A stretch of 64,000 bases of DNA from Marinirhabdus gelatinilytica (lineage in GTDB: Bacteria > Bacteroidota > Bacteroidia > Flavobacteriales > Flavobacteriaceae): positions 234,496-298,495 of the forward strand of contig NZ_QRAO01000002.1 in assembly GCF_003353425.1 (NCBI RefSeq), written 5' to 3'. Position numbers and translations under genes: made by a program. Under the pieces are notes generated by a model. The model ran no database searches. It was not told where the DNA came from and was given only the letters and a program-made list of their open reading frames with translations. Shown here piece by piece: positions 1-64,000 of this stretch (the first letter of the stretch is position 1; the number at the start of each line of letters is the position of its first letter).

Positions 1-1
1 A

Positions 2-499
2 ATCATTGGTTAATGTTTTTGCCTTTGCGCTCGCCCTCAATCCCTGAAGGGATGTCCACGCTCAATTGGGCATTAATAATACTTTTAATGGTTTCATAAT
101 CATTTAAAACTTGCTCATTCAAAAACCTTAATTCTAAAATTCCCAAGGTTTTTAGATAGTCCGTTCTCTCTAAATCCTTTTCTTTTTGTTCCTTTTGTAA
201 ATGATAGCCTCCGTCTATTTCTATAGACAGTCTTAATCTATGGCAATAAAAATCCAAAACATATCCAGCAATGGGATGTTGCCTTCTAAATTTAAAGCCC
301 ATTGGTTTGATTTTTAGATATTCCCAAAGTTTCTTTTCAGTTTCGGTCATACTATCCCTTAGCCTTGCGGCATTTCTAAAAACTTTTGGTGTAGCCCCAT
401 CGTGCATTCCTGATATTTTAAGAGGGTCTTTTTTCATCTAAGAGGGTCTTTAGAAAACCCACCCTTTAGGGATGGGGCAAGGTTTTCGGCAATCAATAT
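2..499. repeat. Cassette repeat, copy 1 (partner 1394-1891)
   Basis: By eye this 498-bp stretch is identical to 1394-1891 at a constant offset of 1392. It covers the whole DUF559 gene plus the cassette tail and the last codons (ILIA) of the truncated DUF6090 fragment. Base 1 and base 500 differ from their partners. Short palindromes lie near both ends: ATCCCTGAAGGGAT at 40-53 and CCCTTTAGGG at 462-471. A 12-bp direct repeat AAGAGGGTCTTT occurs at 420-431 and 440-451, flanking the DUF559 start codon. Confidence 0.85.
3..437 (-). CDS. DUF559 endonuclease-domain protein, cassette copy 1
   Basis: A 144-residue protein of the DUF559 family, a compact nuclease-like fold related to Vsr and other PD-(D/E)XK enzymes. 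The family signature is visible at about residues 30-115: TETEKKLWEYLK, then FKFRRQHPIAGYVLDFYC, then LSIEIDGGYH, which carries the acidic residues expected of the active site. The protein sequence is identical to the gene at 1395-1829. Its ATG overlaps the stop of the 56-codon fragment upstream, and its TGA overlaps the ATG of a further DUF6090 gene that leaves the window at base 1 (ATGATT reads on the minus strand from base 6). The first codons (MKKDPLK) echo the last codons of the fragment (SKDPLR) because a 12-bp direct repeat spans the junction. Substrate and biological role are unknown; a mobility or repair function is inference only. Confidence 0.85.
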   Translation of the reverse strand: MKKDPLKISGMHDGATPKVFRNAARLRDSMTETEKKLWEYLKIKPMGFKFRRQHPIAGYVLDFYCHRLRLSIEIDGGYHLQKEQKEKDLERTDYLKTLGILELRFLNEQVLNDYETIKSIINAQLSVDIPSGIEGERKGKNINQ

Positions 500-604
500 T
501 CCAATCACCACAAGGATGATTTCGCCTATGGCGTAGAGCAGGTATTTCGAGAAACGATTTTCTCGTATCAAACGTTGGCGGATATGTCGGAAGAATTTAA
601 TCAT
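434..604 (-). CDS. Truncated DUF6090 N-terminal fragment fused to cassette tail (copy 1)
   Basis: A 56-codon reading frame. The first 39 residues are the standard DUF6090 N-terminus (MIKFFRHIRQRL, then a membrane segment ending VVIGILIA). After GILIA the normal LQINNWNE is replaced by the cassette-encoded tail ENLAPSLKGGFSKDPLR and a stop. It starts inside the stop of the DUF6090 gene at 601-1398 (ATGA) and ends inside the start of the DUF559 gene. It could be a leader that couples translation, a small membrane peptide, or plain debris from recombination. Two such fragments of the same length exist in the window, which argues against random decay. Confidence 0.6.
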   Translation of the reverse strand: MIKFFRHIRQRLIRENRFSKYLLYAIGEIILVVIGILIAENLAPSLKGGFSKDPLR

Positions 605-1398
605 TGTCGTTTGTTTATTTCACTTGTAATAAGTTGTGTGAGTTCTTCAACCTCTTCTTCTAATTTTTTGAAATAGGGCAATTGTCTATGATAATTGTCA
701 GCAAATACATCAAAATTATTTATAAACTCCTTGTTGTTGATAATTCCTAGCATGGATTGCCCCATAGACTGCATGGCATTTTGAATTTCTTCTTCAGTGA
801 ATTGAATATCCACGTATTCTGCGAAATTTGGGTCAATGGGTTTAAAATCCTTTATATTGTAATGGGATTGTGTTGTCTCCATTAACCTATTATGTGTTGA
901 AGCGCTCGTATTATCCCAATTTTTAATGCTGGAATAATTATTATTAAGAGCAATTAATTTGCTCTTAATGGTATCATTTTTAATTACATTGAGGTTGCCA
1001 CTGCTCAACAACTCTGTAAATGTATCTTGATTTGGGTTGATGCTATTCCATGTCATGGCAGTTTTCATATCTCCTGCAAGCTTCATGAAATTTATAGTGT
1101 CTTTACGCTTGTTAAAGTTAATTGCAATGGTATTTTGAATGTATTGCACCTGCTTTTTACGAGTATCATGAGTGTTCTGCCATAACAGTTTATCTTTTTC
1201 TAAATCGTTTACCAGACGTTTTAAATAGCCAATCTCAATAGCATCTTGCTTGCGTTCTTCATTCCAATTATTAATCTGTAATGCAATTAAAATACCAATC
1301 ACCACAAGGATGATTTCACCTATGGCGTAGAGCAGGTATTTTGAAAATCGATTTTCGATTACTAATCTTTGACGTATATGGCGGAAGAATTTTATCAT
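601..1398 (-). CDS. DUF6090 family protein
   Basis: A 265-residue protein of unknown function. The N-terminal ~52 residues are the conserved DUF6090 module: a basic amphipathic stretch (MIKFFRHIRQRL), one membrane segment around residues 24-39 and the signature ALQINNWNE. The remaining ~210 residues are mostly helical and hydrophilic, and share little with the paralogue at 1993-2802. The single N-terminal anchor predicts a membrane-tethered soluble domain; its orientation cannot be read from sequence. The ATG overlaps the stop of the upstream DUF559 gene (ATGA), and the stop overlaps the start of the next fragment, so the gene is embedded in a translationally coupled chain. Its first 86 bases are identical to those of the fragment at 1826-1996. 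Confidence 0.85.
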   Translation of the reverse strand: MIKFFRHIRQRLVIENRFSKYLLYAIGEIILVVIGILIALQINNWNEERKQDAIEIGYLKRLVNDLEKDKLLWQNTHDTRKKQVQYIQNTIAINFNKRKDTINFMKLAGDMKTAMTWNSINPNQDTFTELLSSGNLNVIKNDTIKSKLIALNNNYSSIKNWDNTSASTHNRLMETTQSHYNIKDFKPIDPNFAEYVDIQFTEEEIQNAMQSMGQSMLGIINNKEFINNFDVFADNYHRQLPYFKKLEEEVEELTQLITSEINKRQ

Positions 1399-1403
1399 TG
1401 GTT
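1313..1403. repeat. 91-bp direct repeat flanking cassette copy 2 (partner 1911-2001)
   Basis: The downstream member of the pair, lying at the start of the DUF6090 gene at 601-1398. After GGTGAAAT the two copies diverge (CATCCTTGTGG here, TGTTCTTGTGG in the fragment), although the encoded peptide stays almost the same. Confidence 0.75.
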
Positions 1404-1891
1404 AATGTTTTTGCCTTTGCGCTCGCCCTCAATCCCTGAAGGGATGTCCACGCTCAATTGGGCATTAATAATACTTTTAATGGTTTCATAATCATTTAAA
1501 ACTTGCTCATTCAAAAACCTTAATTCTAAAATTCCCAAGGTTTTTAGATAGTCCGTTCTCTCTAAATCCTTTTCTTTTTGTTCCTTTTGTAAATGATAGC
1601 CTCCGTCTATTTCTATAGACAGTCTTAATCTATGGCAATAAAAATCCAAAACATATCCAGCAATGGGATGTTGCCTTCTAAATTTAAAGCCCATTGGTTT
1701 GATTTTTAGATATTCCCAAAGTTTCTTTTCAGTTTCGGTCATACTATCCCTTAGCCTTGCGGCATTTCTAAAAACTTTTGGTGTAGCCCCATCGTGCATT
1801 CCTGATATTTTAAGAGGGTCTTTTTTCATCTAAGAGGGTCTTTAGAAAACCCACCCTTTAGGGATGGGGCAAGGTTTTCGGCAATCAATAT
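1394..1891. repeat. Cassette repeat, copy 2 (partner 2-499)
   Basis: Second copy of the 498-bp identical block. On both sides identity gives way at once to DUF6090 coding sequence that differs between the two loci. The start-to-start distance across a cassette (fragment ATG to next DUF6090 ATG) is 598 bp in both places: 1996 to 1398 and 604 to 6. Confidence 0.85.
1395..1829 (-). CDS. DUF559 endonuclease-domain protein, cassette copy 2
   Basis: Identical in protein sequence to the copy at 3-437 (144 residues), with the same DUF559 motifs DFYC and IEIDGGYH. Identity extends to the surrounding DNA from 1394 to 1891, by visual alignment with 2-499, and then stops abruptly inside the fused DUF6090 fragment. 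The gene begins within the stop of the 56-codon fragment and its own TGA overlaps the ATG of the DUF6090 gene at 601-1398. Conservation of an intact reading frame in both copies suggests the protein is either functional or very recently duplicated. The catalytic target is not known. Confidence 0.85.
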   Translation of the reverse strand: MKKDPLKISGMHDGATPKVFRNAARLRDSMTETEKKLWEYLKIKPMGFKFRRQHPIAGYVLDFYCHRLRLSIEIDGGYHLQKEQKEKDLERTDYLKTLGILELRFLNEQVLNDYETIKSIINAQLSVDIPSGIEGERKGKNINQ

Positions 1892-1996
1892 CCCAATAAC
1901 CACAAGAACAATTTCACCTATGGCGTAGAGCAGGTATTTTGAAAATCGATTTTCGATTACTAATCTTTGACGTATATGGCGGAAGAATTTTATCAT
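1826..1996 (-). CDS. Truncated DUF6090 N-terminal fragment fused to cassette tail (copy 2)
   Basis: A 56-codon frame of the same design and length as the one at 434-604: DUF6090 N-terminus up to GILIA, then the tail ENLAPSLKGGFSKDPLR. In the DUF6090 part it differs from copy 1 at several positions (for example RLVIEN against RLIREN) but matches the downstream DUF6090 gene at 601-1398 for its first 86 bases. The fragment therefore resembles its own downstream neighbour more than it resembles the other fragment. Start overlaps the stop of the DUF6090 gene at 1993-2802; stop overlaps the DUF559 start. Confidence 0.6.
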   Translation of the reverse strand: MIKFFRHIRQRLVIENRFSKYLLYAIGEIVLVVIGILIAENLAPSLKGGFSKDPLR

Positions 1997-2001
1997 TGGT
2001 T
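1911..2001. repeat. 91-bp direct repeat flanking cassette copy 2 (partner 1313-1403)
   Basis: Minus-strand sequence starting AACCAATGATAAAATTC is the same here and at 1313-1403 for about 91 bases, covering the 5' end of the DUF6090 reading frame. One copy precedes the cassette (in the fragment) and one follows it (in the full gene). Recombination between the two would remove exactly 598 bp and leave two DUF6090 genes joined by an ATGA overlap. Confidence 0.75.
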
Positions 2002-2802
2002 TTCAGCTATTTCCGAAGTAATTAAATCTATTATTTCTTGGGTTTTATTCCTAACACCAATGGACTGTTCATTAGTGTAAGGTGTCATACCAAGTAATCG
2101 AGTGATATGATCTTCAAAATCAGGATGGTTTAAAAGATTTTCGAAATTAGCCTTTGGTACCAGATTTTTTAATTCTGAAAAATCACTAAGACTTTTACCA
2201 ATGGTGAATCTGGCCCTTAATTCTTCATCAAATAAAAAATTAGTAATGAAGCCTCCTATTTGATACTGATCAATTAAAAAAGCGTAAAATTCTTCTTCGG
2301 TAAACCTAAAAATGTTCAATTCTTCTTCATTGAGCTCCTTTAAAAAACTCGAATATGAAGATATTCTGTTCCGTAAAGTAGCGTTTTCTATTAAATATAA
2401 TTTACCTGCATTTATCAACTCATTGCTTACACCTAACTGTGGGTCAAAGGTTGGTCTCATTGTTGCACGTGAAAGATGATAATCTATACTATCTGTTGTA
2501 ATATTTTTAGGGCGTTTATGGATGTAATTTAAAAGGGTAATGCACGATTTAATAACATCATTTCTAAGGCTGATTTTACTTTCTATTTGCTGCAAGTTAC
2601 TTTCATATTCTGCCAATAACTGCGTTAGTATAAGTTGTTCTTGTTGGTCGTTTTTTTTATTCTCATTCCAATTGTTAATCTGTAAAGCAATAAGGATCCC
2701 AATTACTACAAGGATGATTTCACCTATAGCGTAGAGTAGGTATTTACTGAATTTGTTTTCAGAAAGTAAACGTTGTCTTATCCTTCGGAAGAATTTTATC
2801 AT
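1993..2802 (-). CDS. DUF6090 family protein
   Basis: A 269-residue protein of unknown function with the usual DUF6090 N-terminus (MIKFFRRIRQRLLSENKFSK, membrane segment to about residue 39, then LQINNWNE). An in-frame start seven codons upstream (2823) exists, but the start at 2802 matches the N-terminus of the paralogues. The C-terminal ~215 residues differ from the neighbour at 601-1398 apart from scattered positions; they are rich in acidic and aromatic residues and look alpha-helical. Four bases separate this start from the stop of the 51-codon remnant upstream, so translation may be coupled. It is the first full-length member of the array in transcription order. Confidence 0.85.
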   Translation of the reverse strand: MIKFFRRIRQRLLSENKFSKYLLYAIGEIILVVIGILIALQINNWNENKKNDQQEQLILTQLLAEYESNLQQIESKISLRNDVIKSCITLLNYIHKRPKNITTDSIDYHLSRATMRPTFDPQLGVSNELINAGKLYLIENATLRNRISSYSSFLKELNEEELNIFRFTEEEFYAFLIDQYQIGGFITNFLFDEELRARFTIGKSLSDFSELKNLVPKANFENLLNHPDFEDHITRLLGMTPYTNEQSIGVRNKTQEIIDLITSEIAENQ

Positions 2803-2806
2803 ACTA

Positions 2807-2962
2807 TCAGCACATTTTTGCAAGCTGTTCGTAAACAGGCTTCATCTTGTTCAAAATTAGTTTTGAAGTATTTGGCAACACCTGCGATAGGCTGTCTATA
2901 GTGTATTGTTGGGCTACAAGTATGTAGTATGGGAGCAAGGCCATAATGGTCCCAGTTTTCAT
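2807..2962 (-). pseudogene. 51-codon N-terminal remnant ahead of the DUF6090 array
   Basis: A short frame starting MKTGTIMALLPYYILVAQ, which looks like a signal peptide, followed by QYTIDSLSQVLPNTSK and a stop. The DSLxQVLP pattern is typical of the mature start of Bacteroidota TPR-type sensor proteins, and nothing of the rest of such a protein follows, so I read it as the 5' stub of a deleted gene. It ends four bases before the first DUF6090 start and may now act only as a leader supplying promoter and translation to the array. The family assignment is inference from a short segment. Confidence 0.4.
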
Positions 2963-3165
2963 GGTGAGGCTGGTTTTTGTTGCTTTGTAATATTTTGTTT
3001 TTCAGTGATATAAATGTAGGCTATTATTTTTTAACGAGAAATACGTGTTTATACTTATAGCTTTTCAACGGAATTCAAAATTGAAATCCAGGCCGAAATG
3101 GAACGTTGGTTTCAAAACCTAAAAGCCTGCAATGCCAACTGTTACTGTAAACCGTATTCAAATTA

Positions 3166-3205
3166 TGACACCCTGTCAGTCTCTTTCCCTTGGCACATTC
3201 CTTGA
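3166..3205 (+). promoter_or_regulatory. Palindrome plus sigma-54-like promoter upstream of dnaK
   Basis: TGACA-CCC-TGTCA (3166-3178) is a perfect palindrome. Thirteen bases on, TGGCACATTCCTTGA (3191-3205) fits the -24/-12 pattern TGGCAC-N5-TTGC recognised by sigma-54, except that the final C is A. The site is 53-67 bp before the dnaK start. A stress-responsive promoter is the natural reading, but whether sigma-54 really uses it is inference. Confidence 0.4.
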
Positions 3206-3257
3206 CTATTAGTAAGCGTATTACAAAAAAGAATTTAAAATTTATAACACTAATAAT

Positions 3258-5180
3258 ATGAGTAAAATAATTGGAATCGACTTAGGGACAACCAACTCTT
3301 GCGTTTCGGTAATGGAAGGTAGCGAGCCAACGGTAATCCCTAACGCCGAAGGAAAAAGAACAACGCCCTCCGTAATTGCATTTGTAGAAGGAGGAGAAAT
3401 TAAAGTAGGAGATCCTGCAAAGCGCCAGGCCGTGACCAACCCAACAAAAACGGTTGCGAGTATCAAGCGTTTTATGGGGAACAAATTCTCTGAAAGTAAA
3501 AAAGAAGCAGATCGCGCTGCCTATAAAGTGGTAAAAGGTGAAAACGATACCGCCCGTGTAGATATTGACGGCCGTATGTACACCCCACAGGAATTGAGTG
3601 CGATGATCCTTCAGAAAATGAAGAAAACAGCCGAGGATTACCTGGGTCAAGATGTATCCCGTGCCGTAATTACGGTACCTGCGTACTTTAACGATAGCCA
3701 GAGACAAGCAACCAAGGAAGCTGGTGAGATCGCTGGGTTAAAGGTAGAACGTATAATCAACGAGCCTACCGCAGCAGCATTGGCTTATGGTCTTGACAAG
3801 AAAAGTACAGACCAAAAAATAGTGGTATTCGACTTTGGTGGTGGTACGCACGATGTATCGATCCTTGAATTGGGAGACGGTGTATTTGAAGTATTGGCTA
3901 CCGATGGTGACACACACTTGGGTGGTGACGATGTAGATGAAAAGATCATCGACTGGTTGGCAGACGAGTTCCAGAAGGAAGAGGACATGGATCTTCGTAA
4001 GGACCCTATGGCACTACAGCGTTTGAAGGAAGCAGCCGAAAAAGCAAAAATCGAGCTTTCATCTTCTGCACAAACTGAAATCAACTTACCTTACGTTACG
4101 GCTACCGCTAGCGGACCGAAGCACTTGGTAAAAACATTGACACGCTCAAAATTTGAGCAATTGATAGACGACTTGGTAAAAAGAACCATCGCACCTTGCG
4201 AAAAAGCACTGAAAGCTGCTGGATTGAGCAAGAGCGATATAGATGAGATCATCCTTGTGGGTGGTTCCACACGTATTCCTGCCGTACAGGAAGCCGTAGA
4301 GAAGTTCTTTGGTAAAGCACCAAGTAAAGGTGTGAACCCGGACGAGGTAGTGGCTATTGGAGCAGCTATCCAAGGAGGAGTCCTCACTGGAGATGTTAAG
4401 GATGTATTGTTGCTGGACGTAACACCACTTTCTTTAGGTATTGAAACTATGGGTGGCGTAATGACCAAACTTATTGAGGCCAACACTACCATCCCTACCA
4501 AGAAAAGCCAGGTATTCTCCACAGCGGCCGATAATCAGCCAAGTGTAGAGATTCACGTACTGCAAGGAGAACGCCCAATGGCGAACGATAACAAAACAAT
4601 AGGTCGTTTCCACTTGGACGGGATCCCACCAGCACAACGTGGTGTACCACAGATAGAGGTAACGTTCGATATTGATGCCAACGGTATCATTAAAGTAAGT
4701 GCCGAGGATAAGGCAACCGGTAAGAAGCAGGATATCCGTATCGAGGCATCTTCTGGATTGACCGAAGAGGAAATCCAAAAAATGAAGCAAGAAGCCGAAG
4801 CAAATGCTGAAACTGATAAGAAGGCAAAGGAAACAGCCGATAAGATCAACGAGGCAGACGGGATGATTTTCCAGACCGAGAAATTGCTGAAGGAATCTGG
4901 CGATAAGTTATCTGAAGATAACAAGACCAAGATCGAAGGCGCTCTTGAAGAATTGAAGAAAGCTTACGAAACCAGAGAGATCGAGAAGATCCAACCCGCG
5001 TTGGATAACATCAACGAAATCTGGAAGACTGCGAGCGAAGAGATCTATAAGGCACAAGCCGAAGCTCAAGGACAACAGGGAGCTCCAACAGGAGAGCCCA
5101 CTGCCGATGCAGACAACGCAACAGAAGGCAATAATGAAGGAGCCGATGTTGAGGACGTAGACTTCGAAGAAGTCAAGTAG
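3258..5180 (+). CDS. dnaK: Chaperone DnaK (Hsp70)
   Basis: A 640-residue Hsp70 of normal bacterial length. The ATP-binding domain opens with [18 protein letters not shown]; the phosphate-2 region reads [18 protein letters not shown], where His replaces the usual Phe, a variant I associate with flavobacterial DnaK; the adenosine motif is [13 protein letters not shown]. The substrate-binding beta domain covers roughly residues 385-505 and the helical lid follows. The C-terminal tail is Gln/Gly/Ala-rich and ends in acidic [11 protein letters not shown], as expected for DnaK. It folds nascent and stressed proteins in the cytoplasm with DnaJ and GrpE; neither partner is in the window, so the gene stands alone here. 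The ATG follows an AT-rich leader, and a strong hairpin terminator lies about 100 bp after the stop. Confidence 0.98.
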
Positions 5181-5232
5181 CCTGTGCTAAGCGGAGTCGA
5201 AGCATAGATTTCGACGAAGTAAAATAACGGTT

Positions 5233-5258
5233 GTCATTCCGAGCCTAGCGAGGAATCT
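5233..5258. repeat. Dispersed intergenic repeat fragment
   Basis: GTCATTCCGAG followed by CCTAGCGAGGAATCT. Sequences of this kind (GTCATTCCGAGCnTAGCGAGGAATCT) occur widely between genes in Bacteroidota and related genomes. Only one copy is present in the window, so the call rests on recognition of the motif. Confidence 0.45.
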
Positions 5259-5280
5259 TCAATCCTATATTTAGAAGTTA

Positions 5281-5313
5281 AATCCCACAACTGTTTAAGT
5301 TGTGGGATTTTTT
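5281..5313 (+). terminator. Rho-independent terminator of dnaK
   Basis: A perfect 12-bp stem (AATCCCACAACT with AGTTGTGGGATT), a five-base loop GTTTA and a run of T. Nothing else between dnaK and the next gene needs a terminator. Confidence 0.85.
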
Positions 5314-5491
5314 GTTAGAATAGCTCACCTAACCTTAAAATAAAATAGGTAGGTTGCCTAAGGGCAATAGCATTTTATATTGTTTAAAAATTATAGTGGA
5401 AATGCAATTAAAGCCAGCTATATAAACAAAAGGAAATCAATTATTCAGCTTCGGGATAATATGTTACATTTGGTATTCAAAATGCTTTTCT

Positions 5492-6343
5492 ATGGATAAT
5501 GCATCTACATATATTTTGGCAGGAGCGCTCATCATCATTATGTTGGGGATGGGGCTAAGCCTTAAGGTTGAGGACTTTAAGCGCATCGTTCTGTACCCAA
5601 AAGGAATCTTTATAGGACTTACCAACCAATTGATCTTTCTTCCGGTTATAGGTTTTTTAATTGCCACTCTTCTTCCCATGCAGCCAGAGATAGCAGTGGG
5701 GGTAATGATTCTGGCAGCTTGCCCCGGCGGACCTACTTCAAACTTAATTTCATTTATGGCAAAGGGTAACCTGGCGCTCTCGGTCTCTCTAACCGCATTG
5801 AGTAGTGTGATTACCATATTGACTATTCCGTTTATCGTTGTGTTTGCCTCTGAATACTTTGTAGGGGCAGAGGAGGTGGTGCAACTTAATATAGTACAGA
5901 CCATTGTGCAGATTTTTGTAATCGTGGTAATCCCCATTGCCATAGGGATGCTTATTAGGAGCGCAAAACCCGAGTTTGCCAATAAAATGGGTAAACCAGT
6001 ACGTATAGCCTCCGGTGTTGTATTGGCATTGATCATTATTGGACTGGTAATTAAGGAGCGTGCTAATTTTGTGACCTATCTCAAGCAAGCCGGGGTCGCT
6101 ACCTTTTTGCTGAATGTTTTAACAATGGCGTTGGGATATGCTTCTGCTAGGTTGTTTAAGTTGGCCAAAACTTCGGCTATATCAATTTCTATTGAGTCTG
6201 GGATACAAAATGGAACCTTGGCCATCACTATTGCTATTGTGATGTTACAAAATACTTCCTATGCCATTGCTCCGGCTGTATATAGCTTGCTAATGTTTAT
6301 TACTGGAGGGTTTGCTATCTATCTTTTCAACAGAAAGACGTAA
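5492..6343 (+). CDS. Bile acid:sodium symporter (BASS/SBF) family transporter
   Basis: A 283-residue multi-pass membrane protein with 9-10 hydrophobic segments. The family motif region is GVMILAACPGGPTSNLISFMAKGN at about residues 70-93 (CPGG-x-SN around the sodium sites), and a second typical segment SIESGIQNGTLAI lies near residue 228. BASS proteins co-transport organic anions or 2-keto acids with sodium across the inner membrane; the substrate cannot be told from sequence. The gene is single, with dnaK and its terminator upstream and a convergent LRR gene downstream. ATG at 5492 gives the expected N-terminus directly before the first membrane helix. Confidence 0.85.
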   Translation: MDNASTYILAGALIIIMLGMGLSLKVEDFKRIVLYPKGIFIGLTNQLIFLPVIGFLIATLLPMQPEIAVGVMILAACPGGPTSNLISFMAKGNLALSVSLTALSSVITILTIPFIVVFASEYFVGAEEVVQLNIVQTIVQIFVIVVIPIAIGMLIRSAKPEFANKMGKPVRIASGVVLALIIIGLVIKERANFVTYLKQAGVATFLLNVLTMALGYASARLFKLAKTSAISISIESGIQNGTLAITIAIVMLQNTSYAIAPAVYSLLMFITGGFAIYLFNRKT

Positions 6344-6368
6344 AAAAAGGACCTGTATATACAGATCC
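6342..6368 (-). terminator. Hairpin terminator of the LRR gene
   Basis: On the minus strand GGATCTGTATATACAGGTCC forms a 9-bp stem with one mismatch and is followed by seven T. It overlaps the stop codon of the convergent transporter gene and may serve both directions. Confidence 0.55.
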
Positions 6369-6395
6369 TGGTTACATCAAACTATTTAATAAAAA

Positions 6396-7103
6396 TTAAT
6401 TGTCGTCTTCGCTGGTTTCTATGGCGATTACTGTTTTTGCAGAGGGTACGATACTGCTTTTCTGTAAATCTAGAGTTCCAGAATTAGACATCAATACCAT
6501 TGAGAAAATTTCAGTATTGGTAAACTTGTTTTCAGCAATCATCAATTCTTTTAAGTTACTGTTGTTGGCAAGTTGTACGGGTAATGCACCCACAAGTTGA
6601 TTGTCGAACACATTAAATACTTCCAGTGCTGTTAAGTTGTTTATTTCGGAAGGTACATTTCCGGAAAGTTGGTTGCTGCTCAAGTGCAACTGCTTTAGGT
6701 TGGTTAGGTTTCCTACACTGCTTGGGATCTCTCCCACTAGTGCGTTACCGTTTAAGGCCAAGGTTTGTAGGTTTTTAAGGTTTCCAATAGTTGTAGGTAA
6801 ATTTCCCTCAATTTTGTTGAAAGAAAGCTCTAGCGTCCTTAAATGGGTTAAATTTCCTATAGAAGCCGGAAGCTCTCCATTAAGGTTGTTGAAAAGAAGA
6901 CTGATTCCTGTAACCCTGTCATTTTCTACCGTAATCCCTTGCCAATTGGTTACTGGTGTATTAAGGTCCCAAGATTGTATCCATTGATCGCCCTGCGTTG
7001 CTACATACAAATCCAGCAAGGCCTCTTTTTCTGCTTCGCTTACATTGGCAGTGGCTATAACAGTAAAAAAAAGGAAAAATGAGGTTATTAAAGTTGATTT
7101 CAT
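6396..7103 (-). CDS. Secreted leucine-rich repeat protein
   Basis: A 235-residue exported protein: signal peptide MKSTLITSFFLFFTVIATA, then an LRR N-terminal cap (EKEALLDLYVATQGDQW, residues ~24-40) and about six plant-type repeats of 23-24 residues with the pattern LxxLxLsxNxLxGxIPxxIGNL (for example LRTLELSFNKIEGNLP). The C-terminal ~30 residues lack the repeat, and no C-terminal type IX sorting domain is visible, so it is probably periplasmic or anchored through partners. Such proteins mediate protein-protein contact; no specific role can be read. It follows the alpha/beta hydrolase on the same strand, with a strong terminator between them, so it is likely transcribed separately. Confidence 0.8.
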   Translation of the reverse strand: MKSTLITSFFLFFTVIATANVSEAEKEALLDLYVATQGDQWIQSWDLNTPVTNWQGITVENDRVTGISLLFNNLNGELPASIGNLTHLRTLELSFNKIEGNLPTTIGNLKNLQTLALNGNALVGEIPSSVGNLTNLKQLHLSSNQLSGNVPSEINNLTALEVFNVFDNQLVGALPVQLANNSNLKELMIAENKFTNTEIFSMVLMSNSGTLDLQKSSIVPSAKTVIAIETSEDDN

Positions 7104-7131
7104 CGGTTAGTTTTTACGATTATTCCTACAA

Positions 7132-7165
7132 GTTTAAGCAAAAAAAATCAATTTTTTGCTTAAAC
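7132..7165 (-). terminator. Rho-independent terminator of the hydrolase gene
   Basis: GTTTAAGCAAAAAA pairs perfectly with TTTTTTGCTTAAAC over 14 bp with a six-base loop. It lies between the hydrolase stop (7202) and the LRR start (7103) and carries its own T-run on the minus strand. Confidence 0.75.
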
Positions 7166-7201
7166 GTAAAAATAATCGATGAAATGCAGTTTTGTAAAAA
7201 T

Positions 7202-7843
7202 TTAGTTTTCAGCTATTTGCTTCAGGAAAGTGGTGTTCACTTCGTGAATCCCTTGAAAAACCTCAATGGTTAGCCTTTCTCCAAATAGTTTTGTTCCCTT
7301 CAGGGTTTCTTCAGTTTTTTTGGCCTCGGTAATGTACTGGTCTTTATTTCCGTAGATGTAGGTAATGTTGCAATTTCTTGAAAGATACTCGAAATCTTTT
7401 TTGTCCAGTTCTTTGGGTATGCCGCCACTGTGCAGTATAAGTTCGTCGCATTGTATCTTTCTGGCCGCCAACCATCGGGTAGCAATAGAGACTCCCTGGG
7501 AATATCCCATTACTATAAAGCGGGGAAGTGTTTGTGGTTTTTCATGTTGCCACAGGGCATCAATATAACTCAGTACGTTTTTAGTCTCTTGCACGGTATT
7601 CTCCCTAGTGAGCCACGAGGAACCCACATGTTTAAACTTAGGGCCCAAATAGTATTTTGAGGGCGCCTGTGGAATGATAATGAAGTTCTCCTGGGCATCC
7701 AGGTGCATAAAATATTTTGCAAAATACTTACTCAAATAACCCATCCCGTGGAAAACGAGCCAGATATTTTTTGTTTTCTCCGTAAAGGTGTTGAGTGTAC
7801 TATAGGTGTTGGAAGTAGAATAGGCAACTTGCTTTTCTTGCAT
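7202..7843 (-). CDS. Alpha/beta hydrolase, carboxylesterase/phospholipase-like
   Basis: A 213-residue cytoplasmic hydrolase. The fold markers are LVFHGMGY (oxyanion region, about residue 30), the nucleophile elbow GYSQGVS (Ser near residue 119), an acid in NKDQYI (about residue 176) and the catalytic His in IHEVN (about residue 201). The length and the GYSQG elbow match the small carboxylesterase/acyl-protein thioesterase group (YpfH, EstB). The frame is open upstream to 8275, but that part overlaps the divergent thioesterase gene; the ATG at 7843 (MQEKQV) gives the right domain length. It is transcribed divergently from the menaquinone genes. Substrate unknown. Confidence 0.8.
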   Translation of the reverse strand: MQEKQVAYSTSNTYSTLNTFTEKTKNIWLVFHGMGYLSKYFAKYFMHLDAQENFIIIPQAPSKYYLGPKFKHVGSSWLTRENTVQETKNVLSYIDALWQHEKPQTLPRFIVMGYSQGVSIATRWLAARKIQCDELILHSGGIPKELDKKDFEYLSRNCNITYIYGNKDQYITEAKKTEETLKGTKLFGERLTIEVFQGIHEVNTTFLKQIAEN

Positions 7844-7900
7844 CTTTTTTGGTTTTGTATTTTTACAAAAGTATTTAATTGAAAGTAAACAAGTATATAG

Positions 7901-8320
7901 ATGAAACATACCAAAGCTGAAATTCTCGAGGGTTGTAAAAAAATGTGCAAGAATACCCTTATGGAAACACTCGATATAGAATTTACCGATGTTTCCGAAA
8001 ACACACTTGTGGCACGTATGCCCGTAACACCAAGGGTACACCAGCCGGATGGTGTACTGCACGGCGGGGCATCGGTTGCGCTGGCAGAAAGCGTCGGAAG
8101 TGCTGCAGCCTTCATCTTCCTTAATGCCGAAGAAGTAGCCATACGGGGCATCGAGATTGCTGCAAATCATGTAAAGAGTGTGCGGGAAGGCTATGTATAT
8201 GCACACGCCAAGGTGTTGCATAAAGGAAGAACCACACAGCTTTGGCAAATACGAATTGTTAATGAGGAAGACCAACTAGTTTCCTTGGTGAAGCTTACTA
8301 CTATAACACTTCAAAAATAA
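7901..8320 (+). CDS. PaaI-family hotdog thioesterase, probable DHNA-CoA thioesterase
   Basis: A 139-residue hotdog-fold thioesterase. The active-site helix motif is VHQPDGVLHGGASVALAES (residues ~46-64; the HGG and the acid on the helix are conserved), and the second strand block GIEIAANHVKS is typical of PaaI/YbgC enzymes. Its place directly upstream of menF and menD suggests it hydrolyses 1,4-dihydroxy-2-naphthoyl-CoA in menaquinone synthesis (the MenI reaction); that assignment comes from context plus family. The gap to menF is 101 bp, so they may share a transcript or not. Confidence 0.8.
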   Translation: MKHTKAEILEGCKKMCKNTLMETLDIEFTDVSENTLVARMPVTPRVHQPDGVLHGGASVALAESVGSAAAFIFLNAEEVAIRGIEIAANHVKSVREGYVYAHAKVLHKGRTTQLWQIRIVNEEDQLVSLVKLTTITLQK

Positions 8321-8421
8321 ATTAACTTCTTATCAATCGTTCTTTTCTTTATTTAAGTGTACATTTATGTAACAAAAACTCGCTAACAACTAACAATGCA
8401 ACTCCTGAAAAACCAACCATC

Positions 8422-9495
8422 ATGCAGTATCCTCAACTTACCCAGAAAGCTTTGGGTTGTTTTGAAAATAACGTTCCTTTTGTCCTGTTTTCAATTCCAG
8501 GGAGCAATAGTATAACAGGGATTTTTCAGAAAGACGTGCATACTTCTCTCCCCAATGAGTCGCTAGAAGATAGTTTTATATTTTCCCCCTTCAATCTCCA
8601 ACAAGAAAACTATCGCATACCCTTGGAAAATAGCGATTCATACAATTGTATGCTCAATTTAAAAGAGGAAGAAATATCTCCGCAAACCATTACAATTGAT
8701 GAAACTAAAGAAGATAAGCAGGCACACCTTACCCTAGTTAACAATGCCATAGATAAAATACAAACCGGCAACATCCAAAAGGTTGTGGTATCCAGAAAAA
8801 AAGAAATTTCGCTACAAGGATTTCAGCTACAAAAACTATGCGACTCACTTTTCTCACAAAACCCATCAGCTTTTCGGTACGTTTGGTATCACCCAAAAAC
8901 AGCTCTTTGGTGTGGTGCAACGCCCGAAGTACTCATCAAGACAAAAGACAATGCATTTACTACCATGGCATTAGCGGGCACCCAAAAAATTGAGAATACC
9001 TCCATAATATTTTGGGGCGATAAAGAAAAAAACGAACAGCAGTGGGTAGTAGATGCCATTGTAGATAGCTTGTTGGATAAGACCACGGCGCTAAACATCT
9101 CTAAAACAAAATCCCATATTGCAGGAAATCTTGCACATTTACGCACCGATATTAAGGGCGTGCTGAACACAAGTCGTTATGGGCTCAAAAAAGTAGTGGA
9201 AGCATTGCACCCAACCCCAGCGGTATGTGGCACACCTACCAAACGGGCACAGGATTTTATCTATAAAAACGAAAACTATGACCGTGAGTTTTACACTGGG
9301 TTTTTAGGAATTTCGAACGCAGAACAAAATAGTACAGACTTATTTGTAAACCTACGTTGTATAAAGATAGACCAAAACAATGCTACTCTTTTTGCTGGAG
9401 GAGGAATCACGAAAGATTCCAATGCTGAGGATGAGTGGCTAGAGACCCACAATAAAATGCAAACAATGATCCAAGTATTACAACCGCTGCTTTAA
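8422..9495 (+). CDS. menF: Isochorismate synthase MenF
   Basis: A 357-residue chorismate-binding enzyme that isomerises chorismate to isochorismate, the first committed step of menaquinone synthesis. The C-terminal two thirds hold the family motifs: KVVVSRK (about residue 120), WCGATPEVL (about 163-171), TMALAGT, HPTPAVCGTPTKRA and FYTGFLGI followed by LFVNLRC and AGGGITKDSNAEDEW with the Mg-binding Glu. The N-terminal ~100 residues are poorly conserved, as usual. ATG at 8422 is preceded by an in-frame-incompatible ATG at 8397. menD starts 31 bp after the stop, so the two are almost certainly one operon. EntC-type siderophore function is unlikely because no siderophore genes are present. Confidence 0.92.
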   Translation: MQYPQLTQKALGCFENNVPFVLFSIPGSNSITGIFQKDVHTSLPNESLEDSFIFSPFNLQQENYRIPLENSDSYNCMLNLKEEEISPQTITIDETKEDKQAHLTLVNNAIDKIQTGNIQKVVVSRKKEISLQGFQLQKLCDSLFSQNPSAFRYVWYHPKTALWCGATPEVLIKTKDNAFTTMALAGTQKIENTSIIFWGDKEKNEQQWVVDAIVDSLLDKTTALNISKTKSHIAGNLAHLRTDIKGVLNTSRYGLKKVVEALHPTPAVCGTPTKRAQDFIYKNENYDREFYTGFLGISNAEQNSTDLFVNLRCIKIDQNNATLFAGGGITKDSNAEDEWLETHNKMQTMIQVLQPLL

Positions 9496-9526
9496 GATAT
9501 GGACCAGCAGTTGTACCTTTGCGGTA

Positions 9527-11197
9527 ATGAAATTTAGTAGTAAACCCCTCTCACAAACAGTTAGCCAGCTTTGTCTTGCCAAGGAGGCGACACACATTGT
9601 TATTTCCCCTGGTTCCAGGAATGCGCCCCTCACCATTGGGTTTACCGAGCACCCAGAATTTACTTGCTACAGTATTGTGGACGAGCGTTGCGCCGCATTC
9701 TTTGCCTTGGGGCTGGCACAGCAGTTGCAAAAGCCCGTAGCAGTTGTTTGTACTTCGGGTTCTGCGTTGCTCAACTATTTTCCGGCAGTGGCAGAGGCGT
9801 ATTATAGCGATATCCCATTGGTAGTGTTAAGTGCAGATAGACCGCCACATCTACTAGAAATAGGTGATGGGCAAACCATACAGCAAGAAAATGTATATGG
9901 AAAACACATTTTATATGCAGCAAATTGTAAAGAAGGAGAGAAGCATCAAATATACAATGAAACTGAAATTAATATCGCATTAAACACAGCGATAGAGCTT
10001 AGCGGCCCAGTGCACATAAACCTCCCTTTTTCTGAACCACTGTACCACACTGTGGAGGATCTTTCGGTAAGGCCACAGCATGTACCAGCACGAAAACTGG
10101 ATAAAGAACAAATTGCTACGGGAGAGTTTAAAAACCTTGTTGAAACGTGGAATTCTTCAGCAAAAAAAATGGTATTGATAGGGGTGCTGCAACCCAATAG
10201 TATTTCTGAAAAACAAATACAGGTATTGGCTGAAGACAAGAGCGTCCTTGTGCTCACCGAAACTACCAGTAACCTACATCACCCCAATTTTATCCCGGCC
10301 ATTGATCAATTGATTTCATCTTTGGACAAAACCGAGATGGAAGCCCTACGACCAGATGTGCTGTTGACCTTTGGTGGGATGGTAGTATCCAAGCGTATCA
10401 AGGCCTTTCTAAGAAAATTCAAGCCCCAAACCCACTGGCATGTTGATCCCAAAAAGGCGTACGACACTTTTTTTGCACTGGAACATCACAGTAAAACCAA
10501 CCCAGATTTCTTCTTGCAAAAACTATATAGCGAGTGTCTTCCTGTTGAAAGCGATTACCAACAAAAGTGGCTCTCGGTTCGAAAGCATAGAGTGGGACAA
10601 CATGCTGTGTACACAAATAAGGCTCCATTTTCAGATTTTAAGGTGTTTGCTCAAATTTTCGAAATGTTACCCAACAACATTCAGCTGCAATTAGCAAACA
10701 GCGCAACGGTTCGGTATGCACAGTTGTTTGACCTAGACCCTAGTTTCCAGGTGTACTGTAACCGTGGTACCAGTGGCATTGATGGTAGTACGAGCACTGC
10801 TATTGGAGCCGCCGTAGCTTCAACAAAGCAAACCGTATTCCTCACGGGAGACCTAAGTTTTCTGTACGATAGCAATGCGTTGTGGAACGAGCACATCCCT
10901 TCAAGTTTCAGGATTGTCATTGTAAACAACAGTGGTGGGGGGATTTTCAGGATACTTCCGGGAGATAAGAACGGTGAGGCATTTCAGCAGTATTTCGAGA
11001 CCAAACACCAACTCACGGCAGAGCATTTGTGCAAGATGTATAGCTTGGAGTATGTTTCGGTCACTTCTGAAACTGGATTGGTAGCTGCACTAAAAACTTT
11101 CTTCAACAATAGTGGAAAACCCAAAGTGCTCGAGGTCTTTACACCTTCAAATATAAATGATGAAGTACTTTTGGAGTATTTCAACTACATACGTTAG
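9527..11197 (+). CDS. menD: SEPHCHC synthase MenD
   Basis: A 556-residue thiamine-diphosphate enzyme that joins isochorismate and 2-oxoglutarate to give 2-succinyl-5-enolpyruvyl-6-hydroxy-3-cyclohexene-1-carboxylate. Visible markers: VISPGSRNAPLTIGF near residue 25, DERCAAFFALGLAQ with the conserved Glu (about 53), CTSGSALLNYFPAVAEAYY, LSADRPP, and in the C-terminal cofactor domain NRGTSGIDGSTSTAIGAA, TGDLSFLYDSNALW and VIVNNSGGGIFRILPG. Length is normal. It follows menF by 31 bp; its 3' end overlaps the stop of the convergent unknown gene by 4 bp. Later menaquinone genes are not in this window. Confidence 0.96.
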   Translation: MKFSSKPLSQTVSQLCLAKEATHIVISPGSRNAPLTIGFTEHPEFTCYSIVDERCAAFFALGLAQQLQKPVAVVCTSGSALLNYFPAVAEAYYSDIPLVVLSADRPPHLLEIGDGQTIQQENVYGKHILYAANCKEGEKHQIYNETEINIALNTAIELSGPVHINLPFSEPLYHTVEDLSVRPQHVPARKLDKEQIATGEFKNLVETWNSSAKKMVLIGVLQPNSISEKQIQVLAEDKSVLVLTETTSNLHHPNFIPAIDQLISSLDKTEMEALRPDVLLTFGGMVVSKRIKAFLRKFKPQTHWHVDPKKAYDTFFALEHHSKTNPDFFLQKLYSECLPVESDYQQKWLSVRKHRVGQHAVYTNKAPFSDFKVFAQIFEMLPNNIQLQLANSATVRYAQLFDLDPSFQVYCNRGTSGIDGSTSTAIGAAVASTKQTVFLTGDLSFLYDSNALWNEHIPSSFRIVIVNNSGGGIFRILPGDKNGEAFQQYFETKHQLTAEHLCKMYSLEYVSVTSETGLVAALKTFFNNSGKPKVLEVFTPSNINDEVLLEYFNYIR

Positions 11198-11610
11198 TGG
11201 TCTTCAAGGATGTTCCTTCCCCATTGGTACGCTTCTTCTAGGCTGTTCACGATTATAAATGGTTTCTTAAAGAAATTTTCTTCAAGGTGGGCATTGGTCA
11301 TAGAGGCTTTTTCAGAATTTACTATTGCCAACCCTTTCAGTGTAGGAACTTTATTGAGGTATTTATAGTCAGTCGGGACCACTGCATAGGAATGTATCCT
11401 ATTGGAAATATAAATCCATGGTTTCGTTCCAAGAATGGCAAGTCCTTTCAGCAATAATGAAAAACCGTTTTTAAACGAAAGCGTGGTACCTTCCTTTACT
11501 TCAACAACTGCAAAATTATCGTAGAGGTACACATCTGCGGCTTCATTACTGAAATAATCCCGAAGTTCTAAATTTTCAGGGAAATGTGAGGAAATGGTTT
11601 TTTTGTCCAT
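11194..11610 (-). CDS. Conserved hypothetical protein, cytoplasmic
   Basis: A 138-residue protein I do not recognise by family name. It has no signal peptide or membrane segment. Alternating strands and helices (YLYDNFAVVEV, then a long hydrophobic helix GFSLLLKGLAILG, then ISNRIHSYAVVP, then FKKPFIIVNSLEEAYQWGRNIL at the end) resemble a small SpoIIAA/STAS-like alpha-beta fold with a C-terminal helix, which is only a structural impression. It is convergent with menD (4-bp overlap) and divergent from the CvfB-like gene at 11692, so it is monocistronic. Confidence 0.6.
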   Translation of the reverse strand: MDKKTISSHFPENLELRDYFSNEAADVYLYDNFAVVEVKEGTTLSFKNGFSLLLKGLAILGTKPWIYISNRIHSYAVVPTDYKYLNKVPTLKGLAIVNSEKASMTNAHLEENFFKKPFIIVNSLEEAYQWGRNILEDH

Positions 11611-11691
11611 TGATTAAATACTGAGGAGATTGGGGATTAATAATATAGGTACAGCAAATATACAAACGCTAAATCGTACCTTTGTAAAACT

Positions 11692-12531
11692 ATGCTGAAA
11701 TTAGGAGAATACCAAGAATTAACCATATTAAGAGATACAGACCCTGGTCTATACCTTGGCAATGCCGAAGAAGACGAGGTCCTGTTGCCACACAAATATA
11801 AACCTGAAACCTTTGAAATAGGCGACACCATCACGGCCTTTGTCTATCTAGACTACGAAGAACGTCCCGTTGCAACTACCCTGAAGCCATACGTAACGTT
11901 GAACAATTTTGGTTATCTCCATTGTGCAGATGTGAACCAATACGGCGCTTTTATGGATTGGGGCGTTCAAAAGCAATTGTTCGTACCTTTTAAGGAACAG
12001 GCACGCCCTATGAAGGTTGGAAACTGGTATATAGTATATCTCTATCTCGATGAACAGACACAACGGCTCGTGGGATCCAGTAAGACCAATAAATTTTTGG
12101 ACAATTCCAGCCTTGAGGTCGAGAAATTTGAAGAAGTAGATATCTTGGTAACGCATCTAACCGACAAAGGAGCGAATGCCATTGTAAACGGAAAACACCA
12201 CGGCCTTATCTATATAGATGATATTTTTGAGGACATCCGTACGGGAGATAGGTTGAAGGCTTATATCAAAAAAATTAGGAGTGACAATAAAATAGACCTC
12301 GTACTGCAACCTCCAGGTTACCGCAGCATAGAACCCAACGCCAATTATGTGCTGGACGAGTTAAAAGCCGCTGGAGGATTTTTGCCCCTACACGACAAAA
12401 GCGATCCGGACACTATTAAAAATGAATTGGGACTGAGCAAAAAATCCTTCAAAAAAGCCATTGGGAGTCTTTACAAAGACAAACAAATTATTATTAAAGA
12501 GGATGGGATCGAGCTGATCGCTGAAGATTAA
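11692..12531 (+). CDS. CvfB-like S1 RNA-binding protein
   Basis: A 279-residue soluble protein matching the CvfB/YitL family: several S1-like OB folds followed by a winged-helix domain. Strand patterns of S1 type are seen at about residues 1-60, 65-130 (FGYLHCADVNQYGAFMDWG is the typical S1 loop) and 140-210 (GANAIVNGKHHGLIYIDDIF), and the C-terminal ~65 residues (GGFLPLHDKSDPDTIKNELG ending in a basic helix) form the winged helix. Family members are often mislabelled as GntR regulators. It probably binds RNA; the target is unknown. It is a single gene whose stop overlaps the convergent acetyltransferase stop by 4 bp. Confidence 0.85.
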   Translation: MLKLGEYQELTILRDTDPGLYLGNAEEDEVLLPHKYKPETFEIGDTITAFVYLDYEERPVATTLKPYVTLNNFGYLHCADVNQYGAFMDWGVQKQLFVPFKEQARPMKVGNWYIVYLYLDEQTQRLVGSSKTNKFLDNSSLEVEKFEEVDILVTHLTDKGANAIVNGKHHGLIYIDDIFEDIRTGDRLKAYIKKIRSDNKIDLVLQPPGYRSIEPNANYVLDELKAAGGFLPLHDKSDPDTIKNELGLSKKSFKKAIGSLYKDKQIIIKEDGIELIAED

Positions 12532-13082
12532 TACGAATTTTTGAAAAACGTTTTCTTATAGGCCACACACGTTTTGATTCGTGAATCATTGGCAATCTTT
12601 GGGTGTTGGAAATCGCCTACATATTCCAAGCCAATTTTTTGCATGACGTGTTGTGAAGGGAGGTTTAAATCTGGTGCAAAAGCGTAAACTTCGGTCAAAC
12701 CAAATTGTTTTTGAGCTGCTTCCAAGCATGCGTTGGCAGCTTCAGTAGCGTAACCGTTGCCCCAAGCTGATTTTTTGAGTCGCCAACCCATATCTACACA
12801 GGGGGTAAATATACTCTGCCAAGCCTGTACGGCTAGCCCACAAAACCCTATAAACTCTCCGGTTTCCAAAATATCTACGGCAAAATAGGTATAGCCGTGC
12901 TTTTCAAAATGAAGTTGTAGTCGTTTAATTAAACTAAGTGTTTCTTCTTCTGAAAGTGTTGCTGGGAAATACCGCATCACCTCTGGGTCTTTGCACATCT
13001 CCACAAAATGTACTTCATCACTCGGGAGCCAGTTGCGTAGACCAAGGCGTGGGGTGGTGAGGGTGTAGTTTTTTGCTTCCAT
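12528..13082 (-). CDS. GNAT family N-acetyltransferase (RimJ/RimL type)
   Basis: A 184-residue acetyltransferase of the RimJ/RimL branch. Motifs: TPRLGLRNWLPSDEVHF at the N-terminus, MRYFP, the core strand FIGFCGLAV (about residue 76), MGWRLKKSAWGNGYATEAAN which carries the acetyl-CoA pyrophosphate loop, and LPSQHVMQKIGLEYVG near the end. The acceptor is unknown; relatives modify ribosomal proteins, small metabolites or antibiotics. Its ATG shares one base with the stop of the mutase large subunit (TAATG), so it is the last gene of the long minus-strand operon. Confidence 0.88.
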   Translation of the reverse strand: MEAKNYTLTTPRLGLRNWLPSDEVHFVEMCKDPEVMRYFPATLSEEETLSLIKRLQLHFEKHGYTYFAVDILETGEFIGFCGLAVQAWQSIFTPCVDMGWRLKKSAWGNGYATEAANACLEAAQKQFGLTEVYAFAPDLNLPSQHVMQKIGLEYVGDFQHPKIANDSRIKTCVAYKKTFFKNSY

Positions 13083-15214
13083 TATTTAGCAGTATCCAGT
13101 AACACCTCCAAAATAGTAATAGCAGCATCACTAATTTTGGTTCCCGGTCCAAATACAGCTACAGCTCCGGCATCGAACAAAAAGTCATAGTCCTGTGGTG
13201 GAATGACACCTCCCACAATAACCATAATATCTTCTCGTCCCAATTTTTCCATCTCTTCTATCACTTGTGGTACGAGGGTTTTATGGCCCGCTGCAAGGCT
13301 GGAAACGCCCAGGACGTGTACGTCATTCTCAATTGCTTGTTTGGCAGCTTCTTTGGGAGTTTGGAAAAGCGGACCAATATCTACATCAAAACCAACATCG
13401 GCATAGCCCGTAGCCACTACCTTGGCACCGCGGTCATGACCGTCCTGTCCCATTTTGGCAATCATAATTCGAGGGCGACGGCCTTCCTGCTCGGCAAATT
13501 GGTCTGCGAGCTGTCGCGCTTTTTCAAACTGTGGGTCTTTTTTTATCTCTTTGCTATACACACCGCTAAATGATTTTATTTCTGCTTTATAGCGTCCAAA
13601 AACTTCTTCCAGGGCATCGCTTATTTCACCAAGCGTGGCACGTTCTCGGGCAGCATCTACGGCTAAAGCTAGTAAATTTCCTTCACCTGTTCTGGCACAT
13701 TGTGTCAATTTTTTCAAGGCTTCGGAAACTTTTTCGGTATTTCTTTCGGCTTTTATTTTCTCCAATTGCTCCATTTGTCCCTTGCGTACCTTTTGGTTGT
13801 CCACATCCAAAATCTGCAATGGGTCTTCCTTTTTTAGCTGGTATTTGTTCACTCCCACGATCACGTCCTGTCCACCATCTATCCTGGCTTGCTTTCTCGC
13901 GGCGGCTTCTTCAATACGGAGTTTGGGGATTCCGGCTTCGATAGCCTTGGTCATGCCACCTAAATCTTCAACCTCTTCAATAAGCTGCAAAGCTTTTTCG
14001 GCAATATCGTGCGTTAATTTTTCAACATAGTAGCTTCCAGCCCAAGGATCAACCGTTCGGTTGATCTGTGTTTCCTCCTGTAAATAGATTTGTGTGTTAC
14101 GTGCAATGCGTGCCGAAAAATCTGTTGGTAGCGCAATGGCTTCGTCCAGGGCATTGGTATGTAAACTTTGTGTACCCCCAAAAGCTGCGGCCGAGGCTTC
14201 CACACAGGTTCTGGCTACATTGTTAAAAGGATCTTGTGCCGTTAAACTCCAACCACTGGTCTGGCAGTGGGTGCGCAATGCCAACGATTTAGGGTTTTTA
14301 GGGTTGAACTGCTTCACCAGTTTGGCCCATAGCATTCGTGCGGCCCGCATCTTGGCAATCTCCATAAAATGGTTCATCCCAATGGCCCAGAAAAACGATA
14401 GGCGAGGAGCGAAGGTATCTATATCCATCCCAGCGGCGATACCGGTTTTAATATATTCCAACCCATCGGCCAGGGTGTAGGCCAACTCAATATCGCAAGT
14501 GGCGCCAGCCTCTTGCATATGGTAGCCTGATATGGAAATACTATTGAATTTGGGCATATTTTGAGATGTAAATTCAAAAATATCGCTGATTATTTTCATG
14601 GATGGCGTTGGCGGATAGATATAGGTATTCCGTACCATAAATTCCTTTAAAATATCGTTCTGGATGGTCCCTGCAAGTGCATTGGGAGCTACGCCCTGTT
14701 CTTCGGCAGCAACTATATAAAATGCCATGATGGGCAGTACAGCACCGTTCATAGTCATAGAGACGCTCATCTTGTCCAAGGGAATCTGGTCGAACAAAAT
14801 CTTCATATCCTCTACACTGTCTATCGCCACACCCGCTTTTCCCACATCGCCCACCACACGCTCATGGTCGCTATCGTACCCACGGTGGGTAGCAAGATCG
14901 AACGCCACAGAGAGTCCCTTTTGTCCCGCGGCTAAGTTGCGGCGGTAAAATGCGTTGCTATCCTCAGCGGTTGAAAAGCCAGCATATTGACGGATGGTCC
15001 AAGGCCTACGCACGTACATCGTAGAATACGGGCCACGTAGATTGGGTGCAATTCCTGCCACGAAGTCAAGATGCTCTAGGTTTTCAGTGTCTCTTTGAGT
15101 ATAAGTCTTTTTAACTGAAATATTTTCAGCAGTAGTGAAGCGTTCGTCGTTTGTCGTTTGTCGTTTGTGGTTCACACCCTTTAAAGTGAGGTGTTGTAAA
15201 TCTTTTCTCTTCAT
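13082..15214 (-). CDS. scpA: Methylmalonyl-CoA mutase large (alpha) subunit
   Basis: A 710-residue adenosylcobalamin enzyme that interconverts methylmalonyl-CoA and succinyl-CoA. The barrel domain has [39 protein letters not shown] and [19 protein letters not shown]; the C-terminal B12 domain starts around residue 575 and contains the base-off motif [20 protein letters not shown] (D-x-H-x-x-G with the cobalt-ligating His). I use the ATG at 15214; a GTG one codon earlier is possible. The N-terminal ~30 residues are unusual: a threefold TCGTTTG heptamer lies within codons 16-23, giving [10 protein letters not shown]. It pairs with the small subunit at 15845-17224, separated by an unknown lipoprotein gene whose stop overlaps this start. 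Confidence 0.96.
15147..15167. repeat. Three perfect TCGTTTG heptamers inside scpA
   Basis: TCGTTTG is repeated three times without a break near the 5' end of the mutase gene, preceded by a partial unit. Reading on the minus strand it encodes the [10 protein letters not shown] linker. Three units equal 21 bp, so the frame is kept; gain or loss of one unit would shift it. Confidence 0.75.
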
Positions 15215-15852
15215 CACATAATGGTCTTTAGTGCAAATGGGTCGTAATGGGCATTAAAACCAGCATTCAGGTTGATAAAAACAGTCTGAAAATTTTTGGT
15301 GATAAAGTAAGCCGTAGTGTAAACATCAAAGTCATTTTCAGTATTAGTAAACTTATATACATATTTAAATATGTAATCATTTTTACTCCCATTGTATTTT
15401 GAGGAAATCCTCTCTACCTCAATAGGAGAGTTTTCTACATTTTTTTCAATTTCTAGACGATTTATCCCCAAGACATATTGGGCGTCTTGCTTGGTTAAAG
15501 GAGTAAATGGAAACGTGTTCACTGTTATAGATGCCAAGGATACTTTATCAAAAAACAGATACAATTCGCCATCTGCATCCTTTAATTGATTCATCCGTTC
15601 AATCTCGAAGGATTGGGACTCTTCGGGATACTTTTCTCTTACGATTTGTTGGTATTCTGAAATAGAGATCTTTTCGAACTCCAGTGGGATATACACTTTT
15701 ACACCAGAATCCTCAAGAAACTCATACCTGCCATTGGGTTCTTCATTCTCTTGTAAATCGTTCCAAGATGCTAGTTGTGTGCCCACTTCGAGACATCCGG
15801 TAAGAGTAATGGAGAAACTTACCAACAATGATACTAATCTCAGTTTATTCAT
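15214..15852 (-). CDS. Lipoprotein of unknown function inside the mutase operon
   Basis: A 212-residue predicted lipoprotein: [20 protein letters not shown] is a clean type II signal with Cys at residue 20. The mature part has no family I recognise; it is mixed alpha/beta, with a long amphipathic central helix ([11 protein letters not shown]) and a terminal strand pair ([20 protein letters not shown]) reminiscent of small periplasmic binding or PsbP-like folds, which is only an impression. The ATG at 15852 overlaps the last codons of scpB by eight bases, and its TGA overlaps the scpA ATG by one, so it is tightly coupled on both sides to a cytoplasmic enzyme pair. The reason for that is not apparent. 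Confidence 0.7.
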
Positions 15853-17224
15853 GGTCCAATCGTTCTTGTTCAACTTTTTCTGAAAGGCGTTTGGCGACAA
15901 TAGGTTCTATTTCGGTTTTACGCGGATTGGTTTTTATAAAAGGATACAGCTCCAAATCGTTTTTCATCGTATCAATATCGTTGGGATATTTATTGGTGCC
16001 CACCAAGACCAATTTGCCCTGGTCAAACCAGTCCTGCTCTTTTGTAGCGCTCTCTTTTATCTTTTTCTGAAGCGTACCATCCTTTAGTTGTGCCAACAAC
16101 CCGCCCCCTTTTTCAATAGATTTGAATATTTCCAACGCCTTTTCGGCCAGCTGTTGGGTAAGCGTTTCAATGTAATAGCTGCCGTCTGCTGGATTGCAAA
16201 CCGTATCGAAATAGCTTTCGTGCTTTAAGATAAGCAACTGGTTTCTTGAAATACGCTCCCCAAACTCGTTGCTCTTGTGGTACAGTGCATCGTACGGCAA
16301 ATTACAAACCGTATTGGCTCCTCCCAGTACAGCACTCATAGTTTCGGTAGTGGTACGGAGCATATTTACGTTATAATCGTAAATGGTTTTGTTGCGTTTT
16401 GAGGGTGTTGCCAATACGTGGCAGGTTTCTGAAACATTATATTCTGAAGCCAATGTAGCGTACAACAGGCGTAAGGCCCTAATTTTGGCGATTTCAAAAA
16501 AGTAGTTTGACCCTGTAGCTGTTTTGAACGTCATGGAGCGTGAAGTATTCTTATCACCCCCGGCGTGACAGAAATGATTGAGGTATTCGTTGGCGTGGGC
16601 AAGGGCATACGCCAATTGCTGCACACTATTGGCCCCCGCGTTTTGGTATACCGAAGTATCTACTGAAATCAAGTTTTCTTGGGGGTATGCTTGCTGAAGG
16701 GCATTCAAAATCTCGTGATCTTGCTGAAGGTTATGGTACCAGTTTCCTGTCTTGGCAAGATTGCCCAATACATCTACATTGTAAAAGACCGTCGCTTTCT
16801 TTTCGGTTAGGTAGGAAATCGATTTCAACAAAAATTCCTTGTCCAAAAAATCAAACTGAAAATAGATAGAGGTCGCTCCAAAAGGAAAATCCTTAAAAAC
16901 ACTTTGTATTGAAAAAGGAGCTTCAGCAGTAAACACAATGGCCTCTGCGCCTCTATGTATGGCATCCAATGCTAACTGATTGGCAATCGTTTCATCATCA
17001 ATAAACACGTGCTGGGCTATGTTCCAACTTTTGGGGTGCCCGGGGATGGTAGGTGGAGTGCTTTCAAAATCATCTGCATGGTAAGTGGGCCGCACGTCTA
17101 TGCCCTCCAAACTCTGCCAAACCAACGTGTCGTTATAGTCGGCTCCCTTTAGGTCCATTTGTATTTTTTGTTTCCACTGTTTGGCGGAAACGGATTCAAA
17201 ATCTTTGAATAAGTTGGTACTCAC
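15845..17224 (-). CDS. scpB: Methylmalonyl-CoA mutase small (beta) subunit
   Basis: A 459-residue subunit with the mutase barrel but no cobalamin domain, as expected for the non-catalytic partner of the heterodimer. Recognisable segments: WQSLEGIDVRPTYHADD near residue 37, IAKIRALRLLYATLASEYNV (about 240), LRTTTETMSAVLGGANTVCN and CNPADGSYYIETLTQQLAEKA. The C-terminal ~40 residues end ERLDHE. It lies 26 bp after the DivIC/FtsB-like gene and overlaps the lipoprotein start downstream. The pair feeds propionyl-CoA carbon into succinyl-CoA, or the reverse. Confidence 0.93.
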   Translation of the reverse strand: MSTNLFKDFESVSAKQWKQKIQMDLKGADYNDTLVWQSLEGIDVRPTYHADDFESTPPTIPGHPKSWNIAQHVFIDDETIANQLALDAIHRGAEAIVFTAEAPFSIQSVFKDFPFGATSIYFQFDFLDKEFLLKSISYLTEKKATVFYNVDVLGNLAKTGNWYHNLQQDHEILNALQQAYPQENLISVDTSVYQNAGANSVQQLAYALAHANEYLNHFCHAGGDKNTSRSMTFKTATGSNYFFEIAKIRALRLLYATLASEYNVSETCHVLATPSKRNKTIYDYNVNMLRTTTETMSAVLGGANTVCNLPYDALYHKSNEFGERISRNQLLILKHESYFDTVCNPADGSYYIETLTQQLAEKALEIFKSIEKGGGLLAQLKDGTLQKKIKESATKEQDWFDQGKLVLVGTNKYPNDIDTMKNDLELYPFIKTNPRKTEIEPIVAKRLSEKVEQERLDHE

Positions 17225-17250
17225 ATTATTTTTTTTTGGGGTTTGAAACT

Positions 17251-17568
17251 TTATTTCAGGCTGTCTTCGTTTTCAATTATATAGATATCCTCACCTTCTT
17301 TTTTAAGGTAATATTTTTCGCGGGCATACTTTTCAATTTCGTTGCTGTCCTGCATCTTATCAAGGAATTTCTTGTCCTTTTCAATTTCCTTCTTGTAAAA
17401 TTCCTTGTTTTCTTCAAGTGCATTGATGTCCTCGTCCAGTTCCTTGTGTATAAAGTACGAATTTGTATCGAAAAAAATCATCCACACGGCAAAGCATATC
17501 AGGATAATTACATAGGTGCTTCCCAATATCTTGAACCAGCGTTTTTGTTTTAATTCTTTAAATTTCAT
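17251..17568 (-). CDS. Septum formation initiator, DivIC/FtsB family
   Basis: A 105-residue bitopic membrane protein: short basic cytoplasmic start, one membrane helix (about residues 15-33, VIILICFAVWMIFF), then a periplasmic coiled coil (residues ~45-80, rich in E/K/L heptads) and the family tail YAREKYYLKKEGEDIYII. This matches FtsB/DivIC, which bridges FtsL and FtsQ in the divisome. The frame can be opened two codons earlier with TTG; the ATG at 17568 is preferred. It overlaps the end of udk by 11 bp, a common flavobacterial pairing. Confidence 0.88.
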   Translation of the reverse strand: MKFKELKQKRWFKILGSTYVIILICFAVWMIFFDTNSYFIHKELDEDINALEENKEFYKKEIEKDKKFLDKMQDSNEIEKYAREKYYLKKEGEDIYIIENEDSLK

Positions 17569-18175
17569 TGCCAATTTTTTGCTGAACGATATTCCGTATC
17601 ACATCCACAGCTACGGTATTGTAACGGTTGTTGGGGATGATGATATCTGCAAATTCCTTTGTGGGTTCTATAAATTGCTGATGCATGGGCTTTAGGGTGG
17701 TCTGGTAGCGGTGCAATACCTCATCCAGATCGCGCCCACGTTCGGCAATATCACGCTTTAATCTGCGTATCAACCGTTCGTCACTATCTGCGTGCACAAA
17801 AATCTTTATGTCGAACAGTTCCCTGATTTCGGGGTGGGTCAAGATTAATATGCCTTCAACAATAATAACTTTTCTGGGAAACGTTGTTACAGTTTCTCCT
17901 GTACGATTGTGCTCTACAAAACTATAGACAGGTTGCTCAAAGGATTCTCCTTCCTTCAAAGTTTCCAGATGCTTAACCAGCAGGGGAAAGTCTATGGAAT
18001 TTGGATGGTCAAAATTAATCTGTACTCGCTCTTGGTAGGTTAAGTTACTGGTGTCCTTGTAGTAACTGTCCTGCGAAATAACACACACTTCATCTACAGG
18101 AAGTTGTTCGATAATTTGCTGAACAACGGTTGTTTTGCCACTTCCGGTACCGCCTCCTATTCCTATTATGAGCAT
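17558..18175 (-). CDS. udk: Uridine kinase
   Basis: A 205-residue kinase that phosphorylates uridine and cytidine in pyrimidine salvage. The Walker A loop is GIGGGTGSGKTTV at residues 5-17; other markers are SQDSYYKD (nucleoside binding), NFDHPNSIDFPLL, FVEHNRTGETV, VIIVEGILIL (Walker B-like) and the lid arginines in RLIRRLKRDIAERGRDLDEVL. Length is normal. Its start is 48 bp from the cytochrome c stop and its end overlaps the next gene, so it is inside the minus-strand run. Confidence 0.95.
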   Translation of the reverse strand: MLIIGIGGGTGSGKTTVVQQIIEQLPVDEVCVISQDSYYKDTSNLTYQERVQINFDHPNSIDFPLLVKHLETLKEGESFEQPVYSFVEHNRTGETVTTFPRKVIIVEGILILTHPEIRELFDIKIFVHADSDERLIRRLKRDIAERGRDLDEVLHRYQTTLKPMHQQFIEPTKEFADIIIPNNRYNTVAVDVIRNIVQQKIGNEI

Positions 18176-18223
18176 ATTTTTGTTGTTTGGAGCAAAGGTA
18201 GAAAATATGTTAGTTTAGGGAAG

Positions 18224-18679
18224 TTATTCTTCAACTTTTGCAACTTCGTTTTCGGTGATCATCTCGTCCTGTGTATTTCCCCAGCTGTTCATTACATAGT
18301 TCATAACGTCTGCTACTTCTCGGTCGCTCAATCCCATGGGAACCATCACACCATTATAGGTAACGCCGTTCACTACAATTTCTCCTTTTTGCCCATATTT
18401 TACTGCATGGATACTTTCTTCTCTTTTTTCTTTTAGCCAGTTGGATCCGGCCAGGGGAGGAAAGTTGCCCGGTACACCTTTTCCGTTGCCCAAGTGGCAT
18501 TGCATGCAAAAATCTGTATAGATAATCCCACCACGTTCCATACTGGCTTCAAGGGGTGTTTGCTCTTTTTCAGTTTCTGAAATTTTAACACCACCAATTT
18601 TAATGTTATTCTTTTTTTCTGAATTGTTACAGCCTGCTAGTACAAGAGGTAGTGTGAGCAGTAGAAGTGCTTTTTTCAT
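18224..18679 (-). CDS. Cytochrome c lipoprotein
   Basis: A 151-residue lipoprotein: MKKALLLLTLPLVLAGC gives the lipobox with Cys at residue 17. A single class I haem c site, CMQCH, lies near residue 59, with the distal Met probably in NGVMVPMGLSDREVADVMNY at about 109-128. That makes it a small periplasmic or outer-membrane-tethered electron carrier. It starts 19 bp after the stop of the PQQ-type sugar dehydrogenase, so it is the likely electron acceptor for that enzyme. The open frame extends upstream to 18757, but the ATG at 18679 supplies the signal peptide. Confidence 0.9.
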   Translation of the reverse strand: MKKALLLLTLPLVLAGCNNSEKKNNIKIGGVKISETEKEQTPLEASMERGGIIYTDFCMQCHLGNGKGVPGNFPPLAGSNWLKEKREESIHAVKYGQKGEIVVNGVTYNGVMVPMGLSDREVADVMNYVMNSWGNTQDEMITENEVAKVEE

Positions 18680-18698
18680 ATTTTGTTTTGTGTGTATT

Positions 18699-19817
18699 TT
18701 AGTTAGGTACCATTTTGTAAATTCCGTCACCTTCAACAGCAATGTAAATATAACCATCCGGAGCTTCTTTTACATTGCGAACCCGGCCAATATCTACAGC
18801 GATTTTTTCACGGTCTATTACTTCGTCACCTTTCAGCTTCAGCAATTCTACATAATTAAATTTCAGCGAACCCACCAATAAGCGCCCTTTCCAGTCTGGA
18901 TACTTGTCACTGGTCACAAAATCCATCCCGCACGGGGCAATGCTGGGTACCCAATAGTAAATGGGTTGGGTCATTCCTTCCATTTCGGTCTTATCGGTAA
19001 ACTTGGTACCGCTATAATTTACACCGTAGCTTACCACGGGCCAGCCGTAATTGGCACCTTTTTCTAAAATATTTATCTCGTCGCCACCTTTTGGGCCATG
19101 CTCATGTATCCAAATTTTACCAGAAGTAGGGTGGATGGCCATTCCTTGCGGATTTCTATTTCCGTAGGTATAAATAGCATCCAAGCCTTCCTTTCCCACA
19201 AAAGGATTGTCTTTGGGAATGCTGCCATCGTCATGTAGCCTGTACACTTTACCGCCATCGCGGGTAATGTCCTGTGGATTCACATCCCGAGCGCCTCTTT
19301 CGCCAATGGCAAAGTAGAGATAGCCTTCGTTATCAAACTCGATTCGGGAGCCAAAATGTTGCCCCCGTGTGGTATTGGGAGTGGCCTTGTAAAGATCTTC
19401 TATTTGGGTAAGGGCCCCGCCTTTAAGTTGGGCACGGCTCAATTTTGTATTTCCACCGCTACCTTCTCCTTCTTCTGAGGCATACGTAAAATAAATCCAG
19501 CCATTAGCAGCATAATTGGGGTGAAGGGTAATGTCCAGCAACCCTCCTTGTCCGCGATTGTACACTTTGGGGACATTTTGAATTTCGGTTTTTGTACCAT
19601 CTTTAAAGTGGAGGAGGCGCCCGTCCTTTTCGGTAACGAGCATACTGCCGTCCGGAAGCCAGGTCATCCCCCAAGGATTGTCCAGGTTGTCTACTACTTT
19701 TTCGTTACTGTATCCGCGTTTGGAATCTACCGTTAGTGCCACGTCATTTTTTTTCTTGGGAGCATTGCAAGCTATTAGTAGCAGGTAAATAATAGGGCAG
19801 AGGACTGTTCTTTTCAT
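18699..19817 (-). CDS. PQQ-dependent sugar dehydrogenase (soluble-GDH/Asd type), lipoprotein
   Basis: A 372-residue six-bladed beta-propeller of the glucose/sorbosone dehydrogenase family. The signal ends in a lipobox (YLLLIAC, Cys 17). Family markers: NLDNPWGMTWLPDGSMLVTEK, GQGGLLDITLHPNYAANGWIYFTYA (substrate His), RGQHFGSRIEFDNEGYLYFAIGERG, YGNRNPQGMAIHP, HGPKGGDEINILEKGANYGWP and APCGMDFVTSDKYP. It oxidises aldoses with pyrroloquinoline quinone in the periplasm and hands electrons to the cytochrome c encoded next. No PQQ synthesis genes are present here, so the cofactor is made elsewhere or taken up. Upstream lies a structured region (19855-19955). Confidence 0.9.
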   Translation of the reverse strand: MKRTVLCPIIYLLLIACNAPKKKNDVALTVDSKRGYSNEKVVDNLDNPWGMTWLPDGSMLVTEKDGRLLHFKDGTKTEIQNVPKVYNRGQGGLLDITLHPNYAANGWIYFTYASEEGEGSGGNTKLSRAQLKGGALTQIEDLYKATPNTTRGQHFGSRIEFDNEGYLYFAIGERGARDVNPQDITRDGGKVYRLHDDGSIPKDNPFVGKEGLDAIYTYGNRNPQGMAIHPTSGKIWIHEHGPKGGDEINILEKGANYGWPVVSYGVNYSGTKFTDKTEMEGMTQPIYYWVPSIAPCGMDFVTSDKYPDWKGRLLVGSLKFNYVELLKLKGDEVIDREKIAVDIGRVRNVKEAPDGYIYIAVEGDGIYKMVPN

Positions 19818-19854
19818 AGTGTGTTTTCTTTTTGAAAAGATACGTATTTACTGT

Positions 19855-19955
19855 TTAAAACGAAAACCCAAATGCCATTGGCATTTGGGCTTTGCGGGGT
19901 TACGCTGTCAGGTCTCGTTGGCTAACTCGAAGCTTCCAAGTCTCTGACCTACTAA
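19855..19955 (-). ncRNA. Candidate structured RNA or cis-acting leader
   Basis: On the minus strand a foldable stretch ends in a strong hairpin and T-rich tail. AGGTC pairs with GACCT; inside them CTTGG/CCAACG and AGCT-TCG-AGTT can pair (19907-19950); then single-stranded GACAGCGTAACCCCGCAAAG; then CCCAAATGCCA/TGGCATTTGGG (19867-19889) followed by TTTTCGTTTT. It could be a small RNA with an intrinsic terminator or an attenuator ahead of the sugar dehydrogenase, whose start is 38 bp beyond the T-run. I could not match it to a known riboswitch class. Confidence 0.35.
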
Positions 19956-20070
19956 TATATACGAAAAAACTTACAAGATGGTTTTTCAATCATATACTAA
20001 AAGACTAACCCGCCCGTGGGTGATCATGAAGGTTATATTTAGTAAATATGAAAAGATTTTTGTTAAAAAT

Positions 20071-20100
20071 TTGGTTTTAAGATTAAATTACATACTTTTG
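20071..20100 (+). promoter_or_regulatory. Bacteroidota promoter of the PL7-kdgF unit
   Basis: TTG at 20071-20073 (inside TTTGG), 19-bp spacer, then TACTTTTG at 20093-20100, an exact fit to TTG-N19-TAnnTTTG. The predicted start point falls inside the operators that follow. Translation would begin only about 35 bp later at 20141. Confidence 0.75.
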
Positions 20101-20122
20101 GTAAACCAATTTGGTAAACCAA
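20098..20122. promoter_or_regulatory. Two tandem GntR-type operators, PL7 promoter
   Basis: TTGGTAAACCAA occurs at 20098-20109 and again at 20111-20122, one base apart. The core TGGTnnACCA is typical of FadR-subfamily regulators. The first site overlaps the -7 element and both cover the start point, so binding should repress. Confidence 0.8.
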
Positions 20123-20140
20123 TTTTGATACTTTAAAAAT

Positions 20141-22201
20141 ATGATGTTCTTTACAACCTATAAATCTTACTTCAACCTATATCTTTTAGGGGTGACCACT
20201 GCTTTGCTTTTTTCGAGCTGTGCTGAAAATAAAACTCAATCGGCTGGAGAGGCTACTGAAAATCTAGCAATGGGGACATCTGCGAACGACGTTATACCAT
20301 TTTTTGAGCACTGGAACTTAATTTCAGGCAATGGTAAAAATGTGGGGCCCGCGATGGATTATGAGGATAAAGACTATTTTTTTACCACAAAGGATGGGGA
20401 TGAAGATTGGGTAGTGTTTAAAACACCCAATGCTGGGAATACCCACGGTACCTCAAACAACACCAGGACCGAACTGGCCCAACTTAAAAAGTGGCTGCCC
20501 ACAACCGATGCCAAAATGAACGCCACCCTAAAAGTGATGAACGTTTCAAGTACGGGAGATGCGCATGTTGCTTCAACATATTCAGTTGTTGTGGGACAGA
20601 TTCACAGTGCAGACGGTCATGAGAACGAACCCCTTAAAATTTTCTATAAAAAATTCCCTGGCCACACCAAGGGGTCTGTTTTTTGGAATTATGAGATCAA
20701 TACGGCAGGAGATGATAATTCGAAACGTTGGGATTATTCCTATCCAATTTGGGGTTACGACTTTTCGGTTGTTGGTACTGGTAAAGATATCTATCCGCCC
20801 GAGCCTGAAGACGGGATTGCCTTGGGTGAGGAATTTAGTTATGCCGTAGAAATCAAGGATGGTATAATGTATCTAACCTTCAGCAGTGAAGGACACGAAA
20901 CTAAAACGTTCACTAAAAATTTAATCGAATCTGAATACGCGACGCGTTCAAGTATCCCGCAACAAACCAAAGAGTTATTCTTCCCCATTGGCCAGGATGG
21001 TGTGGAGCGTGAGAATGCGTATGCTGAAGAGGGATTATTTTTCAAACTGGGTTGTTACAACCAAACCAACGGAAAAGACCCTAAAATAAATAAGGTATGG
21101 TGCTCAGGTGCCGAAACCCACGGTGGTGATGTGCAAAAACAATATGCAGATGGTAACTACGCCGAGGTTTGGTTTAAAACTGGAAGTATTGAGATTAGTG
21201 AGAATGCTTATTCCAACGCGGGTTATTTTGAAGCAAATGATGGATTGAGCCAAAAGATTGTATACCCAAATGAAGTGATCCCATTTATGGATAAATTTAA
21301 AATTCTATTGGGTAATGGTACAACGGTTGAAGATCTTACAGAGTATCAACATGAAGATTTTTTCTACACGGTCATAGATGGTACAAGAAGATGGGTAGTA
21401 TATAAAACACCAAATTCTGGGGTTACTTCGCCAAACTCCAGCAATACAAGAACAGAGTTGGGTGAAAAAAGAGACTGGACGCCTGAAGAAGGCGGGAAGC
21501 TCACAGGAACATGTAAGGTAATGCAGGTCTCTGTCTCTGGTGATGCAAGGGTAGCTGCCTCCTATTCTGTTGTGGTAGGGCAAATCCATAGTGGTGAAGG
21601 GCACGAAAACGAACCTTTAAAAATATTCTATAAAAAATTCCCAGGTCAGGAAAGAGGCTCTGTGTTCTGGAATTATGAAATCAATACGGAGGGTAATGAT
21701 AATTCTGGTAGATGGGATTACTCCACTGCAGTCTGGGGGCACGATATGTCTGTGATTGGAAAAAGTAAAGATGACTATCCTACTGAACCTAAAGACGGAA
21801 TAGCTTTGGGGGAAGAATTCAGTTACGAAATTAATGTTTATAATGGTATTATGTATCTCACATTTAAAAGTGACAATCACGAAACCAAAACATTTACAAA
21901 AAATCTTATAAAATCCGAATACACAAAACGCTCTGACCTACCTAAACAAGTTGAAAAAATCTTTGTGCCCATAGGCCAGGACGGAACCGAACGTGCCATT
22001 GCCTATAGCGGTGAGTTGGGCTACTTTAAACAAGGGGCTTACAATCAAACCAATGGAAAATCCCCCCGAACAAATAGGGTTTGGTGTGCAGGTGCCGAAA
22101 CGTATGGGGGCGACATTGCCAAGCAATATGAAAATGGATGTTACGCCGAAGTTTGGTTCAGAGAAGCAACAGTGGGACCGGGAGTTCCGCCGAAAAAATA
22201 A
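20141..22201 (+). CDS. Two-domain alginate lyase, tandem PL7, lipoprotein
   Basis: A 686-residue lipoprotein (lipobox LLFSSC, Cys 27) made of two homologous PL7 lyase domains, about residues 45-350 and 376-677. Each keeps the full PL7 signature: RTEL (RTELAQ / RTELGE, the -1 site Arg), QIH within SVVVGQIHS (the neutralising Gln and the general base His) and the third motif with catalytic Tyr (FFKLGCYNQTNG / YFKQGAYNQTNG). Both should therefore be active in beta-elimination of alginate. The halves are much alike (for example GHENEPLKIFYKKFPG in both), so the protein arose by internal duplication. The lipid anchor suggests the cell surface. It opens the alginate locus and sits directly behind operator-controlled promoter sequence. 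Preference for M, G or MG blocks cannot be told. Confidence 0.92.
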   Translation: MMFFTTYKSYFNLYLLGVTTALLFSSCAENKTQSAGEATENLAMGTSANDVIPFFEHWNLISGNGKNVGPAMDYEDKDYFFTTKDGDEDWVVFKTPNAGNTHGTSNNTRTELAQLKKWLPTTDAKMNATLKVMNVSSTGDAHVASTYSVVVGQIHSADGHENEPLKIFYKKFPGHTKGSVFWNYEINTAGDDNSKRWDYSYPIWGYDFSVVGTGKDIYPPEPEDGIALGEEFSYAVEIKDGIMYLTFSSEGHETKTFTKNLIESEYATRSSIPQQTKELFFPIGQDGVERENAYAEEGLFFKLGCYNQTNGKDPKINKVWCSGAETHGGDVQKQYADGNYAEVWFKTGSIEISENAYSNAGYFEANDGLSQKIVYPNEVIPFMDKFKILLGNGTTVEDLTEYQHEDFFYTVIDGTRRWVVYKTPNSGVTSPNSSNTRTELGEKRDWTPEEGGKLTGTCKVMQVSVSGDARVAASYSVVVGQIHSGEGHENEPLKIFYKKFPGQERGSVFWNYEINTEGNDNSGRWDYSTAVWGHDMSVIGKSKDDYPTEPKDGIALGEEFSYEINVYNGIMYLTFKSDNHETKTFTKNLIKSEYTKRSDLPKQVEKIFVPIGQDGTERAIAYSGELGYFKQGAYNQTNGKSPRTNRVWCAGAETYGGDIAKQYENGCYAEVWFREATVGPGVPPKK

Positions 22202-22253
22202 AAAAGCTTGGGATACCTCTACAATTAAAAACATACAATCAAAAAAAAAGATT

Positions 22254-22631
22254 ATGAAGAGATTCAGTGAAAAATACATTATTACCAAAGAAATGCAGTG
22301 GGAAGAACTGGGAGGAGGAGTTTCAAGAAAATTTTTAGGATATGATAACCAAATAATGATGGTTAAAGTCAAGTTTGAGAAAGGGGCCCTGGGCGCTCCA
22401 CATCAGCATTTTCATACACAAGCAACTTATTGTGTCTCAGGGAAGTTTGAATTTGAAATTGATGGAGTGAAGCAAATTGTAGAAGCAGGCGATGGGGTTT
22501 ACATCGAGCCAAATTTATTGCACAGTGCAGTTTGCCTAGAAGAAGGAATGTTGATTGACACATTTAGCCCTGTAAGAGAAGACTTCCTAACGGGTGGTGA
22601 AGTATCGTACTTTGGTGATAAACCATCTTAA
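22254..22631 (+). CDS. kdgF: KdgF-like cupin, unsaturated uronate ring-opening
   Basis: A 125-residue single-domain cupin matching KdgF, which speeds conversion of 4,5-unsaturated monouronates from pectin or alginate to the linear keto form (DEH). The metal site is visible as HQHFHTQATYCVSG (His, Gln, His) in motif 1 near residue 49, with a further His in LLHSAV in motif 2 near 87; the N-terminal MKRFSEKYIITKEMQWEELG is typical. The open frame runs upstream through the PL7 3' end, but the ATG at 22254 fits the family. It is 52 bp behind the PL7 gene with no terminator, so it is co-transcribed. No signal peptide, so it acts in the cytoplasm. Confidence 0.88.
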   Translation: MKRFSEKYIITKEMQWEELGGGVSRKFLGYDNQIMMVKVKFEKGALGAPHQHFHTQATYCVSGKFEFEIDGVKQIVEAGDGVYIEPNLLHSAVCLEEGMLIDTFSPVREDFLTGGEVSYFGDKPS

Positions 22632-22690
22632 ACAACACTCCCTATCTGTGAACATTTTATGAAATAGACTGATTTTTAACACAAATAAAT

Positions 22691-22720
22691 TTGCGTGGTA
22701 AGATAAAGATGCTATATTTG
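22691..22720 (+). promoter_or_regulatory. Bacteroidota promoter of the susCD unit
   Basis: TTG at 22691-22693, a 19-bp spacer and TATATTTG at 22713-22720: an exact match to TTG-N19-TAnnTTTG, with the same geometry as the promoter before the PL7 gene. It leaves a leader of about 220 bases before susC. Confidence 0.8.
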
Positions 22721-22755
22721 GTTCACCAAACTGGTTTACCAATTTGGTGAACCAA
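22718..22755. promoter_or_regulatory. Three tandem GntR-type operators, susC promoter
   Basis: TTGGTTCACCAA (22718-22729), CTGGTTTACCAA (22731-22742) and TTGGTGAACCAA (22744-22755) follow each other at an exact 13-bp pitch. The first overlaps the last three bases of the -7 element; the others cover the start point and early leader. Confidence 0.85.
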
Positions 22756-22771
22756 AAGGAACTATAAAAAA

Positions 22772-22797
22772 ATAGGATGGGTGTGCGCCCATCCTAT
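22772..22797. promoter_or_regulatory. Hairpin in the susC leader
   Basis: ATAGGATGGG pairs with CCCATCCTAT over 10 bp with loop TGTGCG, flanked by A-runs on both sides. On the minus strand it would be a good terminator (seven T follow); on the plus strand it is a stable leader hairpin. It lies about 150 bp before the susC start and could protect the mRNA or stop antisense transcription. Confidence 0.5.
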
Positions 22798-22947
22798 CAA
22801 AAAAATTACTCCTTCGTCAGAAAGTAATTTAGAATGTACTGAGTTACCAATACATTAGATGCAAAATTAACAAAACAAATTATCACAACCGAGCATCAAG
22901 CGTATTTAAGTTAGTGCAAAATCAATTAACAACTTAAATTAACAACC

Positions 22948-25900
22948 ATGAACTTAAAAAAGAGATTATTCTTGCTCTTGCTGCTCGTTAGCAGTTCAAT
23001 TGTGCTAGCGCAAGAAAGCTACACGTTGTCCGGAACAGTAGTTTCGGCAGCAGATCAAATTCCAGTCCCCGGTGCCAATGTGATACTGGAGGGAACATCG
23101 AGGGGTACAACAACCGATTTTGACGGAAATTATGAAATCCAAGTCCAAAACGGCGATGTTGTTCAGTTCTCATATATAGGGTATGTGTCCCAATCTGTAG
23201 AAATAACGGGGCAAACCACGCTCAACATTGCCTTAGCTGAGGAAGCGAGTTCGCTGGATGAGGTTGTTGTTGTTGGGTATGGAACCAGAAAGAAAAGCCA
23301 AGTAACCGGTGCTGTTGCGAAGATTGGGGGAGAAGAAGTTGCTGCTATCCAATCTACTCGTGTAGACGAAGCATTGGGAGGTAAACTTGCAGGTGTTTTA
23401 ATTCAAAATCAAGATGGAGCACCTGGTGCAGACCCTAAGATACAGGTTAGGGCAGCATCCTCTATTAATGGTAATAGCAATCCGCTTATCGTTGTGGACG
23501 GATATCCAATTTCGGGAACACTAGCAACGGTAAACCCAAATGATATTCAAAGTATAGAGGTGCTAAAAGATGCGGCTTCGGCAGCAATTTATGGTTCTAG
23601 GGGAGCAAATGGTGTTATTTTGGTAACGACCAAAAAAGGAAAAACAGGCGATCCTACTTTTAGTTATGATACTTACTCAAGTATATCAAGCAGATACCGT
23701 AGTGACAGAAGAAAATTAACAGCTGGTGAATGGGCCAACGAACTGGAGCAAGGCATTGCTAGCGGAAGGTTTGATGTGTCTGAACTAGATCCAGCATTTG
23801 TTAACTATAAGATAAATGCCTATAGAAACGCACCTGATGTAGTACCTGTTGAGGATTATCTCTTCAGAAATGGATACAGTACCAGCCATAACTTTAGCAT
23901 GAGTGGTGGTAGTGAAAATGCTAATTATTTTGCATCGGTAGGGTACCAAAATACTGAGGGTGTTGTAATTACTCAAGCTTTTGAGAGGGTAAACGCTCGT
24001 TTAAATGTAGATGCCAGATTAGGTGACAAATTTGAAACAGGTGTAAGCTTTAATGGTTTTGCTTCCGATAGAGATATAGTGGGGCATGATATTAGAGACC
24101 TTTTAAGGGCTTATAATATACATCCTATATACCATACCGCGGCATCTATTGCATACGTTCAGCAATTAGATCAGCAGGCGCAAGCTTTGGGGCTCGATCC
24201 TTTTGATGATGGATACAGAGGAGGTGATGCACCTTTCAACAATAGTATTTATACCCTAGAGCCGGGTGATACTGCCCAAGACTGGCACTACGGAAGAAGT
24301 GGTAACGGAATTGGAGGGTCTGGAGATGCAGGTCCTGCAACAAAACTTGATAATACCGATAGATACCAAAAAACATTTTTCGCTAATGTAAGCTCATACC
24401 TGCAATACCAAATAGTAAAAGGGCTCAATATTAAAACCGTGCTTGGTGGAGATATTAGAGATACCCAAGACTACTTTTGGAGAGGGCTTGAGTTCGATTC
24501 TAGGGCCAGACCCAACCAGACCGCTTTAGATCAAGTGGACGTTAAAAGATCCTCTATCTTGAGTGAGACTACTTTGAATTATAGTGGAGAGATAGGAAAC
24601 CACGAAATATCTGCCGTAGCAGGAGTTGAGTTCCAGACTCTGTATACAAGGGGAACTGCCTTGAACGGTACCAATGTACCATTTAGCGATATCATTAACT
24701 ACAATTTATTGCAGCCAGAAGACATTGCTGTGACAGAAGTTGATGAGACCATTGTAAGAAAAAGTATTTTTGGAAGGATAAACTACGCCTTTGACAATCG
24801 TTACTTACTATCTGTTTCGGTAAGAAGAGATGGAGATTCTCGTTTTGGAGCAAACAACAAGTACGAAACATTCCCAGCGTTCTCAATTGGATGGAATGTG
24901 CACAACGAAGCCTTCTATAATTTTGATGCTATAAGTACTTTAAAACCAAGATTTAGCTATGGTTCTCTTGGAACCACATCAGATTTAGGTGCCTACAATT
25001 CTTTAAGTCTTCTAAACCCACAATCTACAGCATTGGGGACCGGGTTCTTGATACCTTCAGATATTGAAAACTCAGAACTTACCTGGCAAACTAATACGGA
25101 GACTAACTATGGACTTGACCTTGGTTTTATAAACAATCGTGTTAGGTTGAGTGCAGACTACTATACATCGGATATTGAAGATATATTAATAAACCAAAGT
25201 GTATCCGAGGTGTTCGGTACGCCTTCCATACGTCTCAATTCTGGCGATGTAAGAAGTACTGGTATTGAACTTGAGCTTTCTTCAGCCATAGTGAGAAACG
25301 AAAATTTCAGCTGGGATTTTGGCGGAAACTTTTCCACCGTTGAAACAGAAATTACAGACCTAGGGGGGCTGGACGAATTACCCCAGACAATTTATGGGCA
25401 GAGCGGAAGAGGACCCGTGTTCAGAAATTATGTAGGTGGTGAAATTGGTGAAATGTGGGGATTGGAGACCATTGGGATTGTTGAAGATGAGTACATAGAA
25501 GATCCTACACGAGCCATAGGCATCAATAGTTCAGAATATTACGTAGTAGATCAAAACGGTGATGGAGTTATTGATAATACAAAAACCGTTGAAGAAGGTG
25601 GAGACTTGGTGAAAATAGGCCAGAACACTCCAGATTTCTACTATGGTGTAAACAGCAATTTCCGTTATAAGGATTTCGACCTTTCCTTCCAATTGCAAGG
25701 AGCTGAAGGTGGTGAGGTTTTTAATGTGGATCCATTGTACTATAATTCAGAATTTGGTGGAAGACTGCGCGACAGCTTTGATGCAGATAATGATGGTATT
25801 GCCGATCATAACGGATTGCACTATACACAGTCAAGAAACCAAACAGACGCACAAATACAAGACGCATCCTATTTAGCGATGAGAAACCTTACCTTGGGTT

Positions 25901-26127
25901 ATACGATTAAGCCGGAGTTTATTACAAGAGTTGGTATCAATTCGGCTAGGGTATATCTGGCTGCGACCAACTTATTCTACATCTTCGGAGATGATTATAC
26001 TTCAGATAACCCAGAAGGTGTGGAAACGACCAACACTGGTTATTTAGGGCCTACAACATACGGAGTGCAGGTAGGTGCCAGTCCAATAGTAAGAAGCTTT
26101 ACGTTTGGGTTAAATGTTAATTTTTAA
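22948..26127 (+). CDS. susC: SusC-like TonB-dependent outer-membrane transporter
   Basis: A 1059-residue outer-membrane receptor. It has a signal peptide (to about residue 21, VLAQ), a carboxypeptidase-regulatory-like domain at about 25-110 (YTLSGTVVSAADQIPVPGAN, TTDFDGNYEI), a TonB-box region (DEVVVVGYGT), the plug domain (VDEALGGKLAGV, LIVVDGYPI, IEVLKDAASAAIYGSRGANG) and a long C-terminal barrel ending in FTFGLNVNF with the terminal Phe needed for barrel assembly. With SusD it imports alginate oligosaccharides into the periplasm; the substrate is inferred from the surrounding genes. A ~220-base leader with operators and a hairpin precedes it; susD follows 11 bp later. Confidence 0.95.
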   Translation: MNLKKRLFLLLLLVSSSIVLAQESYTLSGTVVSAADQIPVPGANVILEGTSRGTTTDFDGNYEIQVQNGDVVQFSYIGYVSQSVEITGQTTLNIALAEEASSLDEVVVVGYGTRKKSQVTGAVAKIGGEEVAAIQSTRVDEALGGKLAGVLIQNQDGAPGADPKIQVRAASSINGNSNPLIVVDGYPISGTLATVNPNDIQSIEVLKDAASAAIYGSRGANGVILVTTKKGKTGDPTFSYDTYSSISSRYRSDRRKLTAGEWANELEQGIASGRFDVSELDPAFVNYKINAYRNAPDVVPVEDYLFRNGYSTSHNFSMSGGSENANYFASVGYQNTEGVVITQAFERVNARLNVDARLGDKFETGVSFNGFASDRDIVGHDIRDLLRAYNIHPIYHTAASIAYVQQLDQQAQALGLDPFDDGYRGGDAPFNNSIYTLEPGDTAQDWHYGRSGNGIGGSGDAGPATKLDNTDRYQKTFFANVSSYLQYQIVKGLNIKTVLGGDIRDTQDYFWRGLEFDSRARPNQTALDQVDVKRSSILSETTLNYSGEIGNHEISAVAGVEFQTLYTRGTALNGTNVPFSDIINYNLLQPEDIAVTEVDETIVRKSIFGRINYAFDNRYLLSVSVRRDGDSRFGANNKYETFPAFSIGWNVHNEAFYNFDAISTLKPRFSYGSLGTTSDLGAYNSLSLLNPQSTALGTGFLIPSDIENSELTWQTNTETNYGLDLGFINNRVRLSADYYTSDIEDILINQSVSEVFGTPSIRLNSGDVRSTGIELELSSAIVRNENFSWDFGGNFSTVETEITDLGGLDELPQTIYGQSGRGPVFRNYVGGEIGEMWGLETIGIVEDEYIEDPTRAIGINSSEYYVVDQNGDGVIDNTKTVEEGGDLVKIGQNTPDFYYGVNSNFRYKDFDLSFQLQGAEGGEVFNVDPLYYNSEFGGRLRDSFDADNDGIADHNGLHYTQSRNQTDAQIQDASYLAMRNLTLGYTIKPEFITRVGINSARVYLAATNLFYIFGDDYTSDNPEGVETTNTGYLGPTTYGVQVGASPIVRSFTFGLNVNF

Positions 26128-26138
26128 ATAAAAGAAAT

Positions 26139-27479
26139 ATGAAAACGATATATAAATTAGTATTAGTATCAGTGTTGTTCTTAGCAGCCTGTGAAAGCGA
26201 TTTGGACCAAGTTCCAGAAAATATTGCCACTTCAGATTCTTTAGAAGATTTTACCGGAGTATTAAATGCAGCGTATTACTATCAGCTTGGTGCTGTAACA
26301 CCTATGGCGGTAATGGGAGACTTTAGAGCAGACAATGCGCTAATGGACGAAGAACCATACCCTGCATTCGATAGGTTTAATGGTGACTTAACCATTATGG
26401 AAGACCAATTTTTCGGTCCTTTTTACACTGCATTGTATAGATCTATCTTGAGTTCTAATAACGTAATTGAAAACTCTTCGGACCCTAATCTAGTAGGGCA
26501 GGCCAAATTTTTGAGAGCCTTGTCTTATTTTAAGTTGGTTCAAGTGTTTGGAGATGTGACGATAATTTTAACCACTGTAGATATAAGTGATATTGCAACG
26601 TACGACCTTACCAGACAACCGGCCCTGGACGTATACAACGACGTTATTATCCCAGATTTACAAGATGCATTGACAACCTTGGATAATTCTGGGCTGAATG
26701 AGGGAAGAGCAACCGAAATAGCGGCCCAAGCACTTTTAGGTAAAGTTTATATGCACATGGGTAACTTTGGTAGTGCAGAGCCATTTCTTGCTTCAGTTGT
26801 AAATGGAGCCTCGAGTGCTGGTGTTAGCCTTCAAGAGAACTACGCCGATATCTTTGGCGAGGCTAACGATTTGAATTCTGAAATCATTTTTGCTACACAA
26901 AGATCAGGATCGGTAGTAGATGAGTATGGCTTCTCAGAATTTTGGGAATGGTTCTTCGGTCTGGATACAAAGGCACTGGAGCCCTTGGATACAGATTTGA
27001 TCGCTGCTTTTGATGCAGTTGCCAATGATACTCTTGTAGGAGGAGATTTTAGAAGAGTAGTTAATATAAACGAGGAAGAATTAAAATCTCCAAAATATCC
27101 CCAGACAGGAGGCCCAGACCACGATTGGATAGAGATGAGATTGGCAGATGTGATTCTATTGTACGCAGAAGCCCTGAATGAGAACGGAGCAGCTGCCGAA
27201 GATGTACTTGACCTTTTGGACCCATTGCGAACCAGAGCCAATTTAACGGTGCTGGACCATAATGAAATAAACACTCAAGCCTTGGTAAGACAAGCAATTC
27301 AGGACGAAAGAAGACTGGAACTTGCCTTTGAAGGACAAAGATGGTTTGATTTGGTAAGAACGGGAACTGTAGATGCTGAAATAGGAGAACCTGTTAACCC
27401 AAATTACTACCTATTTCCAATCCCAATTTCTGAGATACTTGCAAGTGACGGCGAGATTACACAGAACCCCGGATATTAA
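26139..27479 (+). CDS. susD: SusD-like surface glycan-binding lipoprotein
   Basis: A 446-residue SusD/RagB family lipoprotein. The signal MKTIYKLVLVSVLFLAAC gives a lipobox Cys at 18, followed by acidic residues (ESDLDQVPE) of the kind that direct export to the cell surface in Bacteroidota. The TPR-like N-terminal helices include AKFLRALSYFKLVQVFGDV and ATEIAAQALLGKVYMHMG; the C-terminal family block is IQDERRLELAFEGQRWFDLVRTG with FPIPISEI near the end. It caps the SusC barrel and captures alginate oligosaccharides. A hairpin terminator follows at 27572-27605, so susCD forms its own transcript. Confidence 0.95.
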   Translation: MKTIYKLVLVSVLFLAACESDLDQVPENIATSDSLEDFTGVLNAAYYYQLGAVTPMAVMGDFRADNALMDEEPYPAFDRFNGDLTIMEDQFFGPFYTALYRSILSSNNVIENSSDPNLVGQAKFLRALSYFKLVQVFGDVTIILTTVDISDIATYDLTRQPALDVYNDVIIPDLQDALTTLDNSGLNEGRATEIAAQALLGKVYMHMGNFGSAEPFLASVVNGASSAGVSLQENYADIFGEANDLNSEIIFATQRSGSVVDEYGFSEFWEWFFGLDTKALEPLDTDLIAAFDAVANDTLVGGDFRRVVNINEEELKSPKYPQTGGPDHDWIEMRLADVILLYAEALNENGAAAEDVLDLLDPLRTRANLTVLDHNEINTQALVRQAIQDERRLELAFEGQRWFDLVRTGTVDAEIGEPVNPNYYLFPIPISEILASDGEITQNPGY

Positions 27480-27571
27480 TCATGGTGCAATTATAGATAA
27501 ACCTCCCGCCCAGAAAGAATAGACATTACAGTAATATGTATTTGATTAGCCTAAATTAAATTGTATTAAGT

Positions 27572-27605
27572 TTTACTGGTCTTCATTAGGCCAGTAAAGC
27601 TTTTC
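27572..27605 (+). terminator. Terminator of the susCD transcript
   Basis: TTTACTGGTC pairs with GGCCAGTAAA across a seven-base loop, followed by GCTTTTCTG. It separates susCD from the regulator gene. Confidence 0.6.
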
Positions 27606-27686
27606 TGAAAATGAGTTAGTGAAAAGTCGATTTAAAATTTGTTTAACCTGAAACCATAAAATTTTATATATTTTTAAAGAATATAG

Positions 27687-27698
27687 TTGGTTAACCAA
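27687..27698. promoter_or_regulatory. Single GntR-type operator before the regulator gene
   Basis: TTGGTTAACCAA, a perfect 12-bp palindrome 20 bp before the regulator start. It belongs to the same motif family as the five sites at the two other promoters and suggests autoregulation. An exact TTG-N19-TAnnTTTG promoter is not visible here; TATATTTT at 27667-27674 is the nearest -7-like sequence. Confidence 0.75.
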
Positions 27699-27718
27699 TT
27701 TTTTTAAAACAGGACGAT

Positions 27719-28426
27719 ATGAAAGTAGAAGTTATAAATCAAACTGAAAAGCACTCCCTGCAAAAGCAGGTAATAGCTAAGTTCAAAGATTTGATTAATT
27801 ATAAGAATTTGGAGCCAGGGGACAAACTTCCTTCAGAGAGGATGCTATCTGAAAAATTTGAAGTGACCAGAAGTACCATACGCGACACCATCCAGAAATT
27901 GGAATTCTACGGAATACTCAAGTCCATTCCCCAAAGTGGGACCTTTATAGCAGATATTGGTGCCGTAGCTATGAATGGGATGATAGACGACATCCTAAGA
28001 TTGGAAGATCCAGATTTTAAATCGTTGGTAGAGACACGAATTCTCTTAGAGCTCAAAACAGTACGATTAGCGGCCCTAAGAAGAACAGAGGAAAACCTTG
28101 AGGAGATGAAGAAAGCCTTGGATGCCTATACTCTTAAGGTCAAAAATGGTGAAAATGCAGTACAGGAGGATTTACTTTTTCATTTAGCAATTGCGAAGGC
28201 CAGTGGCAACAGTGTAATGAATACATTTATGTTGATCATTACCCCAGAAATAATTACAAATTTTGCCAAATACCACGTATGCGATGAATCATTATCATAT
28301 CAGGCAATCGAAGAACATCAATTAGTTTATGAAGCCATAAAAAAAGGAGATCCTAAATTAGCAAAACAACGTATGAAAGAACACTTTAAAGTACTCTACC
28401 AGTACTGTTATAATATAAAAGGATAA
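27719..28426 (+). CDS. GntR-family regulator, FadR subfamily, of the alginate locus
   Basis: A 235-residue transcription factor. Residues ~10-80 form the GntR winged helix (LEPGDKLPSERMLSEKFEVTRSTIRDTIQKLE, with the usual RxTIRDT recognition helix, then LKSIPQSGTFIAD as wing). Residues ~95-230 are the all-helical FCD ligand domain, with metal or ligand residues in ETRILLELKTVRLAA, HLAIAKASGN and EEHQLVYEAIKKGDPKLAKQRMKEH. The subfamily binds TGGTnnACCA-type operators, and such sites occur at three promoters in this locus, including its own. The inducer is probably an alginate breakdown product such as DEH or KDG; that is inference. It heads the transport and catabolism genes. Confidence 0.9.
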   Translation: MKVEVINQTEKHSLQKQVIAKFKDLINYKNLEPGDKLPSERMLSEKFEVTRSTIRDTIQKLEFYGILKSIPQSGTFIADIGAVAMNGMIDDILRLEDPDFKSLVETRILLELKTVRLAALRRTEENLEEMKKALDAYTLKVKNGENAVQEDLLFHLAIAKASGNSVMNTFMLIITPEIITNFAKYHVCDESLSYQAIEEHQLVYEAIKKGDPKLAKQRMKEHFKVLYQYCYNIKG

Positions 28427-28622
28427 GAAATACCATTTATCTTGTGTTTTTCAACTCTAATAAAATCAGGAACATGCGTTCATATTGTAGGTTTTTTCTC
28501 TGCAATAAATAAAATAAGTAAGATCATATTATTTACACTTTAATCAAGCTACAGCGGTAGATTGAAATAATAACTATGTGCCAAACTGTAATGTAAAAGG
28601 CTCGTGGTTTAATTCAAAAAAC

Positions 28623-29888
28623 ATGAAAATAAAAGGACTTAGATGGTGGATAATTGGGCTTGTATGTCTTGCAACAATTATAAACTATATCGATAGATCT
28701 GCTCTAGGCATAATGTGGCCTAAGATGAGTGTAGATTTAGGGTTGACAGAGAAAGACTATGCATGGGTCATAAACATCTTTACCGTGACATACGCCGCAG
28801 GTAAGTTTATCTCCGGCAAAGTGTACGATAAGGTAGGAACCAAGATTGGTTTTGTATTGTCAATAGCACTCTGGTCACTTGCATCGGCATTGCACTTTTT
28901 TGCCAAGGGTGCTGCATCTCTCGGTATTTTTAGAGGAATGCTAGGGGTAGGAGAAGCTGGAAACTGGCCTGGAGCGGTTAAAAATAATGCCGAATGGTTC
29001 CCCGTACAGGAACGTGCCCTGGCACAAGGAATATTTAACGCCGGAGCTGGTATAGGGTCTATTGTTGCGGCACCAACAATCGCAGAACTTTTTGAATCGT
29101 ATGGCTGGAAATTAACCTTTGTAATAATTGGTGTCCTTGGTTTTCTGTGGATCATTCCGTGGTTGATTATGAACAAGACAAGCCCGGCAGCACACCCTTG
29201 GATTACTGAGATGGAACGAAGACACATTGTAAAGGGAAGGCACGAAAGTAGACAAACCATAGATCCCGGACCTTCATTGAGTGTTTGGAAAATTTTGTCC
29301 TATAAAGAATCTTGGGGCGTTATTATCTCTCGCTTTTTTATTGAGCCTATATGGTGGCTATTTGTTTTCTGGATGCCCATCTATCTTTTTAAAGAATATA
29401 ATTTCAATGTAAAGGAAATAGGCTACTACGCTTGGTTCCCATATGTTGGAGCAATGATTGGTAGTCTGGCAGGCGGATGGTATGCACAAAAGCTCATAAA
29501 ATCCAAAACAGTAGATCTTAGCCGAAAGAAAACCATAACCATAGGAGCCATCATAATATTAATTTCAATCATAGGAGCTATCTTGTTTGCAAATACGCCC
29601 ATAAAATTTGTTTGCTTTGTGTTCCTTGTACTGTTCGGATTTCAGTTTTCAATAAGTAATATACAAACCATCCCTAGCGATTTATTGAGTGGGAAATCAG
29701 TAGGGACACTCGCAGGATTGTGTGGAAGTATTGGCGCAGTATCTGTGATTATAATGAACTGGCTCATCCCTATCATAACAACCGAATCGTACACCCCAGC
29801 ATTTATAATACTTGCAGTATTGGCACCGCTGGCGGTACTATCCATAGTACTCCTCATCAAGAAAATAGAACCAATAGATATTGAATAA
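28623..29888 (+). CDS. MFS transporter, hexuronate (ExuT-like) family
   Basis: A 421-residue permease with 12 membrane segments. The N-terminus MKIKGLRWWIIGLVCLATIINYIDRSALG is characteristic of the anion:cation symporter branch (ExuT, DgoT, GudP), and GKVYDKVGTKIGF after helix 2 is the MFS cytoplasmic loop. The pattern FRGMLGVGEAGNWPGAVK in helix 4 is shared with hexuronate transporters. In this locus it should carry unsaturated uronate or DEH into the cytoplasm with protons. An upstream GTG in frame (28578) is less likely than the ATG at 28623. The SDR gene follows by 30 bp. Confidence 0.9.
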   Translation: MKIKGLRWWIIGLVCLATIINYIDRSALGIMWPKMSVDLGLTEKDYAWVINIFTVTYAAGKFISGKVYDKVGTKIGFVLSIALWSLASALHFFAKGAASLGIFRGMLGVGEAGNWPGAVKNNAEWFPVQERALAQGIFNAGAGIGSIVAAPTIAELFESYGWKLTFVIIGVLGFLWIIPWLIMNKTSPAAHPWITEMERRHIVKGRHESRQTIDPGPSLSVWKILSYKESWGVIISRFFIEPIWWLFVFWMPIYLFKEYNFNVKEIGYYAWFPYVGAMIGSLAGGWYAQKLIKSKTVDLSRKKTITIGAIIILISIIGAILFANTPIKFVCFVFLVLFGFQFSISNIQTIPSDLLSGKSVGTLAGLCGSIGAVSVIIMNWLIPIITTESYTPAFIILAVLAPLAVLSIVLLIKKIEPIDIE

Positions 29889-29918
29889 TAAAATTTAAAA
29901 TAAAAAAAAGAAAAGAAT

Positions 29919-30683
29919 ATGAGCAATACAACTAAAAAAGTAGCAATAGTAACAGGCGCCACAGGCGGAATTGGCTTTGAAGTAGCAAAACGATTGGGTA
30001 AAGATGGTTATACCGTTGTTTTAAACGGTATAGACGATGAAGCTGGTGAAAAACGTCTTGCAGAGCTTAAAGAAGATGGCATTGATGCAGAATATGTTGG
30101 CTTTGACGTAACCAAAGAAGATCAAGTAACCTCAAATATACAAAAAATAGGCAAAAAATATGGCCGCATCGATGCATTGATAAACAACGCTGGAGGACTT
30201 GGCGGTAGGTCAAGATTTGAAGACATGACCACAGAGTTTTACAGAAATGTAATGGCGTTGAACTTGGATTCGGTATTTTTTGCTTCAAGAGCCGCCATTC
30301 CATACCTAAAAAAAGGAGCGCACCCCACAATTATAAACTATACCTCAAATGCAGGATGGAACGCTGGTGGACCTGGAGCTGGAATCTATGGAACTTCCAA
30401 GGCAGGTGTACATACTATCACAAGAGCAATGGCAAAAGACCTTGCTGAATACGGTATAAGGGTAAATGCAGTATCTCCGGGTACTATAGACACCCCTTTC
30501 CATGCGCAAATAAAATCTACTAAGCCAGAAGTGTTTGCATCTTGGAAAAATAATATCATGCTGGGTAGGTTAGGGCAACCAGAGGAGGTAGCTTCAGTCG
30601 TTTCCTTTTTAGTAAGCAAGGATGCATCTTTTATTACAGCAGAGACCGTACAGATTGGTGGAGGCCAAGGATTGGGAATCTAG
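29919..30683 (+). CDS. SDR oxidoreductase, probable DEH reductase
   Basis: A 254-residue classical short-chain dehydrogenase. Cofactor motif TGATGGIGFEVAKRLG at residues ~13-28; structural motif NNAGG near 91; catalytic Ser region (NYTSNAGWN), Tyr and Lys in IYGTSKAGVHTITRA near 155-169; LGRLGQPEEVASVVSFLVS and a terminal QIGGGQG. In an alginate locus this family reduces 4-deoxy-L-erythro-5-hexoseulose uronate (DEH) to 2-keto-3-deoxygluconate. Nucleotide preference (NADH or NADPH) cannot be settled by eye. It lies between the MFS gene and kdgK, in order with the pathway. Confidence 0.88.
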   Translation: MSNTTKKVAIVTGATGGIGFEVAKRLGKDGYTVVLNGIDDEAGEKRLAELKEDGIDAEYVGFDVTKEDQVTSNIQKIGKKYGRIDALINNAGGLGGRSRFEDMTTEFYRNVMALNLDSVFFASRAAIPYLKKGAHPTIINYTSNAGWNAGGPGAGIYGTSKAGVHTITRAMAKDLAEYGIRVNAVSPGTIDTPFHAQIKSTKPEVFASWKNNIMLGRLGQPEEVASVVSFLVSKDASFITAETVQIGGGQGLGI

Positions 30684-30788
30684 CAAAAAAATATATTCTT
30701 CCAGTTTTGTGCATATAGAATTTTGAAAATAGCTTCAACAACAAAAATGTACTTTAAAATGGTGATATTTGGTATTAAAATATAGATA

Positions 30789-31811
30789 ATGGGTAAAGTT
30801 GTCACTTTTGGTGAAATTATGTTAAGGCTCTCCACAGAGCGTCATTTAAGGTTTTCTCAAGCAAAAACATTTGCCGCTTCTTATGGTGGTGGAGAATTTA
30901 ATGTAGCAGTATCCTTGGCAAATTATGGTATTCCAGTCGAATTTGTGACCAGATTACCAGACAACGATATTGGTGCGTGTGCATTAAAGGAAATGCGAAA
31001 GTTTAATGTTGAATCCAAGAATGTAATCTATGGTGGTGATAGGCTAGGACTCTATTTTCTTGAAACAGGAGCAGGAACCCGTGGTAGTAAGGTAGTGTAC
31101 GATAGGGCAAACAGTGCTATGGCCACCCTAGAAAAAAATACTATAGATTGGGAGTCAGTTCTAAAAGATGCTACATGGTTTCATTGGAGTGGTATTACAC
31201 CCGCAATTTCGCAGGCGGCTGCAGAAGTATGCCTAGAAGGATTGAAAGCTGCGCATAAACTTGGCATTACAATTTCTTCAGATTTAAATTATAGATCTAA
31301 ATTATGGAAATACGGTAAGCAGCCACACGAAGTAATGCCAGAACTCTTAACATATAGTAATCTTATTTCGGGAGATATTGATACAGCATTATTTATGCTG
31401 GGAAAGGACAAAGTAGCGCCTAACTACATGAACGAAACCTCACTACCTGTTCTGTACGACCAAATTTTTGAACTTTGCCCCAACCTCACCACTATCGCAA
31501 CAACCCTACGATATTCAGTGAGTGCCTCTCACCAGCGTATAGGAGGAGTACTGTACGATGGTAAGGCCATTTACAATGCCGATATCAAAGAAGTAACCCC
31601 CGTTGTGGATAGAGTGGGTAGTGGGGATGCATTTATGGGAGGTCTTATTTATGGACTGTTGGACGACCAGAGCAGTAAACAAAGAGCTTTAAATATTGCT
31701 GTGGCTGCGTGTTGTTTAAAGCATACCATATCTGGTGACTATAATTTGATCACCCTTGAGGAAATTCAACAATTAATCAGCGGAAAGGCTTCTGGTAAAG
31801 TTTCAAGATAA
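30789..31811 (+). CDS. kdgK: 2-keto-3-deoxygluconate kinase
   Basis: A 340-residue PfkB-family sugar kinase. The N-terminal motif VVTFGEIMLRLSTE and YGGGEFNVAVSLANYGIP, the middle FHWSGITPAIS and the C-terminal signature VDRVGSGDAFMGGLIYGLL with the catalytic Asp are all present. It phosphorylates KDG to KDPG with ATP. The gap to eda is 11 bp, so the two are co-translated. A 105-bp gap precedes it; no GntR operator is evident there. Confidence 0.92.
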   Translation: MGKVVTFGEIMLRLSTERHLRFSQAKTFAASYGGGEFNVAVSLANYGIPVEFVTRLPDNDIGACALKEMRKFNVESKNVIYGGDRLGLYFLETGAGTRGSKVVYDRANSAMATLEKNTIDWESVLKDATWFHWSGITPAISQAAAEVCLEGLKAAHKLGITISSDLNYRSKLWKYGKQPHEVMPELLTYSNLISGDIDTALFMLGKDKVAPNYMNETSLPVLYDQIFELCPNLTTIATTLRYSVSASHQRIGGVLYDGKAIYNADIKEVTPVVDRVGSGDAFMGGLIYGLLDDQSSKQRALNIAVAACCLKHTISGDYNLITLEEIQQLISGKASGKVSR

Positions 31812-31822
31812 AATATATTTAA

Positions 31823-32491
31823 ATGGCACAATACTCAAGAATAGAAGTTGTTCAAGTCATGGAAAATACTGGGCTGGTACCTTTGTTTTTTCATCCAGAT
31901 GTAACAATATGCAAAAAAGTACTAAAGGCTTGTTATGATGGTGGGGCACGTTTAATGGAATTTACCAGCAGAGGTGATTTTGCTTTTGAAACCTTTTCAG
32001 AATTAACAAAATACGCCATAGCCGAACTTCCAGGAATGGTGATGGGCGTAGGCTCAGTGACCGATGCCGCTGCGGCTTCACTTTATATGCAACTGGGAGC
32101 AAATTTTATTGTAACCCCAGTCTTGAGAGAAGATATTGCCAAAGTATGCAACCGAAGAAAGGTACTTTGGTCCCCGGGTTGTGGAACCTTATCTGAAATC
32201 GCAAGAGCAGAGGAACTTGGTTGCGAAATAGTAAAACTGTTTCCGGGTAGTATCTATGGTCCCGAATTTGTAAAAGCCATAAAGGGACCTTGCCAATGGA
32301 CCAGTATTATGCCCACTGGCGGTGTTTCCCCTACCAGAGAAAATCTAGAGAGCTGGTTCAATGCGGGGGTAACTTGTGTGGGAATGGGGTCTAAACTCAT
32401 GGTGAAGGATACCAGCGGTAACTATGACTACAACAAAATCGAAGAACTTACCAAAACGTCGCTCGATATTATTTCCCAGCTTAGAAAATAA
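31823..32491 (+). CDS. eda: KDPG aldolase
   Basis: A 222-residue class I aldolase that splits 2-keto-3-deoxy-6-phosphogluconate into pyruvate and glyceraldehyde-3-phosphate. The Schiff-base Lys is in EIVKLFPGSIYGPEFVKA (about residue 137), the catalytic acid in RLMEFTSRGDFAFETF (about 47), and the phosphate site in MPTGGVSPTRENLESW. GVGSVTDAAAASLYMQLGANFIVTP is also family-typical. It is the last gene of the alginate locus. Confidence 0.93.
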   Translation: MAQYSRIEVVQVMENTGLVPLFFHPDVTICKKVLKACYDGGARLMEFTSRGDFAFETFSELTKYAIAELPGMVMGVGSVTDAAAASLYMQLGANFIVTPVLREDIAKVCNRRKVLWSPGCGTLSEIARAEELGCEIVKLFPGSIYGPEFVKAIKGPCQWTSIMPTGGVSPTRENLESWFNAGVTCVGMGSKLMVKDTSGNYDYNKIEELTKTSLDIISQLRK

Positions 32492-32651
32492 AGGATATCA
32501 CAGTCATTTTTTTTTCAAGTGTTAATTGGTTTCCAATAATCGGTGAATGGAAGAGATGAAAGCTATTTCTTCCAACAATTTTATGCTGAAACTACTCTAA
32601 AGAGTATCATGTTAAACACGCTTTTTTTAGGTTTAAAATGTTTCAAATAGA

Positions 32652-32682
32652 TTTGCAACCCATCATTTTTTAGTTATTTTTG
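32652..32682 (+). promoter_or_regulatory. Promoter of tRNA-Pro
   Basis: TTTG at 32652-32655, 19-bp spacer, then TATTTTTG at 32675-32682, matching TTTG-N19-TAnnTTTG exactly. The tRNA begins 17 bp after the -7 element. Confidence 0.7.
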
Positions 32683-32698
32683 CATTCCAATAAAAATT

Positions 32699-32776
<78 letters not shown>

Positions 32777-32783
32777 AACGGAG

Positions 32784-32811
32784 AATGATTCAGTCTTGCT
32801 GGATCATTTTC
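32784..32811 (+). terminator. Terminator of tRNA-Pro
   Basis: AATGATTCAG pairs with CTGGATCATT (one G-T pair) across loop TCTTG, followed by TTT. Confidence 0.65.
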
Positions 32812-32921
32812 TATTTTCAGAGGTATCAAAAGTGCAACTTTTGTAAGCATTTGGCAATAGAAAATGGGAATGCGGTGAGCGTCAATTTTCCATTTTCAAT
32901 AAGGGTTTATGAGGATTCTAT

Positions 32922-32938
32922 AAATCCTGTCATCCCGA
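32922..32938 (+). repeat. Second copy of the tRNA-Pro 3' end (att-like)
   Basis: AAATCCTGTCATCCCGA repeats the last 17 bases of the tRNA (32757-32773) 165 bp downstream. Tandem copies of a tRNA 3' end are the usual scar of site-specific integration. The intervening 148 bp hold no gene. Confidence 0.55.
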
Positions 32939-32947
32939 ATACAGAAG

Positions 32948-32974
32948 CCTGAGGACAAAGTCCTTGGGCATTTT
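32948..32974 (+). terminator. Second terminator-like hairpin
   Basis: GCCTGAGGAC and GTCCTTGGGC form a 10-bp stem with two wobble pairs and an AAA loop, followed by ATTTT. It follows the duplicated tRNA end as the first terminator follows the intact tRNA. Confidence 0.5.
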
Positions 32975-33244
32975 AATTTGTAAGCAAGCCCAACGCGGTT
33001 TTGTAAACCCAACAAATAAAAATGACCAGTATGCCATAGTATTGGGTATCTGTTTGCAACAAATGCGACGTAAGGGGATTTTCTACATCCCTATATATTA
33101 CGACCATCGATAGAACTTTCACAAAACACACCGGCTTCCATCAAAAAACTTAATAAATCCATTACAATTCTTAATAAGTTTTAGGGTTTGTTTTTCGCTA
33201 ATCTTAGTACTTTTACATTCTGAAATCTTACAAAGAATAATACC

Positions 33245-34225
33245 ATGAGCGATACAGTTGAAAGAATAAAATGTTTGATTATTGGATCTGGTCCTGCGGG
33301 ATACACGGCGGCTATCTATGCTTCCAGAGCAGACCTTAAACCTGTTATGTACACTGGGATGGAGCCTGGTGGACAATTAACCACTACTACCGAAGTAGAT
33401 AATTTCCCTGGCTACCCAGAAGGGATAGACGGTCCCACGATGATGGTACAACTGCAACAACAGGCCGAACGTTTTGGTACCGAAGTACGTATAGGGATGG
33501 TAACAGCTGTAGAATTCAGTGATGAAGTGGGCGGAATTCATAAAATTACTGTGGATAACTCAACACAACTAGAAGCCGAAACAGTTATTATTTCAACTGG
33601 AGCTACTGCAAAATATCTTGGGTTGCCAAGTGAGCAGAGGTTACGTGGCGGTGGAGTTTCTGCTTGCGCGGTTTGTGATGGGTTTTTCTACAAAGGACAA
33701 GATGTAGCTATAGTTGGTGGTGGTGATACCGCTGCCGAAGAAGCTACCTACCTTGCCAATATTTGTAAAAAGGTTACTATGCTAGTCCGTAGAGATGAAA
33801 TGCGTGCTTCCAAAGCAATGCAACACCGTGTTACATCAACCAAAAATATAGACCTGCGCTACAATACCGAAGTTGACGAAGTGTTGGGCGATATGGTGGT
33901 TGAGGGACTGCGTATGAAAAACAACCAAACTGGCGAAAAAGAAACGATAGATATCACAGGATTGTTTATCGCCATAGGCCACAAACCCAATACCGATATC
34001 TTTAAAGACCAGATTACCATGGACGATACGGGCTACATCAAAACCGAAGGAAAGTCTACTAAGACCAACAAGCCGGGCGTATTTGCCAGTGGCGATGTAC
34101 AGGACAAGGAATACCGCCAGGCTGTGACGGCAGCAGGAACGGGATGTATGGCAGCCTTGGATGCAGAGCGATATCTAGCTGAAATTGGCAGTGTAGAGGA
34201 AGTAACAACGTCTACATATAATTAA
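33245..34225 (+). CDS. trxB: Thioredoxin-disulfide reductase
   Basis: A 326-residue flavoprotein that passes electrons from NADPH to thioredoxin in the cytoplasm. FAD site GSGPAGYTAAIYASRA (residues ~12-27), active dithiol CAVCDG (about 140-145), NADPH site VGGGDTAAEEATYLA (about 156-170) and the C-terminal FAD motif FASGDVQDKEYRQAVTAAGTG are all intact. Length and domain order are normal. It is a single gene with its own hairpin terminator. Confidence 0.96.
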   Translation: MSDTVERIKCLIIGSGPAGYTAAIYASRADLKPVMYTGMEPGGQLTTTTEVDNFPGYPEGIDGPTMMVQLQQQAERFGTEVRIGMVTAVEFSDEVGGIHKITVDNSTQLEAETVIISTGATAKYLGLPSEQRLRGGGVSACAVCDGFFYKGQDVAIVGGGDTAAEEATYLANICKKVTMLVRRDEMRASKAMQHRVTSTKNIDLRYNTEVDEVLGDMVVEGLRMKNNQTGEKETIDITGLFIAIGHKPNTDIFKDQITMDDTGYIKTEGKSTKTNKPGVFASGDVQDKEYRQAVTAAGTGCMAALDAERYLAEIGSVEEVTTSTYN

Positions 34226-34245
34226 AAAATAGTATCTAAAATATG

Positions 34246-34286
34246 AAAACCGTTCAAAAGGAGATTTTCCTTCTGAATGGTTTTTT
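34246..34286 (+). terminator. Terminator of trxB
   Basis: AAAACCGTTCA pairs with TGAATGGTTTT (one G-T pair), extended inside by AAGGA/TCCTT, and is followed by T residues. Confidence 0.7.
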
Positions 34287-34323
34287 CATTCCGGCCAATT
34301 AGCCGATAGCTTTATTTAATTGA

Positions 34324-34812
34324 TCATTCCGCTGCTTTGTGGTCAAAACTGAAAACCCGTTTTAGTTTCCATACATTATTTAATAATTCATAGTATGAAG
34401 TAAAGCGAGCATAACCAGTTTTTTCAATTTCTCCACCAGATTCCTTTCTGAAGAATTCATGGGCTCCGTTTACCAATGCCCCATATAGACTGTCGTTATT
34501 TTTAAGTGGGAATACCTCCAAGCTACCTTCAATTAATTCCCGGGTTATTTTTACAGAGCGATTTCCGCAGATATTTTTTGCCATGGCTTCCAAGAATTCT
34601 TTTTTATCCTGGGTGCCACCCACATCGTGGTAGAATTCCAGATCTTCTGCTAGTACAGTTTCCAGATCTTTCAAATTACAGTTGTTAAAGCCTTCCTCGA
34701 AGAGGATACTATCTAGCCTTTTCATTTGCATAAATAACCCTGAAGTAGTCTCAACCTGTGATATGGCTACTGTTGTTAGTGCCGAAAATAGCAGGATAAG
34801 CAATGCTTTCAT
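34324..34812 (-). CDS. DUF4440 / NTF2-like exported protein
   Basis: A 162-residue protein with a signal peptide (MKALLILLFSALTTVAIS) and one NTF2-like cone fold. Helix-strand pattern: FNNCNLKDLETVLAEDLEFYHDVGGTQDKKEFLEAM is the DUF4440 signature (D-x-EFYHD-x-G), followed by strands in GYARFTSYYELLNNVWKLKRVFSFDH. Members act as small binding or catalytic pockets; the ligand is unknown. It is convergent with trxB and is separated by 135 bp from the head-GIN gene upstream on its own strand. Confidence 0.8.
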   Translation of the reverse strand: MKALLILLFSALTTVAISQVETTSGLFMQMKRLDSILFEEGFNNCNLKDLETVLAEDLEFYHDVGGTQDKKEFLEAMAKNICGNRSVKITRELIEGSLEVFPLKNNDSLYGALVNGAHEFFRKESGGEIEKTGYARFTSYYELLNNVWKLKRVFSFDHKAAE

Positions 34813-34947
34813 AAAAAGATGGTTTAATTAAATCCGTCCTAACCTTCAAAAAGTGCTAGGACGGATACGGCGGTTAGCCGATAGCTTCTTGTCTAGATCC
34901 AAAATTCCAATGAGGAGTTTTGAAAATTGAAACCGATAAAGATACGT

Positions 34948-35676
34948 TTACATCTTCCGAACGCTTCCGGATTTACTACTGTTGTCCTTCACGGCTGTTG
35001 GGTTTCCGTAGTAGTTTACATCGCCACCACTGGATGCATCCACTTCCAGGTTATCTTTTACGTTCACAGTAATCTCGGCACCGCTGGAAACCTCAGCTTT
35101 GCAATTAACCACCAAGAGGTCCTTAGCATCTATCTCACTGCCACTGGATGCGTCCGCGGTAAGTTCCGATGCTCTTCCTGAGACTTTAATATCTGCTCCA
35201 CTGCTACAATCTACGTAGAGGGTTTTTGCAAATACGTTAATTTCTAGGTCGGAACCACTACTGGAATCCAAGGTAAGGTTTTCGGCCTCAAGGGTGCCAT
35301 CCACTATCACATCGGCTCCGCTGGAGGAGGCTACTTCGTCCAATGCAACATAGGTTACAAAAACCTTTTTGGCTTTGGATTTACCTATGTTGTGGCTGTT
35401 TGCTGTTTTAACATGTAGTGTGCCGTTTTGGATTTCGGTGTCAATGATTTCGTGCAGGTTTTCGTCTGCTTCAACTTTAATGCTCGCGGTAGTACCTTTG
35501 GAAAGGTATACGTCCAGCCCAGAACTACCTCGTACTTTTGTAAAATCTTCTGTAACGCTTCGGGTTTCGGTAGTTACATTGCCGTTGCCGTGGGTTTGGT
35601 TAAAGCCTATATCGAAGTTACACGAACTCAAGGTTACGGTTGCTATGGTGAGCAAGATAATTTTTAGTGTTTTCAT
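34948..35676 (-). CDS. Head-GIN domain (DUF2807) lipoprotein
   Basis: A 242-residue lipoprotein (LSSC, Cys 19) consisting of the head-GIN beta-helix. The fold shows as repeated short strands with SSGS/SSGA turns (GSSGLDVYLS, ASSSGADVIVDG, DSSSGSDLEINV, DASSGSEIDAK, EVSSGAEITV, DASSGGDVNYYG). Such domains in Bacteroidota are probably surface or periplasmic adhesion modules. It ends the minus-strand operon with PspC, PadR and DUF4870 proteins, though a 115-bp gap separates it from the PspC gene. Exact function unknown. Confidence 0.88.
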   Translation of the reverse strand: MKTLKIILLTIATVTLSSCNFDIGFNQTHGNGNVTTETRSVTEDFTKVRGSSGLDVYLSKGTTASIKVEADENLHEIIDTEIQNGTLHVKTANSHNIGKSKAKKVFVTYVALDEVASSSGADVIVDGTLEAENLTLDSSSGSDLEINVFAKTLYVDCSSGADIKVSGRASELTADASSGSEIDAKDLLVVNCKAEVSSGAEITVNVKDNLEVDASSGGDVNYYGNPTAVKDNSSKSGSVRKM

Positions 35677-35791
35677 GATTTTTGTTTTATTGGTTGTTTT
35701 TTTCTATTGAAATTCATGGAATTGTAATCTCATTGAGATTCCTCCTCCTGTCTCGTTCAGGATAACAGGATAACAGTATATGGTCATTGTC

Positions 35792-37540
35792 CTATATAGA
35801 ATCGTTCACTTTTGTGGTTTTTGTTTGGAGGGTATCCTCTTCTTTTATGAATATATTGGTTTCAGTTTCCTCCCCAAAATCTTCAGATACTTCCTGCCTC
35901 CAGTTTTCGTTTTCAGAAGTTAGGGTTTCAATATTTTCCTCAACTGAATCATCTTCAGGGCAATCAAGACACTCTGCTTTATTCTTAAGAATCAAAAGAT
36001 GTTGTCCTTCTGTTCCGTTGTGGAGAATATCACCATAGCGCGAATCATTCCTGTGGAAAGAATAGGTATTTTCTTCGGCCACAAGGATACTTCCTTCGGG
36101 CAAAAATAGCGTAATATCAATCTCCTGGTCGCGGTATTTGTTTTCTATCGCAGTCAAGAAATAGCCATCGAGGAATAGGGTGCCGTTTTCGAAACTATAC
36201 TCATATTCAATAGCTTCGGCACGTTTTTTAGCGTTCAGGAAGCTGTTGCCCTCGGCGTTCTTGTCTATCACGATTTTTGCAACGCTATCGGTTGTAGATT
36301 TCACGATTAACCGTATATCGTTGCTGTAAATTACTTGGCTATCGTTTTCGTCATACTTAATCTCCACACCGTTCCCACGAGAGAGATGGGTATCGTACTG
36401 GGTATTGCCCTTCATGGCAACATACACGGTGTCTCCGGTACGCACGGGCAGTGTTTCTTCGGTCAACACTTCGCCGTTATAGGCTTTTTCGGTAGCTTGG
36501 CGAATACCCATGATGCCCAGCCCTATCAAAGAGGCCACCCAAAGTACCAATAGGATGATCTTTGCCTTGGTTCCAATGGATTTTAGGTTGCTCACCAAAA
36601 GTTTCAGTCCTAAGATAAAGATCACGAAAAATGGGATGCCCACTGCAAAGAAAGCCAGTAGCGACACCAGCCAGATAGGGCTGTTGGTCGTGTCTACCAG
36701 ATTTATGTAGTCCAGCACTTCTCCTGTTCCCCAAAGGTCTATGGTGCCCAGCGTGAAGAGGCTTATAATCAAGCTTACCAGCACGGTAAGGCCAATTAGA
36801 ATTAAGAATATTCCGAATAATTTGACAAATATCTTTAGGATAGTAAGAAGGATATTACCAAGCGTTTCAACAAAAGTGACTGCACCGTTGCCTACTTTTT
36901 GCCCGAATTTGTCATAGTCTGCATTTTTTACCCTATCTGCAACTGTTTCATATCCTTCCTTGAACTTTTTTTCGATATTGGAGATTGTAACGGCCTCACC
37001 GCTCATTTTCAGTTTTTCTGAAGTTGTCAATGCTGGCGGCACCAGTATCCAGAATAGGATATACACTATAATAAAGGTTCCGCTGGTGAGCAGGGTGAGC
37101 AATATCCACAATAGGCGTACCCAGATAGCATCTATCTTGAGATAGTGTGCCAATCCTGAAGAAACCCCAGATATAAATTTATTGTCCACATCCCTGAACA
37201 GTTGCTTGTGGGAACCATAGCTGCGGTCCCTGCGGGTACTGGAATGTGGGGGAGGGGTGTCGTCGAACATTTCCTCGTCCACTCGATAATCCTCGGGCTG
37301 TCCCATTACGGCGATTACCTCGTCCAATTCCTTTAGGCTGATTACTTGGGAGCTCGATTCAATTTTTTCGGAGAACAATTCTGAAATTCTCGCTTCAATG
37401 TCGCGTATAATCTCGTCCTTGCCCTGTGGATCGCTCAACGAGTTTTTTATGGCTTCCAGGTAGCGCGAAAGTTTGCCAAAGGCATCCTCGTCTATATGAA
37501 AGAACGTGCCTGCCAAATTTATGTTTACTGTCTTTTTCAT
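35792..37540 (-). CDS. PspC-domain membrane protein
   Basis: A 582-residue membrane protein. The N-terminal ~95 residues (VNINLAGTFFHIDEDAFGKL, VIAVMGQPEDYRVDEE) form a cytoplasmic lead domain; residues ~107-170 are the PspC domain (RDVDNKFISGVSSGLAHYLK followed by two membrane helices). Three or four more helices follow between about 225 and 345, and the C-terminal ~235 residues are a beta-rich, acidic domain resembling the head-GIN/adhesin type. This PspC-plus-GIN arrangement sits downstream of a PadR regulator whose stop overlaps this start by 4 bp. A role in envelope stress is suggested by PspC; the rest is inference. Confidence 0.88.
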   Translation of the reverse strand: MKKTVNINLAGTFFHIDEDAFGKLSRYLEAIKNSLSDPQGKDEIIRDIEARISELFSEKIESSSQVISLKELDEVIAVMGQPEDYRVDEEMFDDTPPPHSSTRRDRSYGSHKQLFRDVDNKFISGVSSGLAHYLKIDAIWVRLLWILLTLLTSGTFIIVYILFWILVPPALTTSEKLKMSGEAVTISNIEKKFKEGYETVADRVKNADYDKFGQKVGNGAVTFVETLGNILLTILKIFVKLFGIFLILIGLTVLVSLIISLFTLGTIDLWGTGEVLDYINLVDTTNSPIWLVSLLAFFAVGIPFFVIFILGLKLLVSNLKSIGTKAKIILLVLWVASLIGLGIMGIRQATEKAYNGEVLTEETLPVRTGDTVYVAMKGNTQYDTHLSRGNGVEIKYDENDSQVIYSNDIRLIVKSTTDSVAKIVIDKNAEGNSFLNAKKRAEAIEYEYSFENGTLFLDGYFLTAIENKYRDQEIDITLFLPEGSILVAEENTYSFHRNDSRYGDILHNGTEGQHLLILKNKAECLDCPEDDSVEENIETLTSENENWRQEVSEDFGEETETNIFIKEEDTLQTKTTKVNDSI

Positions 37541-37875
37541 TTCTTAGAGGTTGTGCTAGTTACTTTGTTTACGGCCTGTTGCAGTTCGCTCCAGGTGGTA
37601 GTTAATTCGTTTAAGAACAGGTTTCCTGTTTCTGTGAGTTCATAATACTTGCGTGGTGGCCCACTGGTAGATTCTTCCCAGCGGTAGGCCAGGAGTCCGG
37701 CATTCTTCAATCGCGTTAATAACGGATAGATAGTACCTTCAACCACAAGCATTTTTGCGTCTTTGAGGGTGTCCAATATATCACCGGTGTATGCCTCCCC
37801 GTCCTTTAAAATAGACAGGATGCAATACTCCAAGACCCCTTTGCGCATTTGCGCCTTTGTGTTTTCGATCTTCAT
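37537..37875 (-). CDS. PadR-family transcriptional regulator
   Basis: A 112-residue winged-helix protein: MRKGVLEYCILSILKDGEAYTGDILDTL is the PadR helix-turn-helix start, VVEGTIYPLLTRLKNAGLLAYRWEES the recognition helix and wing, and the C-terminal helix (LFLNELTTTWSELQQAVNKV) serves dimerisation. Short PadR proteins of this kind normally repress their own operon. Here it overlaps PspC downstream (4 bp) and the small unknown gene upstream (ATGA), so it is likely a local autoregulator of this envelope module. Confidence 0.92.
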   Translation of the reverse strand: MKIENTKAQMRKGVLEYCILSILKDGEAYTGDILDTLKDAKMLVVEGTIYPLLTRLKNAGLLAYRWEESTSGPPRKYYELTETGNLFLNELTTTWSELQQAVNKVTSTTSKK

Positions 37876-38075
37876 TTGCTTAATTTACATTTATGTTCGG
37901 TTTTGATTGATGATGCAGTAATTGTATCTTTCATTGTTGCAGAAATAGAGTCGCAGTGTTTGTGTTGCTGCGTTGTTATTTCTGTTTGTGTTTTGCTGGC
38001 TAGTTGCCTTTCTTGGACTTCTACACCCAATATGTTTAGGACAATGGCCATAACAATGCTAATTAGCGTGTTCAT
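37872..38075 (-). CDS. Small exported or membrane protein of unknown function
   Basis: A 67-residue protein with a hydrophobic N-terminus (MNTLISIVMAIVLNILGV) and a polar Thr/Ser/Lys/His-rich remainder containing two Cys (KHCDS, EHKCKLSK). No family recognised. The frame is supported by position: it overlaps the DUF4870 gene by 17 bp and the PadR start by 4 bp (ATGA), i.e. it fits exactly between two genes of an operon. It may be a small envelope protein of that module. Confidence 0.55.
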   Translation of the reverse strand: MNTLISIVMAIVLNILGVEVQERQLASKTQTEITTQQHKHCDSISATMKDTITASSIKTEHKCKLSK

Positions 38076-38562
38076 GTTCCTGAGGTTTTAATGGTTGTTG
38101 TTTTTTTATGAATGGGATGGTCAAGGGATATCTATACCGTTCGCCCCTGGATGCTTTTATGGTAGCGGTGATCACGGCGTACAATTCAAACACGAAGAGC
38201 CCTAGTAGAGCAATTGCAACGATTAGAATCAATACTACATAGCCCGACACGTTTTTCACGTTTTGTACCGAAACTTCGTGGTATTGATTTTCCAAGGTTT
38301 CAACGAGGGAAATAAAATCGGTCGCCAAAATGATAAAGAAAGGTAAGCAGGCCACTCCTATTAAAATTGTATAAACCAAAATACTCAACTGAAAATTAAG
38401 CGCCTGCCTACCGTGTTCGTTTATAAAAGGTTTCTCCTTGTTGGTAGTCCATAACAGCAAGGGAAGGATAAAGTTCCCCAACGGAAAAAGATATTTTGAA
38501 AACGTAGAGAGGTGTGTTGCCGCAGCTACATTTTTATCGTTATTTGAAAGGTTAGTTTCCAT
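38059..38562 (-). CDS. DUF4870 domain membrane protein
   Basis: A 167-residue membrane protein with three predicted helices. The DUF4870 signature is AAATHLSTFSKYLFPLGNFILPLLLW followed by FINEHGRQALNFQLSI (the conserved H-x-x-QALNFQ). Function unknown. It is the first gene of the DUF4870/small protein/PadR/PspC operon; TATATTTG on the minus strand at 38582-38589 gives a -7 element just upstream, without a clear -33. Confidence 0.88.
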   Translation of the reverse strand: METNLSNNDKNVAAATHLSTFSKYLFPLGNFILPLLLWTTNKEKPFINEHGRQALNFQLSILVYTILIGVACLPFFIILATDFISLVETLENQYHEVSVQNVKNVSGYVVLILIVAIALLGLFVFELYAVITATIKASRGERYRYPLTIPFIKKQQPLKPQEHEHAN

Positions 38563-38808
38563 AGACCATTAATTTCTTATACAAATATATGTCTATTGCT
38601 TGGTATTATGTTACGCATAGTACTAAATTTTAACAAAGTATTAACAATATCGTATTTTGATAAGGTTGTTGGGTTGTTCCCGATTTTCCTAACGTTAGTG
38701 ACTTTGTCCCGTTTTTTGATTACTGAAATGTATTTCTGAAAATGAACAATTTTCATGTTTCGTTTTTCTATTTTTACAGCACATTACACAAATTTATACC
38801 CTACCATT

Positions 38809-39270
38809 ATGCTCACACCCAAAAAAATAAACACCTTTACCATGTTGAAACTTCCCTCGGCTTTTCTAACGGGGGTCCGGGTCAGGGAAATTTCAGAAGA
38901 CCGCTGCGTGACATCGGTGAAATTACGGTGGATCAATCAAAACCCTTTTAAGTCTATGTTCTGGGCCGTACAGGGAATGGCTGCAGAGTTGAGTACGGGA
39001 GCCTTGGTGATGGCACAGATACGGGAGAGTAGTGCCAAAGTTTCTATGCTTGTGGCAAACAACAAAGCTACCTTTACCAAAAAAGCCAAAGGAAGAATCA
39101 CTTTTACCTGTAACGATGGAATGGCTATTCAAGAAGCAATAACTGCAACCGTTGCCAATGGTGAAGGCCAAACCTGCTGGATGAAAGCCGAAGGGGTGGA
39201 CCAGGCTGGAGATGTAGTTTCGGTATTTGAGTTTGAGTGGACGGTTAAGAAAAAGAGTGTAGGGGTTTAG
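38809..39270 (+). CDS. DUF4442 hotdog-fold protein
   Basis: A 153-residue cytoplasmic protein of the DUF4442 family, a thioesterase-like hotdog fold. Features: FLTGVRVREISEDRCVTSVKLRWINQNPFKSMFWAVQGMAAELSTG (the NPF and AAELSTG segments match the hotdog central helix), then strands KVSMLVANNKATFTKKAKGRITFTC. The usual catalytic acid is not obvious, so activity is uncertain. Although the frame is open from 38755, the ATG at 38809 is the better start. Confidence 0.8.
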   Translation: MLTPKKINTFTMLKLPSAFLTGVRVREISEDRCVTSVKLRWINQNPFKSMFWAVQGMAAELSTGALVMAQIRESSAKVSMLVANNKATFTKKAKGRITFTCNDGMAIQEAITATVANGEGQTCWMKAEGVDQAGDVVSVFEFEWTVKKKSVGV

Positions 39271-39449
39271 GGTTGAGCGCTTGAGGTATCGATTAGAATC
39301 CCTATTATAATACCAGTTACACAACTTCCGTAAATTTCCGCGCTTCTCTGCAAATTTATGCGTCATAAAGAGTTTGTTAATTTTTTCAGCAACATCCTGT
39401 AACATTCTGCTAAACATCCCAACACATAAACACCTAAACATTTTAAAAA

Positions 39450-40250
39450 ATGAACGCGCACGAAATAGACTACCGTATCCTAGGCGAGGAAATGCAATTT
39501 GTAGAAATAGAACTGGACCCCAATGAGGGCGTTATAGCCGAAGCAGGCAGCTTTATGATGATGGACGATGGGATAAAGATGGAAACCATTTTTGGCGATG
39601 GATCTGCTAAGGATAAAGGCTTTATGGGCAAGGTGTTTGGAGCAGGCAAGCGCTTGCTCACGGGCGAGAGCTTGTTCATGACGGCTTTTTATAACATAGG
39701 CGTGGGCAAACGGCAGGTGAATTTTGCGTCTCCATATCCCGGCAAGATCATCCCAATAGATTTAACCAGATTTGGCAATAAGTTTATTTGCCAGAAAGAT
39801 GCTTTTCTGTGTGCCGCAAAAGGCGTGAGCATAGGGATTGAATTCTCACGGAAATTGGGGCGCGGACTCTTTGGAGGCGAAGGGTTTATAATGCAGAAGC
39901 TGGAGGGGGATGGAATGGCATTTGTGCACGCTGGTGGAACCACGGCAACCAGGGAATTGGCTCCTGGCGAAAAACTGAAGATTGACACAGGCTGTATCAT
40001 TGGTTTTGACCACACCATACATTACGATATCGAATTTGTAGGAGGCATAAAAAATACCTTGTTTGGAGGAGAGGGATTGTTTTTTGCAACTCTCACAGGG
40101 CCAGGGACCGTTTTTGTACAATCTTTACCCTTTAGCCGTTTGGCAAAACGTGTTTGGGCTGCAGCACCAAGAGGAGGAGGCAAGAATAAAGGTGAGGGAA
40201 GCATCCTGGGGGGATTGGGAGATCTGCTGGATGGTGATAACCGGTTTTAA
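39450..40250 (+). CDS. TIGR00266 / AIM24 family protein
   Basis: A 266-residue beta-rich protein of the TIGR00266/AIM24 family. Signature: EMQFVEIELDPNEGVIAEAGSFMMMDDGIKMET at the start, then GESLFMTAFYN, GLFGGEGFIMQKLEGDGMAFVHAGGTT and the terminal LPFSRLAKRV followed by a Gly/Lys-rich tail. The fold is a double-stranded beta-helix barrel; function in bacteria is unknown. It has no signal peptide. The gene stands alone, between DUF4442 and a small conserved protein. Confidence 0.9.
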   Translation: MNAHEIDYRILGEEMQFVEIELDPNEGVIAEAGSFMMMDDGIKMETIFGDGSAKDKGFMGKVFGAGKRLLTGESLFMTAFYNIGVGKRQVNFASPYPGKIIPIDLTRFGNKFICQKDAFLCAAKGVSIGIEFSRKLGRGLFGGEGFIMQKLEGDGMAFVHAGGTTATRELAPGEKLKIDTGCIIGFDHTIHYDIEFVGGIKNTLFGGEGLFFATLTGPGTVFVQSLPFSRLAKRVWAAAPRGGGKNKGEGSILGGLGDLLDGDNRF

Positions 40251-40373
40251 CATAGTATACTTATCAACAATCATTTTTTTTTGAAAGTTTTTTAGTATCT
40301 TACATTCATATTTAATCCTAAACCTCACGCATATAGAAAAAAACTACGTAACCTAATTAATACCGAGTTTACT

Positions 40374-40571
40374 ATGGCAAGAGCAATGTTTGATTACACT
40401 AAAGCTGTATTAAAAAAAGTAAGTTTTGATGTTAACTTGTTCTGTAAAGAGTTGAAAAAAGCAATGGAAAGACTACTTCCTTACGAAATTGAGGAATTAA
40501 GGGTCTGGGTAGATGCTCTTATAAAACAGAACCCGCAATTAAATCAATGTTTAATATATTTAAATCCCTAA
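40374..40571 (+). CDS. Small conserved flavobacterial protein
   Basis: A 65-residue basic protein: MARAMFDYTKAVLKKVSFDVNLFCKELKKAMERLLPYEIEELRVW and a short tail. It is a helical protein of a kind I associate with many Flavobacteriaceae genomes; function is unknown. A start at the second Met (40386) is possible. A strong terminator directly after the stop supports a real, short transcript. Confidence 0.7.
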   Translation: MARAMFDYTKAVLKKVSFDVNLFCKELKKAMERLLPYEIEELRVWVDALIKQNPQLNQCLIYLNP

Positions 40572-40578
40572 CAAAGAG

Positions 40579-40600
40579 GCCTCCACATGGGGGCTTTTTT
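40579..40600. terminator. Bidirectional terminator between small protein gene and oxyR
   Basis: GCCTCC-ACAT-GGGGGC is a 6-bp stem followed by seven T on the plus strand, and A/T-rich sequence on the other side. It abuts the oxyR stop, so it may serve both genes. Confidence 0.7.
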
Positions 40601-41547
40601 TATTTCCTATTTTTCTTTGTTGGGCTAATAATTTCCACATCCTGAAACGCAATGGCACCACGAACCACCCCTGAAATTGTATCGTATAGTGCATTTATTA
40701 TTTGAAGTTTTAATTCGCTCGTGCTATAGATTAGGCTTACTTCCCTAGATGGGTGCGGCTTGGCAAAGTACCGTAAGTTATCTTTTTGTTTTTCTGAAAT
40801 TTCTAGAGTGTGTAAGTAGGGGAGCAGTGTCATTCCCAAGCCTTCGTTGCTCAGTTTAATAAGGGTTTCAAAACTTCCGCTTTCTAATTGAAAAGATTGG
40901 TCTGCATGTAATTTTGGGCTTTTGCACAAATTTACAACTCCATCCCTGAAACAGTGCCCGTCTTCCAGTAGCAAGATATCTTCTATATCAAGATCGGCAG
41001 TTTCAATTTCTTTTTTTTCAGCTAGTCGGTGGCTTTTTGGGATGTAGCCAACAAAAGGTTCGTAATATAGTGCACGTTCCCTTATTTTTTCTTGGTACAA
41101 GGGGGTCGCGGCAATGGCGGCGTCCAGATGGTTTTCAGAAATCTTTGAGATAATCTCATCTGTAGTGAGCTCTTCTATTTTCAGCTGTACCTTTGGATAA
41201 CGTTTCGTGAACGTTCTAAGGAACATAGGTAATAGCGTGGGCATAATTGTGGGGATAATGCCCAGCTTAAACTCACCCCCAATAAACCCTTTTTGCTGGT
41301 CTACCACGTCTTGCATCCTGTCGGCCTCGTTCACGATGTTTCGTGCTTGGCTCACAATTTTCTTACCTATATCGGTAAGTTCAATGGGCTTTTTGCTTCG
41401 GTCAAAAATCAAGATGTCAAGCTCGTCCTCTAACTTTTGAATCTGCATACTTAATGTTGGCTGGGTCACAAAGGTGTTTTCGGCTGCCTTGGTAAAGTTT
41501 TGGTGCTCTGCTACGGCGAGGACATATTTTAATTGAGTGATAGTCAT
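40600..41547 (-). CDS. oxyR: LysR-type peroxide sensor OxyR
   Basis: A 315-residue LysR regulator. The helix-turn-helix is at residues 1-60 (MTITQLKYVLAVAEHQNFTKAAENTFVTQPTLSMQIQKLE). The effector domain keeps the OxyR redox region GHCFRDGVVNLC at about residues 196-207, with two cysteines in the positions that form the peroxide-induced disulfide, and the family motif EGLGMTLLPYL. It should activate catalase and peroxidase genes elsewhere in the genome. ATG at 41547 gives the usual MTITQL start; a -7 element TATCTTTG lies on the minus strand at 41584-41591. Confidence 0.92.
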   Translation of the reverse strand: MTITQLKYVLAVAEHQNFTKAAENTFVTQPTLSMQIQKLEDELDILIFDRSKKPIELTDIGKKIVSQARNIVNEADRMQDVVDQQKGFIGGEFKLGIIPTIMPTLLPMFLRTFTKRYPKVQLKIEELTTDEIISKISENHLDAAIAATPLYQEKIRERALYYEPFVGYIPKSHRLAEKKEIETADLDIEDILLLEDGHCFRDGVVNLCKSPKLHADQSFQLESGSFETLIKLSNEGLGMTLLPYLHTLEISEKQKDNLRYFAKPHPSREVSLIYSTSELKLQIINALYDTISGVVRGAIAFQDVEIISPTKKNRK

Positions 41548-41701
41548 TTTGAAGTACGATTTTATGTGTACGGGGTACGAACACAAAGATACCAAATACT
41601 ATCGATAAAATTTATAATTACTCTTAACCTGTAAGTTTTTGGTTATTAGAAGGGTGGTAAACCAAAGTTCATTGTTCTGGTTTACTGCAGGCAAATGTCT
41701 G

Positions 41702-41763
41702 GTTGGGCGCAGTCGAAATCTTTAAAATTATTAAATTGGTTAACTTCTCGACTGCGCTCAACA
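41702..41763. repeat. Inverted pair of a dispersed flavobacterial repeat
   Basis: GTTGGGCGCAGTCGA (41702-41716) and TCGACTGCGCTCAAC (41747-41761) form a 15-bp inverted repeat with one mismatch, enclosing an AT-rich stretch. Related sequence (CTAAGCGGAGTCGAAG) occurs after dnaK. It lies between oxyR and the DUF2141 gene. Confidence 0.6.
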
Positions 41764-41831
41764 GACCTCTAAGTACTTCTTTTGGAGTTATTGCAGATTT
41801 TATTTTTTTTGTTTTAAACTTTATACACTGG

Positions 41832-42257
41832 TTACATAATAATCTCCATTTCAACAGCTTCTTCTCCTACGGTGAATTTAGCATCGCTCCATTGCGGTGG
41901 ACCAAAGCTCATTACATTGTTGGAAACTCCGTAGTTTTCCTTGGGCATACCGCTGGGCTCAAAATCCATTTGATGGTTGCCGTTGGTGTCGTGAAAAAGT
42001 GAGATGCCATATTCCCCTGGCATTACGTTCTTGAAGGTTAATGTGGCTTTCCCGTTTTTAATACTACTGCTGGCACTTTGTAAAGGAGCGGCTTTCATAA
42101 AGGTGGCTTCGTTGTAGAGACCGGCCAGGATTTCACCTTTTTCTGTCTTAACAGGAACTGTTAGGGTAATTGTGGTGCCTTCGGTTTTAACTGTGTCCTG
42201 GGCATTCATAAATGTTAGTGTAAGGGCTAGAACGATTGTTGTGATGATAGTCTTCAT
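41832..42257 (-). CDS. DUF2141 exported protein
   Basis: A 141-residue exported protein: signal peptide MKTIITTIVLALTLTFMNAQ, then one DUF2141 domain. The signature is the stretch EYGISLFHDTNGNHQMDFEPSGMPKENYGVSN (Y-x-I-x-x-FHDxNxNxxxD), with FGPPQWSDAKFTV close to the end. Function unknown. The frame is open upstream to 42341, but the signal peptide dictates the ATG at 42257. Confidence 0.88.
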   Translation of the reverse strand: MKTIITTIVLALTLTFMNAQDTVKTEGTTITLTVPVKTEKGEILAGLYNEATFMKAAPLQSASSSIKNGKATLTFKNVMPGEYGISLFHDTNGNHQMDFEPSGMPKENYGVSNNVMSFGPPQWSDAKFTVGEEAVEMEIIM

Positions 42258-42389
42258 AATTTCTGTTTTAAAGTGTTTATTTGTTTTGAACACTTCAAAA
42301 GTGCGAAGAAACCGTAGCAGGGAAAATTGAATCCTACCCAACTGTAGAAATTTAATACTGAAATGTAATATCTTAAGTTTCAGTCTTTG

Positions 42390-43721
42390 TCACAATAACC
42401 CTTTCGCCTTAATTTCCAGATATTTGTTTATGGTATTCACTGTAAGATCCTCGGGTGCGGTCAATACCGTTTGTATGCCGCGCTGCTGTAGTTCACGTAC
42501 CATTACTTTTTTATCGAACTGGAACTGTTGTGCAATAATCTTGTCAAAAATGTCGGGGATATGGGTGCCTTCGGTCTCGCTGAGTTTACGAAGCTCGGTA
42601 TTTTCAAAAAAGATGACTACCAATACGTGTTTCTTGGCTATAGCTTGCAAATAAGGGAGTTGCCTGTGTAGGGATGAGATATGCTCAAAGTTGGTGTAGA
42701 GCAGCAATAAACTACGGTGGGTAATGCGTCTGCGCACCAATGCTTGCAATGCCCCATAATCTGAATCCAAGTACTTGGAATCTATATTATATAACGTTTC
42801 CAAGATGTTGTTGAGATAGGTTTTCTTGGCCTGTGCGGGCAAGAAACTACCGATTTTATGACTAAAATCTACCAAGCCCACCTTGTCGTTTTTCTTCAAC
42901 GCAATATTGCTGAAAGCCAACGCACTGTTAATGGCATAATCGATCAATTTCAGTTCGTTAAAAGGCATCTTCATGACACGGCTGGTGTCTATAATGCTGT
43001 ACACAGGCTGCATTTTTTCATCTTGAAACTGGTTCACCATAAGCCGTGCATTCTTTGCCGTGGCTTTCCAGTTCACGGTGCGCACATCGTCCCCAACCAC
43101 ATATTCCTTTATTTGCTCAAACTCCATGGTATGGCCTATGCGTCGTATTTTTTTCAACCCGATATGCGACAAGCGGTTGTCAATGGCGAGGAAATCGTAT
43201 TTCTTCATCTGTATGAAAGAGGGATATACCTTTACCATTTGCTCCTTGTTGAAGGTATATCGCCTGCGTACCAGCCCGATAACCGATGTTGCATACAGGT
43301 TCAGGTTTCCGAAGACATATTCACCTCGCTCCACAGGACGCACCAAGTAAGGGTAGGCTTGACGTTGCTTTCCAGGGATTTTTATGCGCTGGAAGAAATC
43401 TCTTTTCTGAAACTGTATAGGGAGCTCATCCACAATGCCCACTGTTACTGTAAAGGGGTAATTGTTGTTCAATTGAACAATTATTTCATTCTCATCACTA
43501 TTGCTGAATTTTTCAGGAAGTACACGATTGCCCTTTATCCCTTTGCCACTGTACAACATTGAAATTTCCAGCAGCATAAAAATTACAATTCCCGACACCA
43601 GTACCCAAGTGATGCCATACAGCTCCAACCACCAATTGGAAATAATAAACAATACCGAAAGCACAGCGAGCACGTAGAAAAAACGTGGCGTAAGGTATAG
43701 CGATTTAAAGAAGTTGATCAT
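42390..43721 (-). CDS. DUF58 domain protein of the MoxR cluster
   Basis: A 443-residue protein with two N-terminal membrane helices (residues ~13-60), a beta domain and the DUF58 domain in the C-terminal half (EYVVGDDVRTVNWKATAKNARLMVNQFQDEKMQPVYSIIDTSRVM), a VWA-like fold with a partial metal-ion motif (DTSRVM). DUF58 proteins are the partners of MoxR AAA+ ATPases and appear to act in assembly or activation of envelope complexes. The start follows the moxR stop directly with no gap, so the two are translated together. Confidence 0.9.
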   Translation of the reverse strand: MINFFKSLYLTPRFFYVLAVLSVLFIISNWWLELYGITWVLVSGIVIFMLLEISMLYSGKGIKGNRVLPEKFSNSDENEIIVQLNNNYPFTVTVGIVDELPIQFQKRDFFQRIKIPGKQRQAYPYLVRPVERGEYVFGNLNLYATSVIGLVRRRYTFNKEQMVKVYPSFIQMKKYDFLAIDNRLSHIGLKKIRRIGHTMEFEQIKEYVVGDDVRTVNWKATAKNARLMVNQFQDEKMQPVYSIIDTSRVMKMPFNELKLIDYAINSALAFSNIALKKNDKVGLVDFSHKIGSFLPAQAKKTYLNNILETLYNIDSKYLDSDYGALQALVRRRITHRSLLLLYTNFEHISSLHRQLPYLQAIAKKHVLVVIFFENTELRKLSETEGTHIPDIFDKIIAQQFQFDKKVMVRELQQRGIQTVLTAPEDLTVNTINKYLEIKAKGLL

Positions 43722-44738
43722 CTACCTCGGGATTTCAATACTCTGTGCAATCATATCGATTACCGTTTCTGGGGTCATTCCCTCCATTTCACGTTCTGGG
43801 GATAGGATGATACGGTGCCTAAGGACGGGGGCGAGGCTTCGCTTTACATCGTCCGGGGTTACAAAGTCACGCCCATTGATGGCGGCAAAAGCTTTTGAGG
43901 TATTCATTATGGCCAGTGAAGCCCTTGGCGAGCCTCCCAAGTATAAATGCGGATGGTTCCTTGTCTTGTCTACAATCTGTGCGATGTAGTTGAATATTTT
44001 ATCCTCTATCAATATTTCCTGTACCTGCCCACGGAATTTTTGTAGATTTTCAGCAGTGAGTACTCCCTCAATAGCATCTTGTGGGATGGCCAACTTACGG
44101 TCATGATGGGTCTTGAGGATGGTCACCTCTTCTTCCAGTTTTGGATACCCCACCTTGATCTTAAAAAGAAAACGGTCCAACTGCGCTTCGGGAAGGGCAT
44201 AGGTGCCTTCCTGTTCCACTGGGTTTTGGGTTGCCAGCACCATAAAAGGGTAATCCATCTCGTACTTGGTGCCGTCCATGGTTATTTGTCGTTCTTCCAT
44301 CACCTCAAAGAGTGCGGCCTGTGTTTTTGCGGGCGCCCGGTTAATTTCGTCTATCAGGATAATGTTACTGAAGATGGGGCCTTTCTTGAATTCAAATTCA
44401 GAAAGTTTCATATTCAATACGGACGTTCCCAATACGTCACTGGGCATAAGGTCTGGGGTGAACTGTATCCGGCTAAAATCTGTCTTCAATGTTTTGGCAA
44501 ACAGCTTTGCGGTGATGGTCTTGGCAATCCCGGGAACACCCTCTATCAACACGTGGCCGTTTGCCAACAATCCCACGATGAGCAATTCTACAAAGTCCTC
44601 TTGCCCAACGATAATTTTTCGAAGTTGTGCTTTAATCCCTTCCACCGAAGTTTTAAGCTCCTCCAGCGGGATACGGTTGTTAAACTGCAAATCTTCTTGA
44701 GCTTGAGGTTGTATTGGGTTTTCTTCAGGATTTTCCAT
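43722..44738 (-). CDS. MoxR-family AAA+ ATPase
   Basis: A 338-residue AAA+ chaperone-like ATPase. Walker A is EGVPGIAKTITAK (about residues 59-71, with Ala where many family members have Gly), Walker B IILIDEINRAPAK (about 126-138), sensor 1 ATQNPVEQEGTYALPEAQLDRF, then sensor 2 SPRASLAIMNTSKAFAAINGRDFV. MoxR enzymes work with DUF58/VWA proteins on protein complexes. Its N-terminus overlaps the DUF4350 gene by 14 bp. Confidence 0.95.
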   Translation of the reverse strand: MENPEENPIQPQAQEDLQFNNRIPLEELKTSVEGIKAQLRKIIVGQEDFVELLIVGLLANGHVLIEGVPGIAKTITAKLFAKTLKTDFSRIQFTPDLMPSDVLGTSVLNMKLSEFEFKKGPIFSNIILIDEINRAPAKTQAALFEVMEERQITMDGTKYEMDYPFMVLATQNPVEQEGTYALPEAQLDRFLFKIKVGYPKLEEEVTILKTHHDRKLAIPQDAIEGVLTAENLQKFRGQVQEILIEDKIFNYIAQIVDKTRNHPHLYLGGSPRASLAIMNTSKAFAAINGRDFVTPDDVKRSLAPVLRHRIILSPEREMEGMTPETVIDMIAQSIEIPR

Positions 44739-45942
44739 CTGTTTTTTGTTTATAGGTAGTAATTTGTTTGTATAATCTTTGTAAGGTTTCAGGCTGTATA
44801 TTTTCGGCTTTATGTATGTGGTCCATAAAGGTAAACAATGCCTTGGTATCTTCTACGCTATTGCCACTACGAGCGGCCACTTGGGTAAAAAAGCGTGCGT
44901 TAATATGCTCGGTAGGGATTCGCAAGCGGGTGCGAACGTATTCCATAAATAAGGCAATCTGTTTTTTGGCAATGGCGGTATAGTCCTTCTGGTCGTAATA
45001 CATTCCAGCTATGGTACGGGTGTACTCAAAGGTCTTGTTGGCTGGTGGCTCCACGACGGGGATCTTCCGTTGTTTACGTTTTCCTTCAAATAGCACGAAT
45101 AGCAAGGCACCCATGAGCATAAAATAATAGGCCCATTTAAGGTATTTATTGTTCAATAAAATATAGAGCGGCGAGGTTTCAATGGGCTTTCCAGATTTGT
45201 AGTGGTTGTCCCAATAAATATTATTTGTGGTGTCGAGGTATCCCAGAACACCTTCGGTATAGTTCAGGTTATTATCGTCCAGGAGGAAATAGTTGGTAAA
45301 AACTTCGGGCTGGGTGTGCAGAAAAATAGTTCCTTCGCCAAAAGGGGCTTTTATGAAATTGGGAGCAGGATTTTCAAGGCTCAGGGTGTCGTTATACACA
45401 TCGGCCTGTCCTAGCACGGTGTGTGAGAGGGTATCGATCTCTTCAAAAACATACACACTTAAATCCCTGTCTATTTTATGGGGCGTTTCAGACTGTAATG
45501 TTGAATTTGTAAGTTCCAGCAAAGGTTGGGAGCCAATTGCGTTTATATTATACACTGTGGTGGTTTCAAGGGAAAGTGTGTCCTCTAGCTCATAGCTGAA
45601 ACCGTGGGAAGCAAAAAACAAGGTGTTTCCCTCTTCAACCCAAGATAGCAAACGGTCCATTTCATCACCATTGATACCCACATAATTGTTCACGAAAAAA
45701 TAGGTGCCCTGTAGTGCTGAATCACTAACAGCTTCGAAGGGAGGACGATTAATTTCGATAAAGTTCCCAGCTACTTTTTCTGAAAGCAAATCGTGTAAAA
45801 CGTAGGTCCCGAACGGTATCTTATCCACACGGCTATAACTCTGGAACCAGTTGATGGGTTGTGGTTTGGTGGCCTCTACATACACCAAGAGGGATACGAG
45901 CCCCAATAAGGTAAACACTACTATTTTTTGGAGTTTTGTCAT
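44725..45942 (-). CDS. DUF4350 domain protein
   Basis: A 405-residue membrane protein: an N-terminal membrane helix (VVFTLLGLVSLLVYVEA), a large extracytoplasmic DUF4350 domain (glutamine-amidotransferase-like fold, e.g. VNNYVGINGDEMDRLLSWVEEGNTLFFASHGF), a second helix around residues 272-288 and a cytoplasmic C-terminal helical part (TIAGMYYDQKDYTAIAKKQI). Its role within MoxR clusters is unknown. It overlaps DUF4129 by 4 bp upstream and MoxR by 14 bp downstream. Confidence 0.85.
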   Translation of the reverse strand: MTKLQKIVVFTLLGLVSLLVYVEATKPQPINWFQSYSRVDKIPFGTYVLHDLLSEKVAGNFIEINRPPFEAVSDSALQGTYFFVNNYVGINGDEMDRLLSWVEEGNTLFFASHGFSYELEDTLSLETTTVYNINAIGSQPLLELTNSTLQSETPHKIDRDLSVYVFEEIDTLSHTVLGQADVYNDTLSLENPAPNFIKAPFGEGTIFLHTQPEVFTNYFLLDDNNLNYTEGVLGYLDTTNNIYWDNHYKSGKPIETSPLYILLNNKYLKWAYYFMLMGALLFVLFEGKRKQRKIPVVEPPANKTFEYTRTIAGMYYDQKDYTAIAKKQIALFMEYVRTRLRIPTEHINARFFTQVAARSGNSVEDTKALFTFMDHIHKAENIQPETLQRLYKQITTYKQKTDGKS

Positions 45943-46727
45943 GCGGCCTTGTGGATGCTTTTTTCCAGATTGTTGAAAATAGTCTGTGCTTTGTTGAAAT
46001 CAGTTTCGGTCACGGTAAAGTTTCCATACCAGATATAATCGTAAATGTTGGTTGCTTTCCTGAAACCTGTGTTCAGGTTTTCTGAAGCTATTTCAGCAAA
46101 ATAATCGCTGTTGGTCTTGTCAAATTCGTATTCAATGAGTTCGGCATCGGTGAGGCGTTTCAGTATTAAAAGATAATAGTAGCGTACGGCAAGACGGTAG
46201 TTGTTGTTCGCCAAGGCCTTATCTATCAATTTTTGGATATCGCGGGTTTTTATGATCTCTTCCTCTTCGGTAAAGAACACATCGGGTTTTTCTTTACTCT
46301 GCATCAATTTCGCCCCAGGATTCAGTTTGTAGAACAACCACACCACAAATGCGAGCAATATGGTAATGATAATGTACGGCAAGATATTGATTGCAAACCC
46401 CCAAAACGGGCTCCCTTGCCCGTTGGGCAACAACCATTCCCAAAAACTTCTCCAAACATTGCCCAACCAATTGAAAAACCTTGAAATACCATTGCCTATC
46501 CAACTAGTAAACTGTTTCCACCAATTATCGGTTTCCTCGGGAGGGGCGTAATTAAAATCTGGATTGTTTTTATACTCCTCAACTTTTTCTTCATTTAGGG
46601 GGAGCGGGGTTGTTTCTGTACTTGTATCATACTGTACTGCCTGTTCCTTTAGCGGTGCAATGGTGTCCTGGGCCAATGTTGGATTGGCCATAAGCAGTAC
46701 TAGTATGATACAAAATCTAAAGTTCAT
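45939..46727 (-). CDS. DUF4129 domain protein
   Basis: A 262-residue protein with a signal peptide (MNFRFCIILVLLMANPTLAQ), a polar extracytoplasmic segment with Trp-rich part (NWWKQFTSWIGNGISRFFNWLGNVWRSFWEWL), a membrane helix at about residues 113-131 and a cytoplasmic DUF4129 domain (ALANNNYRLAVRYYYLLILKRLTDAELIEYEFDKTNSDY). DUF4129 is otherwise seen fused to transglutaminase-like domains and in MoxR loci. It is coupled to the DUF4350 gene through a 4-bp overlap. Confidence 0.85.
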   Translation of the reverse strand: MNFRFCIILVLLMANPTLAQDTIAPLKEQAVQYDTSTETTPLPLNEEKVEEYKNNPDFNYAPPEETDNWWKQFTSWIGNGISRFFNWLGNVWRSFWEWLLPNGQGSPFWGFAINILPYIIITILLAFVVWLFYKLNPGAKLMQSKEKPDVFFTEEEEIIKTRDIQKLIDKALANNNYRLAVRYYYLLILKRLTDAELIEYEFDKTNSDYFAEIASENLNTGFRKATNIYDYIWYGNFTVTETDFNKAQTIFNNLEKSIHKAA

Positions 46728-46904
46728 TTATTTAAATCAGAAGCTATCGAAAAAAGAAAATAGTGAATGGGATATAGACGGGAACGGTACTTTCATAATA
46801 AATTTAGACCATTTTGGAGTCCCATTGTCATTTTCTGCCATTCTTAAATTTTTACCTCAAGCATTTCCAGTTCCTGTTGGTTGCTATATTTTTTTTCTAC
46901 CCCA

Positions 46905-47792
46905 CTAGTCTCCTGTCGTCTCTCTTTCCCCAATACTCTCAATAGTTTCAATAGTCCCGGTGAAATGTTTCTTTTCGTTTAAATTGAAATAGATAAACCC
47001 TGTGGTAATCACAATGATCACATACAGAATGTATTGTGCGAGCAGTGCAACCCCGTTAAGGGCTATGTAAACGCCGTCGAACATAGAAGCGGGATCCGAA
47101 TCTATCGTTTCAGCAATGGTAAACATTTTAATAAAAAAGTAAATGTACTGCGGAATCTGTGCTATTACCATAATTATATAATAGAGGATAAGGATAACCA
47201 AAAGGGTTGCAAAGGTAATCCACCACTCGCCTTTTATAAGTTCAAAACTATAACTTATACTGTCCGTAACACTTCGTTTTTCAAACACTAAGATTCCGTA
47301 GGTAGTTGCCAATACCACGGCCAGATAAATCCCGGGCGCAATACATACCAAGAAACCTACAGCTATCATAAGTGCCGTGAGGACGCTTATTCCCATCAAT
47401 TTCCAGAAATCGGTTTTTACGCCGTTTATCACTTCTTTTTTGTCAATAAGGCCATTGTTGTTCATGTACGATCGTATGCTGTACATTACCGTACCGTACA
47501 TAAGTCCGTAGTAGGCAATCCCCGCAATAATAATTAGGACTAACGCCAGTATAAGTGATACGCCAAACTCTGAGCTGCTGAAAAAACTAGGATTGCTGCC
47601 CAGGGTCCCAAAACTCCCAAAAACCGTTTGCATATAAAAAACATAAGCTAGGACCAATAATACCAATGCTGGTCCTGCAATACGGAAAATGAGCCCGAAC
47701 AAAGGTTTCCACTGTAACCGGATAAATTTGAAGGTGTCGCTAAGGATGGTCCCCAGCTCTCTTTGTTTTTTAAATTGAATGAAATCGTGCAT
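46905..47792 (-). CDS. Multi-pass membrane protein of the MoxR cluster
   Basis: A 295-residue membrane protein with about six hydrophobic helices. The pattern (RELGTILSDTFKFIRLQWKPLFGLIF, then GKRSVTDSISYSFELIKGEWWITFA-like repeats around each helix pair) resembles the glycerophosphodiester-phosphodiesterase membrane domain/YciC-type proteins that accompany RDD and SpoIIM genes. No catalytic motif is present. The gap to SpoIIM upstream is 26 bp. Confidence 0.75.
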   Translation of the reverse strand: MHDFIQFKKQRELGTILSDTFKFIRLQWKPLFGLIFRIAGPALVLLVLAYVFYMQTVFGSFGTLGSNPSFFSSSEFGVSLILALVLIIIAGIAYYGLMYGTVMYSIRSYMNNNGLIDKKEVINGVKTDFWKLMGISVLTALMIAVGFLVCIAPGIYLAVVLATTYGILVFEKRSVTDSISYSFELIKGEWWITFATLLVILILYYIIMVIAQIPQYIYFFIKMFTIAETIDSDPASMFDGVYIALNGVALLAQYILYVIIVITTGFIYFNLNEKKHFTGTIETIESIGERETTGD

Positions 47793-47818
47793 AAAAGTCT
47801 ATCTAGTTTTTTATAGGT

Positions 47819-48811
47819 CTACTGTTCGGGGAGTGCGTTACGTTCTTCAAGCTGTAAACGTATTTTTCTTTGTAAATGAAGTGGGTAAAAAACATAATAA
47901 AAAAGGATGAGGGCCAGCGAACCACCTATGATGAATATAGCGAGCCAGTCTGGCATCTCGGTGTGGCGGGTCACGAAACCTTCCAGAAATCCGGCAACGA
48001 TAAAAAACGGAATGGTACTTATCAAAATCTTTACCCCGTCCTTTGCTCCTTTTACAAACGATTGTACCCGTGAATACGTTCCGGGAAACAAGATACTGTT
48101 GCCCAATACCAAACCTGCGCAGCCCGCAATAATGATTACTGAAATCTCAATGGTACCGTGTATCCAGATGGTTCTTGCGCTTTCCCAAAGCAAGCCCTGA
48201 TCGTAGAAAAAATACTGAAAAGATCCCAGCATTATGGCATTGCGCATGATGATAAAAAGTGTCCCCAGACTTAAAAACAGCCCAAAGGCAAACGCCATAA
48301 GCGCTACTCTTATGTTGTTGATGGTAATACCCAGTGACATTTCCAATTCGTTCATTTCTTTGTACACGCGCATCGGGTCGCCATCCTCAATATTCTGTAG
48401 GGTCATGTTTACATAGCCATCGCCCAAGATAAGGCGGACAAAATCACCATCGGTAGCAGCGGAATAGGCCCCCACGATTGAGAAGATAGCAAAGGTTGCA
48501 AAGGCGATGAGCAGTTGTTTTTGGTACTGCGCGAAGAAAAGGGGAAACTCTTTTGTGTAAAAGGTAATAAAGCGTTTTCGGGACTCGCGTTTGGTTTTAT
48601 AAATTTTTTGGTGTGCAAGGACCGAAAGGCCATTTAAGTACCGTAATGTGTTGCTCTTGGGGTAAAAGGTTTGTGCGTAGCTAAGGTGATCTGTGATTTC
48701 AATATACAGTGCGCTCAGCTCGTCCGGAGCAACCTGAATATTATTCCGCAGAACATTTTCAAATCTTATCCATTTGTCTTTATTTTGTTTCGCAAAAGCA
48801 GCTTCGCGCAT
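47819..48811 (-). CDS. Stage II sporulation protein M (SpoIIM) family membrane protein
   Basis: A 330-residue protein with a helical cytoplasmic N-terminus (~100 residues) and about six membrane helices. Family segments: MREAAFAKQNKDKWIRFENVL, IRVALMAFAFGLFLSLGTLF, IHGTIEISVIIIAGCAGLVLGNSILFPGTYSR (the conserved HG-x-xE region). In non-sporulating bacteria this DUF95 family occurs with RDD and MoxR genes and may form an envelope complex. It is divergent from the RDD gene (33 bp between starts), so the two promoters overlap. Confidence 0.9.
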   Translation of the reverse strand: MREAAFAKQNKDKWIRFENVLRNNIQVAPDELSALYIEITDHLSYAQTFYPKSNTLRYLNGLSVLAHQKIYKTKRESRKRFITFYTKEFPLFFAQYQKQLLIAFATFAIFSIVGAYSAATDGDFVRLILGDGYVNMTLQNIEDGDPMRVYKEMNELEMSLGITINNIRVALMAFAFGLFLSLGTLFIIMRNAIMLGSFQYFFYDQGLLWESARTIWIHGTIEISVIIIAGCAGLVLGNSILFPGTYSRVQSFVKGAKDGVKILISTIPFFIVAGFLEGFVTRHTEMPDWLAIFIIGGSLALILFYYVFYPLHLQRKIRLQLEERNALPEQ

Positions 48812-48844
48812 ACGTAGCAGTTTTTCTTCAAAGAAACATATTTA

Positions 48845-49561
48845 ATGGATAATTTTCAAATAGAAACAGCGCAAAATGTAAACATTGCCCAAAACGTTGG
48901 CGGAGTAGGAGAAAGGGTGCTTGCGTTCATTATAGATTACCTTATCATCTTCGTGTATATTATCCTGGCATCCATCGCCATATCTGCGTTGGAGTTTGAT
49001 AGCGACTATATGTTCTTGGTGTATATGACGGCTGGACTTCCCATTTTCACCTACAGTCTTTTGTGGGAAACTTTCTGGAATGGCCGCAGTCCGGGCAAGG
49101 CATTGCTGAAATTGCGCGTGGTGAAACTTGACGGTTCCAAACCTGCTTTTTCAAATTACTTTATTCGTTGGTTATTGCGTATAATCGATGTAACCATCAC
49201 CAGCGGGGCACTGGCCCTGGTAACCGTGCTGTTGAATGGAAAAGGACAGCGCTTGGGCGATATCGCTGCCTCTACCACTGTTATTACCGAAAAGAAAACC
49301 GTGAGTCTGTCCCAAACATTGGTCATGGACCTGCCAGAAGATTATACCCCAAGATACCCACAAGTAACCGTGTTTACCGATGCTGAGATGAGCACTGTAA
49401 AATCGCTGTTTTGGGAAGCCAAGTACAACGGCAACCATGGAGTGGTGCTCAAGCTTAAGGACCGCCTCTCCAAAGTGATGGAAGTAACCCCAGAGGAAAA
49501 GCCCATTGCTTTTGTAGATAAGGTGATTAAGGATTATAACTACTATACCCAGAACATGTGA
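48845..49561 (+). CDS. RDD family membrane protein
   Basis: A 238-residue protein. The RDD domain is at residues ~15-150: GERVLAFIIDYLIIFVYI with the Arg/Asp signature, NGRSPGKALLKLRVV, and SNYFIRWLLRIIDVT. Three membrane helices are predicted, followed by a cytoplasmic ~85-residue tail. Function unknown; perhaps ion or osmolyte transport. It is divergent from SpoIIM and its stop overlaps the GTG start of the TRIC-like gene (GTGA). Confidence 0.88.
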   Translation: MDNFQIETAQNVNIAQNVGGVGERVLAFIIDYLIIFVYIILASIAISALEFDSDYMFLVYMTAGLPIFTYSLLWETFWNGRSPGKALLKLRVVKLDGSKPAFSNYFIRWLLRIIDVTITSGALALVTVLLNGKGQRLGDIAASTTVITEKKTVSLSQTLVMDLPEDYTPRYPQVTVFTDAEMSTVKSLFWEAKYNGNHGVVLKLKDRLSKVMEVTPEEKPIAFVDKVIKDYNYYTQNM

Positions 49562-50208
49562 GTCTAGCCATTGCAACTTCTTCGATAGATCTTTTTCTCA
49601 TTCTTGATATTTTGGGAACCATCGCCTTTGCCATCTCTGGTGCCCTTACAGCGATGAAAAAGAAAATGGATCCATTTGGCATTTTTATCATTGCTTTTGT
49701 TACTGCTGTGGGAGGCGGTACCCTACGTGATATATTGATAGATGCCAACGTAGCGTGGATGCGTAACCTCACGTTTGTGTACGTGATAATCTTAGCCGCC
49801 ATTGTTGCCATTATCTTCAGAAAAAAATTGAGCTATGTGCGTCGTTCCCTGTTTTTATTCGATACTATTGGGATAGCGCTATACACTGTAGTTGGGGTAG
49901 AAAAGGGTATTGCGGCAGATTTCCCTGCGATTATCTGTATCGCCCTTGGTACAATGTCGGCTTGTTTTGGTGGGGTGATACGGGATATTTTGTGTAATGA
50001 GATACCTGTGATATTCAGAAAGAATATCTACGCCACGGCCTGTATCTTGGGTGGCTCGGTATATTTTTTACTGCTGAAATTTAACGTTTCTGAAAACTGG
50101 GTGGTCATCATTTCATTTTCGGTAGTCATCACTATTAGGCTACTAGCGGTAACCTTTAATTGGTCATTGCCCAGTATCTATAAAAAGGATGCCATTGAAA
50201 ATGATTGA
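49558..50208 (+). CDS. Trimeric intracellular cation (TRIC/UPF0126) channel family protein
   Basis: A 216-residue membrane protein with seven hydrophobic helices built as two UPF0126 repeats: LFLILDILGTIAFAISGALTAMKKKMDPFG with GGGTLRDILID in the first, and LFLFDTIGIALYTVVGVEKG with CFGGVIRDILCNEIP in the second (GGG/GGV-x-RD motifs). Bacterial TRIC channels conduct potassium. The GTG start overlaps the RDD stop by four bases; no ATG fits. Confidence 0.88.
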   Translation: MSLAIATSSIDLFLILDILGTIAFAISGALTAMKKKMDPFGIFIIAFVTAVGGGTLRDILIDANVAWMRNLTFVYVIILAAIVAIIFRKKLSYVRRSLFLFDTIGIALYTVVGVEKGIAADFPAIICIALGTMSACFGGVIRDILCNEIPVIFRKNIYATACILGGSVYFLLLKFNVSENWVVIISFSVVITIRLLAVTFNWSLPSIYKKDAIEND

Positions 50209-50229
50209 AATGGAATTTCTCCAGCTTAA

Positions 50230-51045
50230 TTACACCGCCACATCATATTCCCGTAGTGCGTCGTTCAAGGATGTTTTTTTGTTGGTGCTTTCCTTGCGTT
50301 CCCCAATGATGAGTGCACAACTCACTTGAAACTCACCCGCTGGGAATTTCTTGGTATAGCTTCCGGGAATCACTACCGATCGTGCTGGAACCCTTCCTCT
50401 CATTTCCTTGGGCTCGCTCCCTGTAACATCAATTATCTTGGTAGAGGCCGTGAGTACCACATTGGCTCCCAATACTGCTTCTTTCTCCACGTGCACTCCT
50501 TCTACCACAATGCTCCGTGAGCCTATAAAGGCATTGTCTTCAATAATTACTGGGGCTGCTTGTAAGGGTTCTAAAACACCGCCAATGCCTACACCACCAC
50601 TTAAATGTACATTTTTACCAATTTGCGCACAGCTGCCCACGGTTGCCCAAGTATCTACCATTGTGCCCTCATCTACGTAGGCTCCAATATTTACATAGCT
50701 TGGCATCATGATCACGCCTTTGCTAATATATGCTCCATGACGGGCTACGGCATGCGGCACCACTCTAATCCCTTTTGCTTCGTACCCACGTTTTAGTGGA
50801 ATTTTATCATGGTATTCAAAAATACCCGCTTCCATGGTTTCCATTTTTTGGATAGGAAAATACAGTACCACTGCTTTTTTCACCCACTCATTTACTTGCC
50901 AACCATTTTCCGTAGGTTGTGCGCAACGTAATTCCCCTTCATCGCAAAGTCTCACCACTTCTCGAATGGCTGCAATGGTTTCAGGATTGGACAGTAGGGA
51001 GCGGTCTTCCCAAGCGGTTTCAATGGTTTTTTGTAGTTCGGTCAT
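50230..51045 (-). CDS. dapD: Tetrahydrodipicolinate N-succinyltransferase DapD
   Basis: A 271-residue left-handed beta-helix enzyme of the lysine/diaminopimelate pathway. The N-terminal helical domain (ELQKTIETAWEDRSLL) is followed by hexapeptide repeats from about residue 100 (ISKGVIMMPSYVNIGAYVDEGTMVDTWATVG, then NVHLSGGVGIGGVLEP and DNAFIGSRSIVVEGV), and the succinyl-CoA region VPARSVVIPGSY. It makes N-succinyl-2-amino-6-ketopimelate. The start at 51045 (MTELQK) fits the family; the open frame runs further upstream. It stands alone, convergent with the TRIC gene. Confidence 0.94.
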   Translation of the reverse strand: MTELQKTIETAWEDRSLLSNPETIAAIREVVRLCDEGELRCAQPTENGWQVNEWVKKAVVLYFPIQKMETMEAGIFEYHDKIPLKRGYEAKGIRVVPHAVARHGAYISKGVIMMPSYVNIGAYVDEGTMVDTWATVGSCAQIGKNVHLSGGVGIGGVLEPLQAAPVIIEDNAFIGSRSIVVEGVHVEKEAVLGANVVLTASTKIIDVTGSEPKEMRGRVPARSVVIPGSYTKKFPAGEFQVSCALIIGERKESTNKKTSLNDALREYDVAV

Positions 51046-51269
51046 GCGTATGTTCTTATTCAATTTCAGAAATGTAAAGATACAATTTGTAGTTGCTCCT
51101 AGTATCATTTCAGTATAGAAAATAGTCCAAAGGTGTCTTTCGCTCAGCAAAAAGCAGCGTTCCCTCAAACCAACTTTAAATATGTAAATTTTGAATGTAC
51201 TTTTAAATTGTGCTTAAGGGTACTTTATAAAACACCCTCACGGAGGAGGAACAGTTGGGGTTGTTTGTT

Positions 51270-51301
51270 AAAAAGAGTTTCAGAAATGGAGCTCTTTTTT
51301 T
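51270..51301 (-). terminator. Terminator after the broken SGNH gene
   Basis: AAAAAGAG at 51270-51277 and CTCTTTTT at 51292-51299 form the outer stem of a hairpin with A/T-runs on both sides, at the 3' end of the broken hydrolase gene. Confidence 0.5.
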
Positions 51302-52064
51302 AATTGAAATGTTCCAGAACAGCCTGGTGGGCAAACTCTTTCAAAACTTCGGCATCTTCCTCGTTCAAAGGGGTAGTGTAGGGGTTGTTGGTTACAACTT
51401 GGCCAGAAATCATCTCAAATAGCATCGCTGCCGAAAAGTAGGTGCCGTGCATACTGGGGTGTACACCATCTGCACTCAGCAACTCAAAGGGAGGGTTGGT
51501 GGCCATAACATCACGCCATCCCAAACCAACGGGTAATTTTGTAAGACCGTTCTCCATTGCGGCTTGTGTATAGAGTGAGTCCAGGGCGCCGGTCATCTCT
51601 GGGTGGCCCTCGTAGGCCCAGGTCATAAAAATATACACCTGCGTGGGTTTGCCTTCAAAATAAGCCTTGTATGTGTTGAACGAAGCTAGCGCCTCTCTAG
51701 GGTTTTCAAAAGCGTGCTGTCCGTTTTCTTGTAAAATCATTTTATCCCATATCTTGCTATCTAGCTTATGCACGGTCTGTGCATGGGTTAAATGTTATTG
51801 CAAGGTAGCACCGGGTAGGGTGCTTTCGTCCACTAACACGGGATTGGGCAGCTCGTTACCATTACTGTAAAACCGTTGTACATGAAAATCCATACCATTG
51901 TTAAAGGAGGTCAAGCTATTGCCAATGAACAAAATGTTTACGATATTAGGGTCGTTATTGGTGGATTCTTCATCCTGGGGCACTTCAAAGGGCACAGTGG
52001 ATTCGTCTGATCCGCTACAACCTAACAGAGCCAAAACTACTAAAACCGAATACCAAGACCGCAT
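51300..52064 (-). pseudogene. SGNH/GDSL hydrolase lipoprotein with an in-frame stop
   Basis: Two frames (N-terminal 89 codons ending at 51795, C-terminal part from 51794 on) are in the same phase and are interrupted by a single TAA at 51795-51797 (context CAA-TAA-CAT). Read through, they give a 253-residue SGNH-type hydrolase: lipobox LLGC near residue 16, block I ILFIGNSLTSF with the catalytic Ser, LQENG, and block V DGVHPSMHGTY with the catalytic Asp and His. So one nonsense change, most simply C to T in a Gln codon (equal to G to A on the other strand), has split an otherwise complete gene. A start at GTG 51773 could still express the C-terminal part, without the Ser. Readthrough or a sequencing error are alternatives. 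Confidence 0.7.
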
Positions 52065-52085
52065 ACCAACTTTTATTCTAAAGAT

Positions 52086-53423
52086 ATGAAATTGAAACCA
52101 ATTGTTACTACGCTATTCACCCTTCTCCTACTTTTTATGTATGCTGAAGGGACTTCGCAAATCCTTAGCGAGCGCGAAAGAGCCGATATGCGTAATGAAA
52201 TCCTTGCGGACCGTTTCAACAATCTGTTACCAAAGCTAATGGACGAAACCGATATTGATATGTGGCTGGTGATCTCCCGGGAATATAACGAAGATCCCGT
52301 AATGCGTACTATGCTTCCCGCGCGCTGGTTGAATGCACGCCGAAGGACCATCTTGGTATTTTACCGAAACAAGGAGAAGAACACTATTGAGAAACTAGCC
52401 GTTGCCCGATACGATGTGGGAAAGAACATTCAAAGTGCTTGGGACAAAGAAAAACAGCCCAACCAATGGCAGCGTTTGGTGGAAATTATACAAGAACGCA
52501 ATCCTGAGAAAATAGCGGTGAATTTCAGTGAACATTTTGGCATTGCCGACGGTTTGGTGCATACCGATTTTAAGGAACTGAAAGAGGCCCTCCCCGGGTT
52601 TTTGGAATCGAAAATAGTCTCTGCAGAGCCCTTGGCCATCGCCTGGATCGAGACCCGAACCGAAAAAGAGATGCAACTGTACAATTCCCTTGTACAGGTA
52701 ACCCACGATATTATTGATGAAGCCTTTTCCAGCAAGGTTATCACTCCTGGCGAAACTACTACGGACGATGTGGTGTGGTGGATGCGCCAAAAGGTTACCG
52801 ACATGGGCCTGGAAACGTGGTTCCACCCAACCGTAGATGTGCAACGGAGCAACGAGGCCTTAAAAAGCCATATTGAATCCTTCAGTAAGGCGAAACAGGA
52901 TGAGATTATACGTCCAGGCGATTTGTTGCATTGTGATTTTGGAATCACGTACATTACCTTGAACACCGATTGCCAACAACATGCCTACGTATTGAAAAAA
53001 GGAGAAACCAAAGTACCTGAATTTTTAGCAGAGGCCTTTAAGACCGGAAACCGTGTACAGGATATATTCACCAATAATTTTGAAACTGGGAAGACCGGTA
53101 ACGCAATTTTGTTGGAATCCTTAGCCGAGGGAAAAGACGAAGGATTGCGACCTTCCATCTATACCCACCCTTTGGGCACCTATGGTCACAGCTCTGGAAC
53201 CACTTTGGGAATGTGGGACAGTCAAGGCGGAGTGCCTGTTAATGGCGATTACCCCCTGCACGAAAACACAGTCTATGCCATTGAGTTGAATAATACAACC
53301 TATATTGAAGAATGGGACAAGGACGTCCGTATCATGCTCGAGGAAGCAGGATTCTGGGGCCCTAACGGATTCCGCTACGTGAATGGGCGACAAGAAGAGA
53401 TTAAACCTATAAACACGTATTGA
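52086..53423 (+). CDS. M24 family Xaa-Pro peptidase, exported
   Basis: A 445-residue metallopeptidase of the pita-bread fold with a signal peptide (MKLKPIVTTLFTLLLLFMYAEGTSQ). An N-terminal creatinase-like domain covers residues ~30-180; the catalytic domain follows with metal ligands visible in HCDFGITYITLNTDCQQ (two Asp), a His region in THPLGTYGHSSGT, and a Glu in VYAIELNNTTYIEEW. The last Glu ligand is not clear. It should cleave N-terminal X-Pro bonds in periplasmic peptides. Only 21 bp separate its ATG from that of the divergent SGNH gene, so its promoter must lie inside that gene. Confidence 0.87.
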   Translation: MKLKPIVTTLFTLLLLFMYAEGTSQILSERERADMRNEILADRFNNLLPKLMDETDIDMWLVISREYNEDPVMRTMLPARWLNARRRTILVFYRNKEKNTIEKLAVARYDVGKNIQSAWDKEKQPNQWQRLVEIIQERNPEKIAVNFSEHFGIADGLVHTDFKELKEALPGFLESKIVSAEPLAIAWIETRTEKEMQLYNSLVQVTHDIIDEAFSSKVITPGETTTDDVVWWMRQKVTDMGLETWFHPTVDVQRSNEALKSHIESFSKAKQDEIIRPGDLLHCDFGITYITLNTDCQQHAYVLKKGETKVPEFLAEAFKTGNRVQDIFTNNFETGKTGNAILLESLAEGKDEGLRPSIYTHPLGTYGHSSGTTLGMWDSQGGVPVNGDYPLHENTVYAIELNNTTYIEEWDKDVRIMLEEAGFWGPNGFRYVNGRQEEIKPINTY

Positions 53424-53846
53424 TTATTGTTGCATTCTAAGATATTTATCTACAGAGTGTTTCCCAGAACCATACACTAAAAAGAATATCGAAACTAGTA
53501 ACACTGCAAGCGCTAAGATTAGATTTTTGGTATCCATCGTCCCTACAAAGTTAATAAGCACAGCACCGGCCAAAATTGGTAATTGGGCTATAATGGCCCA
53601 GCGTGTCAACAACCCGAATACAATCAAGAAACCACCTACAAAATGTGCAGGAGCAATGTAATGTACCAAAAGCACGTCACCAATGAGTGGTTTAATGGGT
53701 TCGTAAAGTTCTAATAGGAGTGGCAGATTAGACATAAAGTATACTCCTTGATAGAACAATGTGATACCCAGAGCTATCCTTAATAGATCGATAGGGTAAT
53801 AGCTATTTTTATTAGCCCATTTATTGAGTGATTTTATTGTTTCCAT
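53424..53846 (-). CDS. DoxX family membrane protein
   Basis: A 140-residue membrane protein with four helices matching DoxX. Family segments: LLRIALGITLFYQGVYFM, YIAPAHFVGGFLIVFGLLTRWAIIAQLPILAGAVLIN (the conserved HF/GGxxLxxGLLTR). DoxX-like proteins are linked to redox or stress but have no settled function. The open frame extends to 53966 and would overlap the carboxylase gene; ATG at 53846 is preferred. Stops abut the M24 gene. Confidence 0.85.
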   Translation of the reverse strand: METIKSLNKWANKNSYYPIDLLRIALGITLFYQGVYFMSNLPLLLELYEPIKPLIGDVLLVHYIAPAHFVGGFLIVFGLLTRWAIIAQLPILAGAVLINFVGTMDTKNLILALAVLLVSIFFLVYGSGKHSVDKYLRMQQ

Positions 53847-53904
53847 GGCTAAAGGTAATTTGTTGTGCGTATCTAAGATACTAATTTTTAGCCACATATA
53901 GAAA

Positions 53905-55548
53905 TCAAACCTGAATAACCCCCAAATTAAAAGGCTTTTCGATAGGTGCATGGTTTGCGGCTTCAATTCCCATGGAAATCCACTTTCTGGTGTCCAACGG
54001 ATCTATTACCGCATCGGTCCAGATTCGTGCAGCTGCGTAGTAGGGCGATATCTGGCGGTCGTATCGTGCTTTTATCTTATCGTATAGTTCTTTTTCTTCT
54101 TCTTCTGAAATTTCCTTGCCTTGTTTTTTAAGGGAGGCTGTTTCAATCTGTAGCAATACTTTGGCAGCGCTGTTTCCACTCATTACGGCCAGTTCGGCAC
54201 TTGGCCAAGCAGCGATCAATCGTGGGTCGTAAGCTTTACCACACATGGCGTAGTTTCCTGCTCCGTAACTGTTCCCTATAACAATGGTAAACTTGGGCAC
54301 TACACTGTTACTAACAGCATTCACCATTTTGGCACCATCTTTAATAATTCCACCGTGCTCACTTTTACTTCCTACCATAAATCCGGTTACGTCCTGTAAA
54401 AAAACCAACGGTATTTTTTTCTGGTTGCAATTGGCTATAAAGCGAGTGGCCTTATCGGCACTGTCACTGTAAATCACCCCGCCAAACTGCATCTCGCTGG
54501 GCTTGGTCTTTGCTTTTGTGGTCTTTACCAATTTTCGTTGGTTGGCAACAATCCCTACGGCCCAACCGTCTATACGGGCGTAACCTGTTAGGATTGTTTG
54601 ACCGTATCCTTCCTTGTATTCTTCAAATTCACTGTTGTCCACCAGTCGGGTTATGATTTCCCGCATGTCATACTGGTCGGCTCTTGACTTTGGGAGAATA
54701 CCGTAAATATCTTCTTGATTTGCTAAAGGTTTCTCTGCTTTAATCCTATTGAAACCTGCTTTGTCAAAATCACCAATCTTTGATACTATGTTCTTTATTT
54801 TATCAAGGGCATCCTTATCGTCTTTCGCCTTGTAATCTGTCACACCGCTCACTTCGCAGTGGGTCGTAGCACCACCTAGGCTCTCGTTGTCTATGCTTTC
54901 TCCAATTGCAGCTTTTACTAGGTAGCTTCCCGCTAAAAAGATACTCCCTGTCTTATCCACTATCAATGCTTCGTCACTCATAATGGGAAGATAGGCGCCA
55001 CCGGCCACACAACTTCCCATTACAGCAGCAATCTGGGTGATACCCATACTACTCATCACGGCGTTGTTGCGAAAAATACGGCCAAAATGTTCTTTATCCG
55101 GAAAAATCTCGTCCTGCATAGGCAGATATACTCCAGCACTGTCCACCAAATAGATAATAGGCAACTTGTTCTCTATGGAAATTTCTTGTGCCCGTAGGTT
55201 CTTTTTACCTGTAATAGGGAACCAAGCTCCTGCTTTTACGGTAGCATCGTTGGCAACCACGATACACTGCTTGCCCTGTACATACCCTATCTTTACCACA
55301 ACACCACCACTTGGGCAACCTCCGTGCTCCTCGTACATGCCATCCCCGGCAAAGGCACCAATTTCAATACTGGGTTTTTTGTTGTCCAATAGATAATCTA
55401 TGCGCTCCCGGGCTGTAAGTTTTCCTTTTGCGTGATGTTTCTCAATGCGTTTTTCACCACCGCCCAGTTTTATTTTTGCAAGCCGTTTTTTTAATTCTGA
55501 AACTGCTAACTTATTGTGGTCTTCGTTTTTATTGAAGTTTATGTCCAT
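53905..55548 (-). CDS. Acyl-CoA carboxylase beta subunit (carboxyltransferase)
   Basis: A 547-residue biotin-dependent carboxyltransferase. The N- and C-terminal crotonase-like halves are present: HAKGKLTARERIDYLLD, FAGDGMYEEHGGCPSGGVVV, VDSAGVYLPMQDEIFPDKEHFGRIFRN, AAVMGSCVAGGAYLPIMSDEALIV (oxyanion glycines), then VVPKFTIVIGNSYGAGNYAMCGKAYDPRLIAAWPSAE. The LP(M/L)Q-x-E-IFPDKEHFGRIF stretch resembles the methylcrotonyl-CoA carboxylase beta chain more than the propionyl-CoA enzyme, so leucine catabolism is the likelier role; a propionyl-CoA role feeding the mutase elsewhere in the window cannot be excluded. No biotin-carrier subunit is nearby. Confidence 0.9.
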   Translation of the reverse strand: MDINFNKNEDHNKLAVSELKKRLAKIKLGGGEKRIEKHHAKGKLTARERIDYLLDNKKPSIEIGAFAGDGMYEEHGGCPSGGVVVKIGYVQGKQCIVVANDATVKAGAWFPITGKKNLRAQEISIENKLPIIYLVDSAGVYLPMQDEIFPDKEHFGRIFRNNAVMSSMGITQIAAVMGSCVAGGAYLPIMSDEALIVDKTGSIFLAGSYLVKAAIGESIDNESLGGATTHCEVSGVTDYKAKDDKDALDKIKNIVSKIGDFDKAGFNRIKAEKPLANQEDIYGILPKSRADQYDMREIITRLVDNSEFEEYKEGYGQTILTGYARIDGWAVGIVANQRKLVKTTKAKTKPSEMQFGGVIYSDSADKATRFIANCNQKKIPLVFLQDVTGFMVGSKSEHGGIIKDGAKMVNAVSNSVVPKFTIVIGNSYGAGNYAMCGKAYDPRLIAAWPSAELAVMSGNSAAKVLLQIETASLKKQGKEISEEEEKELYDKIKARYDRQISPYYAAARIWTDAVIDPLDTRKWISMGIEAANHAPIEKPFNLGVIQV

Positions 55549-55628
55549 AGGTCTTAATTCTTGTGCCTCAAAAATACGAAATGCTTGTTAACGGTGTAGG
55601 CATTCTCTCAATATTTCACGATATTTGA

Positions 55629-55737
55629 ACCCGCGTTAGGGGTTGAGCGGCATGTTTGAGCTCTCCCGATAAAATCGGGAAGCGAGTAGCGAAGACCCGA
55701 CCCACCGTAGCTTTTTTGCGAGGATGGGGAACGCCCA
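55629..55737. repeat. REP-like flavobacterial repeat element
   Basis: CCCGCGTTAGGGGTTGAGCG, then a hairpin CCCGAT-AAA-ATCGGG at 55665-55679, then GCGAGTAGCGAAGACCCGAC and GGGGAACGCCC. The style (short G/C-rich motifs, AGCGAGTAGCGAAGAC) is that of dispersed flavobacterial repeats. A related short piece (GGCGAGTGGCGAAAA) follows the next gene at 55942. It sits between the carboxylase and the small membrane protein. Confidence 0.5.
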
Positions 55738-55754
55738 AAGCACAAAAAAAAATG

Positions 55755-55931
55755 ATGAATAAAAATACTGTATTGGCCTGGGCCACTTTTATAATGATTG
55801 TTGTAGGCTGCGGCCTTATTGCACTTGGAGCTTTTAGATACGATGATACCGCCGGCTGGGGATTTGCCTCGGTTGGGATTGGTTTCTTTGCTATCGCATG
55901 GGTTTTTAACGCCCTGAAGGGGAGAGTCTGA
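55755..55931 (+). CDS. CAL67264-family small membrane protein
   Basis: A 58-residue protein with two membrane helices: MNKNTVLAWATFIMIVVGCG and then GFASVGIGFFAIAWVFNALKG. It matches a family I know from Flavobacteriaceae under the name CAL67264; function unknown. An adjacent ATG at 55752 would add one Met, and the frame is open upstream through the repeat element, which is not coding. It may be expressed with ettA, which starts 118 bp downstream. Confidence 0.85.
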   Translation: MNKNTVLAWATFIMIVVGCGLIALGAFRYDDTAGWGFASVGIGFFAIAWVFNALKGRV

Positions 55932-56049
55932 AAGGCCCTGCGGCGAGTGGCGAAAAAACTAAGAGTTTTGAATTTTGAAGCAAACACTTGCATTGAGGTA
56001 AGGTGAAGCCTTCACAATTCAAGCAACATATTAAATCAATTAACCAACT

Positions 56050-57741
56050 ATGAGCGACGATAAAAAAGTAATCTTCTCTATGTCTGGGGTCACAAAGACG
56101 TTCCCCAGCGCACAAACCCCTGTACTTAAAAATATATACTTAAGTTTTTTCTACGGAGCCAAAATAGGCATCCTGGGTCTTAACGGAAGTGGTAAATCTA
56201 CGTTGCTGAAAATAATTGCAGGGGTAGATAAAAACTATCAAGGCGATGTGGTATTTGCACCAGGCTACTCGGTGGGGTATTTAGAACAAGAACCCCAGCT
56301 TGACGATAGCAAGACCGTACTCGAGATCGTAAAGGAAGGTGCCGCCGAAACGGTAGCGATCCTCGATGAGTACAACAAGATTAACGATATGTTTGGGCTA
56401 GAAGAAGTGTATAGCGATCCAGATAGAATGGAGAAACTTATGGCAAGACAGGCCGTGCTGCAAGACGAAATTGACGCTGCCAATGCTTGGGAACTGGACA
56501 CTAAACTTGAAATTGCCATGGACGCACTACGCACACCAGATGGCGATAAGCCCATTAGTGTGCTTTCGGGTGGGGAACGGCGTCGTGTTGCCCTTTGCCG
56601 CTTGCTGCTGCAAGAACCCGATGTGTTGTTACTGGACGAGCCGACCAACCACTTGGATGCAGAGAGTGTCCACTGGTTGGAGCACCATTTGGCACAGTAT
56701 AAAGGAACCGTGATCGCTGTAACCCACGACCGTTATTTCTTGGACAATGTAGCGGGATGGATATTGGAACTGGACAGGGGAGAAGGCATCCCGTGGAAAG
56801 GCAATTACTCTTCGTGGTTGGACCAAAAGAGCAAACGCTTGGCACAGGAACAAAAACAAGCCAGCAAGCGCCAAAAGACCTTGGAGCGAGAACTGGAATG
56901 GGTACGCCAAGGAGCAAAAGGAAGACAGAGCAAGCAAAAGGCACGTTTACAGAACTACGATAAACTCTTGAGCCAAGATCAAAAGAAGTTGGATGAAAAA
57001 CTGGAGATCTATATCCCAAATGGTCCTCGTTTGGGAACCAATGTGATTGAAGCCAATGGAGTGAGCAAAGCTTTTGAGGATAAGTTGCTTTATGAAGACC
57101 TCAACTTTAAGCTACCACAGGCAGGTATCGTGGGGATTATTGGCCCCAACGGGGCTGGAAAAACTACCATCTTTAAGATGATTATGGACGAGATTGAACC
57201 TGATAAAGGTAGCTTTACCGTTGGTGAAACAGCCAAGATTGCCTATGTAGACCAGAGTCATAGTAATATTGACGTTGAGAAAACAATATGGGAGAACTTT
57301 AGTGACGGTCAAGAACTCGTGATGATGGGCGGTAAGCAAGTAAACTCACGAGCATATTTAAGTCGTTTCAACTTTAGTGGGAGCGAGCAGAATAAAAAGG
57401 TATCGAAACTTTCGGGTGGTGAACGTAACCGTTTGCACCTTGCCATGACCTTAAAGGAGGAAGGCAACGTCCTGTTGCTCGATGAGCCCACCAACGACCT
57501 TGATGTAAATACCCTACGTGCTTTGGAGGAAGGTTTAGAAAACTTTGCAGGTTGTGCTGTGGTAATTAGTCACGACCGTTGGTTCTTGGACAGGATATGT
57601 ACACACATTCTAGCCTTTGAAGGTGATAGTCAAGTATATTTCTTTGAAGGAGGCTTCAGCGAGTATGAAGAAAACAAAAAGAAACGCTTGGGTGGCGATG
57701 TAATGCCAAAACGTATCAAGTACAAGAAACTGATACGATAG
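56050..57741 (+). CDS. ettA: Energy-dependent translational throttle protein EttA (ABC-F)
   Basis: A 563-residue ABC-F ATPase without membrane segments. Two nucleotide-binding domains: first Walker A GLNGSGKSTLLK, signature LSGGERRRVALCRLLL, Walker B DVLLLDEPTNHLDAE; then a linker with arm helices (EREL...KGRQSKQKARLQNY); second Walker A GPNGAGKTTIFK, signature LSGGERNRLHLAMTL and Walker B VLLLDEPTNDLD. The length and the C-terminal GGFSEYEENKKKRLG match EttA, which binds the ribosomal E site and slows initiation when ADP is high. It has its own strong terminator. Confidence 0.94.
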   Translation: MSDDKKVIFSMSGVTKTFPSAQTPVLKNIYLSFFYGAKIGILGLNGSGKSTLLKIIAGVDKNYQGDVVFAPGYSVGYLEQEPQLDDSKTVLEIVKEGAAETVAILDEYNKINDMFGLEEVYSDPDRMEKLMARQAVLQDEIDAANAWELDTKLEIAMDALRTPDGDKPISVLSGGERRRVALCRLLLQEPDVLLLDEPTNHLDAESVHWLEHHLAQYKGTVIAVTHDRYFLDNVAGWILELDRGEGIPWKGNYSSWLDQKSKRLAQEQKQASKRQKTLERELEWVRQGAKGRQSKQKARLQNYDKLLSQDQKKLDEKLEIYIPNGPRLGTNVIEANGVSKAFEDKLLYEDLNFKLPQAGIVGIIGPNGAGKTTIFKMIMDEIEPDKGSFTVGETAKIAYVDQSHSNIDVEKTIWENFSDGQELVMMGGKQVNSRAYLSRFNFSGSEQNKKVSKLSGGERNRLHLAMTLKEEGNVLLLDEPTNDLDVNTLRALEEGLENFAGCAVVISHDRWFLDRICTHILAFEGDSQVYFFEGGFSEYEENKKKRLGGDVMPKRIKYKKLIR

Positions 57742-57764
57742 CATCCCTACTTTTGAATAGATAA

Positions 57765-57798
57765 AAAACCCCCGCAATTGTTGTGGGGGTTTTCTTTT
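57765..57798 (+). terminator. Terminator of ettA
   Basis: AAAACCCCCGCAA pairs with TTGTGGGGGTTTT (one G-T pair) over 13 bp with a three-base loop, then TTTTC. Its strength and position 24 bp after the stop leave little doubt. Confidence 0.85.
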
Positions 57799-57845
57799 GA
57801 AGCCCTCATCAAATCTTCCTATCTTTAAGCTCCTAAAATTCAATA

Positions 57846-59879
57846 TTGATGAAACTTTCAAAACTCTTATTCCTTCTTAGCTTTTTATTCATATTCTCAT
57901 TACATGCGCAAGTTCAAAGACCATTTGAATCCCTGGATGTTTTTCAACTTGAATACGCTGGTGATCCACAGATTTCCCCAAACGGAGATTATGTAGTGTA
58001 CCGCCGTACGGGTTTTGATATTATGAAAGACCGTTCTGCAGGCAACCTATGGATGTTGAGTACGGACGATAGGAACATACACCATAAACTTACCTCTCGG
58101 GACGCAAACGAAAGCCGGGCACGTTGGTCGCCCAGCGGGGACAGGATTGCTTTTGTAAGCAGTACCGATAACGGCAGTGAGGTTTTTGTATACTGGACAA
58201 ACTCTGGCACAATGGCAAAATTGACGCAGTTGGAGAACAGCCCATCCAACATCACTTGGTCACCCGATGGAAAACAGATCGCTTTTACAATGAAGGTGAA
58301 TGCAAAAGCCCCGGTCCTGGCAAAGATGCCTCCAAAACCAAAGGGGGCCAAATGGGCAAAAGCCCCACGCATTACCGATAGGTTGAAACACGAGGCAGAT
58401 GGTGCGGGATATTTAAAGCCCGGATTTACCCACATTTTCACGATTTCAGCTGAAGGTGGTGCTCCAAGACAACTTACTTCGGGAGATTTTAACCATAGCG
58501 GCACTCTCTCTTGGAGTAATGATGGCGGGAAGATATATTTTTCAGCAAACAGAAATGAGGATTGGGAATACGATTTCAGGAACAGTGAAGTGTATTCGGT
58601 AAATACCCGTACTGGCGTTATCGACCAACTTACAGAGGCCAATGGTCCCGATGGTTCGCCTATGGTTTCACCCAACGGTAAACATATAGCCTACATTGGT
58701 TTTGTGGATAAGGTACAAACCTACCAAACACGAAAGTTGCACGTAATGAATATAGACGGAACGGGGAAGCGAGTTGTTTCTGATGGAATAGATAGAAGTT
58801 TTTCAAGAGTACAATGGGGCGATGATAGTAAGGGACTGTATGTTCAATACAACGATTTGGGACTTACCAAGATTGGGTATTTGGATTTAAATGGAAAACT
58901 TACTGAAATTATCAATAATGTAGGCGGTACCACCTTGGGGAGGCCTTATGCCAGTGGAAGTTTTTCAGTTTCGAATGGTGGAAGTATTGCTTATACCCTT
59001 TCCAGACCAGACCGCCCTGCCGATGTTGCAATGATCTCAAAAAAAGGAAAAGAGCCCAAAGTGTTAACGGGCTTGAATGACGACCTCATCAACTACCGAA
59101 CAATGGGAGAGGTAGAAGAAATTTGGTACAACTCTACGGTAGATGGCCGTAAAATTCAGGGATGGGTAGTGTATCCACCCAACCACGACAAATCGAAACC
59201 TGCTCCGCTTCTGGTTGAAAATCACGGTGGCCCCATTTTAAATTACGGCCCTCACTTTTCTGCTGAAATCCAGTTGTATGCTGCAGCGGGCTATGTGGTT
59301 TTTTATCCCAATCCGCGAGGGAGTACGAGTTATGGTGAGGAATTCGGGAATCTGCTCTACAACAACTATCCCGGTGAGGATTATAACGATGTGATGGATG
59401 GAGTACACGAGCTTGTTAAAAAAGGTATTGCAAACAGAGACCAGCTGTATGTTACGGGAGGAAGTGCTGGGGGTATTATGACGGCTTGGATTATTGGCAA
59501 GACCAACGAGTTTAAAGCTGCCGTAGTGGCAAAACCCGTTATGAACTGGATAAGCAAGACCTTGGTGGCCGATAATTACTACGGTTATGCCAACTCTCGC
59601 TATCCTGGACAACCGTGGGAAAATTTTGAAAACTACTGGAAGTTCTCGCCCATATCTCTAGTGGGTAATGTGGAAACCCCAACCATGGTCTTGGTGGGGA
59701 TGGACGATTTGCGCACCCCGCCCAGCGAGGCCAAGCAATTGTACCATGCCTTGAAACTGCGAAAAATTGAAACCGTCTTGGTTGAGATCCCGGAAGCTTC
59801 GCATGGCATTGCAGCCCGCCCAAGCAACTTGATTACCAAGGTAGCACATACCTTGGCTTGGTTTGAGAAATTTCAATAG
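57846..59879 (+). CDS. S9 family serine peptidase (acylaminoacyl/prolyl oligopeptidase type)
   Basis: A 677-residue exported peptidase. Signal peptide MMKLSKLLFLLSFLFIFSLHAQ, then a beta-propeller of WD40-like/TolB-like repeats (residues ~30-400: VYRRTGF, GDRIAFVSS, DGKQIAFTM, GGKIYFSANR, GKHIAYIGF) and a C-terminal alpha/beta hydrolase domain. The nucleophile is in TGGSAGGIMTAW (about Ser 541), the acid in MDDLRTPP and the His in PEASHGIAARPSN. It cuts short peptides in the periplasm. It is the last plus-strand gene here, convergent with a small membrane protein gene. Confidence 0.93.
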   Translation: MMKLSKLLFLLSFLFIFSLHAQVQRPFESLDVFQLEYAGDPQISPNGDYVVYRRTGFDIMKDRSAGNLWMLSTDDRNIHHKLTSRDANESRARWSPSGDRIAFVSSTDNGSEVFVYWTNSGTMAKLTQLENSPSNITWSPDGKQIAFTMKVNAKAPVLAKMPPKPKGAKWAKAPRITDRLKHEADGAGYLKPGFTHIFTISAEGGAPRQLTSGDFNHSGTLSWSNDGGKIYFSANRNEDWEYDFRNSEVYSVNTRTGVIDQLTEANGPDGSPMVSPNGKHIAYIGFVDKVQTYQTRKLHVMNIDGTGKRVVSDGIDRSFSRVQWGDDSKGLYVQYNDLGLTKIGYLDLNGKLTEIINNVGGTTLGRPYASGSFSVSNGGSIAYTLSRPDRPADVAMISKKGKEPKVLTGLNDDLINYRTMGEVEEIWYNSTVDGRKIQGWVVYPPNHDKSKPAPLLVENHGGPILNYGPHFSAEIQLYAAAGYVVFYPNPRGSTSYGEEFGNLLYNNYPGEDYNDVMDGVHELVKKGIANRDQLYVTGGSAGGIMTAWIIGKTNEFKAAVVAKPVMNWISKTLVADNYYGYANSRYPGQPWENFENYWKFSPISLVGNVETPTMVLVGMDDLRTPPSEAKQLYHALKLRKIETVLVEIPEASHGIAARPSNLITKVAHTLAWFEKFQ

Positions 59880-59931
59880 GAGGGGTTCGGTGAGAGGGTA
59901 GTTTTTTTAAATGTGACCTTACGAAGCTGGT

Positions 59932-60141
59932 TCATTCCTTGTTGCTTTTGTTCAGTTGTTCTTTCAGCATCTTGTTTTCTTGTTGTACTTTTTGGTATTT
60001 TACCAATATAAAGATTAGTAATGCTATCATTACTATCAATGCCATAGAAAGGCCTGACGTTAGTTTGCCATTGACGGCATTTTGTGCAAGTGATGTTGCA
60101 GGTATACCTAAACACAATAAAAAGGTTGAAGCTAATCTCAT
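59932..60141 (-). CDS. Small exported membrane protein with coiled coil
   Basis: A 69-residue protein: signal-like N-terminus (MRLASTFLLCLGIPATSLAQ), a membrane helix (SMALIVMIALLIFILVKY) and a short basic coiled coil (QKVQQENKMLKEQLNK). The family is unknown to me; its shape resembles small envelope proteins that pair with larger sensors. The alternative frame at 59873-60115 on the same strand lacks these features. It is convergent with the S9 gene and 63 bp from the LuxR-type regulator upstream. Confidence 0.6.
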   Translation of the reverse strand: MRLASTFLLCLGIPATSLAQNAVNGKLTSGLSMALIVMIALLIFILVKYQKVQQENKMLKEQLNKSNKE

Positions 60142-60204
60142 AGTAATTTATTTATAAGATCTTAATATACTAATTTTCAGCTTGTATCACAAGTAGCATC
60201 AAGA

Positions 60205-60663
60205 CTATAGGTTTAGCACCAAAGATATTTTTATGAGGTCTGCCACCGAAGTTACATTCAATTTTCTGTAAATGTTTTTTCGGTGTGTTTGTACAGTGTG
60301 TTTGGAAATAAAAAGCGTATCGGCAATTTCCTTGGATTGTGATCCTTCGGCAATTAACGTGATAATTTTTTTCTCCTGATGGGTAAGTGTGGTTAGAAGC
60401 TTTGTGTTCACTCCTTTTTTTTCAAGATCGGTTTCTAAATTTTCGTACAAGTGTACCATTTTCTCCAGTTTTTTTAGTGCAGCCAGATCCTGGTGAATAT
60501 AACGAACCTTTTCTTCTGGAAGCGTAACGAGGAGTTCTCTGGAATTTTTTGAAATGAAGGATTCTACAAACGAGACTATACTGGGTTTGTTCTTTTGGTG
60601 TACTTTATAGTGTATTCTTTCTGAAAGTGGAGGGTGGATTGTAAATAGTGGTTGAGACTTCAT
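60205..60663 (-). CDS. LuxR-type helix-turn-helix regulator without receiver
   Basis: A 152-residue protein. Residues ~88-150 form a GerE/LuxR DNA-binding domain (LTHQEKKIITLIAEGSQSKEIADTLFISKHTVQTHRKNIYRKLN, with all the expected helix positions). The N-terminal ~80 residues are helical and basic, without a receiver Asp or an autoinducer pocket that I can see. So it is a solo regulator whose signal is unknown. It lies between a small membrane protein and the TPR-LytTR protein, which makes joint control plausible. Confidence 0.88.
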   Translation of the reverse strand: MKSQPLFTIHPPLSERIHYKVHQKNKPSIVSFVESFISKNSRELLVTLPEEKVRYIHQDLAALKKLEKMVHLYENLETDLEKKGVNTKLLTTLTHQEKKIITLIAEGSQSKEIADTLFISKHTVQTHRKNIYRKLNVTSVADLIKISLVLNL

Positions 60664-60833
60664 AAGTTTATTTTGAGGGGTAAAATATAGTTGCTGTTTC
60701 AGCTAAACTATATGAAATCTGCTGTAAGTGTGTGGTTTATGTCATTACTTACGTGTTTTTAGTCACGAATAACAACAGGTCCTTCTTAACATTTCACGAA
60801 CAACTGGAAACTGTGAATGAAAAAAAGAGCAAA

Positions 60834-62570
60834 TTATTTTTTTTCTGATGTGTGAAGTAGTGTTTCCTTGAGTCGCGGTTTGTAGGTTCTTGAAAGTGGC
60901 AGCCAGGTACCATCTTCCAGCATCAATTTTGTAGAGTTGATAATGCGTATAAAATCCAGATTTACAAGATACGACTTGTGTATTTGCGCAAAACCTTCGG
61001 TGGCCAAGCGTTCGTTCATTTCCTTGAGGGTGTTTCGGTCTATCTCTGGATTGGAGTTTCCTTGCGTATAAAATTCCAGGTAGTGGCCATCAGATTTTAT
61101 GTATAAGAGCTCTTTGGTATTTACAACCGCCTTGCTCTTTAAATGGAGCAGGGTGGGGGAGTTTTCTTCTGCCGCGACCTTGCTGTAATTTTCCAATTGT
61201 TCACGTAAGGATTCCAGTTCCTTTTTCGACTTTTTGTTCCGAACCCAAAAAATTATCACGATGAAAAAAAGAACCAAAGAAATTAATCCTACCAAGAATG
61301 ATGTGGATATGTAAAAAGATTTTTGGTTATGTAGGTTTTCAATTTGCTCATCCTTTTTTTCTACTTCGTATTTGGTAATGATCTCGTTTAGCTTTTCTAC
61401 ACTTTCAATTTTGTAGGCTTCGTCTCCAATTTTTCTTGCTGCCTTAATATATTTGTTTGCTTCTTTAAAATTACCCAAGGCTTCAAGAACCATAGCTCTG
61501 GCTTCGTAGGTGTCCTTAAGGTTTCCCACCAGCGTGAGTTTTTTAAAGATAGTTGTAGCACTGTCTGAATAGGCAAGTGCAATAGGGTTTTCTCCTTTTT
61601 TATGATGGTTGAGACTCTTTAGGTAGAACAGTTCTCCCAAGCGGGCCTTGGCCTCAGATTTTTTATATTCTTTTTCTACCTTGTCAAAATATACATCGGC
61701 ACTATCCTGTCTGTTCAAATACATAAACGCCTTTCCTATATTCTGGTTTGCAAGGGTTTCTGCTCCACTACTATTATTGGCCTTATAGAACGCTGCAGCT
61801 TTCCTTCCGTAGTAGAGGGCAGAGTCGTGCTGTTTTAAAATGTTGTGGTTTACTGCCAGGTTGTTGTAAAACCTATAAATATCCCTGTCTATGCTATGTT
61901 TTTTTGCTAGATCCAGCCCTTGGTGGTATGTTCTTACACTCTGCTTATGGTTTTTAAGGTTGTTCTGCAACAAGCCAATATTAAGTAGAACACTGGTTTT
62001 GTAACGGTCTACCCCAAGGCTGTCCCATATATACATGGCTTGTTGGTACAGGTCCAAAGCTTTATCGTAGTTGCCCTTATTTTTAACTCCTATGGCATAG
62101 TCGCTAAGGGCTAGAGCGTGGTTTTTGGGGTCATCGCGTTCTTTTGTAATAGTGACTACCTGTTTAAAAATGGCCTGGGCACTATCTGGTTTTCCAAGCC
62201 GTACCAAGGCTACTGCTTTATTTTTGAGCAGCCTATACGTAATAGGGTGGGTTTCTGGAATGTCTCGATCGTATTCCAAACCTTTTTCAAAGTTTGTTAT
62301 CGCCTCCCTAAAATCACCTTTCAAGTATTCTGAATAGCCCAACATAAAGTAGCCTTCCAAAAATCCTTTTTGCAATGTATGCTTTTTGGCGTGTGCAATG
62401 GTCTTGTTCCCAATTACCAAAAGGCTATCTGAATTATTCGTGTTTTTTCTTGCTCTTTGTACATACCCCTCAATCACCGGATCTGTGAAGGTTTGCGCTA
62501 GCATTGTTGAATATGAAGAAAAAACCAAAAGGAAAAAAATTGCCGATGGCAAAAAGATATTACGGAACAT
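60834..62570 (-). CDS. TPR protein with C-terminal LytTR DNA-binding domain
   Basis: A 578-residue membrane-bound regulator. Signal/anchor at the N-terminus (FLPSAIFFLLVFSSYSTMLAQ), about eight TPR repeats from residues ~35 to 385 (GYFMLGYSEYLKGDFREAITNFEKGLEYD; ALSDYAIGVKNKGNYDKALDLYQQAMYIWD), a membrane helix at about 418-440 (SFLVGLISLVLFFIVIIFW), a coiled coil and a LytTR domain at about 475-575 (VNTKELLYIKSDGHYLEFYT, NERLATEGFAQIHKSYLVNLDFI, LPLSRTYK). The extracytoplasmic TPR array may sense an envelope signal that is transmitted straight to DNA binding, without a kinase. Confidence 0.88.
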   Translation of the reverse strand: MFRNIFLPSAIFFLLVFSSYSTMLAQTFTDPVIEGYVQRARKNTNNSDSLLVIGNKTIAHAKKHTLQKGFLEGYFMLGYSEYLKGDFREAITNFEKGLEYDRDIPETHPITYRLLKNKAVALVRLGKPDSAQAIFKQVVTITKERDDPKNHALALSDYAIGVKNKGNYDKALDLYQQAMYIWDSLGVDRYKTSVLLNIGLLQNNLKNHKQSVRTYHQGLDLAKKHSIDRDIYRFYNNLAVNHNILKQHDSALYYGRKAAAFYKANNSSGAETLANQNIGKAFMYLNRQDSADVYFDKVEKEYKKSEAKARLGELFYLKSLNHHKKGENPIALAYSDSATTIFKKLTLVGNLKDTYEARAMVLEALGNFKEANKYIKAARKIGDEAYKIESVEKLNEIITKYEVEKKDEQIENLHNQKSFYISTSFLVGLISLVLFFIVIIFWVRNKKSKKELESLREQLENYSKVAAEENSPTLLHLKSKAVVNTKELLYIKSDGHYLEFYTQGNSNPEIDRNTLKEMNERLATEGFAQIHKSYLVNLDFIRIINSTKLMLEDGTWLPLSRTYKPRLKETLLHTSEKK

Positions 62571-62705
62571 AAATTGGGGAGGGCTTCGCTAATTAATTTT
62601 CATAAAGTTAGAAAAAATATACCGGTATTTTCACCTAAGGTGCAAAAATTGAATTTTGTAACAGCTAACAGTTTGATATTTTGTTGTTTACCTAAAGCTG
62701 TGTTT

Positions 62706-63515
62706 CTATTGTTCTGGATACCAATCTAATTGTACAACCTCGATCTGGTTGGATACACTGGATTTTTTGATCAAATCCCGGAACACCCCAACATCGCTCA
62801 TTCCCTCTGCGCCTCTGTAGTGGTAGGGGTATACTTTTTTCGGCTTAAAAGCTACCACGGCACTGGCAGCGCTCTGGACGGTCATGGTGTAAGGAAGGTT
62901 CATACATACAAAGGCAATATCTATATTTTCCAGCGAACGCATTTCGGGTATATCTTCGGTATCTCCTGAAATATAAACCCGCTTGTTGCCATCGTCAATT
63001 ACATAACCGTTACCTCTTCCCTGGGGATGGAACTTTAAAGCTTCTTCCCGGAGATTGTACATAGGAACGGCATGGAACTTAACCCCCAACATCATCTTTA
63101 GCTCAGTGGAAGTCCCATTGTTCAAGATACTTGTTTGGGACTGTAGGGAGGGATTCATTTTTTCCATAACGGCCTTGGGCACTATAATAACAGTTTTTTC
63201 GGTTATAACGGCCTCTAGGGTTTCTTCGTTAAAGTGGTCGCCGTGGATATCGGTCACCAATATTACATCAGGGCTGGGTTGCCCTTCAAAAGCTTCGGCA
63301 CCGCCTACGGGATCTACATATATTACATTCTCGTTCCATTGCAGTACCATAGTGGCGTGGGAGATTGGGGTAATAGCTATGCTAGTTTCAATCGCTTCAA
63401 TTGTGTTTTCAGGAGTGGTGGTCTTTTCCAGTTGGGCTTCAGAAGTTTTTTGATTTGTGTCCTTGCAAGAAAAGAACACTAACAACAACAGTGAAAATAG
63501 TACGGGAGTCTTCAT
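62706..63515 (-). CDS. MBL-fold metallohydrolase lipoprotein
   Basis: A 269-residue lipoprotein (lipobox LVFFSC, Cys 17) of the metallo-beta-lactamase fold, UlaG/UPF0173-like branch. Metal motif DIHGDHF (about residue 93) matches xHxxDH; further ligands in GDTEDIPEM (Asp) and YPYHYRGAEG (His). Other segments: ITPISHATMVLQWNENVIYVDPVGG. It probably hydrolyses a phosphoester or lactone in the periplasm; the substrate is unknown. A 135-bp gap separates it from the TPR-LytTR gene. Confidence 0.88.
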   Translation of the reverse strand: MKTPVLFSLLLLVFFSCKDTNQKTSEAQLEKTTTPENTIEAIETSIAITPISHATMVLQWNENVIYVDPVGGAEAFEGQPSPDVILVTDIHGDHFNEETLEAVITEKTVIIVPKAVMEKMNPSLQSQTSILNNGTSTELKMMLGVKFHAVPMYNLREEALKFHPQGRGNGYVIDDGNKRVYISGDTEDIPEMRSLENIDIAFVCMNLPYTMTVQSAASAVVAFKPKKVYPYHYRGAEGMSDVGVFRDLIKKSSVSNQIEVVQLDWYPEQ

Positions 63516-63559
63516 AACGTGGGTTTTGTATAAAGGTACAAATCAAAACCCAATAATCC

Positions 63560-64000
63560 CTAATGCGCAATGATATCTGAAACCAAATAGGCTATCGTCT
63601 TCCCTACTTGTCCCGCAAACAGTTCTCTGTTGGGCGCTCCTTCGCAAATGTGGATGTAGGAGCAGTGTTTCTTTTCTGAAAAATAACGAACAAACCGCCT
63701 ACAGTCTTCCACACTAAAGCCACTGGGACCTATAGCACTACTACCCATCCCTGCAATGGCGTCCATATCTATTTCAAGACCAAAGGATGCTGTACAGCAG
63801 AACCCTTCAGCTTCCTGCATTGCTTCAGCAAAGCTCTTTTTTTGTGTTACTGAAATATCCTCAAAAAATGAAAACCGTACCTTTTCAGCAACTTTTGCCA
63901 TGCGGTCCAATTGTACTTGGGAGGTATAATTGCGATGCAAACCAAAGATAAAATACCGCTCTAAAAACCCTTCTTGTGCAGCATAACTGAAACCATTTCC
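63560..64000 (-). CDS. Arginase/formimidoylglutamase family enzyme, C-terminal part
   Basis: The frame continues past base 64000, so only the C-terminal ~146 residues are seen. The start lies outside; the Met at 63940 is internal, since NGFSYAAQEGFLERYFIFGLH precedes it in frame. The ureohydrolase metal motif appears as LEIDMDAIAGMGSSAIGPSGFSVEDC (the S/E-x-D-x-D block and the following acid residues), then ICEGAPNRE and GKTIAYLVSDII. Family members cut guanidino or formimino groups (arginine, agmatine, formiminoglutamate); flavobacterial members of this length and context are often formimidoylglutamase-like. Which substrate applies cannot be decided from the visible part. Confidence 0.8.
   Translation of the reverse strand, partial: GNGFSYAAQEGFLERYFIFGLHRNYTSQVQLDRMAKVAEKVRFSFFEDISVTQKKSFAEAMQEAEGFCCTASFGLEIDMDAIAGMGSSAIGPSGFSVEDCRRFVRYFSEKKHCSYIHICEGAPNRELFAGQVGKTIAYLVSDIIAH

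Follow-up and report, generated by a model that had tools for sequence, protein, structure and literature searches.

Mobile endonuclease ORFs accompanied by a duplicated host gene end are described in fungal mitochondria, in atp6 of Allomyces and in atp6, atp9, cox2 and nad3 of Glomus (PMC3630166, in excerpt). The locus analysed here, a DUF559 nuclease cassette in an array of DUF6090 genes, lies in a 64 000-nucleotide stretch of the Marinirhabdus gelatinilytica genome (hereafter, the window). As in the fungal ORFs, a nuclease gene is found beside a partial duplicate of the host gene, and the working host gene can remain, but the fungal ORFs bring a foreign 3' end and yield a hybrid gene (PMC3630166), whereas in the window the duplicate is a local-looking 5' end within a tandem array of bacterial genes, next to a nuclease of another family. 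The predicted fold (Z 11.1) resembles that of the EDxHD/Vsr homing endonucleases (PMC6083498, PMC12350094, both in excerpt), such as I-Bth0305I, and an invariant set of E, D, H and D residues may be a further likeness. Unlike I-Bth0305I, the predicted window nuclease is short, hairpin-ended and encoded without an intron or intein. Short hairpins that occur alone or in rows and internally deleted derivatives of an enzyme-bearing unit are features in common with REP/RAYT systems and MITEs, but the enzymes of the latter belong to the HUH or DDE transposase classes, whereas the window enzyme is predicted to have a PD-(D/E)XK-type fold. Putative transposases of the PD-(D/E)XK type are described near MITEs in Thiomargarita, in elements called poorly understood; there, too, palindromic mobile units go together with a nuclease that belongs, broadly, to this fold class, but these proteins are PFAM12784/TIGR01784, not DUF559, and the available excerpt of that report describes no duplicated gene start (PMC4853749). 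Rickettsia palindromic elements resemble the DUF559 inserts considered below in being located in frame within genes, but are about 150 bp long, whereas the latter embed a whole nuclease (PMC10969869, in excerpt). The homing endonuclease SegB of phage T6 causes segmental amplification, as shown experimentally (PMC13096335, in excerpt), a connection that for the window cassette we only infer. A Caulobacter DUF559 protein is described, in the accessible part of the report, as a Vsr-like repair nuclease (PMC12907096). The hairpin-ended DUF559 element appears to be a form of mobile DNA that has received little description.

Two 498-bp DUF559 cassettes, located at positions 2-499 and 1394-1891 of the window, are identical in sequence comparison amid differing DUF6090 sequences, and the distance from the ATG of the preceding fragment to the next ATG is 598 bp at both (604 to 6 and 1996 to 1398), so that both of these claims of the first-pass annotation are borne out. 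Each cassette is part of the DUF6090 array and directly follows a 39-codon DUF6090 5' fragment (488-604 and 1880-1996, with run-on ORFs spanning 434-604 and 1826-1996), and the two encode identical 144-amino-acid ORFs (3-437 and 1395-1829), all on the minus strand. The end of the fragment ORF and the DUF559 start of copy 1 overlap by ATGA. On the same strand, a leader delineated by junction comparison (1399-1418) connects the right end of copy 2 to the ATG of gene B, a full DUF6090 gene (601-1398; ORF list and profile match), and gene A, another full DUF6090 gene (1993-2802; profile match), lies on the other side; the counterparts of gene A in two relatives, G002 and G004, are directly followed by a full DUF6090 gene, without a cassette in between. 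A 96-N gap (G000:C2:234400-234495) adjoins the left edge of the window and cuts off the next gene of copy 1. Past the gap come 99 nt identical to the cassette end and then a full DUF6090 gene, and there are, therefore, at least three copies of the cassette.

The gene inside the unit was identified as DUF559 by a Pfam scan, with the ORF of copy 1, taken from the ORF list, matching PF04480 at 105.9 bits against a cut-off of 20.6 (E = 1.3e-30). Single-sequence folding of the nuclease produced a useless model (pLDDT 38); a predicted model with a mean pLDDT of 85 matches, in structure comparison, the folds of the homing endonuclease I-Bth0305I (Z 11.1) and of Vsr (Z 9.9), a predicted likeness that supports the fold part of the earlier proposal of a homing-type nuclease. 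The residues E34, D62, H79 and D88 are invariant in a 24-row alignment of relatives, and may correspond to the catalytic E, D, H and D of the EDxHD family, the comparison being one of letters rather than of superposed residues. The dN/dS values are between 0.10 and 0.26 in 14 of the 15 pairs, the remaining one being saturated, and the nuclease is therefore under purifying selection.

The left end of the cassette forms a hairpin, GAAAACC...GGTTTTC around CCCCATCCCTAAAGGG, at 453-487 in copy 1 and, as an identical repeat, at 1845-1879 in copy 2 (both minus strand). This assignment comes from covariation among 10 related hairpins, the stem showing 13 compensatory cells compared with 3.3 after shuffling (0 of 500 shuffles). 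The right hairpin, with a ATCCCTTCAGGGAT core, is located at 27-61 and, identically repeated, at 1419-1453 on the same strand, and is weak when considered alone (fold z -0.29). The single-strand folding energy of the window ends is ordinary (z of -1.1 for the left and -0.3 for the right one), and the inverted repeat between them is modest, being reached by 15 and 32 of 2000 shuffles under two scorings. In a broader sample, inverted repeats bracket 47 of 72 DUF559 genes, compared with none of 119 shifted controls and 3 of 130 control ORFs. The sample was drawn from 80 loci, of which five close to the ends of contigs (L240, L249, L250, L258 and L265) were excluded by hand; of the remaining 75, the flank filter retained 72. 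None of the three relatives borne by DUF6090 genes (L214, L215 and L217) passes the test, and they are thus outside the 47. Among flavobacteria, 45 of 92 DUF559 genes are at 0 of 200 shuffles; here, the row of the window itself is caused by the repeated DUF6090 start, and all seven RecG, both IleRS and six of the eight MetH copies fall short of this level, their ends being either worn or never repeats in the first place.

The fragments were initially claimed to match the gene that follows them. Among the three rankable cases with a visible next gene, that gene is the best match for copy 2 of the window and for Paucihalobacter but not for Planktosalinus, where the fragment matches a gene two places upstream and the one that follows comes fifth among six. 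For the two window copies, the claim stands for copy 2, where an identical stretch of 91 nt (-5 to +86) is common to the fragment and gene B, which are alike in 109 of 117 nt (the next-longest shared 5' run in the window array, the repeated cassette itself excluded, is 59 nt), and is empty for copy 1 because the gap leaves only ATGATT of the next gene visible. At copy 2, we saw no short target-site duplication; what is repeated there is the 5' end of DUF6090, and beyond -5 the upstream leaders are unlike each other. In the cassette-free arrays of four relatives, 5' runs of 44-66 nt are common to genes with unlike bodies (66 nt, with 114 of 117 nt alike, in L130). Long shared 5' runs are, accordingly, not peculiar to cassettes, and homogenisation needs no cassette.

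The DUF6090 codon occupied in the window is also the one at which relatives of the cassette, 70-73% identical, are found in Paucihalobacter ruber (L214) and Planktosalinus lacus (L215), and this agreement supports the earlier proposal of a fixed site in the DUF6090 5' end; such close relatives are few, with matches at 70% or more in 4 of 397 genomes of the family. The junction, ATTGCC followed by GAAAACCTTGCCCC, is common to the window and both these loci, the ATG spacing is 598, 589 and 596, respectively, and between the genera, the first 40 nt of the element are identical in 36-38 positions, compared with 29-34 of the last 40 nt of the fragments. The right-end motif, GAGCG or CAGCG, precedes the ATG by 20-21 nt in each of the seven matched junctions. 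The possibility that the right flank is a leftover DUF6090 3' end was rejected since it resembles a DUF6090 leader instead, and so was that of a former in-frame DUF6090-DUF559 fusion broken in the window by a short duplication, given that Paucihalobacter and Planktosalinus have the same ATGA overlap of the fragment and the DUF559 start. The same site is filled in three genera and empty in the examined array stretches of four genomes (G001-G004). A DUF6090 start was not found at two further loci, L216 and L220. In a MAG of Ulvibacter (L217), DUF6090 fragments are present, no full DUF6090 gene was seen, and one intact DUF559 gene is accompanied by three MITE-like units that have lost the nuclease interior and kept both ends.

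Silent differences were compared using LeuRS as the sole yardstick gene. Between Paucihalobacter and Planktosalinus, the difference in DUF559 (0.38 over 86 sites) is half that in LeuRS (0.77 over 360 sites) and the adjoining DUF6090 fragments are only 67% identical, so that the nuclease arrived without its flanks. Likeness to the home array is 90% for the Planktosalinus fragment, and that of Paucihalobacter is only slightly closer to its own (73%) than to the others (70% and 68%). Horizontal spread beyond the host phylogeny is, thus, observed for this one pair; the pairs with the window, where DUF559 (0.71 and 0.72) and LeuRS (0.81 and 0.80) are nearly equal, are uninformative. With the junction shared by two further genera, the flank-free transfer between them, the MITE-like derivatives and the predicted fold, the mobility of the cassette is well supported.

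The reading that we favor, with a probability slightly better than even, sees in the cassette a small mobile element with a fixed DUF6090 site that is copied and lost via DUF6090 5' ends, maybe driven by the nuclease. The element would consist of a DUF559 gene with a predicted Vsr/EDxHD fold flanked by two hairpin ends, and would have settled at one place, after codon 39 of a truncated DUF6090 gene and 20-21 nt before the next ATG. Because DUF6090 5' ends in the same direction flank the cassette on both sides, it could be copied to or lost from other array members harmlessly, with homologous recombination inserting or removing it and the following gene remaining unharmed; spread by such recombination is, we infer, likely. 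Since the stop of the fragment overlaps the ATG of the nuclease, the latter is probably made by translational coupling to the borrowed DUF6090 start. Our guess is that the nuclease cuts empty DUF6090 5' ends or hairpins and so drives the copying. Two weaknesses, namely, the lack of inverted repeats passing the test in the relatives borne by DUF6090 genes and a transfer signal from one pair only, make this explanation less secure and two of its rivals slightly stronger. One of these, doubtful although by no means negligible, is that at one time a DUF559 element took the place of a DUF6090 gene body and was then passively multiplied and homogenised by unequal crossing-over and gene conversion, the nuclease playing no role. 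A single founding event, transfer of array DNA and local conversion of the fragments would yield the exact junctions, and the long 5' runs shared by genes with unlike bodies in cassette-free arrays, such as L130, fit such a history, but the purifying selection on the nuclease, the movement of the element between two genera without its DUF6090 flanks, and the presence of DUF559 inside many unrelated genes, often with inverted-repeat ends, argue against it.

The other rival, which we consider unlikely, is that the hairpins owe their movement to some other machinery, such as a REP-type transposase, and merely collect around DUF559 genes that are Vsr-like repair genes, as described for Caulobacter (PMC12907096). 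Hairpin units can indeed outnumber DUF559, as in G177, with ten matches to one hairpin-end pattern against at least two to DUF559 among the matches listed, but inverted repeats are far more common around DUF559 than around neighboring ORFs (the 47 of 72 against 3 of 130 given above), and the deleted derivatives retain both ends of the DUF559 unit. Identical 498-bp repeats beside an N gap, a setting in which assemblies from short reads break down, also bring to mind a single cassette drawn twice; this is highly improbable given that the DUF6090 genes that anchor copy 2 to its left and right are unlike each other (copy 1 has such an anchor on just one side), that the two fragments differ (97 of 117 nt alike), that a third cassette end follows the gap and that other genomes have the same arrangement.

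Other copies of DUF559 are found in frame within LeuRS, MetH, RecG and IleRS. In 9 such host proteins, Pfam recognizes in the inserts just DUF559 and the overlapping MTES_1575, and no splicing (intein) domains at E up to 1e-5. We tentatively suggest, at somewhat less than even probability, that DUF559 genes in many bacterial phyla encode the Vsr/EDxHD-type nuclease that drives a class of mobile elements with hairpin ends, from which solo hairpins and deleted units derive. Such elements would insert in frame at conserved positions within essential genes, with no splicing involved, and the duplicated gene starts of DUF6090 arrays would serve them as homology arms, so that homing does no harm. 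If so, DUF559, still labelled 'unknown function', would supply the enzyme for a mobile element of wide distribution and could account for hairpin repeats that lack a known mover in many bacteria; the window would present a bacterial element that spares its host gene by means of an adjoining copy of the gene's start, and long proteins such as LeuRS or MetH would offer a natural example of tolerance to an entire folded nuclease within a loop. A single clade was not rejected by the AU test for either the LeuRS-borne (p 0.11) or the MetH-borne (p 0.35) DUF559 in a tree from which L114, a weak DUF559 match, was excluded. Several arrivals at the LeuRS site are suggested not by the tree but by pairs such as L105/L174, in which LeuRS, compared over flanking stretches of at most about 290 residues, is 96% identical and DUF559 only 50%. 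Among the matches listed, at least six further weak DUF559 matches in long frames lie outside the sample, PADLOC gave two low-scoring matches, and phage records contain three distant ones, 28-42% identical.

A hairpin-ended unit encoding a DUF559 nuclease occupies one spot in DUF6090 genes of several genera, and genome comparison shows that it has been transferred between two of them. In the window, the order on the minus strand is DUF6090 gene A (2802-1993), the 39-codon DUF6090 5' fragment 2 (1996-1880), DUF559 copy 2 (1829-1395), DUF6090 gene B (1398-601), 5' fragment 1 (604-488) and DUF559 copy 1 (437-3). The nuclease is a DUF559 member, and the identity of the two cassettes asserted in the first-pass annotation holds over 498 bp of DNA. 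Directly outside the window lies a run of 96 Ns, followed by 99 nt identical to the cassette end and then a full DUF6090 gene. A DNA search of the genome places cassette DNA at three places only; the other strong DUF559 gene of this genome (C1:449417) is 42% identical to the cassette nuclease. Within the 17-kb stretch containing the array (L038), there are 11 DUF6090 start motifs, belonging to nine full genes and to both fragments. Throughout the arrays (601-2802 in the window, 6962-15298 in L038), the first 39 codons are conserved, the bodies vary strongly and several stops overlap the next start. No paper was found under the name DUF6090 in the open-licence literature.

The named genome scan for relatives retained 80 of 88; the close relatives are in Paucihalobacter ruber (73% identity), Planktosalinus lacus (70%), two Ulvibacter (71%), Maribacter (70%) and Nonlabens (62%), and a copy of at least 70% identity is present in 4 of the 397 genomes of the family. 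The cassette, initially proposed to be mobile, recurs elsewhere: in Paucihalobacter and Planktosalinus, a DUF6090 gene is cut at the same codon as in the window (between IGILIA and ENLAP), the stop of the fragment overlaps the ATG of the nuclease, and the next gene is a full DUF6090. The right end of the element is 20-21 nt upstream of an ATG in all seven matched junctions (two in L038, one each in the Paucihalobacter and Planktosalinus loci and three in an Ulvibacter MAG, L217), this ATG being the nuclease's own in one L217 unit. Between genera, 36-38 of 40 nt are conserved just inside the element, compared with 29-34 of the 40 nt immediately flanking it. DUF6090 arrays are also present in the four remaining genomes of the genus, and the array stretches read from them contain no such cassette.

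For Paucihalobacter and Planktosalinus (taken as genomes G602 and G275, with which the match coordinates agree), the silent differences are 0.38 in the nuclease (86 sites) versus 0.77 in LeuRS (360 sites), which suggests that the element arrived horizontally in this pair. The window compared with either of these yields 0.71 and 0.72 for the nuclease and 0.81 and 0.80 for LeuRS, values that are near saturation and uninformative on transfer.

The further proposal that each fragment is a copy of the following gene fits some loci and fails in another. Fragment 2 and the gene after it are alike in 109 of 117 nt, with one identical run of 91 nt that includes 5 nt upstream; for copy 1, the following gene falls in the N gap. 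In Paucihalobacter ruber, the following gene scores highest (85 of 111, runner-up 83) and shares with the fragment a 23-nt run coding for the unusual IALVMI, whereas in Planktosalinus lacus the following gene ranks fifth of six, and a different gene of the array comes first (105 of 117). The fragment is strongly closest to its own array in Planktosalinus (90% versus 78% and 77% to others) and weakly so in Paucihalobacter (73% versus 70% and 68%). Exchange of 5' ends is general among DUF6090 genes, with the cassettes participating, because cassette-free arrays of four relatives also contain identical 5' runs of 44-66 nt between genes with unlike bodies. Short palindrome-like in-frame inserts occur near codons 12-22 of DUF6090 genes (L123 1612-2409; L131 3570-4370 and 5123-5917; L214, the Paucihalobacter locus, 8943-9101; L217 4387-4518).

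Since DUF6090 starts flank the cassette on both sides, recombination between them would copy it into other array genes or remove it cleanly; one might speculate that the nuclease drives this copying by cutting. The nearest known idea is a fungal mobile endonuclease that carries a duplicate gene end (PMC3630166). Among the matches listed, no description of hairpin-ended DUF559 elements or of this DUF6090 arrangement was found in open-licence literature. The nuclease model, built from an alignment of 24 relatives (mean pLDDT 85), has as its best matches 3hrl (Z 14.7), I-Bth0305I, which is a homing endonuclease (Z 11.1, 2.6 A over 95), and Vsr (Z 9.9, 2.3 A over 100). The residues E34, D62, H79 and D88 are invariant in this alignment and presumably correspond to the name EDxHD. 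Of 15 pairs compared, 14 give dN/dS values of 0.10-0.26; one pair is saturated, and dS is large in several. A Caulobacter DUF559 protein is described as Vsr-like (PMC12907096), and in another bacterium, segments that combine a transposase with DUF559 are reported as hotspots of recombination (PMC12308824).

The left end of the element is a hairpin, in the window with an outer stem GAAAACC/GGTTTTC enclosing CCCCATCCCTAAAGGG. In a set of 10 related hairpins, eight of the left type and two of the right (one row is out of register by a base at the end), the outer stem varies yet keeps pairing, with 97% of the cells paired and 13 compensatory cells compared with 3.3 in shuffles, each measure reached by 0 of 500 shuffles; two coarser measures give weaker support (19 and 47 of 500). 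In 13 of the 14 related loci searched, 61 hairpins were found, and 32 of these have a perfect 7-nt outer stem, versus a mean of 4.9 and a maximum of 11 in 200 arm swaps among the 61, which are not independent because those standing in rows are nearly identical copies. On the other side, the folding of the ends in the window does not exceed that of shuffled sequence (z -1.1 and -0.3), the left-right repeat there is modest (reached by 15 and 32 of 2000 shuffles), and the Paucihalobacter, Planktosalinus and Ulvibacter L217 loci fail the general inverted-repeat test of the named scan. Same-core hairpin rows resembling REP clusters surround DUF559 genes at three loci (L139, about 2550-4350; L048; L221). 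An intergenic site of the window genome (G000:C1:408363-408384, L205) matches the left hairpin core in 19 of 22 nt (E 0.06) and is possibly a solo hairpin.

In L217, which also has one intact DUF559 gene (4661-5056), three internally deleted units (about 4225-4385, 4508-4667 and 6465-6622) each retain both hairpins, left and right, together with a short stretch from the end of the nuclease gene; one deletion is common to the first two, and that of the third is different. All three resemble MITEs derived from the element. A Thiomargarita report places PD-(D/E)XK-type elements near MITEs and calls them poorly understood (PMC4853749).

Inverted repeats also bracket DUF559 genes far beyond this group. 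Of the 72 DUF559 genes testable in the named scan, which represent many phyla, 47 have a flanking inverted repeat reached by 0 of 200 shuffles, compared with 0 of 119 positions at a distance of 2.5 kb and 3 of 130 similarly sized ORFs; by eye, most of the 47 repeats are hairpins. In the flavobacterial set, 45 of 92 pass, and the RecG and IleRS copies fail.

Of 395 genomes from the order, 119 contain DUF559, and the window copy is in a different clade from most in-frame copies. Among 45 loci picked from the matches listed for long open frames around DUF559, motifs identify 15 LeuRS, 8 MetH, 7 RecG, 2 IleRS and 2 UvrD-type helicases as hosts; Pfam hosts in the nine scanned are LeuRS, MetH (twice), IleRS, RecG, a UvrD-type helicase, HsdR, HisD (C-terminal) and HemD (N-terminal). 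MetH has inserts at two different sites. Within the window's genus, RecG is 704-707 aa long in four genomes and 855 aa in the remaining one, the filled gene having its insert between HK and PPHILVMTATP (three of four empty sites read). The LeuRS insert immediately precedes TTRPDT. In another genus, with a LeuRS match in 143 of 150 genomes, 50 parsed loci (20 picked for length) comprise 15 with an insert of at least 100 aa, 16 with the short loop and 19 intermediates. LeuRS pairs 94-96% identical may carry DUF559 just 50% identical, with different ends, which speaks for separate arrivals; an AU test does not reject a single clade of LeuRS-borne DUF559 (p 0.11). Decaying copies are seen at L163 and L178; the LeuRS inserts at these loci and at L107 no longer have the typical motif residues or the hairpins, yet keep the frame open, and are perhaps decaying parasites kept open by an essential host gene. 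In one genus (L143-L192), the LeuRS loop before TTRPDT gathers unrelated in-frame repeats: microsatellite-like, REP-like and DUF559.
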